From Bacteroidales bacterium (GTDB lineage Bacteria; Bacteroidota; Bacteroidia; Bacteroidales; GWA2-32-17), in the NCBI GenBank assembly GCA_026416095.1, contig JAOAFV010000024.1, positions 1 to 33,752 on the forward strand: a stretch of DNA of 33,752 bases. Direction: 5' to 3'. Under the pieces are notes generated by a model. The model made no database searches and was not told the origin of the DNA. It saw only the letters and a list, made by a program, of their open reading frames with translations. Shown one piece after another: positions 1-33,752 of the stretch. The translations under genes and the position numbers were made by a program. Positions within the stretch are counted from its first letter, which is position 1, and each line of letters opens with the position of its first letter.

Positions 1-316
1 CTTGAGTGTTATATGTGTTTTTTGTTAATTTTTATTATCGTTGTTTTTTGTTTTGCCGCTAACGGTTTGCACTTAATGTAGTGATAAATTTTTAGCCTTA
101 TAAGTTTAATAGAAGAATCGTACTCACAACAAATTAAAACTGTCACATAAAGCACTGAAACCTGATATTTGTCAAGACCGTTGTTATGAGCTACGTTTCT
201 GTTTTTCGTGTCGATTGTCTATTGTCTTTGTGTGTGAGCGTTTATCATCTTTTGCAAACTTGAGTTTAAGTAAAGATTGGGACAATTTGCAAATATGTAT
301 GATTAAATAGGCTGGA
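1..316. other. Intergenic region with imperfect inverted repeat
   Basis: No gene is visible here. The notable content is a long imperfect inverted repeat, listed separately at 50-197. The remainder is AT-rich with T runs and no recognisable promoter or terminator. It lies downstream of the TPR/S1 gene that ends at 317 on the minus strand. Confidence 0.6.
50..197. repeat. Long imperfect inverted repeat, attC-like or MITE-like
   Basis: The left end reads GCCGCTAACGGTTTGCA. The reverse complement of the right end reads GCTCATAACAACGGTCTTG. The two arms therefore share TAAC, ACGGT and TTG blocks, offset by a three-base asymmetry. Further in, the arm CACTTAATGTAGTGATAAAT resembles the opposite arm GTGCTTTATGTGACAGTTTT, so the fold continues. 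Terminal TAAC/GTTA blocks around a long body are reminiscent of attC-like sites and of dispersed intergenic repeats in Bacteroidota. The match to the attC R-box consensus is only partial, so the class is an inference. Confidence 0.5.
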
Positions 317-1873
317 TTATACATTGTCTGCTAATATTAATTGAATTCCTTTTTCTGTTATTCTTTCAACTTTTACGTTAACCTTTTTGCCGCGAGTAAA
401 CACTTCTTTGAAATTATTCTTTAGATTATTTGGTAAACTATTTTTATGCAATAGTCCATCTGACAAGCCTTGTATATGAATAAAGATTCCAAAATCTGTG
501 ACATTTTTAACGATCCCCTCGAAAATCTTTCCTATAAGATTGTTAGAATTAGGTGTAGGTGGTTCTTTTATTATAACGATACACTCGGCAATATTTTTAC
601 CGTCGTACGATTGCATTTTGTAAAACTCAACAGTAGCACCTTTAAGATTTTCTATTGATTTCATTTTATTAACAAAATTTTTTTTGTGGAATTCTATTAC
701 ATCATTGTTTTCATCTTTGATACGCCCAATTTTCCCGTTTTTATGAATTGAAATTATTATACCCTTCGATTTTGGTTTATTACCATATCTCTCTTTTTGC
801 CAAAGTATTTTTGCTTGTTTTATTAGCTCACTGAAGGGTGGTACTTTCGTTTTGTCAATTTTATAAAATGCAAACAACTTGCTGTATTTATCTTTTTCTT
901 TCCATTTTTGTTCTTTCAATATAGCTGCAATAAGTTCTGCTATTATTCTCCCTTCACTTGCTCTGTTGAGTTTATAAAGAATTCGTGACTGTATTAGGTA
1001 TAATTCAATTAAAAAATGCGGTTCATTGCCGTAGAAGGTAGCATCAACAGCATATTTCCATGCTTTTTCAAAATTACCTTGTTTAAGATAAACTTTAGAA
1101 ATCTCCATATATAAAAACCATTTATCGTAACCTTCTTTGCTTTCTAAGAGTTCTTTCAGTAGTTTCTCACTTTTTTCGTAATTGCCAAGGCCATATTCCG
1201 ACAAAGCTATTCTTCGCTTTAACCAAAAGTCATTATTACAATGAAAATTTTTTATAAGAGCAAGACCCTTATTGCAGTACTCAATGCATTTGTCAAATTC
1301 TTTAAGTTTTAGTAGTGCCTTAGTTTTGAGTATAAAATATTTTTCGAGGTCAGATAGTAATTCAACCTTACCTCGTTCTTGGGTATCAATTATTTTTGGT
1401 TTGTCTGATAAAAAGTTGTAATCTAAGCCAGATAAAAGTTCATTAATTTTTCTGGCATTGAATTGATTTTTAGCATGTGCATCACAAAGTTTTAAAATCG
1501 AGATTGTGGTTGGACAGGGAATAGAATTATTTTCTTTTTGGTTTTTTTGTGGTGATATATTTATCAGGTTCTGAATAAATTTTTCATTTGCTATTATTTC
1601 TAACTCGCTCTTTCCTTTTACGCATTTATCAAAAATTAACCACCCATATATGTTTCCTATTATTTTTGTCTTAAATTTTTCAGCAAGCTCATTTGCCCAA
1701 TTTAGATCTGTAAATTTTGCTTCTCTCATTGCTTTAATAGAATAAAAAGCATCCCACTCGTTAAACTCTTGAGGATATGTTTCCCACATCTTTCTATAAA
1801 TTTTTAAAGCCACGTCGGGATTAGTTCCTATTAAATCTCTTGCCTTCGCTTCAAGGTCTCGCTTAGTTTCCAT
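317..1873 (-). CDS. TPR protein with C-terminal cold-shock-like and S1 domains
   Basis: This cytoplasmic protein of about 518 aa has no signal peptide. The middle (about residues 165-345) holds four helix-turn-helix units of TPR type, with patterns such as ALLKLKEFDKCIEYCNKGL and VYLKQGNFEKAWKYAVDA. It is followed by a small beta-rich segment (about 370-435) beginning GIIISIHKNGKIGRIKDENN, which resembles a cold-shock/OB fold. A typical S1 domain (about 445-518) follows, with GIVKNVTDFGIFIHIQGLSD. Two OB-type folds suggest RNA or single-stranded DNA binding, with the TPRs as a protein-contact surface. The ATG at 1873 is preferred over TTG codons immediately upstream. The gene starts 46 bp after the end of the NERD/helicase gene on the same strand, so the two probably form an operon and act together. 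Substrate and process are unknown; a defence or RNA-processing role is an inference from context. Confidence 0.8.
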   Translation of the reverse strand: METKRDLEAKARDLIGTNPDVALKIYRKMWETYPQEFNEWDAFYSIKAMREAKFTDLNWANELAEKFKTKIIGNIYGWLIFDKCVKGKSELEIIANEKFIQNLINISPQKNQKENNSIPCPTTISILKLCDAHAKNQFNARKINELLSGLDYNFLSDKPKIIDTQERGKVELLSDLEKYFILKTKALLKLKEFDKCIEYCNKGLALIKNFHCNNDFWLKRRIALSEYGLGNYEKSEKLLKELLESKEGYDKWFLYMEISKVYLKQGNFEKAWKYAVDATFYGNEPHFLIELYLIQSRILYKLNRASEGRIIAELIAAILKEQKWKEKDKYSKLFAFYKIDKTKVPPFSELIKQAKILWQKERYGNKPKSKGIIISIHKNGKIGRIKDENNDVIEFHKKNFVNKMKSIENLKGATVEFYKMQSYDGKNIAECIVIIKEPPTPNSNNLIGKIFEGIVKNVTDFGIFIHIQGLSDGLLHKNSLPNNLKNNFKEVFTRGKKVNVKVERITEKGIQLILADNV

Positions 1874-1919
1874 CAACAAGCCATTTTTTAAGGTTTTCTC
1901 CTAGATTTTCATAAGATTT

Positions 1920-4883
1920 CTACACTATCTCAATTTTGCTTATAAAACCATTATCTCGATACCATACTCTGAATTTTGTCTTTGATGACTTTGAAACTGC
2001 TATAAATATGTCTTGATTCTTATGGTTTTCAACCATCTGAAGATTATATCCTTTATCGGAAAGTCGTGTTGCCCACTTTTCATATATTTTTCCTCTAAAG
2101 TCAGACGGAAATGGAATGGGATTTATATTTTCTTGTTGGGAAAGAAATAGAGATTCTATACATTCGTTAATTTTGGAATTATCTTCATATTCACTTTTTT
2201 CAATTCTAATCGACGAAACCCCCCAATTATCTTTTGCACCTTTATTACTGATAGCAATAATTAAATGCTTTTTAATGTTAGATGTAATTGAAAAAATTAC
2301 CTTGGTTAGATATTCTCCACTCGGAATGACCAATTCCAATATAAACCCTCTTTGTTCAAGCAGTTTAGCTAATTCACAAATACTTCCTTTAACGTTTTCA
2401 TTTAATGAACCAGGTATCTTTTCTAAGAAACGATTATCAACTTCGTAATCTTTGAAAATCAAAATTGGTTTTTTAGTGTCTGATAACTCAGTATTGTTTG
2501 TTGTAGTATCTTCAAACTGGACATTCATTAATGGATGAATAATTTGGGGGTTAGCAACTAGTAAGGTATTTGATACAGCTGTAACACCCGAGTATAACCA
2601 GCGATAATAATCTGAAGTCGTAATGCATCTGTTTTCACCCTGGTAGGCATTAATAATTGCATTAGCAAAAGTTGAACCAATACATTTGTGAACCGTTATA
2701 GCCCATCCATAAGTTGCATGTACGGCATTTACAAAAGGGTTTGTATTGATAACTTCGGAAAGAATTCTATTCCTATGTATTTTTTTATATTTGTTCTCAA
2801 TTTTTCTTATTTCCCTTTGTTTTTGCTCTAACTTAGTTATAACTTTTTCACCAACCTTGTATTTAGCATCCAAATCTTTTTCTTCTGCAAGCAAGGTCTT
2901 GTATTCTTCATCTTGCGTAAGTTGAATATATTCGTGTGAACTTTCGAAAGGCATTTCTTTTATTTTCTCAGTGAGAAGCATATCTACAAAAACGCGAAGA
3001 GCAATTTGTTCTTCTCTTGAAAGTTTATCATCGTTTTGAAGATAATTATCTAATAACCACACCTTTGCAGTTAATTTGTTTAGAGAGCTAAGGCATTTTA
3101 CCTTAACCTTTGTGAATCTTAATAATATCGGTGTTTTACTTTGTGTTATTGGAATAGTTTTGGAAATAGTTTCATAAACTTCTTCAACTAGGAGGTACAT
3201 ACCATTATACAGCTTTGTTGGTTGTTGAAAGCCAGTTTCATCAGGAATGTTTACGGTGTTATTTACAAGCAATAAGTCGTTCTTTGCTAAATCTTTTCCA
3301 TTCTTAATACAATTTTGTTTTATCCAAAGGTTAATTTTCTTAGCATCCTTGTTTGAAAAAACCATAACTACATTATTTGGCTCAGTGTCAAATGGAGCTG
3401 AAAACCAATCAGCCAAATAGTTCGGAATTTTATCTTCATCAATTTTACATAGGTCGTTAGTTTTCCATGGATACTCAAGGTGATTAAATAAATTCTGTTC
3501 AATTCCAGATGCAAGAATATTTTTTAATCCAAATTTACCATCGAGATTCTCATTAGTTAACATCTGCCTATAATAACTTATTTTACCACTGTATAATTTT
3601 GCTAACGTATTCAGATTAATTGCAGATTCTGTATGCTTACCAAAAGTTAATGAATAAGGGTCGCCAATGCAAATCAGTTTTCTTTTGGTTTTGTTTAGTT
3701 TTAGGAATTTCAGTAAATCTTCTAGCAACCTTCCTGACCCAAATCTCAATAACTCTGATTGATGAAAGCTTCTTGATACCAAATGAGCTTCATGTAAAAT
3801 AATTACAGCGGATTGATCAATCGAATCATCTGAACGAATAGGAATTACTATTTGTAAATGTTCGTCGGGTGTTATATTGTCTTGTTCAGCATCTTCAGTT
3901 TCGAAAGTATTTGGAATATCACCGGGCTGTATATTATCTTGCTCAATATTTTCTGGTTCAAGAGTTTTTAGGTTATTTCCGTAAATGGTACTATATAAGC
4001 TTTGCAGTTCAATTCCCAAGCGTAATGATACTTTTTTCCCAATACGGGCAGAGTAAATCCATGTTTCAATTTGTGGAATATTGAAATTTGAAGCCACTGA
4101 TAAAATATATTGTACCCAATTATCTCTATTCTCACTTGACATTGACTCAAGTACCAAAATACCACTGTCATCAATCTTAAGAAAATTAGAAATTGCTGTT
4201 TCTACATTAGTATCAATCTTAATTTTCTGTTCAGCAAATAATTTTTCTTTCGGAATTTCGATATGTTCTATCCAATCTTCTGCATAGAAAATTTTTGATA
4301 AAGCATCTGCTGCCTCTTTTGTATAGGTATTGTCGCTTGAATAGTCGTAAAGAAATTTTTCTAAGTCGGATTCTTGAGTTATTCTATAAAATGGAATTTC
4401 TTTTGGAATGCTGTTTTCGATAATTAATGGCCCAGAAAATATGTTAAGTATACAAGTTCTGTTTTCTTTAATAAATTTTTTTAATTGAATTTCGGACCGA
4501 ACAATTTCTTTAAATGCTTCACGATAAGAAAAGAGTTGTTTAAATGGGTTTATAAATCTACTTCCGGCTTTTATAACTATTCGCTCTTTGTCATAGGCTG
4601 ATTCTGTGTACCATTGAGTGGTTTCAAATTCATTTTTGTTTTTAGGAAGCTTAATAGTTCCACTATAATCTTTAAAATCGATAATAATTAAGCCGTTGTT
4701 GTAAAGGAGTATTGCATCGGCACGAAAACGAGGGTAATTTTCATTGTAGGGGTTACCAATTAAAAGTCCATTCCAATTTCTTTGTTCAAATAATGTTTTT
4801 AATAAAGACGCAACTCTGCGAAACTGTTCGTTTTCGTGAGTATGGTTTGCTCTGTTATGTTTTACTATTAATGCCATAATCAT
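1920..4883 (-). CDS. NERD nuclease-like domain fused to a degenerate SF1 helicase
   Basis: This 987-aa protein has a NERD-type PD-(D/E)XK core at its N terminus: ADAILLYNNGLIIIDFKDY gives a D near residue 56 and D-F-K near 69-71. A UvrD/RecD-like SF1 helicase body follows. Its motifs can be placed but carry changes. The Walker A site is ESMSSENRDNW (about 245-255), with no GxGK[ST]. Walker B is ILHEAHLVS, with H in place of the first D of DEAH. Motif III-like LICIGDP is present. The VHKCIGSTF segment lacks the usual Q of SQGST, and motif VI SGVTAVSNTLL lacks the usual R. An acidic linker with EQDNI twice (about 313-336) interrupts the body, and about 180 residues after motif VI form a further domain. 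The NERD nuclease may still be active while ATP hydrolysis is probably lost. ATG at 4877 is an alternative start. It lies upstream of the TPR/S1 gene in one transcription unit. Confidence 0.8.
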   Translation of the reverse strand: MIMALIVKHNRANHTHENEQFRRVASLLKTLFEQRNWNGLLIGNPYNENYPRFRADAILLYNNGLIIIDFKDYSGTIKLPKNKNEFETTQWYTESAYDKERIVIKAGSRFINPFKQLFSYREAFKEIVRSEIQLKKFIKENRTCILNIFSGPLIIENSIPKEIPFYRITQESDLEKFLYDYSSDNTYTKEAADALSKIFYAEDWIEHIEIPKEKLFAEQKIKIDTNVETAISNFLKIDDSGILVLESMSSENRDNWVQYILSVASNFNIPQIETWIYSARIGKKVSLRLGIELQSLYSTIYGNNLKTLEPENIEQDNIQPGDIPNTFETEDAEQDNITPDEHLQIVIPIRSDDSIDQSAVIILHEAHLVSRSFHQSELLRFGSGRLLEDLLKFLKLNKTKRKLICIGDPYSLTFGKHTESAINLNTLAKLYSGKISYYRQMLTNENLDGKFGLKNILASGIEQNLFNHLEYPWKTNDLCKIDEDKIPNYLADWFSAPFDTEPNNVVMVFSNKDAKKINLWIKQNCIKNGKDLAKNDLLLVNNTVNIPDETGFQQPTKLYNGMYLLVEEVYETISKTIPITQSKTPILLRFTKVKVKCLSSLNKLTAKVWLLDNYLQNDDKLSREEQIALRVFVDMLLTEKIKEMPFESSHEYIQLTQDEEYKTLLAEEKDLDAKYKVGEKVITKLEQKQREIRKIENKYKKIHRNRILSEVINTNPFVNAVHATYGWAITVHKCIGSTFANAIINAYQGENRCITTSDYYRWLYSGVTAVSNTLLVANPQIIHPLMNVQFEDTTTNNTELSDTKKPILIFKDYEVDNRFLEKIPGSLNENVKGSICELAKLLEQRGFILELVIPSGEYLTKVIFSITSNIKKHLIIAISNKGAKDNWGVSSIRIEKSEYEDNSKINECIESLFLSQQENINPIPFPSDFRGKIYEKWATRLSDKGYNLQMVENHKNQDIFIAVSKSSKTKFRVWYRDNGFISKIEIV

Positions 4884-5283
4884 CTAAGTTAAGTTATTAA
4901 AAATAGACTTTTAGTTTCAGGAGGTGTTGCTTTGTATTTCGAGCAAAACCTAATGTGCCTTTTGTGCAGTTGGCAAAAATTGTTTTTAAAAAAATATACG
5001 TTGAAAAAAAATAAAAACACGGAATCGTTGGCTTTTGAGTAAGATGTTTGATTGTAATTTTGTGCTGTTCCCTTATGTTTATTTTTTTTCGTTCATACTT
5101 TGTTATTGTATTTTAGGTTATCGGTAACATATTTGGTAGTCAGAAGAATAGAAAACTTAGAAACACCAATTTTTAATAACATAAAATGTTTATAATCATT
5201 TGATTTCTTAAATTAATTTTACCCGATTTTGCAATTGTCCAGAGGGAATTGTAGAGAGCGCATTAAGTTTCAAATTACTTAGT
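4884..5283. other. 400-bp gene-free region with repeat-like segment
   Basis: No gene is supported. The stretch 4911-4978, read on the minus strand, encodes a short open stretch containing CTKGTLGFARNTKQ. From memory, this peptide signature is common among spurious proteins predicted from dispersed intergenic repeats of Bacteroidota. The rest is AT-rich, with no clear promoter or terminator. The segment separates the NERD gene from the membrane-anchored protein gene, so these are probably not one operon. Confidence 0.45.
4911..4978 (-). repeat. Fragment resembling a dispersed Bacteroidota intergenic repeat
   Basis: On the minus strand the segment translates around CTKGTLGFARNTKQ and then stops shortly after. 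It has no start codon or ribosome-binding context of its own. The resemblance to repeat-derived spurious ORFs is recalled knowledge and was not searched. With the inverted repeat at 50-197 it brackets the two-gene NERD/TPR unit. Confidence 0.35.
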
Positions 5284-6021
5284 TTAGCATAATTCAAAAC
5301 CCTTTGGTGCTTTGTTACTATTTTTTTTGTTGTATGGACAAATATAAATAATGGCTATTTCTTTTCCATTCTCATAAATTCTGTAAGCATCGATCAAGTG
5401 TTTTATATTTGGTGCCCTCATGCTTCCTATTCTCTTGTAGGTTATTTTAGAACCATTTTTCGTTCTTAACCTATTTAAATAAAAATAGCTATCAGGTATC
5501 GATCTTGTTGGAATGGGGTTAGTTATCTCTAAACCAAATTCACCAAAACCTTCAGGCATTTCATCTTTATCTGTTCCTTCTGGATTTGCTGTTTTAGAAA
5601 ATTCTCGTGCTACTTCAACAAGATTTTTAAATATTTTTGCATTTTCATTTTTAGAAATAAGATAATTATAAAATTGGCTTAGTGTATTATCATCAAAGTG
5701 GTTTAATGCATAAGGTGCTAGGTGTTTTTTTAATCGCTCCTCGCTAAAATAATTACCTAATATAGTAGTCAAATAACAAATGCATGAAGACCTGACGAAA
5801 ATATTTTGAGCTGTTTTTTCATCAATTTTATAATTCAATATACGAAGAAGTTCTTTTGTGCCTTCGTCAATATCTTTTTGTCCATTTGGAAAAATTTCTT
5901 TGATGAATTTTCCTAACAAATTATTAAAATCACTATCATTGTGCTTTTGCCTTTCATTATTTACTGCCATTATAGTTAAAACAATAACTATAATGCCTAC
6001 AATACTTAAAACTGCAATCAT
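5284..6021 (-). CDS. Membrane-anchored protein of unknown function
   Basis: This 245-aa protein begins with a single hydrophobic segment (residues 2-20, AVLSIVGIIVIVLTIMAV) followed by charged residues, consistent with an N-terminal membrane anchor. The middle is mostly helical. The C-terminal part has a well-defined conserved-looking block with GFGEFGLEITNPIPT, YLNRLRTKNG, GSMRAPNIKHLIDAYRIY and CPYNKKNSNKAPKGF. I recall similar C-terminal blocks in uncharacterised bacterial proteins but know no function. It is on the same strand as the NERD/TPR pair but 400 bp upstream of it, so a functional link is unproven. The ATG start is clean and no frameshift is seen. Confidence 0.75.
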   Translation of the reverse strand: MIAVLSIVGIIVIVLTIMAVNNERQKHNDSDFNNLLGKFIKEIFPNGQKDIDEGTKELLRILNYKIDEKTAQNIFVRSSCICYLTTILGNYFSEERLKKHLAPYALNHFDDNTLSQFYNYLISKNENAKIFKNLVEVAREFSKTANPEGTDKDEMPEGFGEFGLEITNPIPTRSIPDSYFYLNRLRTKNGSKITYKRIGSMRAPNIKHLIDAYRIYENGKEIAIIYICPYNKKNSNKAPKGFELC

Positions 6022-7174
6022 AATACTTCAAGTTTTATTTTTTATTTTGGTATTCATCTACAATTTGTTTATATCATTATCATAAGCAATCTTATGCAAC
6101 TTTACTTTAAAGCATATAATCATTCTTACTGTTAAGATATATAAATTTTTACCAAATTTACATTAATTTTTTTAAATTACCAAATTAAATTTTTTGATTT
6201 ACTTATTACTTACAATTACTTATAAACCACTTATAAGTTAGCTTTTCTTTTTGGGAAATATTACTATTAAGTTGTGTAATTATAAAGTTAGGTTAACCAA
6301 TTACTAGTTAAATTTTTTATAAAATAAGAGAATAAGGTACTTGCAAAGCTACTAAAAATAATTTTTTTGCTAATAAACATGATTAATAATTTTAATTTTC
6401 TACAATTAAATTCAAAGAATCTTGCATAATTTTTTTAATTTTTTAATAACAAAAATTATTTAAATACCTCAATCTTGATCTATTTTTAATTAATAGTTAC
6501 ACTGTTAATACACTATTCACTACGACACTTCAACACGACGTAAACCTTGTTTCAGGTTGTAACATATAGCCAACAACACAAGCCTTGGCATGTACTTTTT
6601 ACTATTCCTTTATACTTAGCAGCTTGACCATTAAACCATCTTTTGTAAATAACTAAATGTTGTCTCTACTATTTTATACTCTTCAAGTAGTTTACTGTGT
6701 TGACGTTACCATTATGTAAGTTCACGATTTACTAAATATCTTTTCCATAATTTCGTTAGTTATACTTTCTTTTCGCAATAACTTATTACTTTTGGCTGTC
6801 TTAAAGACTTGTTTACTATAAACACCGCCTATCTTTGCCTTGACAATACTCTTAACTAGTTTTCTTATATACAACTGTCGTGTGCATTTTGGGTGCTTGT
6901 CACAACAGTATCTACTAATTCTTTCTTATCTACCGAAAAGGCTTTCTTATGTGCCTGATTCAAAAAAATCATTAAGTATGATTCTCTAAAATAAAAAAAT
7001 TATTTGTTTTTCCTGTTATATTGTAAAGTTGTAGAAAATACTATTTATAGTGAAAAAATTAGTTTAAGAAATATTTTTTTAATTTTATATTTAATTCATT
7101 CTCTAAAATTTTTGAAGAGATATTACTTCTAAAATTTTAAGATTTTAATAATAACCGATGAAAAAATTAAGCTT
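6022..7174. other. 1.15-kb gap containing an IS relic
   Basis: No intact gene is present. About 6333-7031 is a decayed transposase gene with degenerate ends, listed separately. The 6022-6330 part is AT-rich and holds a few TTACTTA-type short repeats (about 6195-6240) without regular spacing. The 7032-7174 part is AT-rich and resembles sequence after the second relic (around 33240-33283). Confidence 0.7.
6333..7031 (-). pseudogene. Decayed IS5/IS1182-like transposase relic (copy 1)
   Basis: Reading the minus strand in shifting frames recovers pieces of a DDE transposase. They are VDTVVTSTQNAHDS (compare the VTxANVHDS block), GVYSKQVFKTAKSNKLLRKE, RWFNGQAAKYKGIVK and, at the C-terminal end, LAICYNLKQGLRRVEV. 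Several stops and frame changes interrupt them, and the N-terminal half is missing, so the gene is dead. The outer edges (GTACTTGCAAAGCTACT at about 6338-6354 and TTGTAAAGTT at 7021-7030) look like decayed forms of the ACCTTTGCAA ends seen in copy 2 at 32822. Family assignment rests on motif resemblance only. Confidence 0.65.
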
Positions 7175-8098
7175 TTATTCAAAAGGGTGTTCTTTCTGGA
7201 ACGAGGGTCTATAATGTTTATGGCTATCGTACTCTTGTATCCATCCATTTTCAAAATTTAACATTTCTAAATGCTCAAGCACTTTATTGTATTCAGTACT
7301 GTTTAAGTTCCTATTTAAAGTAGGAGGTAATCCTGGTTGAGGTGGATAATATTGCGACATAAGAGAAATATAAATTTTATTACTAATTTCACTAGCAATA
7401 ATATCTAAAACTTTCAAGCTATTTTCGACATGATTTGGTAGAACGAGGTGTCGAACTATTAAGCCCGAAATAATTTCGTTGTCGTCGTCTAAAATAATAT
7501 TACTGCCTTTTTGACGATACATTTCTTTTATTGCAGATGTGGCGGTTGCAGTATAATTATGAACCTTTGAGTATGTGTAAGCTAACTCATTATCGGAATA
7601 TTTAAAATCGGGTAAGTAAACATCAAATATAATTTTCGAGCATTTTTATTGTTTCTGCTTTATCGTATCCATTAGAATTCCAGATAAACACAGGAGAATA
7701 TCCTTTTTGTTTTAAAGTTTCAATTATATCAATAACTTGAGCAAGCATGTGAGAAGGTGAAACGAAGCCAACTTTATTTACACCTTGATTTAGATGATAT
7801 ATTACTTTCTCCACTACTTGGTTAGTTGTAAGTATTTTTTCGATAGGGTTTTTGTTATTGCTAATTTCATAGTTTTGACAATATGAGCATTGCATGTTAC
7901 AATGTGAGAAAAAAATATTACAAACAGATTTTTTGTCACTAATAACCGGTTCTTCTCCTTTGTGCACACAGATTGAAGAAATATGTTGTTCGACTCCACA
8001 ATTACCCCCCCTTTTCTTCACTAAACCTTTTGACATTACAGTTACGAGGGCAACAATTGCAAAACCGAATACAAGCTTTTATATACGTCTAAGCACAT
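7175..8098 (-). pseudogene. Radical SAM protein (PflA-like) gene with three frameshifts
   Basis: The intact protein would be a radical SAM enzyme of the pyruvate-formate-lyase-activase-like group, using a 4Fe-4S cluster and SAM; the motif CNMQCSYCQNYEIS gives the CxxxCxxC site. The frame is broken three times, each fixed by removing one base from a homopolymer: A4 at 8061-8064, C7 at 8005-8011 and A3 at 7625-7627. Corrected, the N terminus reads MCLDVYKSLYSVCNCCPRNC, then RFSEEKGGNCGVEQH. Past the last break it reads LENYIDVYLPDFKYSDNELA, as expected for the family, and continues to the stop at 7175. The restored ATG at 8098 lies 2 bp after the stop of the glutamine synthetase gene, so they formed an operon. 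It is either a recent pseudogene or a cluster of assembly errors; no other gene here shows such breaks. Confidence 0.8.
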
Positions 8099-8100
8099 CG

Positions 8101-9564
8101 TTAATTATAGTGAAGAAATTCTTCTACTATTGAAGATAGATTTATTTCGTTATTTAGTATCATTTTTCTGAAATTTTGGTCATTATATGATTTTAATTTT
8201 GTGATTATTGAATTTATAAGTCCTTCAGGAAATATATTATCTACTTCGAAAATTTTACGTTTTTTTTCAAGTGCTATTGCAGCTTCATAACAAGAATAAG
8301 GGAGAGATATAAGTTCTGTATTACGTATAGTATCGGGATTACCTTTAATGTAAAGGCTATTGGCAAACTCAATTGCATTTTGCATTGTAAAGCCATAGGC
8401 AATTGCAATCATAATAGCAGATATAATATGATATATATCTGAAGTACCATCGGCACCCCTATATTCAATTGTTTGATGAATAGAAGGAATAAAATCTTGG
8501 TTATTAATACCATTAACTTCTGCTACCATATCTTTGCTTGAACACCAACCTAAAGGAATACGAATAAGTGCTGTTCTGTTGCTTTCGCCCCAACATATTC
8601 TTGTAGGGGCTTCCTGGTCAGGCATTAGTCTTAAATAAGATAAAGGAATAGTGTTGCCAAAAGCACATAAAGCATCAGCATTATATAAAATGCCAGCTAT
8701 TGCTTTTTTGGCATTATCGTTTAGTTCGTTATTACTTATAATTACATTTTTACCATTTTCTTCTAGATAAAAATGGAAGTGTAAGCCACTACCAGCTTTA
8801 TCGATAGTTATTTTAGGAGCAAAACTTATAATTATATTTTCTCTAAAAGCCAATTCGCGGAGTATCCACTTTGAAATTATCAAATTTAGTGCAGCAACTT
8901 CGGCATATTCGGGCAAAAATTCTATTTCGTGCTGTTCATAAAGCTTATTATCATATACAAAACAACCAACTTCGCTATGTCCATATTTTATTTTTCCACC
9001 ACATTCGCATATCAACTTCATTGCTTTTTTCCGAAATTCATTAAACTTAATAAAAGGTGAAGTTTCGTGATAACCTTTTTTATTAACTATTTCGTATTTT
9101 TCAATGCGTGGTGCTACTATATAGAATTCAAGCTCACCTAAAATTTTAATGTCGTAGCCTGTTATTTTTTTTAAATGATATTTTGCTTTTTTTATAATTT
9201 GATCGGGCGAACTCTTTAATGGTTCGTAATTTTTATCGTATAGAGTGCAAATAATATCTACAGCGGGTATTTCCGAAAAAGGGTTTACAAAAGCAGTGTG
9301 GTAAATTGGAATGACATACAAATCGCTTGAAGTACTATCGATATATTTAAAAATACTTGAGCCATCTATTCTTTCGCCATAGGTTAAAATTTTGCGAAGA
9401 TATTCTCTTGAATGAAGATAAAAATTTAATGTTTTCAAATGCCCATCGTCAGCTATGTAGCGAAAGTTTAAAAATTCAATGTTATTTTCAACTATGAATT
9501 TTTCTAAATCTTTTGCTGTGAAAAGTACTGGTTCTTTTTGTAGGTAATTGGCAATTCTGTTCAT
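8101..9564 (-). CDS. Glutamine synthetase family protein
   Basis: This cytoplasmic enzyme of about 487 aa would join glutamate and ammonia using ATP, or ligate a related amine. An N-terminal beta-grasp-like region is followed by the catalytic barrel. Visible motifs are GELEFYIVAP (metal-binding Glu), GSGLHFHFYLEENGKN (compare GSGMHxHxS), NRTALIRIP (compare NRSAxIRIP) and IEYRGADGTSDIY (compare ExRxxDxxANPY). The departures from the canonical forms mean substrate specificity is uncertain. The ATG at 9564 is chosen; the upstream TTG at 9579 lies inside the -7 promoter element TATATTTG. A textbook promoter sits just upstream (TTTG, 20-bp spacer, TATATTTG), giving a leader of only about 9 nt. The broken radical SAM gene follows after 2 bp. 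Confidence 0.85.
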   Translation of the reverse strand: MNRIANYLQKEPVLFTAKDLEKFIVENNIEFLNFRYIADDGHLKTLNFYLHSREYLRKILTYGERIDGSSIFKYIDSTSSDLYVIPIYHTAFVNPFSEIPAVDIICTLYDKNYEPLKSSPDQIIKKAKYHLKKITGYDIKILGELEFYIVAPRIEKYEIVNKKGYHETSPFIKFNEFRKKAMKLICECGGKIKYGHSEVGCFVYDNKLYEQHEIEFLPEYAEVAALNLIISKWILRELAFRENIIISFAPKITIDKAGSGLHFHFYLEENGKNVIISNNELNDNAKKAIAGILYNADALCAFGNTIPLSYLRLMPDQEAPTRICWGESNRTALIRIPLGWCSSKDMVAEVNGINNQDFIPSIHQTIEYRGADGTSDIYHIISAIMIAIAYGFTMQNAIEFANSLYIKGNPDTIRNTELISLPYSCYEAAIALEKKRKIFEVDNIFPEGLINSIITKLKSYNDQNFRKMILNNEINLSSIVEEFLHYN

Positions 9565-9576
9565 AAAAATTTTTTG

Positions 9577-9608
9577 CAAATATATTTTATTGATGAAGAA
9601 AATACAAA
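9577..9608 (-). promoter_or_regulatory. Bacteroidota-type promoter of glutamine synthetase
   Basis: On the minus strand, -33 TTTG (9605-9608) is followed by exactly 20 bp and then -7 TATATTTG (9577-9584). This fits the known Bacteroidota consensus TTTG/TAnnTTTG. Transcription should begin near 9573, about 9 nt before the ATG. Confidence 0.75.
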
Positions 9609-9713
9609 AGATATATTGATTATCAAAAATAACAATATTGTGTTAAATTGTTTGAAGTAATTTAATGAATTTGATTTATTAAATATTATTTTGATAAAAA
9701 GTACCAAAAAATA

Positions 9714-9744
9714 TTGTTTTGTAAAACGTAAGTATATATATTTG
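9714..9744 (+). promoter_or_regulatory. Promoter of the tRNA pair
   Basis: TTG at 9714-9716, then 20 bp, then TATATTTG at 9737-9744, matching the Bacteroidota -33/-7 consensus. Transcription should begin near 9748, about 90 nt before the first tRNA. Confidence 0.6.
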
Positions 9745-9836
9745 TAAAGTTGTTTAAACTTATTTTTTAAAAAAAAGGTAAATTAAATAAGTAAGAGAGG
9801 TTAGAGTATGAAAAATTAGCTAGAGTAAAATAAGAT

Positions 9837-9908
9837 GCCTCTTTAGCTCAGAGGTAGAGCAGCGGTTTCGTAAACCGCAGGTCGCGGGTTCGAATCCCGT
9901 GAGAGGCT
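9837..9908 (+). tRNA. tRNA-Thr (CGT)
   Basis: A full cloverleaf can be drawn. The acceptor strands GCCTCTT and GAGAGGC pair with one G-T wobble. The anticodon arm is GCGGT-TTCGTAA-ACCGC, giving anticodon CGT, and the T arm is GCGGG-TTCGAAT-CCCGT. The discriminator is T, and CCA is not encoded, so it must be added after transcription. The second tRNA follows after 6 bp, presumably in the same transcript. Confidence 0.95.
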
Positions 9909-9914
9909 TAAAAA

Positions 9915-9987
9915 GCGGGAATAGCTCAGTTGGCAGAGCATCAGCTTCCCAAGCTGAGGGTCGCGGGTTCGAATCCCGTTTCCCGCT
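9915..9987 (+). tRNA. tRNA-Gly (CCC)
   Basis: The acceptor strands GCGGGAA and TTCCCGC pair perfectly. The anticodon arm is TCAGC-TTCCCAA-GCTGA with anticodon CCC. The T arm GCGGG-TTCGAAT-CCCGT is nearly identical to that of the upstream tRNA-Thr. CCA is not encoded. corA starts 24 bp downstream on the same strand. Confidence 0.95.
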
Positions 9988-9998
9988 CTAACCTGGTG

Positions 9999-10006
9999 TA
10001 AGTTTG
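9999..10006 (+). promoter_or_regulatory. -7 element directly before corA
   Basis: TAAGTTTG fits TAnnTTTG and ends 5 nt before the corA ATG at 10012. No -33 TTTG is seen at the right distance, because that position lies inside the tRNA-Gly T arm. Initiation here would give a leaderless or 1-2 nt leader mRNA. Confidence 0.4.
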
Positions 10007-10011
10007 TACCT

Positions 10012-10956
10012 ATGATCAATATATTCTACAAGGAAAACGGAAAAATATCGCTGCACCAGGGAGAAAATGGATTTGAAGTAATTCCTAAAAAAGCAATACT
10101 TTGGATTGACTTATTGCAACCATCTTACGAAGAAAGAGTAAAAACCGAAGAACTATGTCATATTACATTACAAACAAAAAAAGAAATAGAAGAAATTGAA
10201 ACTTCGTCACGTTTTATTGAAACCGACGATTCTATAATAAATAATTCTCAGTTTCTTACTGTTATTGATAACGAATTTCATAAGGAACCTGTCTCGTTTG
10301 TTATTAAAGATAATATTCTAGTAACATATCGTCAGATAGAATTAATGACTTTTGCTGAAGCATACCGAAAAGTACTTTATTCTACAAAAATATCCGACGC
10401 GTACACCATATTTACTCTTATTTACGAGATTCGCATTGATCTTGACGCCGACATGATAGAAGGGCTGATTAGAGAAATTGCATCTCTTTCGAAGGTCGAA
10501 AATAAAGATATAGTTACAGAAGATGCTCTTTCGTTGGCTACAAAATACCAAGAATATACTATGTTTATCAGAGAAGTTATTATCGATAAACAAAGAGTTT
10601 TATCGTACCTTCTTAAAAGCGATTTATTTCCAGAAATGCTCCATGAAAGAGTTAGAACAATGCTCAAAGATATTAATTCGTTAATTTATTATACCGACTT
10701 TTGTTTCCAAAGGTTAGATTATATACAGAATAATATACTTGGTTTAATTAATATTGAACAAAATAAAATTATAAAGCTTTTTACTGTGGTTACAGTCATT
10801 TTAATGCCACCAACCCTTATTGCTAGTATCTATGGTATGAATTTTGAATTTATGCCCGAATTAAAATGGAAATGGGGTTATCCTCTTTCTTTGTCTTTAA
10901 TGGTGTTATCGGTCGTTATTTCTCTTGTTCTTTTTAAAATTAAAAAATGGTTATAA
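10012..10956 (+). CDS. corA: CorA-family divalent metal ion transporter
   Basis: This 314-aa protein would form the pentameric inner-membrane channel for Mg2+ or Co2+. A long soluble, mostly helical N-terminal domain is followed by two membrane segments at the end. TM1 (about 255-275, LFTVVTVILMPPTLIASIYG) runs into the signature GMN of the selectivity filter in YGMNFEFMP. TM2 is PLSLSLMVLSVVISLVLF, followed by the short basic tail KIKKWL. Length and architecture are normal for the family. It lies 24 bp after tRNA-Gly, so it may share the tRNA transcript or use its own -7 element at 9999-10006. The metal transported cannot be told from sequence. Confidence 0.93.
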   Translation: MINIFYKENGKISLHQGENGFEVIPKKAILWIDLLQPSYEERVKTEELCHITLQTKKEIEEIETSSRFIETDDSIINNSQFLTVIDNEFHKEPVSFVIKDNILVTYRQIELMTFAEAYRKVLYSTKISDAYTIFTLIYEIRIDLDADMIEGLIREIASLSKVENKDIVTEDALSLATKYQEYTMFIREVIIDKQRVLSYLLKSDLFPEMLHERVRTMLKDINSLIYYTDFCFQRLDYIQNNILGLINIEQNKIIKLFTVVTVILMPPTLIASIYGMNFEFMPELKWKWGYPLSLSLMVLSVVISLVLFKIKKWL

Positions 10957-11086
10957 TTAATTTTGCTTTGAAATTTAAAATAAATTGTGATAGCTTTAAG
11001 AAAATTTAATTGATAAAAAAAACCAATTTATTTAGAAGAAAATGCTACGCAGTAAGTAGTAAAAAAGTTGTAAGGAGTTTAAGTAT

Positions 11087-13510
11087 TTATTCTCCACATT
11101 CGTTGCAAATAATTTCTTTTACTTGAGGGTTTTCGAACGATTGGAACGAAATTTTTTTTCGCTTATATAAATAGCAAAGGCGTTCTTTGTCCATTGCTAT
11201 AGCTCGTTTTATTGCGTATACAAACTTTGGGGATGAAAATTTATAAGTAATATGAGTACATATTGCTAAATAAGTAAATATTAGTTCATCAAAAACATTG
11301 GGTGTTGTTAGCCATGGTTCAAGTAAGCGTGCTGCTGTTTCAAAATCCTTCTGAGAAATAAAAATTTGGGCAAGTTTTAAAGAATTTTGCCAAGTAGGTT
11401 TTGTTAATTTAAGGATGCTTTTTATAGTATCTAAACTAGCTAAAATTAGAGGCGACATAAAATTTGTAGTATCTAACGCGGCAATAATTTTAAATTGTAG
11501 CTCTAGATTAAGCAAATCAACTGTTTTACTTCTAAGTGAAGTATTGTATAACGAACTTACATCTTTTTGTAATGAACTGATATTTTGTTCGTTAGTTAGA
11601 TTTTCAAACATCATTCGGCAATAGCAATAGTTATATTTTATATATTCGTTCGACGGCTTTAATTTGTATAGTTGTTCAATCTTTTTGCATATTTTTTCGT
11701 TAATATCTTCTTTTTTAATGTATTTTTCGAGCCATAATTTATTCATTAACAAACCAGCAGTTTCTGGTTTTTCAGGAATTTCTTGATTATATACAGCATT
11801 TTCACTAAAAACACCTTTTACAATCTTTTTAAAAATATATTTCTGTATTCTAAGAGCAGTTGAGTAATTTTCTTCTTTTACATTTTTATTAAATCTGCTA
11901 ATCACATATTTTTCTTCGGTTGTTTCGTCGAGTTTATATGTTATATCCATGGTTACTCTTGCATACCTATGGTTTTTAAGTATTGGTTCAAGCTTTTCTT
12001 GAAGCTTATTTTCTTGTATGTATTTTTTTATTTCTTCAATAGGTTTATCTGCAAGAAAAGCCCATTGCGTGTTTTTTATATCTCTTTTGAAATCTTCTAT
12101 GTTTTCTGAAGTTATTATTTTAATGTGAAACTTAGATTTCTGAATTTCTTTTAGTGCTTGTACAATACTTTCAGCTCGTTTTTGTTGTAATTCCTTATTT
12201 ATATCTTCTCCACCTTCAAGCGACGAAAATGCTTCTATTTGTAATTTGTTTATGGTATAATCTGGTTCATTAAGTTTATCAAGTATTGGTTTTATATCAT
12301 GTATTTTGTATTCGTATTTACCTTTTTCGAAAGGAACTTTAAATTCGATTGTAGATTTTTCTGCAATTGGAGTATATTCTTCGCCAATAATAACAGTATC
12401 GGCCAAAAGTGTAAGTTCTTTTGAAAATTCAATATTAGCTTCTTCTTCGTAAGATGGAGTTATTGTCATGCACAAATGATTGTTTTTTATGATGAGCAAG
12501 TTTAATTCATAATTTTCATCGATACCTTCAGGAATTGTTCCTATTTGGGTATCTATTTTAATTTTCTTTTCTTTGGGATCAATTATAGTGTTGTTGTTTA
12601 CTAAATAATCGAAATTAACTGGTTTTAATAATATGCCTTTGTTTATGTTTCTTAAATCAACAATATTTGGACCTTTACATGGATATTGCGATTTTTGAAC
12701 AATATCTACAGCAATAGCATCTTCAGGGGTTTTAAGAATTGACTTAAGTAATTTTATATTATTATGTTTAAAGAAAATTTTCTTGTCTTTAACATATAAA
12801 CATTTGTGCAAATTTTCTATGTTTCTGTACTTTGAACAAATTTTACATTCTTTATTGTCGTAAGGAAGTATTCCATAAGTTTTTGTAGTGTAAGGAATTT
12901 TTAAATTATTTTTCAATTTGTATCCATCGTTATATAAAGAGTAATTTGCAAAAAGTATTGATATATAAACTTTTTTCTTTGCCACGTCAAGCGAAGAACC
13001 GATGCCTATAAAAATATATCGTGGACTTTGAAGATAAATGTTTAACTTATTATCTGTAACAAGTTTAAATCCAATATCTTCGGCCAATTTACCATAAGTA
13101 TAAACCTCATTTGGCGAAGAAATATTATTTTTTAAAACTATTTCGTCGGCAATACCACTACCTCCAAAATATATTACTCTATCTTTTGTTGTTTTCTTTT
13201 TGCCTTCGCCTTCTAGGGTTGTTGTTTGTATTTCTGCCATGTATCTTGAATGATCTTCGGCACAGCTAGCTAATATAGGATTTATTTGGAGTGTATCTAA
13301 TCGTTCTTTTTCTCTGTACTTATTTATATAAAATAGTATTAAAGAGTTTAATATATCGGACCGAAAATCATCGGCATCGATAGTTTGATTGTACCACTCT
13401 TTAATTTTAATGTTCTTTGAAAATATATTCTCTTGCGATTTTAGGAGACTTACATATTGAAAAAACAAAATAAATGAAATAAAAAAATATTTTGAGAAAA
13501 TATTATACAT
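11087..13510 (-). CDS. Secreted CAP-like / OmpA-like / TPR envelope protein
   Basis: This 807-aa protein starts with a signal peptide (about residues 1-25, hydrophobic FISFILFFQYVSLL). A CAP/SCP-like region follows (about 48-190, with YINKYREKERLDTLQINPIL and CAEDHSRYMAEIQ). A small cysteine block CKICSKYRNIENLHKC comes next. Beta-rich segments lead to an OmpA-C-like stretch (IEAFSSLEGGEDINKELQQK, then RAESIVQALKE), the fold that in OmpA proteins binds peptidoglycan. The C terminus is helical and TPR-like (ILASLDTIKSILKL, AARLLEPWLTT), ending in CNECGE. No type IX sorting domain is evident. The architecture suggests a periplasmic or outer-membrane-associated protein; substrate is unknown. It is divergent from trxB across a 149-bp gap. 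Confidence 0.75.
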   Translation of the reverse strand: MYNIFSKYFFISFILFFQYVSLLKSQENIFSKNIKIKEWYNQTIDADDFRSDILNSLILFYINKYREKERLDTLQINPILASCAEDHSRYMAEIQTTTLEGEGKKKTTKDRVIYFGGSGIADEIVLKNNISSPNEVYTYGKLAEDIGFKLVTDNKLNIYLQSPRYIFIGIGSSLDVAKKKVYISILFANYSLYNDGYKLKNNLKIPYTTKTYGILPYDNKECKICSKYRNIENLHKCLYVKDKKIFFKHNNIKLLKSILKTPEDAIAVDIVQKSQYPCKGPNIVDLRNINKGILLKPVNFDYLVNNNTIIDPKEKKIKIDTQIGTIPEGIDENYELNLLIIKNNHLCMTITPSYEEEANIEFSKELTLLADTVIIGEEYTPIAEKSTIEFKVPFEKGKYEYKIHDIKPILDKLNEPDYTINKLQIEAFSSLEGGEDINKELQQKRAESIVQALKEIQKSKFHIKIITSENIEDFKRDIKNTQWAFLADKPIEEIKKYIQENKLQEKLEPILKNHRYARVTMDITYKLDETTEEKYVISRFNKNVKEENYSTALRIQKYIFKKIVKGVFSENAVYNQEIPEKPETAGLLMNKLWLEKYIKKEDINEKICKKIEQLYKLKPSNEYIKYNYCYCRMMFENLTNEQNISSLQKDVSSLYNTSLRSKTVDLLNLELQFKIIAALDTTNFMSPLILASLDTIKSILKLTKPTWQNSLKLAQIFISQKDFETAARLLEPWLTTPNVFDELIFTYLAICTHITYKFSSPKFVYAIKRAIAMDKERLCYLYKRKKISFQSFENPQVKEIICNECGE

Positions 13511-13659
13511 AAAAAAACTGCTTAAAGGTACTAATTTTTTTTGAATTAACTAATACAGTTAATTAATTGCTTTTTAATAACTTAGAAGGAATAATAATAT
13601 TTTTTTCTTTACTTTTTAAAGTTGTTTCATTTACTTTGTAACAAATTGTATAAATTATT

Positions 13660-14592
13660 ATGGAAGAAAAAGTAAAATCGTTAATTTTAGGATCGGGACC
13701 TGCAGGATATACAGCAGCAATTTATTTGAGTAGAGCGGGATTATCGCCAGTTCTTTACGAAGGTATATTGCCAGGGGGGCAGTTAACAACAACTACTATT
13801 ATTGAAAATTTTCCTGGTTTCCCAGATGGAATTGGAGGGGTGGAACTTATGGAAAGAATGAAACAACAAGCAATTCGTTTTGGTACAGATGTAAGATATG
13901 GTGTTGCTACTAAAGTTGATTTTATTACTGGCCCCCTACATAAAGTATGGATCGACAACGAAAAAATTATATATGCCAATGTTGTAATAATAGCAACTGG
14001 AGCTTCTGCAAAATATTTAGGACTACCATCAGAAGAGAAATACAAAGGGAAAGGTGTTTCGGTTTGTGCTACATGCGATGGTTTTTTTTATAAAAATCAA
14101 AATGTAGCTGTTGTAGGAGGTGGCGATACTGCATGCGAAGAAGCATTATATTTATCTACAATATGTAACAAAGTGTATATGATTGTTCGAAAAAATTATC
14201 TTCGTGCTTCAAAAATAATGCAACAAAAAGTATTTAATAACCCTAAAATTGAAATTCTTTTTGGTTATCAAACAAAAGAAATAGTTGGCAATTCTGAGGG
14301 TGTTACGGGTGCAATACTTATAAATGAGACTGGCAAAGAAAGAAAAATTGAAGTATCAGGCTTTTTTGTTGCTATAGGTCATACACCAAATACCGAAATA
14401 TTCAAAGGGCAATTAGATCTTGATGAAAGTGGTTATATAATTACGAAACCAGGTAGTACTCAAACTAATATAGCTGGAGTGTTTGCTTGTGGTGATGTTC
14501 AAGATAAAGTTTATAGGCAAGCAATTACCGCTGCTGCAAGTGGTTGTATGGCTGCTATCGAAGCAGAAAAATATTTAAACTTAATTAACTAA
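13660..14592 (+). CDS. trxB: Thioredoxin reductase
   Basis: This 310-aa cytoplasmic flavoenzyme passes electrons from NADPH through FAD to thioredoxin. The FAD site GSGPAGY is at residues 11-17, the redox pair C136-A-T-C139 is followed by DGFF, and the NADPH site GGGDTA is at 153-158. The C-terminal FAD motif GVFACGDVQDKVYRQ is followed by AITAAASGCMAA. Length and motif order are standard for the low-molecular-weight enzyme. No gene for thioredoxin itself lies beside it, but a periplasmic thioredoxin-fold protein is encoded at 23618-24097. Confidence 0.96.
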   Translation: MEEKVKSLILGSGPAGYTAAIYLSRAGLSPVLYEGILPGGQLTTTTIIENFPGFPDGIGGVELMERMKQQAIRFGTDVRYGVATKVDFITGPLHKVWIDNEKIIYANVVIIATGASAKYLGLPSEEKYKGKGVSVCATCDGFFYKNQNVAVVGGGDTACEEALYLSTICNKVYMIVRKNYLRASKIMQQKVFNNPKIEILFGYQTKEIVGNSEGVTGAILINETGKERKIEVSGFFVAIGHTPNTEIFKGQLDLDESGYIITKPGSTQTNIAGVFACGDVQDKVYRQAITAAASGCMAAIEAEKYLNLIN

Positions 14593-14720
14593 AAAAATGA
14601 AAAATTAATGCTTATCAGATCATATCTTTTTGCTAAATTTGTATTCAAACAAAATTTAGGTACACCAGTAAAGAAAATAACTTTATGTGATTATTTAATA
14701 TTAATTATAAAGCATAAGCT

Positions 14721-15089
14721 ATGAAAAGTTTTGCTTTATTATTTGTAACATTTTTGATGTTTAGTATTAGGTTAGTCTCGTGTGAAATTATACTACTTAT
14801 AGCAGATAAAGATAAGAAAGAATATAAAAGAGGCGATATAGTTATAGTAAAAGTTGAAATACATTTAACTCATAGAAATTGTCCCTATAAGGTAGAAGAA
14901 ACGAAGTTTGAGCAACAAGGTGTTGAAATTATTTCGGCAACAAAATGGAAGGAAAAAAAACCAGGTTGTTGGGAAAAAAAATTAAAAGTTAAAATAACGG
15001 CAAACAAAGATGAAGTGGCAAGATTGGGTGTAAAAAGGATATGCGAAAAAGGTGGAGCAAATGAGTTTATAGATTTTAAACTTAAATAA
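14721..15089 (+). CDS. Small secreted cysteine-containing protein, unknown function
   Basis: This 122-aa protein has an N-terminal signal sequence (hydrophobic ALLFVTFLMFSIRLVSC). The cysteine after LVS could be a lipobox, making it a lipoprotein, although a standard signal peptide cut is also possible. The mature part is beta-rich and basic, with three further cysteines in HRNCPY, GCWEKK and RICEKGG. It looks like a small immunoglobulin-like or redox-exposed domain, but I do not recognise the family. It is 128 bp after trxB on the same strand and could share its transcript. Confidence 0.65.
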   Translation: MKSFALLFVTFLMFSIRLVSCEIILLIADKDKKEYKRGDIVIVKVEIHLTHRNCPYKVEETKFEQQGVEIISATKWKEKKPGCWEKKLKVKITANKDEVARLGVKRICEKGGANEFIDFKLK

Positions 15090-15458
15090 CAAGCAAACAA
15101 GAATTTGAAATTACCATTGTTTCTGAACAGGTAAATAATTCGAAGAGAGTGTTTAAAAATTAAAAATTTCTTACCATTAATAATTCAAAGTAAACGAAAG
15201 TGGAAAAAATTGTTAAATTTCTAAGTTAATGATAGCCTGAAAGTTAAAATAAAAATGAAATATTAGATAATAATAGAAAAGGTTTGTTTGAAAAGTTTAT
15301 ATTCAAATTAGTGACTAATTCTTTTTTAAATTTTTAATATGATTAAAGTACTTTTAGTTAGATTATTGAAAACAAGTTGAACGAAAACAAATAACACCTA
15401 TAAATATGCTTTAAAGGCTCCAAAAGTAAACATATAATTAATGAAGAATTGCGAAAGT
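15090..15458. other. 369-bp gene-free region
   Basis: Highly AT-rich sequence between the small secreted protein and the convergent aminotransferase gene. No ORF with a plausible start, no clear terminator hairpin and no repeat was found. Confidence 0.6.
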
Positions 15459-16598
15459 TTAGGAATTATTTATAAATTGTTTAATTAATTCGAGTCCTTG
15501 AAGTATTTCTTCTTTTTCTCTAGCTGCATTAAATCTTACATAATTTTTTGCTTTTTTAGCAAAATGTTCACCAGGGACAATTGCTACTTTTTTTGTTTCG
15601 TATAGATCTACAGCAAACTTGAAACCATTTTTAAATTTACTAGGCAACTCAGCCCAGATAAAATATCCGCCGTCGATTTTAGGTATTTTAAATCTCAGTT
15701 CTTCAAGTTTATTTTTCATTAAAAGGAAAGATTCTTTCATTTTTTGTCTGAGCTCAATAACATATTTAGATATAAATCCTTCCTTTTCAATATATTCTGC
15801 AATAGCAGCTTGCAATGGATGTACTACACAAAGTCCCACATAGTCGTGTATTGCTTTAATTTTTTTTATATTTTCCACATTGGAAATTAAATAACCAACA
15901 CGCCAACCTGTAATAGATAATAGCTTTGAGAAACTATTAACATAAAATAAGTATTCATTTTGTAAGTCGAATTGCAAAAATGGTGGTTTATTAAAATATA
16001 GTTCACGATAAACAGCATCTATTATTATGTAGACTTTATATTTTGTTGATATGTTGTAAAATTGCAGCATTTCTTTTTCTGAAAATATTTTGCCAAAAGG
16101 ATTGCCGGGGCTATTGATAAATATAAGGTTAATCTTTTCTTTTTGAATAATCGATTCTATTTTATCAAAATCAATTTCTGAATTAAAATAATCGTAAAAG
16201 TAAAATTTATCGTTATAAATTTTAGCGAGGTTATCGTATATTTCATACACAGGTTCAAACCCAAGAATTTTTAATTTCTTTAATTTTTGCTTTAAAAAAA
16301 GGTAGGTTAAACAAATTGCTTCTGTTGCTCCGTGCAAAACAATAATATTTTCTTCGTTTATGTTATTAAAGTACTGTATATAATGAGATCTTATAAGATC
16401 AACTAACTTAAAGATCCCTGATGCTGGTGCATATTGATGAACATCTTTTCTCTTAACAATTTCAGAAGTAATTTGGAGGAGCATGTTTGGAGGACTAAAG
16501 CCGGGTACACCCTGGGCAAAATTTATTCCTCCATATTTTTTTACCTTATTGCTGAAAAAACTTATTAACGAACATTCAGGCTTTTGATATTTTTCCAT
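15459..16598 (-). CDS. PLP-dependent aminotransferase, class I/II
   Basis: This 379-aa cytoplasmic fold-type I aminotransferase carries NSPGNPFG at 162-169, the cofactor-binding Asp in IIIDAVY (D194) and the PLP lysine K225 in NSFSKLLSITGWRVGY. A C-terminal arginine in NYVRFNAAREK would bind the substrate carboxylate. The motif set and length fit the methionine/kynurenine aminotransferase-like subgroup, but the amino-acid substrate cannot be fixed from sequence. The gene begins 40 bp after yqeY on the same strand, so cotranscription is likely. Confidence 0.88.
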   Translation of the reverse strand: MEKYQKPECSLISFFSNKVKKYGGINFAQGVPGFSPPNMLLQITSEIVKRKDVHQYAPASGIFKLVDLIRSHYIQYFNNINEENIIVLHGATEAICLTYLFLKQKLKKLKILGFEPVYEIYDNLAKIYNDKFYFYDYFNSEIDFDKIESIIQKEKINLIFINSPGNPFGKIFSEKEMLQFYNISTKYKVYIIIDAVYRELYFNKPPFLQFDLQNEYLFYVNSFSKLLSITGWRVGYLISNVENIKKIKAIHDYVGLCVVHPLQAAIAEYIEKEGFISKYVIELRQKMKESFLLMKNKLEELRFKIPKIDGGYFIWAELPSKFKNGFKFAVDLYETKKVAIVPGEHFAKKAKNYVRFNAAREKEEILQGLELIKQFINNS

Positions 16599-16638
16599 AT
16601 AAACAAATAAAACAAATAACCTTAGAATTTTTATTACG

Positions 16639-17088
16639 TTATTTTTGTAATAATTTTTTTACCTTTTCAGCTATGTCCTTATTGGTTGTTTTACCTGCAA
16701 GCTTACGTAAAGCAATAGACATTACTTTCCCCATTTCTTTTATATCTGAAACCTTTAAATCTTCAATAATTTTTTTAATTTCACTTTCTAGTTCTTCGTC
16801 AGAAAGCATTTGGGGTAGGTACTGTTTAATTATGTTTGCTTCGGCTAATTCTTTTTCGGCCAAATCGTACCTGTTGTTTTGTTTATATATTTCGGCAGCA
16901 TCTAATCTTTGTTTGTATAACTTTTGTAAAATTTGAATTTCTTTTTCTTCAGATAACATTTGATTATTTTCTGACTTTGCTATTAGAAATGCAGTTTTAA
17001 TGCTTCGTAATGTTTCTAATTTTTCTTTTTCTTGATTTAAAATTGCCCTTTGAATATCTTCATTAACCTTGTTAAATAAGGTACTCAT
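16639..17088 (-). CDS. yqeY: YqeY/GatB-like domain protein
   Basis: This helical cytoplasmic protein of 149 aa matches the YqeY family along its length, related to the tail domain of GatB amidotransferase. Recognisable pieces are SIKTAFLIAKSENNQ, LYKQRLDAAEIYKQNNR, EADIIKQYLP-like EANIIKQYLPQMLSDEE and GKVMSIALRKLAGKTTNK. The exact cellular role is not settled. The ATG at 17088 is chosen over TTG at 17100, because TTG lies in the -7 promoter element TATCTTTG. The leader is therefore only about 6 nt. The aminotransferase gene follows. Confidence 0.85.
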   Translation of the reverse strand: MSTLFNKVNEDIQRAILNQEKEKLETLRSIKTAFLIAKSENNQMLSEEKEIQILQKLYKQRLDAAEIYKQNNRYDLAEKELAEANIIKQYLPQMLSDEELESEIKKIIEDLKVSDIKEMGKVMSIALRKLAGKTTNKDIAEKVKKLLQK

Positions 17089-17097
17089 AATTTTTTG

Positions 17098-17105
17098 CAA
17101 AGATA
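17098..17105 (-). promoter_or_regulatory. -7 promoter element of yqeY
   Basis: Minus-strand TATCTTTG matches TAnnTTTG exactly and lies 9 nt upstream of the ATG at 17088. No well-spaced -33 element is seen. Confidence 0.5.
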
Positions 17106-17206
17106 TAAGATTTTCACAAATATGTGTTAATAAAAAATTGAAAAATTTTTTTATAATTAAAAATTTTTGTGTTTTTTAGTATTGTTTAATTGTAAAATTT
17201 TTTAAT

Positions 17207-17302
17207 ATGGCCACGAAAAAAACAGATGCCAAGAAAACTACAAAGAAAACTGCAGCTAAGAAATCTGAAAAGAAAGCTGCTTGCAAGAAAACAAAGAAGT
17301 AG
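17207..17302 (+). CDS. 31-aa lysine-rich histone H1-like protein
   Basis: ATG at 17207 opens a 31-codon frame ending TAG at 17302. The product is almost entirely Lys, Ala and Thr in a KKTxxKK pattern (MATKKTDAKKTTKK, then TAAKKSEKKAACKKTKK), with a single Cys near the end. The composition resembles the tails of histone H1-like proteins known in Bacteroidota and chlamydiae, so non-specific DNA binding is a reasonable inference. The length is well below most named family members. A strong hairpin terminator 35 bp after the stop, and codon choices mixing AAA and AAG, support a real expressed gene. It is divergent from yqeY. Confidence 0.7.
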   Translation: MATKKTDAKKTTKKTAAKKSEKKAACKKTKK

Positions 17303-17336
17303 TTTTTTGATTCTGTTAACCACAGAATGATTGAAT

Positions 17337-17364
17337 AAAAAGGGGGTCGCACGATCCCCTTTTT
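17337..17364 (+). terminator. Rho-independent terminator after the histone-like gene
   Basis: AAAAAGGGGGTCG and CGATCCCCTTTTT form a near-perfect stem with one G-T wobble and a very small loop. The stem begins in an A run and ends in a T run, so it could terminate in either direction. A second small hairpin, TTCTGT-taacc-ACAGAA, lies at 17311-17327. Confidence 0.8.
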
Positions 17365-17511
17365 AATTTGAAACTTACAACTTAAGTGTAAAAATTATTT
17401 TACAATAGTTTGTAGAAATATTATCATTCATTTTAGGAAGGGAAGGTTTTTAGTATTCATTAAAAAATGTGAGCAGGAATTTAAGAATCGTTTATATTTA
17501 GAAATTAAAAT

Positions 17512-20500
17512 TCATTTTAAAATTTTCTGAGCTATATTTACAGGTACTCTTTTTTTCCCGTCGTAAGCAATAATAAAAGCGTCGGTAAAACCGAGTTTTA
17601 TAAGTTCATTTTTACAATTCTGTGCGTCATTAAAAGTCTTGAAATAACCTGCAAAATATGTTGTAAAATTATTTTCATCGGTAGATTTATCTAATCCATA
17701 TTTATTTGATATTTCTGGAAATTTTGAAGCAATATTAGCTGGAACAGCATCTTTAAATACTCCTATTTGAATTTTATAATGTAAATTGTTTATATCAATG
17801 TCATTATATTCATCTACTGAAAAATTGTTAGTTGTAGATTTAGAAACACTTATATTTTCACTATTTTTTAACAACACCGATGGGTTCATGGTTTCAATAG
17901 TTGCAGCTTCAGATACAGATATTCTTTTCCCTTTAAAATATGCAACAACAAAAGCATCGGTATAGCCGTTATTAACAAGGTTGTCTTTTACTTTATTAGC
18001 TTCGAAACGATTGTTAAATCTTCCCACTAAATAACGAATATATCCATAAGCTTCGTCGATATAAACAGGCGATATTGCATCGTAATATTCTTTTGAAACT
18101 GGAGTCTTAAAAACACCAATTTGCACACTATAAAATAAGTTAGTTACAGAATTTATTTTAGGAATAGAAATAGAATATGAACTTGCCTTTTCTTGGATGA
18201 CAGTTTGTTGGTCCGATTTTTCTGAAGTTACTTCTATTTGTGGTATTGATGTTACTGTTTTAATTTTTTCTTTTTCGGCGGTTAAGATTCTTTCATATTC
18301 TGGTGAAGTTGAAGTTTTTAAAATTTTTCTAGCTTCGTATAAAGGAATTCTTTTGCCATTATAGAAAGCAACAATAAAGGCATCGGGGAACCCAAGTGGT
18401 TTTATATAATCTCTAACCATTGCAGCAGCTTCTTCTGAGTAAAATAAGCCAACAAAGTAACGATAAAATCTGCTTTCCGGAAGTTTTTCAGCGGTAACAG
18501 GGTATATACCGCGAAAAACATTATCTTTTACTGGGCGATAAAAAGCTCCTATTTGAACTTTAAAAACTAAGCCTTCTGGTAAAGGTGCATTTATTGGAAT
18601 TGGATTTGTTTCGCTATAAGGCGACGATTTATAAAAAGCAAAACCCATTGGAATTGATGTTTGAGTAGGTATTGGTATTGGTAATTTACTAATAGCATTT
18701 GTTTTAGCTTCTTTTGTTTCTTTAGATTTTAATATAGGAGAAGTTGTCGTATTTAAAGTTAATTGTGAATTGGTTTCAGATATTTGGTTATTTATTACTT
18801 CTTCTGTCTTAATTTTAATTTCGTTAGCTTGTATATTATTATTTTGATTTGTTTCAGTTTCTATCTGTTTTTCTATTACAATATTTTTAAAATTTTCATT
18901 GTTTTCTTTTTTATCTGGTAATTCTAACTCTTGCTTTTTATTTATTTCGTTATATTGGGTTGTTTTTGTTGGAGTATAATCATTAGTATTAATATTTTGA
19001 TAGGTATCTACGATTTTATTATCAGCAATAATTTCTTCTTCATATTTAGTTTCAATAGGGGTAATATTTGCCTTGTTAGTGATTACAAGTTGTTCGTCAA
19101 TAACCGATTTTTTCTTTTCTTTATATTCTGCAACTTCTTCTTCAAGTGGTTTTAGTTTTAGATAAATTGTATAGGCTTTTTCTTGTTTTGTTATAGCTTC
19201 TTTTTCTAAAGAGTCTGCTTCTAAAAGGTAATTATAAGCTAAGTACGCATTATTTGTAATATAAGCTTTATCTCTTAACGATTTTGCTTTATAATAATCT
19301 TTTTGTGCGTCTTTTTCAAATTGTATTGCTTTAAGAGTTTCTTCGTCTTTATTGTTTGGTCTTATTTTACTTAAATTACTTTCGTATATGTTGTAATAAG
19401 CATCGTTTATTTTTTCTGAAACTTCTGCTTTTGTATATTCATATTTAAACCATTCGTTTTCTTCTTTTTTAATTTGTTTATTTATTTTTTCTTTTTCTTT
19501 GTCGTCTTTAGCATGTTTTAACGATTCTTTTAGCATTAATACTTTCTTTTTATAACTCTCAGATACATTATTTATATCGTTTAAAGTTTTCGTAGCCTTA
19601 TTTGCTTCGTCGAGTTGTTTAAGTTCCTTTTCAGAAAGATTTAAATGTTCTAATATTCTATTGGTTCTAACTTTAATTACATCTTCTGTGTAAACTTTTT
19701 TATCTAATGCTTCAAGGCGGTCAACTTTCACTAATGTATTAGTAACAATGAATATTTCGGAATTGGTGTTTGTTAAAGCATCGATTGCATAATTTTGATT
19801 GTCAAGTGCTTTCTGTTGCAAGTCAAGAATTTTTTTCGAAGTAAGAATCTTATCTTTAGGAGTTTGATATGTTGTTAATTGCTGTTTTAGGTTATTGGCT
19901 TCGTTGTAATAGAATTCAGATTCTTTAAGAAACTGACGTGCTATTGCTTTTTTTTCGTAGTCTATATTTTGGTTTTGTATTAACTCAGTAATTTTTCTAT
20001 TATATAATTCATATGTTATTTTATTATTTTTATCGTAAACATTCAGTATTTCTGTAATTTCTTTTTCTACATGTTTTTCAGTTTTAGCAATTTCTTTAGC
20101 TAGTTCTTTTTTTTGAGTAGGAGAGTAACTATTTTCTATTTCTTTATATTTTTCAGTTAAAGTATTAATTAGTTTAATATTTTTCTGATACTTATCTTCT
20201 ACTTTGTCTTTTTCGCGTTGTGCTAAAATTAGTTGTTTATTTTCCTCAGGTGTAAGTTCAATAACATTTTTAACAGCATCAGGTTCAGAACTAGTTTCTT
20301 GTCTGCTTTCAATATACAAGTCTATAGCATACTTTTGTTTTTCTGTAATAATGTTATCGTAAAAACAAGCTTTCTTGAGCAAGGATAACTTTTCTTCGGG
20401 ATCGTTACTGCTTAAGGCGAGAGTTTTAAATTTATTAGATTTTTCTTTTAAGGCTTCTATTTCTTTTTCTAAGATGTTTGCATTTTTAACTTGTTCTTTT

Positions 20501-23319
20501 GAAAAATCGTAATTTCTTACATTTGTTAATATTTCATTGTATACTTTGTAATTATTATCTGCAGCTTTATTTACCTTATTAAAGTATTCAGAAAACGATT
20601 TATTAAATTCGGTCGAGACATTTTTAATTTCGTTTTCTAATCTTTTTATTTCGGACGAATTTTTTTCGTTTTCTTTAAAACTTTTTAAATGGTTAAGTTT
20701 TTCAATTTTATCTTTTAACTCAGATTCATAGGTTTCGTCTCTTAATTGATTTGCTTCGCTTAACAATTGTTGCTGTTGTAAAGTTAAGTTCAATGGATAT
20801 TTATTTTGATATTTTACCCTCGCAAGAATTATGTTTTCGTTATTAGTAGGTAATTCTTGATTGGTTTGAAAATCTATTTTTTCTTTAATCTCTGCAAGTT
20901 TTTTATTTATTTCTTCTAGTCGTTGTTTATTGTTATCTATTTCTTGTTGTAAGTTAGATATATATTTGTTTAAAGTTTCTTTTTCTTCATTATCGTTTGT
21001 GTATTCGAGTTGTTTGTTCAATGTTGAGAGTTTATTTTCTTGTTCTTTAATGATATTTGTGTAATATACTTTTTGATAGTTTAATTCATCAATATTATCT
21101 TGAGTATTATTTAAAACTGGTAGAATGGGATTAATAGCTTTTTGTTGATCATCTTTCGCAGAATAGTGTTCGTTTGGTATTGCATTACTTTGCAGAATTA
21201 ATTCCGACGATTCTTCGGGTTTATTGTACTCTATTTGTTTTTTTATACTTTCAGCTTTACTAAACGTTAATTGTTTTTCTTTTTCTGTAAGTTCTGCAAT
21301 TAATTTACTTTTTTCTTTTTCAATATAAGAAAATTCTTTAGGTGTACGTGAGTCAGATTTTACAAGTTGAGCAAATTCTGTTAATTGTTGTCTTTCTTGC
21401 TTAAGGTCTTCAATATCTTGTCTTTGTTTTTGAATAAGTTCTTCTAAAGCATTTTTTCTAAATTCAAGTTTGTCTTTTGTATTACTATCAGTGTAATACA
21501 AATTTAAAGAGTCGTTAATTTGCGATAATAAATATTCATTTTTCTTTAAATCATTAATTTTTTGTTCTATTAGTTTTTCTCGTTGATTATATTCATATAG
21601 TATTGAAGTGTATTTGTTTTGACTTTTTTCAAGTCTAGCTTTGTTTGAATTAGTTGCTTCGATAATTGCTTCATCAACATTGTTTTGCTGGCTCAGAGCA
21701 GAAGCAAAGGCTTTTACTTTCGAAATATCTTTTTCCATCTCTTTGCTTACTTCTTCAAATTTTTTTGCAAGATTTAAAAGAGTAATGGCATCTTTTTCAA
21801 GATTTTCGGCTTTATTAATGATTTCGTATGCCTGGTATTTTAATTTTTCACTTTCTACAGGATCTTTAATTTTATTGGCCTGATTGTTTAAATTAAATGC
21901 TTGTTGTCTTAACCTATTGGCTTCATCGTTTTTATTTTTTGCCATTTCGTAAGCAACTAAGCTCTGATGTTCAATTTCTTCTTTATTTTTTTGAACAGCT
22001 TCAATATCTTTTTTAATATTATCAATAATATCTAAAGGTTTCAGCTTGGGATTAAAGGTAATAGGTTCTGGTTTAAATTTAGTGATATCGGGAAGTATAT
22101 AATTTTGTTCAGATTGCATTAAAGTGCTTGTTGTTAATTTTTGTTCAATAAAAGGTTGTTTTTCGTTATATATTATTTCTCTTTCTTTTTGTTTTTTTTC
22201 TTCGGCTTGTTTAATTTTTTCGATAGGAGATACTTCTAATCTAGAAATTGTTTGAATTTCTTCTATATTTTTAACTTCGCGTCGGATAGGATTTTTGTCG
22301 ACAATAATTTTATAAACTGTAATATTGTTATTTCTTGTTTCACGATTTGAAGTGAAATAAGCGTAAAATTGATTTTTATCTACGATATACAAAAAATCAT
22401 CGTAAGGAGTATTAATAGGAAAATCGAGATTTACAGGAGGTTGCCACTGATTTTTAGTAGTATCGAATACAGAATAAAATATATCGTATCCGCCCATGCT
22501 ATTGTGTCCCTTTGACGAGAAAAACAATGTGTTATTATTGCTGAAAAAGAAAGGAAAATCTTCATCGTATTCAGTATTAATAATATTCGGTAACCGTTCA
22601 GGTTTACTAAATGTACCGTCTGGCATTATTTCTGTTTTATATATATCTCTGCCAAACTCAATTGAGTTTCCATAACTTCCGTAATATATAGTTTTTGAAT
22701 TATTAGGTAGAAATATCACAATATTGGGTTGCTCGAGTTTTTTATCGATAGAAGTTTTTAATTCTTTGGGCTTAATAATTAATTTACCATCGAATTCTTT
22801 TAGATCGTATGAGTAAAAGTAGTTTTCTGCTTTTATTCGTCTGTTATCAACTACGGTTAAATCGCTTAGGTAATTTAACAATTGTTTACCATTATTACAC
22901 ATGGCGATTAATCTTTCTACCTGATATTCTTTTATAAGTTTCGATTGAGCCTGTTGTTTAAAATCTTCATAAAATTTAATTGCAGTGTCAAACTGATATA
23001 ACAAATGATTTGCTCTTCCAATGTAATATTTTATTATAGGGTCATTTAATTTGCTATCGGCAAATTCTAAATATTTGATTGCTTTTTCTATGTTTTCGTT
23101 GTTTTCTATTAAACATGCACCATAATAAAAATTATATCTTTCGTCTTTAGGGTACAAGCTTAATAATTGACTAAATAATGGTTGTGCTTCTACGAATTTT
23201 TTTTGTTTAAATAATTGTATTGCTTTCAATTCTAACTCTTTTTCATTAGCTGATTGCGAATATATGTATTGTGTTAATACAACGAGTACAAAAACCAATA
23301 ACGTTTTGCAAAACTTCAT
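17512..23319 (-). CDS. Giant envelope protein: TPR, PD40-like, coiled coil, three SPOR repeats
   Basis: This 1935-aa protein has a signal peptide (residues 1-21, LLVFVLVVLTQYIYSQ). N-terminal TPR units follow (about 25-150, LFKQKKFVEAQPLFSQLLSL). A PD40/beta-propeller-like segment comes next (about 175-370, FPFFFSNNNTLFFSSKGHNS, MGGYDIFY). About 1,200 residues rich in E, K, Q and N then form helical coiled coils (about 380-1600). Three SPOR-type repeats at the end begin FKVQIGAFYRPV, FYSVQIGVFKTPV and YKIQIGVFKDAV, each closing with GFxDAFIVAF or a close variant and GKRIxxxEA. SPOR domains bind denuded peptidoglycan at division sites. The protein probably spans or scaffolds the periplasm, possibly in gliding, division or secretion, but no exact family is claimed. 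It is a single long unbroken frame with a -7 TATATTTG at 23339-23346. Confidence 0.85.
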   Translation of the reverse strand: MKFCKTLLVFVLVVLTQYIYSQSANEKELELKAIQLFKQKKFVEAQPLFSQLLSLYPKDERYNFYYGACLIENNENIEKAIKYLEFADSKLNDPIIKYYIGRANHLLYQFDTAIKFYEDFKQQAQSKLIKEYQVERLIAMCNNGKQLLNYLSDLTVVDNRRIKAENYFYSYDLKEFDGKLIIKPKELKTSIDKKLEQPNIVIFLPNNSKTIYYGSYGNSIEFGRDIYKTEIMPDGTFSKPERLPNIINTEYDEDFPFFFSNNNTLFFSSKGHNSMGGYDIFYSVFDTTKNQWQPPVNLDFPINTPYDDFLYIVDKNQFYAYFTSNRETRNNNITVYKIIVDKNPIRREVKNIEEIQTISRLEVSPIEKIKQAEEKKQKEREIIYNEKQPFIEQKLTTSTLMQSEQNYILPDITKFKPEPITFNPKLKPLDIIDNIKKDIEAVQKNKEEIEHQSLVAYEMAKNKNDEANRLRQQAFNLNNQANKIKDPVESEKLKYQAYEIINKAENLEKDAITLLNLAKKFEEVSKEMEKDISKVKAFASALSQQNNVDEAIIEATNSNKARLEKSQNKYTSILYEYNQREKLIEQKINDLKKNEYLLSQINDSLNLYYTDSNTKDKLEFRKNALEELIQKQRQDIEDLKQERQQLTEFAQLVKSDSRTPKEFSYIEKEKSKLIAELTEKEKQLTFSKAESIKKQIEYNKPEESSELILQSNAIPNEHYSAKDDQQKAINPILPVLNNTQDNIDELNYQKVYYTNIIKEQENKLSTLNKQLEYTNDNEEKETLNKYISNLQQEIDNNKQRLEEINKKLAEIKEKIDFQTNQELPTNNENIILARVKYQNKYPLNLTLQQQQLLSEANQLRDETYESELKDKIEKLNHLKSFKENEKNSSEIKRLENEIKNVSTEFNKSFSEYFNKVNKAADNNYKVYNEILTNVRNYDFSKEQVKNANILEKEIEALKEKSNKFKTLALSSNDPEEKLSLLKKACFYDNIITEKQKYAIDLYIESRQETSSEPDAVKNVIELTPEENKQLILAQREKDKVEDKYQKNIKLINTLTEKYKEIENSYSPTQKKELAKEIAKTEKHVEKEITEILNVYDKNNKITYELYNRKITELIQNQNIDYEKKAIARQFLKESEFYYNEANNLKQQLTTYQTPKDKILTSKKILDLQQKALDNQNYAIDALTNTNSEIFIVTNTLVKVDRLEALDKKVYTEDVIKVRTNRILEHLNLSEKELKQLDEANKATKTLNDINNVSESYKKKVLMLKESLKHAKDDKEKEKINKQIKKEENEWFKYEYTKAEVSEKINDAYYNIYESNLSKIRPNNKDEETLKAIQFEKDAQKDYYKAKSLRDKAYITNNAYLAYNYLLEADSLEKEAITKQEKAYTIYLKLKPLEEEVAEYKEKKKSVIDEQLVITNKANITPIETKYEEEIIADNKIVDTYQNINTNDYTPTKTTQYNEINKKQELELPDKKENNENFKNIVIEKQIETETNQNNNIQANEIKIKTEEVINNQISETNSQLTLNTTTSPILKSKETKEAKTNAISKLPIPIPTQTSIPMGFAFYKSSPYSETNPIPINAPLPEGLVFKVQIGAFYRPVKDNVFRGIYPVTAEKLPESRFYRYFVGLFYSEEAAAMVRDYIKPLGFPDAFIVAFYNGKRIPLYEARKILKTSTSPEYERILTAEKEKIKTVTSIPQIEVTSEKSDQQTVIQEKASSYSISIPKINSVTNLFYSVQIGVFKTPVSKEYYDAISPVYIDEAYGYIRYLVGRFNNRFEANKVKDNLVNNGYTDAFVVAYFKGKRISVSEAATIETMNPSVLLKNSENISVSKSTTNNFSVDEYNDIDINNLHYKIQIGVFKDAVPANIASKFPEISNKYGLDKSTDENNFTTYFAGYFKTFNDAQNCKNELIKLGFTDAFIIAYDGKKRVPVNIAQKILK

Positions 23320-23338
23320 TTACTAAAAATACAATTTA

Positions 23339-23346
23339 CAAATATA
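23339..23346 (-). promoter_or_regulatory. -7 promoter element of the SPOR-repeat gene
   Basis: Minus-strand TATATTTG lies 19 nt upstream of the ATG at 23319 and matches TAnnTTTG exactly. No clear -33 is seen. Confidence 0.5.
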
Positions 23347-23450
23347 AATAAATTTTTATAAATTGATTTTAGAGAATTAAAAATAAATTAACAACACACT
23401 GTTCTTTAAAAATTAGAAAAATTTAACATTTTTCGCTGTTAATGTCATAA

Positions 23451-23612
23451 TTATTTTGTCGTATCTCTTTCAAATTCTATTGATTGTTGTTCAAGGCCAT
23501 TTTCAACTTCTTTTTTTGTTTGTAATTCTTGAGTTTTTTTATCTTCATTATTTTGTTGGGTTCCACAAGCTATAAAAATTACAAAAAGCAAATAAAGTGT
23601 TAATTTTTTCAT
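23451..23612 (-). CDS. 53-aa small lipoprotein
   Basis: ATG at 23612 opens a 53-codon frame ending TAA at 23451. The signal segment MKKLTLYLLFVIFIAC ends in a lipobox cysteine (FIAC|G). The short mature part is hydrophilic with mixed charge (QNNEDKKTQELQTKKEVENG). It starts 5 bp after the stop of the thioredoxin-fold gene, so it is the last gene of that operon. No family is recognised. Small tethered lipoproteins of this type are common in Bacteroidota. Confidence 0.65.
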   Translation of the reverse strand: MKKLTLYLLFVIFIACGTQQNNEDKKTQELQTKKEVENGLEQQSIEFERDTTK

Positions 23613-23617
23613 ATGTT

Positions 23618-24097
23618 TTATTTTTTATTCAATGCTCTAGGGGTCCATAATGATAAAAATCTTATGACTTTAGTTGTATCGTATGAATTACCAACTTCTA
23701 AAAAAGAGGTGTCTTGTGTGTGTATTCTATTGCCTTCTGTGTCGAGAATTACGATTACTGGAAATCCAAATCTTTGAGGATTACCAAGCATTTGCATTGC
23801 TTCAATGTTTTTATTTTCCTTACTATAATTTAAGTGAATAAGTATGAAGTTGTTTTTTATTAGAGTATCGATTTTCTCGATTTCTGTACAAAATTTATTA
23901 AATTTAATACACCATGGACACCAGTTCCCTCCGATTTGTATCATTACAAATTTATTTTCTTTTTTGGCTTTATTTAAAGCTGCTTTAATTTGATCAATGC
24001 CATTTAATTGCGGATCGTATAATTTGTTTTTGTCTTGCGTGAAAGAAGGTATAATTTTTAAAAATAAGAAAATTATAACAACTATAAATTTATGCAT
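23618..24097 (-). CDS. Periplasmic thioredoxin-fold protein
   Basis: This 159-aa protein has a signal peptide (KFIVVIIFLFLKIIPSFTQ) and a thioredoxin fold with the redox site GGNWCPWCIKFNKFC. The CPWC core followed by KFNKFC resembles the DsbD C-terminal and YbbN/thiol:disulfide interchange group in the periplasm. cis-Pro is present in RFGFPVIVIL. The likely role is thiol-disulfide exchange on exported proteins, such as the cysteine-bearing envelope proteins of this window, but the partner is unknown. It starts 2 bp after the upstream lipoprotein gene stop and is followed by a small lipoprotein gene. Confidence 0.82.
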   Translation of the reverse strand: MHKFIVVIIFLFLKIIPSFTQDKNKLYDPQLNGIDQIKAALNKAKKENKFVMIQIGGNWCPWCIKFNKFCTEIEKIDTLIKNNFILIHLNYSKENKNIEAMQMLGNPQRFGFPVIVILDTEGNRIHTQDTSFLEVGNSYDTTKVIRFLSLWTPRALNKK

Positions 24098-24099
24098 TT

Positions 24100-25188
24100 T
24101 TATTTTAAATTACTATTTAGGTATTCTTTTAAGGTTCTGAATGGAATGTTTTGAATAATACCCCATTGGTTTATTAAAATGTCTTTTTTATATAAGAGTT
24201 CTGAATCGTCGGAGTAAATTAAAAGTGTAGCTGGTAAAGGGAAACGAATTGGTATTGTTTTATTATTTTTCTTTTTAAGTTTTACATTGGCAAATTGATT
24301 ATAATACGATAAGAAAGATGCTTCAGGCAATATTTTTACATAAATAGGTTCAGATAATACAGTTTGTGCTGTACTAAAGCCATATTTTTCGCTAAAGAAG
24401 CCAACAATTTCTTTATATGGTTTAACAAAGGGAATTATTTCTATTGAATATTTCAATTCTCTAACATAATGTTTACCAATAAATAATGATAAATATTCAA
24501 TTTCTTCGTTATTAAGAATATCATAAATATACTTAGCGGCTTCGCCTTGGGGCACATATTCTAAATCGCCAGAAAATAACTCGTATCTTTTTTTTCTTAA
24601 ATCAAAAATGTGATTTGAGGCTTCTAATGCTTGCTCTTCTGTATTTAAGGAGTCAATCTTTATTTTAATTACTGGCATTTTCTTTAAAATTGAATCTATA
24701 AGTATAGTTTTATAGGAGGTATCGATTTTTTTATAGTAAATGGTTTCTTTACCTCGAGTTAAATATATTTCATTAAAATAAAAAGGTTTAAAATTATTAA
24801 GAAAGTTTAGTTCGTTATTATTTTCAATCTTATTGTGAGTGCTCTGGAAAAAATTATATAAAGATGGTGGCAAATTTTTATAAAAACACACATATAAATT
24901 ACTTGAATCGACAATATTTTTTGTTATGGCATAAACGTTATTTAAGATATATGTTTTTTTTTCCTTAGTACCTATATTATCATAACCAAGGTATTTTTTT
25001 GCGTATGCAGCGAAAGGGCCGGGTTTGTATAAAATTTCTTTTATTTCGAAAATTACTTCAATTTTTGTTAATGGTAAAAAGTATACTAAATGATTCTTAT
25101 CGAATTTTTTTACTTTAGAGATATGTTCAACTTTAATTGTAGAGCACGATAGAGTAAAAACAAGTAATATAAATAAAAAACTTTTCAT
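24100..25188 (-). CDS. DUF4831-like lipoprotein
   Basis: This protein of about 362 aa has a lipobox (SFLFILLVFTLSCS). The mature N terminus reads VYFLPLTKIEVIFEI-like sequence (HLVYFLPLTKIEVIFEIKE) with KPGPFAAYAKKYLGYDN, which from memory is the hallmark block of DUF4831, a Bacteroidota outer-envelope family of unknown function. Later, GFFSEKYGFSTAQTVLSEPI and RFPLPATLLIYSDDSE also fit that family. The ATG at 25188 is chosen over the upstream ATG at 25206, because -7 TATTTTTG lies between, 4 nt before it. The thioredoxin-fold gene follows after 2 bp, so both belong to one envelope operon. Confidence 0.75.
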   Translation of the reverse strand: MKSFLFILLVFTLSCSTIKVEHISKVKKFDKNHLVYFLPLTKIEVIFEIKEILYKPGPFAAYAKKYLGYDNIGTKEKKTYILNNVYAITKNIVDSSNLYVCFYKNLPPSLYNFFQSTHNKIENNNELNFLNNFKPFYFNEIYLTRGKETIYYKKIDTSYKTILIDSILKKMPVIKIKIDSLNTEEQALEASNHIFDLRKKRYELFSGDLEYVPQGEAAKYIYDILNNEEIEYLSLFIGKHYVRELKYSIEIIPFVKPYKEIVGFFSEKYGFSTAQTVLSEPIYVKILPEASFLSYYNQFANVKLKKKNNKTIPIRFPLPATLLIYSDDSELLYKKDILINQWGIIQNIPFRTLKEYLNSNLK

Positions 25189-25192
25189 ACTA

Positions 25193-25200
25193 CAAAAATA
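25193..25200 (-). promoter_or_regulatory. -7 element 4 nt before lipoprotein start
   Basis: Minus-strand TATTTTTG fits TAnnTTTG and ends 4 nt before the ATG at 25188, predicting a leaderless mRNA. A second candidate, TACTTTTG, sits at 25204-25211 and would give a longer leader. Confidence 0.45.
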
Positions 25201-25225
25201 ATTCAAAAGTATAAAATGATAAAAT

Positions 25226-25951
25226 TTAAATTAATCCCCAAATTTTCCACGATTCTTTTGCTTGTTCAATAAGCATAGACATACCATTAAAAACCGGACA
25301 ATTCATAGAAAGAGCATATTTCATTAATTCTGTAATTTCTGGATTGTAAACAAGATCAATAAGGAAAGGGGAATTATTAAAAACACTTTGAGGCACAAAA
25401 AAGTTATTAGTGGTATAATTAAATGTACCAACAGGTGTAGCATTTATAATTAAAGTAACATTATCTATTGTGCTCAAGTCGTTATAAGTAATAGTATTTA
25501 CGTTTTTTACAGTTCTACTTACAAATATATGTTTTAAATTATATTTTTTTAAAACCCATGAAACAGTTTTTGCTGTGCTACCAGTGCCTAAAATTATAAC
25601 ATTTTTATGATTTTGTTTAAGTATAAAATGATAAGCCTTTTCGAAACCAATATAATCGGTATTATACCCATCGAGTATTATTTCATTATTATCACGAATT
25701 ATTTTAATAACGTTTACAGCATTTATTTTTTTTGCAATTTTATCGATTCTTGAAAGGTATTTTATTATTTCTGTTTTGTAAGGGAAAGTTACATTAAGTC
25801 CGCATAAATCTTTATTTTCAAGTAGTATTTTATTAACTTCTCCTATTTCGTTTATTTCAAATAACTGATAATTATGGTTTTTAAAAACAGACGAAAAAAT
25901 TTCTTTCGAATATGAATGTTTTAAACTTTTACCAATTAAACCAAATAACAT
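25226..25951 (-). CDS. aroE: Shikimate dehydrogenase
   Basis: This 241-aa NADP-dependent enzyme reduces 3-dehydroshikimate to shikimate in aromatic amino-acid synthesis. Visible motifs are GLIGKSLKHSYS at the start, NVTFPYK (catalytic Lys), GYNTDYIGF (catalytic Asp), the nucleotide site LGTGSTAKT, NATPVGT, IDLVYNP and NGMSMLIEQA at the end. All key residues are present and the length is typical. The ATG at 25951 is chosen, because MLFGLIGKSLKHS is where family members begin, rather than the longer reading from 25987. It diverges from nth with only 12 bp between the start codons, so the two promoters must overlap. Confidence 0.93.
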   Translation of the reverse strand: MLFGLIGKSLKHSYSKEIFSSVFKNHNYQLFEINEIGEVNKILLENKDLCGLNVTFPYKTEIIKYLSRIDKIAKKINAVNVIKIIRDNNEIILDGYNTDYIGFEKAYHFILKQNHKNVIILGTGSTAKTVSWVLKKYNLKHIFVSRTVKNVNTITYNDLSTIDNVTLIINATPVGTFNYTTNNFFVPQSVFNNSPFLIDLVYNPEITELMKYALSMNCPVFNGMSMLIEQAKESWKIWGLI

Positions 25952-25966
25952 ATATTTGCAAAAATG
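25951..25966. promoter_or_regulatory. Overlapping divergent promoters of aroE and nth
   Basis: On the plus strand TATATTTG (25951-25958) is a perfect -7 element ending 5 nt before the nth ATG at 25964. On the minus strand CATTTTTG (25959-25966) matches seven of eight positions and ends 7 nt before the aroE ATG at 25951. Each element overlaps the opposite gene's start codon. Confidence 0.5.
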
Positions 25967-26614
25967 AAAGTAAAAAATAAGAAACAATTTTATAAAGAAG
26001 TTTTGAATATTTTAAAAAAAAGTATACCCGAACCAAAAACAGAATTATTATTTCAAAACGATTTTCAACTACTTGTAGCAGTTGTTCTTTCTGCACAATG
26101 TACCGACGATAGAGTTAATAAAATTACAAAAGTATTATTTGAAAAATATTCCGATGCATATTCGTTAAATAACGCTAAAGAAGAAGATATATATAATGTA
26201 ATAAAATCTTGTTCATACCCAAATTCAAAAGTAAAATACATAAAAGGCATTGCTAAAAAAATTGTAGAAGAATATAACGGTAAAGTGCCTTCTGAATATG
26301 AAGAACTAATTAAATTACCAGGGGTTGGTAGAAAAACAGCTAATGTTGTTATGTCTGTTTTATTCGATAAACCAGTAATAGCAGTAGATACTCACATATA
26401 CCGTGTTTCAAAGAGAATAGGTTTAGTAGACAAATCATACAATATACTACAAGTTGAAAAAGAATTAACCAAATATATAGAAAGAAACGAAAGAAAAAAC
26501 GCTCATCATTATTTACTATTACATGGTAGGTACGTCTGTAAGGCTTTAAAACCATTGTGCAAGCAATGTGTACTTAGGCACCTTTGTAAGTATGAAAATA
26601 AAAATTTTGATTAA
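25964..26614 (+). CDS. nth: Endonuclease III (DNA glycosylase/AP lyase)
   Basis: This 216-aa base-excision repair enzyme removes oxidised pyrimidines and cuts at abasic sites. The helix-hairpin-helix LPGVGRKTANVV carries catalytic K124, and D142 lies in AVDTHIYRVSKR. A 4Fe-4S cluster is bound by C192-x6-C199-x2-C202-x5-C208. All residues and spacings are standard. It diverges from aroE and its -7 element is almost at the start codon. Confidence 0.96.
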   Translation: MKVKNKKQFYKEVLNILKKSIPEPKTELLFQNDFQLLVAVVLSAQCTDDRVNKITKVLFEKYSDAYSLNNAKEEDIYNVIKSCSYPNSKVKYIKGIAKKIVEEYNGKVPSEYEELIKLPGVGRKTANVVMSVLFDKPVIAVDTHIYRVSKRIGLVDKSYNILQVEKELTKYIERNERKNAHHYLLLHGRYVCKALKPLCKQCVLRHLCKYENKNFD

Positions 26615-26674
26615 TTAACATGCGATTTTGATAAGTTTCATGATTAAAGGCTTATAATATACTTTTGATATTAT

Positions 26675-26682
26675 TACTTTTG
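26675..26682 (+). promoter_or_regulatory. -7 promoter element of the cyanophycinase gene
   Basis: TACTTTTG matches TAnnTTTG and lies 16 nt before the ATG at 26699. A second TACTTTTG copy occurs 14 nt upstream (26661-26668). Confidence 0.5.
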
Positions 26683-26698
26683 CAATAAAAAGTTATTG

Positions 26699-27553
26699 AT
26701 GAAAAGCGTTAATTTAGTGTTGATTGGAGGAGCTGAAGATAAGTATGAAGAAATGAAGATTTTGAAAAAGTTGTGCGCATTGGTAGATTATGAAGATATT
26801 GTATTAATTCCAACTGCTTCGTATTATCCAGAAGAGATAGCAGACACCTATAAAGAAGCATTTGGTAAAATTGGTGTTAAAAATTTGAAAGTTTTAGACA
26901 TAAGGTACAGGGATGAGTGCGATAGAGAAAATAATTTAAATGAAATAAATAATGCAAAGCTTGTATTTTTCAGTGGTGGCGATCAAGTTAAGTTGCTCGA
27001 AACCTTAAGGGGAAGTGCTTTGGAAAAACTAATTTACAATAGGTACAAAAAAAATAAATTAATTATAGCAGGAACAAGTGCTGGAGCAGCCTCGGCATCG
27101 GATGTAACATTATTTGATGGTGATTACAGTGGGTTTATAAAGGGTAAAGTAAAAACCACAAAAGGTTTTGGTTTTATAGAAGAAGTTATAGTAGATACTC
27201 ATTTTCTTAACAGGGAGCGTTTACCACGCCTTATTCAGGTATTAGCTATGAATGTTGAAAAAAAAGGAATTGGAATAGACGAAAATACAGCCGTATTTAT
27301 CGATAATAATAATAATTTAGAAGTTGTTGGAGAAAACATGGTTACACTCGTTAATGCCGACAGTGTTACTTATAACGATTATTTTGATATTGAAGAAAAC
27401 AAAGTTTATAACATAAATAATGTTAAAATTGGATTTTTATCAGAAGGGTCAATATTTAACCTAAAGAAATGGGAAATTATAAAACCTCAAAATAATGTGT
27501 ATAATCTTTCTAATGTTAAAGCTAAAGAAATTTTTACAACACTTTTTTCTTAA
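26699..27553 (+). CDS. cphB: Cyanophycinase-like serine peptidase (S51)
   Basis: This 284-aa protein belongs to the S51 peptidase family that cuts cyanophycin into beta-Asp-Arg dipeptides. Motifs are LVLIGGAED at the start, VFFSGGDQ, the nucleophile serine in AGTSAGAAS, DTHFLNRERLPRL and GIGIDENTA. No signal peptide is visible, so it is probably cytoplasmic. No cyanophycin synthetase gene is in the window, which is common, and the natural substrate may be another beta-aspartyl peptide. ATG at 26699 is preferred to the TTG at 26696. Its end overlaps the convergent MORN-repeat gene by 4 bp. Confidence 0.88.
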   Translation: MKSVNLVLIGGAEDKYEEMKILKKLCALVDYEDIVLIPTASYYPEEIADTYKEAFGKIGVKNLKVLDIRYRDECDRENNLNEINNAKLVFFSGGDQVKLLETLRGSALEKLIYNRYKKNKLIIAGTSAGAASASDVTLFDGDYSGFIKGKVKTTKGFGFIEEVIVDTHFLNRERLPRLIQVLAMNVEKKGIGIDENTAVFIDNNNNLEVVGENMVTLVNADSVTYNDYFDIEENKVYNINNVKIGFLSEGSIFNLKKWEIIKPQNNVYNLSNVKAKEIFTTLFS

Positions 27554-28395
27554 TCTTCGTTGTAAATAATATTAACAACATTACCTTTTTTGTAAATAGT
27601 TGTTTTTATTAATTTCCCATTTTCGTCGTAAGTATATTTTTTCCCATCAATTAAACGTCCATTTTTCCATTCTCCTTCACGCTCAATCTTTCCATCTTTA
27701 GTATATGTTTTGTAAAATCCTGTGCCTGTAAAATATTCTATGTTAGAAGAAGAAGAAGGTATTTGTTTTTCTTCTTGTTTTTGAATAGGTACATTTTCTT
27801 TATTTTTACTTTCATCTTTTTTATCTTCAGTTTTTGAATGGTCGTAGATTTTTATTGAAGCTTCATCGAGTTTACCATCATTAAATACTTTTTCGGATAT
27901 TAAAGACCCATTTTTGTCGTATTCTTTAATTATTCCAGATTCTTTACCATCTTTCCATTCGCCTACCATCATAAGTTTTCCGTTTTCATGGTAGTATTTT
28001 TGAATGCCTGTTCTTTTACCTTCCTGGTTATAATTCCATTCGTAAGCAATATTTCCATTACTATGATATAGTTTATATTCTCCCACCCATTTGTTTTCGT
28101 CCCAGTAACCTTCTTCGCTTATGTTGCCATTTTCAAAATAAAATTTTGCATATCCCTTGGCTTTACCATTCTTGTATGTAATTTCATACTTAATATTTCC
28201 ATTAGGATAATAACCTTTCCATACTCCTTCTTTATTGCCGTGAACAAAATTACCTTCTTCTATTTTTACATTTCCATCATATATTATCCACCAACCATGA
28301 TTATTTCCAAGTGAATCTTTTTTGTTGTATTCTTGTGTAAAACAATTAATACTTATTGTGACACAATAAAATAATATAGATAAATAATTGTACAT
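27550..28395 (-). CDS. Secreted MORN/YwqK-like repeat protein
   Basis: This 281-aa protein has a signal peptide (LSILFYCVTISINCFTQ). At least six repeats of about 22 residues follow, of the type GxxxxYYxNGNIxxEGxY, for example GYYPNGNIKYEITYKNGKAK and KYYHENGKLMMVGEWKDGKE. This is the MORN/YwqK antitoxin-like repeat. In Bacteroidota such exported proteins are common and mostly uncharacterised; the YwqK toxin-antitoxin link is from family naming only. A low-complexity K/E/S-rich linker (about 185-220) interrupts the repeats. No partner gene is adjacent. Confidence 0.8.
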   Translation of the reverse strand: MYNYLSILFYCVTISINCFTQEYNKKDSLGNNHGWWIIYDGNVKIEEGNFVHGNKEGVWKGYYPNGNIKYEITYKNGKAKGYAKFYFENGNISEEGYWDENKWVGEYKLYHSNGNIAYEWNYNQEGKRTGIQKYYHENGKLMMVGEWKDGKESGIIKEYDKNGSLISEKVFNDGKLDEASIKIYDHSKTEDKKDESKNKENVPIQKQEEKQIPSSSSNIEYFTGTGFYKTYTKDGKIEREGEWKNGRLIDGKKYTYDENGKLIKTTIYKKGNVVNIIYNED

Positions 28396-28456
28396 TTTGT
28401 ATACCTACTACAACTACAGTGTTATACGCTAAAAGTCAAAAAAAGTTTTAACATTT

Positions 28457-29191
28457 TTATAAGTTATGGTACAGAGCATAATTTCTATATATGTAAAAAA
28501 AAGATGTGTCTATAGGGATTCTGTTTATTTTAACTACTTTTATTTGATAAACAAAATCTCTCAACGTTGTATATTCTGTAATTTCTAAAGGTAACTTGCC
28601 AAAAAAATGAGGCAAAATTAAATAGTAGTGAATATGCTTAAATTTTGATCTAAAATAATTGAGCAGATAATAGTAAAAATTATAGTCTTTATTTTCTGAA
28701 ACCCAAAAAGAAAGTTCAAAGTTTTCGGTCTTATTCTTTATTCGCCACTGGAAACATTTCTCGCCACATATAATTTTATAATTACCACTGTTTTTAACTT
28801 CTATCGACGTATCAATCTTCTCCTTTGTGTTATTTATATAATTTACAACATACATTTTTTTCTTAGGATTAATTCTTATAATTTTATTATCAATTAAGTT
28901 AATTATGCTAATATTTAGTATTTGAGTGTCTTTTATTTCATCAATTCTTACAAAACTATTTTTAATTAAATATCTATAGCAATTTGTATCGAAAAGAGTT
29001 CTTTCAACTAAATATAATTCTCCCTCAAAATTATTAGTAAACTTCTGAGGAATATCAGTTAGCAAAGCATAAGGAAAAGAAGCATTACTTGTATCTTTTG
29101 ATTGTATTTTTTCGTTTTTAGCTTTACTTCCACATCCTTCAAGGACATAAATAAGAAAACCTAAATATAAAAAAATTATTATACTTTTCAC
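28457..29191 (-). CDS. Lipoprotein of unknown function
   Basis: This 244-aa protein has a GTG start and a lipobox signal peptide (IIIFLYLGFLIYVLEGC|GS). The mature part is beta-rich, with two further cysteines close together (KIICGEKCFQWRI) and no recognised family. The GTG is preferred because -7 TAATTTTG ends 4 nt upstream, which would make a leaderless transcript. It is not close enough to its neighbours to suggest an operon. Confidence 0.7.
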   Translation of the reverse strand: MKSIIIFLYLGFLIYVLEGCGSKAKNEKIQSKDTSNASFPYALLTDIPQKFTNNFEGELYLVERTLFDTNCYRYLIKNSFVRIDEIKDTQILNISIINLIDNKIIRINPKKKMYVVNYINNTKEKIDTSIEVKNSGNYKIICGEKCFQWRIKNKTENFELSFWVSENKDYNFYYYLLNYFRSKFKHIHYYLILPHFFGKLPLEITEYTTLRDFVYQIKVVKINRIPIDTSFFYIYRNYALYHNL

Positions 29192-29195
29192 TGTG

Positions 29196-29203
29196 CAAAA
29201 TTA
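29196..29203 (-). promoter_or_regulatory. -7 element 4 nt before a GTG start
   Basis: Minus-strand TAATTTTG matches TAnnTTTG exactly, 4 nt before the GTG at 29191. No good -33 is seen. Confidence 0.45.
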
Positions 29204-29411
29204 ATTTAATTGAAATTGATTAATTTGAACATTTTGATAAAAACTATTTTTTAATTGATAATTTTACACTAATAATATACTAAAAGTATAACGTTGACCT
29301 TAAAGATATTAAGCCTTAAAACATAAAATTTTGCAAACTACATTTTAGTACGATTTTCTATTTTACCTAGAACAGTATTGCTTAATGTAAGCTATGTGAG
29401 ATAACTACAGC

Positions 29412-29792
29412 TTATTCTGACGAAGATGTATTGCTTTCTTCTACAGAAACATATTTTTCTTTAATCTTAGCTTTTTTACCTTTAAGATTTCTTATATAAA
29501 ATATTCTTGCTTTTCTTACTTTTCCTCTTTTGTTTATTTCTATACTTTCAATAAATGGGCTGTACAAAGGAAATATCCTTTCAACACCTACTCCATTAGA
29601 AATTTTTCTAACTGTAAATGTCTTTTTTAATCCTGTTCCTTTAATTTGAATTACTACACCTTTATAACTCTGAATTCTCTCTTTATTACCTTCAACAATC
29701 TTATAATTTACAGTAATGGTATCGCCTGCTTTAAAATCGGGTAGATTCTTTTTTTCTATTAACTTATCCTCTACTAATCTTATTAAGTCCAT
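29412..29792 (-). CDS. rplS: 50S ribosomal protein L19
   Basis: This 126-aa ribosomal protein lies at the 30S-50S interface. The core [53 protein letters not shown] and [20 protein letters not shown] is unmistakable. The start MDLIRLVED at 29792 is chosen over the longer reading from 29852, since L19 begins there and the promoter TTTG/TAAATTTG (29822-29853) lies in between. It has an acidic, serine-rich tail after the core. No trmD or rimM neighbour is present, unlike the usual bacterial operon. Confidence 0.95.
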
Positions 29793-29821
29793 ATGGGTGA
29801 TAATTAAATTAAAAAGTTTTG

Positions 29822-29853
29822 CAAATTTATACAATATCTTACAATATAACAAA
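29822..29853 (-). promoter_or_regulatory. Promoter of rplS
   Basis: Minus-strand TTTG at 29850-29853, 20-bp spacer, then TAAATTTG at 29822-29829. This fits the Bacteroidota consensus, and the leader would be about 26 nt. Confidence 0.7.
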
Positions 29854-30019
29854 ATAAAATTTTGAGTTTAATTAAACTTTTTATTACTTCAATAAAATTT
29901 CCATAAGTATTTTTATTCTTGATAAGTACAATTATTTATCAATTATACGAATATCGTTTATATTTTTTGTTAATGTTTCTGAAAAGAAACAAAGCCTTTG
30001 GTGTTAGTTTCCCCACTTA

Positions 30020-30038
30020 TTTAGTTTTGAAAACTAAA
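30020..30038. promoter_or_regulatory. 8-bp inverted repeat upstream of clpB, possible operator
   Basis: TTTAGTTT-tga-AAACTAAA is a perfect 8-bp inverted repeat about 150 bp before the clpB start. It differs from the CIRCE heat-shock operator. It could be an operator or simply a small hairpin. Confidence 0.35.
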
Positions 30039-30185
30039 ATTTAAAAATTTTATAAATGACAATTTTGCATTGTGTAAATCTCTAAAAATTAGAATGTTAA
30101 TTAAAATTTTTAAATTATTATGCAAATTTGACATAATTTATTTAAAAGGTTCAATAATTGTAGGTAAAAGAAAAAAAACAAAAAA

Positions 30186-32777
30186 ATGAACCTAGATAAG
30201 TTTACAATTAAAGCTAGAGAAGTCATAGAAGGGGCAATTAATATTGCTCATACTAATAATAACCAAGTAATTGAAAATGGTCATCTTTTAAAATCGATTA
30301 TAGAAAAGGAACCTAATGTAGCAAAATATATTTTTGGTAAACTTAATATCGATATTTATAATTTGGAACGAATTATTGATGGAGTATTGCGATCATATCC
30401 GAAAGTACATGGGGGCAATGTATACCTTTCTTCTTCGGTAGAAAAAGCAATAAGGTATGCCGAAGATCTTTCAAAGAAGTTAAACGATCAATTTATAGCG
30501 GTAGAACATCTAATTGTAGGAGTTTTCAATGCAGGCGACGAAATATCAAAATTATTAAAAGATTTAAAGGTTAACGAAAACGATTTACTCAAAGCAATAG
30601 AAGATTTAAGAAAGGGAAGAAAGGTTAACTCGCAAACGGCAGAATCTAACTACCAAGCCCTTGAACGTTTTGCAATAAATTTAAACGAAAAAGCCCGTTT
30701 AGGTAAACTCGATCCTGTTATTGGTAGAGACGAAGAAATACGTAGAGTTTTACATATATTATCAAGACGCACAAAAAATAATCCAATACTCATAGGTGAA
30801 CCTGGTGTAGGTAAAACAGCTATTGTAGAAGGTTTAGCTCATCGTATTGTAAGAGAAGATGTTCCCGAAACTCTTAAATCCAAAAAAATTTATGCTTTAG
30901 ACATGGGAGCTCTTATAGCCGGAGCCATGTATAAGGGTGAATTCGAAGAGCGTTTAAAATCTGTTATTAAAGAAGTTATAGAGTCTGATGGAGAAATAAT
31001 ATTGTTTATCGACGAAATACATACCCTTGTAGGTGCTGGACGTACCGAAGGAGCAATGGATGCCGCTAACATACTCAAGCCTGCTCTTGCACGTGGTGAA
31101 CTGCGTGCAATTGGTGCAACTACATTGAATGAATATCAAAAATATTTCGAAAAAGACAAAGCCTTAGAGCGTCGCTTTCAGATTGTAATGGTCGATGAGC
31201 CCTCGGTAGAAGATAGTATTTCTATTCTTCGTGGGTTAAAAGAGCGTTACGAAAATCATCATAAAGTACGAATAAAAGATGAAGCAATAGTCACAGCTGT
31301 TGAACTTTCTCATCGCTACATTACCGACCGGAAATTGCCCGATAAAGCTATTGATTTAATCGATGAAGCTGCAGCAAAATTACGGCTTGAAATGAACTCT
31401 TTACCTGAAGAACTCGATGAATTGGAAAGAAAAATTCGTCAATTAGAAATAGAGAGAGAAGGCCTAAAAAGAGAAAAAGATACAGTAAAATTACCACAAA
31501 TCGAAAAAGAAATTAATGAACTTAATGAATTACGTAAAGAGATGCGCTCTAAGTGGGAAAACGAAAAACGCTTAATAAATGAAATACAAAAACAAAAAGA
31601 ACTAATTGAACAATATAAATACGAAGCAGATATAGCCGAAAGAGAAGGTCACTACGATAAAGTAGCAGAACTGCGATACGGACGAATTAGGGAGACAGAA
31701 ACAAAAATAGAAAAATTACAAAAAGAACTTAAAGAAATTCAGAAAGAAAAACCACTAATAAAAGAAGAAATAGAAGCTGAAGATATAGCAGAAATTGTTT
31801 CTAAGTGGACAGGTATTCCTGTAACACGAATGTTGCAAAGCGAAAGAGAAAAATTGCTTAAGCTTGAAGAAGAGTTACATAAGCGTGTTATTGGTCAAGA
31901 TGAGGCAATACGTGCAGTTGCCGATGCTGTGCGTCGTAGTCGTGCAGGCCTTCAAGATCCTAAACGCCCCGTTGGTTCGTTTATATTCTTAGGCACCACA
32001 GGAGTAGGTAAAACCGAACTTGCTAAAGCCTTGGCTGAATACCTATTTAACGACGAAAATATGATGACGCGAATAGATATGAGCGAATACCAAGAACGTC
32101 ACTCCGTATCGCGTTTAATTGGTGCTCCTCCAGGTTATGTTGGCTATGATGAAGGTGGACAACTAACCGAAGCAGTGCGTCGTAAGCCATATTCAGTTAT
32201 CTTGCTCGACGAAATAGAAAAAGCTCACCCCGATGTGTTTAATATACTTCTTCAAGTATTAGAAGATGGTAGACTTACAGATAACAAAGGACGAGTAGCT
32301 AATTTTAAAAATACAATCATTATAATGACATCGAACATTGGCTCACATATTATTTATGAAGAACTTGAAAAAGCAAACGAAAAAAACTTTTCAGAAGTAT
32401 ATGAAAAAACTAAAGAAAAAGTAATTTCCTTACTCAGGCAAACAATACGACCAGAGTTTCTTAATAGAGTTGATGAAATTATTATGTTTTCAACACTTTC
32501 TAAGCAAAACGTGATTGATATTGTAAAATTACAACTTAGGAATTTGCAAAAAATGTTAGAAAAAAATAACATTTATATGCAATTCACCGATAATTTGGTT
32601 AATTGGATTGTCGAAAATGGATATGAAATACAACTGGGAGCCCGTCCTATACGTCGTCTGATTCAAAAGGAAATTGTAAATGAATTATCAAAAATGATAA
32701 TTGAAGGAAAAGTACGTGAAGGTAAGATACTTATTGACATATATGATAACAAAGTTGGTTTTAAAAATATTAACTAA
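30186..32777 (+). CDS. clpB: ATP-dependent disaggregase ClpB
   Basis: This 863-aa AAA+ chaperone works as a hexamer that pulls proteins out of aggregates with DnaK. It has an N domain (about 1-145), and NBD1 with Walker [10 protein letters not shown] and Walker [12 protein letters not shown]. The coiled-coil M domain (about 400-525) is rich in E/K heptads. NBD2 has [14 protein letters not shown] and [15 protein letters not shown]. The C-terminal sensor-2 [10 protein letters not shown] is present. The pore loop [12 protein letters not shown] is intact and the length is standard. It has no IGL-type ClpP loop, fitting ClpB rather than ClpA. The AT-rich upstream region contains an inverted repeat but no convincing TAnnTTTG. 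Confidence 0.96.
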
Positions 32778-33292
32778 ACACTATAAAGAATTACGAGTTG
32801 TCTAATTATTAATTATAATAAAGACCTTTGCAAAACTACCAAAAAAAATTTTTCTAATTAAATCATGATTAAAAATTTTAACTTTCTAAAAAAATTCAAA
32901 AAATCATGTCTAATTTTTATAATTTTATGTAGCAAACAACAAAAATTGTTCACCAAATATTTCAATTTTGGTCTATTTTTGATTAGTAGTTACCCTCTGG
33001 GCACACTATACCTTACACACTTCAACAAGCCGTAAACTTCAATCAATGATTCTATTCACTGTTTCAAAAAATTTGCCACGTCTTGTCTTACGTACATCGT
33101 AAATATCAAAAAACTCATTTGCATATCACGTTTTATTTTCATACCAAAAAATATACTTTTATTAAAATGCTTAAAAAAAATATTACCTATGTTATTAACA
33201 ATCTATTGAGAATATCCTTGCAAAGGTTTCATTTTATCCAATAGTATTTATAAATAAAAAAATTAGTGTAAAAAATTTTTTTTTCAAAAAAA
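32778..33292. other. Gene-free region containing the second IS relic
   Basis: No intact gene is seen. Most of the stretch is copy 2 of the IS relic (32822-33227). The remainder, 33228-33292, is AT-rich and resembles sequence after copy 1 (7037-7080). Confidence 0.6.
32822..33227 (-). mobile_element. Internally deleted IS relic with inverted ends (copy 2)
   Basis: The left end AGACCTTTGCAAAACTACC (32822-32840) and the right end TTGCAAAGGT (33218-33227) share a 10-bp inverted repeat, ACCTTTGCAA. The segment from 32822 to about 33030 aligns with 6333-6545 of copy 1, for example CTATTTTTGATTAGTAGTTA against CTATTTTTAATTAATAGTTA, and CACTTCAACAAGCCGTAAAC against CACTTCAACACGACGTAAAC. Most of the transposase frame is deleted, so only the ends and the C-terminal tail remain. 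It is non-autonomous and looks old. Confidence 0.65.
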
Positions 33293-33605
33293 CTAATTTA
33301 ATTTTGCATAAGCTTTAAATCTTACTAAATTGGCCGGTGTTTTAAAATACGCTTCGAGAGTGCTTTTAAAAAGTATGTATACGTGTATTCCTTGTGTGGT
33401 AAGAATTTTGATAGATATGCCTTCTAAAACCCGCATGGTTGTAAAGAGAGAGAGGACTTTCTTACCATTTAAAAACTCGGAAAAAATATTAAACACCTCG
33501 CGAGGGGTGTGGTATTTATTACCTTTTCTTTTTGTTTTACTACTTAGATTGCAAGCAAAAGTTTTTATTGACTTAAAAAAACTTAATAAAAAAATTTAAT
33601 TACCA
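33293..33605. other. Region without a supported gene before the LytTR gene
   Basis: Both strands have overlapping short open frames (33330-33599 plus, 33293-33496 minus), but neither gives a recognisable protein. A 10-bp palindrome CCTCGCGAGG lies at 33496-33505 in otherwise AT-rich DNA. It may be regulatory for the LytTR gene or a relic. Confidence 0.45.
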
Positions 33606-33717
33606 ATGGAGAGTAAAAAAATACAAAAAATGCTTATTACTGTAAACGGGAGCGTAAAGGTTGTTGATATAAAGGAAGTGGAGTATTTGGAGTCGGATGG
33701 ATGTTACTGCGATATAC
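33606..33717 (+). CDS. LytTR DNA-binding domain protein, truncated at contig end
   Basis: ATG at 33606 opens 37 codons before the adapter. The peptide contains MLITVNGSVKVVDIKEVEYL followed by ESDGCYCDI, the classic start of a LytTR domain, a DNA-binding domain found in response regulators and in stand-alone Bacteroidota regulators. With no receiver domain in front, the LytTR fold begins almost at residue 8, so it is probably a stand-alone LytTR protein. The 3' part is missing. The continuation into 33718 is artefact and must not be translated. Confidence 0.8.
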
Positions 33718-33752
33718 CTGTCTCTTATACACATCTCCGAGCCCACGAGACC
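33718..33752. other. Nextera adapter sequence (artefact)
   Basis: The sequence from 33718 begins CTGTCTCTTATACACATCT, the Illumina Nextera transposase mosaic-end adapter, and continues CCGAGCCCACGAGAC, the read-2 adapter. It is not genomic DNA and should be trimmed. Confidence 0.97.

Follow-up and report, generated by a model that had tools for sequence, protein, structure and literature searches.

The locus at the start of this contig raises the question of what is done by a NERD nuclease fused to a helicase fold and encoded beside a TPR protein with two OB domains, and whether such a pair belongs to a system that already has a name. A preliminary description of the window, by which we mean the whole stretch of 33,752 nucleotides analysed here, had proposed a two-gene unit of a NERD-helicase and a TPR/cold-shock/S1 protein with a 46-bp gap between the genes. 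This layout is confirmed: both genes are intact, NERD, S1, PDLC01170 and PDC-M16A matches were obtained together with a Dda-like fold, and the gap is reproduced when the partner gene is read from the ATG at 1873, its likely start. The features of the pair, by position in the window, are as follows.

1920-4883, minus strand: effector, a NERD, SF1-helicase-fold and TBP-like protein (TOTE effector; PADLOC PDC-M16A), 987 aa, intact.
4500-4820, minus strand: NERD nuclease domain of the effector (Pfam, aa 22-128, E 5.6e-6, above the Pfam cut-off).
4113-4160, minus strand: former Walker A of the effector (aa 242-257), ILVLESMSSENRDNWV, without GK[ST].
3777-3812, minus strand: former Walker B of the effector (aa 358-369), with LHEAH in place of the VDE[SA][HQ] of intact relatives.
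2559-2609, minus strand: former motif VI of the effector (aa 759-775), without the arginine, GVTAVS versus GLIRAR in the relative L118.
1923-2399, minus strand: divergent TBP-like region of the effector (aa ~829-987), from hhalign and the repeats in the model.
317-1879, minus strand: partner, a TPR-CSD-S1 protein, 520 aa from a TTG, intact.
785-1867, minus strand: TPR superhelix of the partner (aa ~5-365), from the AlphaFold model and TPR matches.
566-772, minus strand: first, cold-shock-like OB domain of the partner (aa 370-438), from the PADLOC match and the model.
347-535, minus strand: second OB domain of the partner, S1 (aa 449-511, Pfam S1 E 3.4e-11, above the cut-off).

Eight PADLOC PDC-M16A models match the effector (best E 4.9e-59), which retains the putative catalytic residues E17, D56, D69 and K71 of NERD, E17 sitting just N-terminal of the Pfam NERD match. 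Its AlphaFold model (mean pLDDT 79) supports a helicase fold, the core of which has T4 Dda as its top structural match (Foldseek E 2.7e-18; VIA Z 23.6, rmsd 4.5, 412 residues), while the features by which an active SF1 enzyme is recognized, Walker A, Walker B and the motif VI arginine, are absent. Pfam TBP-TOTE gives no match to its C-terminus, which is modelled as helix-strand repeats; the TBP-like assignment comes from comparing the C-termini of the branch to which the window effector belongs with those of its ATPase-intact relatives (hhalign E 1.8e-8, a single-comparison E-value), all 12 off-diagonal control comparisons lying at E 0.05 or worse. Residues 7-432 of the partner, its TPR-cold-shock part, match PADLOC PDLC01170 (E 2.9e-44), and its model (mean pLDDT 90) presents a TPR superhelix with a CSD-like OB, S1 protein chains appearing among the structural matches. 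None of the TOTE-named OB models of Pfam matches the window partner at E up to 1, and Pfam DUF7017 reaches E 0.084 only. No modified-base reader domain was found in either window protein.

Searching the genome collection with a helicase alignment yielded 42 loci distributed over many phyla. The partner types counted at these relatives were TPR-CSD, identified with a profile built from seven proteins and with those of L118 and L120 also counted, and PDC-M16B; four loci with no more than 300 nt of sequence beyond the helicase gene (L121, L129, L148 and L153) were left out. A partner gene lies directly downstream in 37 of the 38 evaluable loci, with a gap of -89 to +245 nt, and just upstream of the helicase in none of the 32 loci having an ORF there; the sole exception, L158, has only an N-terminal part in common with the helicase relatives. 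Conserved adjacency across genomes, the check that had been set beforehand, is therefore borne out. For alignments, the 38-helicase set took in the window, L109 and all but six of the 42 loci (those left out being L129, L148, L153, L154, L157 and L158), and the 36-helicase set used with Pfam was the same minus L138 and L109. The 33-partner set comprised the window and 32 loci, leaving out those with no single complete partner frame or with near-identical ones (ten loci: L121, L129, L136-L139, L148, L153, L154 and L158).

The occurrence of the pair is sporadic. The TPR-CSD family is present in 6 of 395 genomes of the phylum, and in five of these six, the window's genome included, a PDC-M16A match adjoins it; the sixth, G399, has TPR-CSD genes (L102 and L103) that both lack an adjoining PDC-M16A helicase. 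A search of the 98 other nearest genomes turned up no full-length helicase relative. Several helicase relatives in other phyla are 61-72% identical to a Pedobacter protein, although these come mostly from MAGs, for which misbinning is possible. No helicase relatives were found in phages or in two viral-contig scans and no partner relatives in plasmids, while distant helicase matches were seen in 5 plasmid records in one search and 62 in another. The plasmid helicases looked at (3 of 5 examined) are ATPase-intact, have N-termini that fail to align with the conserved NERD residues, and are each followed by a PDC-M16B-like partner. Cargo of a phage or plasmid was rejected on the lack of phage and viral-contig helicase relatives and of plasmid partners, and on the distance of the plasmid helicase matches. 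A housekeeping RecD/Pif1-like helicase was likewise rejected, since another gene of this genome encodes its homologue, of 469 aa, and the 98 near genomes give partial matches only. The window helicase gene is accessory. The adjacency in 37 of 38 loci, the lack of a full-length relative in the near genomes and the position of relatives in BREX operons or behind a type ISP gene support the setting anticipated in the preliminary description, with two genes conserved as a unit and lying in accessory DNA.

In the window itself, upstream of the pair, lies a 245-aa ORF and then mostly metabolic or cell-envelope genes, and, as the window opens at contig base 1, the known sequence 3' of the partner gene amounts to 316 nt. 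There are 29 window ORFs of at least 80 aa, of which 19 were scanned with Pfam and 23 compared with BREX, type ISP and methyltransferase proteins; no BREX-like (PglX, PglZ), type ISP-like or matching type IIG-like gene was found among the 23. One 137-aa ORF (7623-8036) matches the first part of the Radical_SAM profile. An IS relic and repeats had been placed beside the locus, a reading we reject because there is no transposase among the 19 ORFs scanned and the repeats in bases 1-9000 are imperfect AT-rich pairs. Elsewhere in the window's genome there is one PglZ-domain protein, of 530 aa and on another contig, whose size, we assume, fits a T9SS regulator. On contig C35 (G000:C35; L195:9185-12817) a gene near the contig end, with no BREX matches around it, encodes 1,210 aa, and its product matches an Eco57I-type methyltransferase and may be a restriction enzyme of a type IIG-like kind; a second methyltransferase family gave two hits in this genome, one of which is the same protein. 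BREX in the window's own genome was rejected on these two grounds, the lone 530-aa PglZ-domain protein and a C35 methyltransferase protein that has no BREX surroundings.

The available part of PMC12458937 gives TOTE as TPR, OB, TBP, Effector and credits it to Aravind et al. 2022. Among the relatives of the window effector Pfam detects NERD in 36 of 36 and TBP-TOTE in 30 of 36, and among the 33 partners DUF7017 in 24 and S1CSD-TOTE-1 and S1CSD-TOTE-2 in 11 each. The window pair itself has a TPR subunit, OB (CSD/S1) domains on the TPR protein and a predicted effector enzyme in the same operon, together with a TBP-like domain that is present by profile-profile comparison only; with respect to PDC-M16, the PDC-M16A protein is present and the PDC-M16B partner absent. 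Since relatives carry Pfam TOTE domains, the TBP profile of the branch matches and the architecture is that of PMC12458937 in the part available, the window pair is, judged from its sequence, a divergent TOTE conflict system and close to PADLOC PDC-M16. It thus belongs to a kind already named, and the earlier view of the pair as undescribed has to be given up, the more so as PADLOC holds related pairs as PDC-M16. The pair is a predicted virus-defence unit, as TOTE systems are predicted ones: no experimental test of any TOTE system was found in the literature searched.

What sets the window effector apart is the state of its ATPase. Five of the 38 aligned helicases (window, L149, L150, L151 and L159) have neither GK[ST] in Walker A nor [DE]E in Walker B nor the arginine of motif VI, and 32 of the other 33 keep all three, the exception being L155. 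The Walker A region reads ILVLESMSSENRDNWV in the window versus VFILQGTSLSGKTHLI in L118, and the Walker B acidic pair is replaced in these five by HE, YD or PE. A profile search of 397 genomes from the family of L151 added two further members, G724, whose helicase is 60% identical to the window's, and G856; all three motifs are missing in both, hence in seven of seven members. The third hit of that search, G744, is closer to the ATPase-intact type, and a search of 399 genomes from the family of L149 matched only the L149 and L150 genomes. The branch thus has seven intact members, the window, L149, L150, L151, L159, G724 and G856, with hosts that include Phocaeicola (L149), Bacteroides (L150), Haloflavibacter (L151) and a Bacteroidia MAG (L159). 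Their frames measure 977-997 aa and most pairs are 35-42% identical, L149 and L150 being near-identical; they have in common a P-loop replacement, S[MI]xxxxRDxW, with the SF1 fold and motif V (TVHKxxG) also well preserved. In an unrooted tree, in which long branches near L155 were flagged, the five first-known members are separated from the other helicases by a branch with support 100/100. The distant L155 has GKR at Walker A (no threonine), DA at Walker B (no glutamate) and no motif VI arginine. The motif III glutamine was dropped as a marker of loss because the intact relatives L109 and L143-L146 are also without it. Conversely the NERD residues E, D and D-x-K are retained in all 38 aligned helicases and in G724 and G856, so throughout the branch. 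Between L151 and L159, dN/dS (NG86) is 0.079/1.23 for NERD, 0.204/2.0 for the TBP part, 0.103/1.77 for the RecA1 region and 0.112/1.35 for the RecA2 region; the ATPase-less helicase core therefore shows signs of purifying selection and appears about as constrained as the nuclease, in one estimate from one pair with dS near saturation. In the literature searched the ATPase-less branch, its methylation-operon context and the cassette exchange set out below were not found; the founding TOTE review of 2022 may already cover NERD or inactive-helicase forms.

The partner appears to follow a history of its own. The helicases of L119 and L123 are 90-91% identical to that of L124 (91% for L123), while their partners are only 25-26% identical to L124's (26% for the L123 TPR protein); the same partners are 58-64% identical to the window's (58% for L123), whose helicase is 26% identical to theirs. 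At the DNA level L123 is a mosaic: almost its entire helicase gene is 88% identical to that of L124, its TPR-CSD stretch is 70% identical to the window's and its last OB domain 80% identical to L124's, one 172-nt piece of the TPR stretch also being 70% identical to L124. These alignments indicate that the TPR-CSD part has been exchanged as a cassette, a TPR-CSD of the window type having been joined to the helicase and OB tail of another branch. As the L119 and L123 partners are 96% identical, the two chimeras probably stem from one exchange. The chimeric partner of L119 (L119:8862-10442) has an in-frame stop between CSD and tail, and its counterpart in L123 is intact. An S1-like tail is found in all five TPR-CSD partners of ATPase-less helicases compared (by Pfam in the window, BLAST in L151 and L159, alignment in G724 and G856), while the ATPase-intact helicases of L119 and L123 go with partners that carry a second CSD in its place; on this comparison the OB tail goes with the helicase type in the chimeras. 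The partner of L149 and L150 is of the PDC-M16B type, and a single clade of the partners of ATPase-less helicases gives p-AU 0.106. L151 and L159 have helicases that are 80% identical and partners that are 37% identical, which may reflect exchange or fast evolution. The proposal of the preliminary description that the partner senses a substrate gains from the exchange, its trigger being a matter of prediction.

Four branch members lie in or behind methylation-based defence operons: L151, L159 and G856 between pglX and pglZ of BREX, and G724 behind a type ISP gene. The operons of L151 and L159 have the gene content of type 1 BREX in the order brxA, brxB, brxC, a HEC-06/Orf5-like gene, pglX, effector, TPR partner, pglZ and brxL, brxB and brxC of the L159 genome having been called by similarity to those of the L151 genome. 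The HEC-06/Orf5-like gene of these two operons, which we take to be GmrSD-like, also matches SspE and enzymes of type IV, more weakly. In the BREX operon of G856 (L187/L189) two tandem pglX-like genes stand upstream of the TOTE pair and no gene lies between brxC and pglX. The G724 pair follows a 1677-aa gene that matches LlaBIII, of type ISP restriction-modification, over nearly its full length, one 111-aa ORF lying between. The distant L155 has a pglX half on one side and pglZ on the other, along with brxC and brxL. In the same Gammaproteobacteria MAG (L155:1094-4147; L175/L176) a defence reverse-transcriptase gene of the UG5-nitrilase type (E 0) lies between two PglX-half genes, which cover 1-600 and 624-1171 of the profile and adjoin the TOTE pair, pglZ and brxL. 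On the Shewanella plasmid pSX1_LC6 (L178:5554-15489) an ATPase-intact PDC-M16-like pair and hrgA stand between annotated hsdS and hsdR, and at L149 an AbiEii-like gene precedes the pair. The 116 flanking ORFs of 34 loci matched 235 PADLOC families at 1e-10, a count made with no control set and not an enrichment; as there is no background rate, enrichment is not claimed, and the evidence from context is that of shared operons. Such positions point to a second defensive layer alongside methylation-based restriction.

We consider it probable, if some way from certain, that we are dealing with a divergent TOTE system from the ATPase-less branch and that it works as a motor-less nuclease gated by an exchangeable TPR-OB sensor, with a predicted activity, trigger and anti-phage effect. 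The TPR-CSD part would recognize an infection signal, be it phage RNA, ssDNA or protein, while the OB tail and the TBP/pseudo-helicase parts would hold nucleic acid; binding of the signal would release the NERD nuclease and DNA would be cut without ATP-driven unwinding. The small number of intact branch members (seven, two of them near-identical), a window TBP region and OB domains that escape the TOTE-named Pfam models, the lack of a BREX neighbour at the window pair, the broken copies among relatives and the occurrence of TPR-CSD without the helicase (G399) count against this reading. A further, tentative and rather doubtful proposal is that the ATPase-free effector is a guest of methylation-based defence, in which the host operon (BREX or type ISP) would detect or power, the pair would add a nuclease, and the TPR-CSD would be traded between distant effectors like a specificity subunit, the OB tail staying with its own helicase type; such a guest role fits with the loss of ATPase residues also in the BREX-embedded L155 of a distant branch.

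The preserved motif V and SF1 fold, and a core that appears constrained, could also be taken to mean that the helicase still binds or hydrolyses ATP through unusual motifs and that the pair is an ordinary ATP-driven TOTE helicase-nuclease. In seven of seven members, however, the lysine and threonine/serine of Walker A, the acidic pair of Walker B and the arginine of motif VI are absent, which makes this quite unlikely. That the loss of the ATPase is the first step of gene death, in a decaying system, would agree with the broken copies among the relatives (helicases in L154 and L157, partners in L119 and L137/L138), of which the L157 helicase is nearest to the ATPase-less branch; we regard it as very improbable in the face of seven intact frames of such divergence, their common P-loop replacement and the low dN/dS of the one pair measured.

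CSD and S1 domains commonly bind RNA, and with S1 chains among the structural matches of the partner the pair might serve the normal physiology of the cell (repair, stress or translation), handling RNA or DNA there, rather than its defence. Such a role appears unlikely for genes that occur so sporadically, in 6 of 395 phylum genomes for the TPR-CSD and in none of the 98 near genomes for the full-length helicase, whose relatives are found inside BREX operons and next to a type ISP gene, and which turn up in different phyla, mostly in MAGs, with 61-72% identity. Operons shared with methyltransferase systems, and the SspE and type IV matches of the HEC-06/Orf5-like gene in two of them, would suit a type IV-like enzyme directed against modified phage DNA, complementing host methylation, with the TPR-OB partner reading the modification; with no modified-base reader domain in either window protein and no methyltransferase-system neighbour at the window copy, we hold this also to be improbable. 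For the motor-less, sensor-gated nuclease that we favour, the loss of the motor with retention of the nuclease asks whether the helicase fold acts as a clamp or as a sensor. The natural chimeras delimit the start and end of the exchangeable cassette, and the nesting in BREX links the predicted TOTE systems to a well-studied one that is tractable in the laboratory.

The SF1 fold of the window effector is common to Dda (VIA Z 23.6), RecD2 and Pif1, from which it differs in lacking the ATPase motifs and in having NERD and TBP-like parts. Schlafen SLFN11 and SLFN14, which are among the structural matches, also combine a nuclease with an SF1-type core, a likeness in way of working only; their nuclease fold differs from NERD. 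From PADLOC PDC-M16, eight PDC-M16A models of which match the window effector, the pair differs in its partner, which matches PDLC01170 'TPR' only and not PDC-M16B. TALON, as set out in the available part of PMC12458937, has the NERD nuclease, TPR-CSD and TBP in common with the window pair but a YprA-like helicase where the window pair joins NERD to an SF1 fold; the 19 window ORFs scanned include no DEAD/YprA helicase, on a contig that stops 316 nt downstream of the pair. Many nucleases are nested in BREX according to the available part of PMC12839542, where NERD or other nucleases are proposed as backup effectors, although the PglW treated there is a kinase protein; in the main text of that source the words TOTE, TPR and TBP do not occur. 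TOTE itself has TPR, OB, TBP-like and effector parts as a fixed gene pair in common with the window pair, and its Pfam domains are matched by the relatives of that pair, while the S1 domain that forms the second OB of the partner, the TBP region below Pfam detection and the ATPase-less helicase fold of the branch distinguish it from other members.
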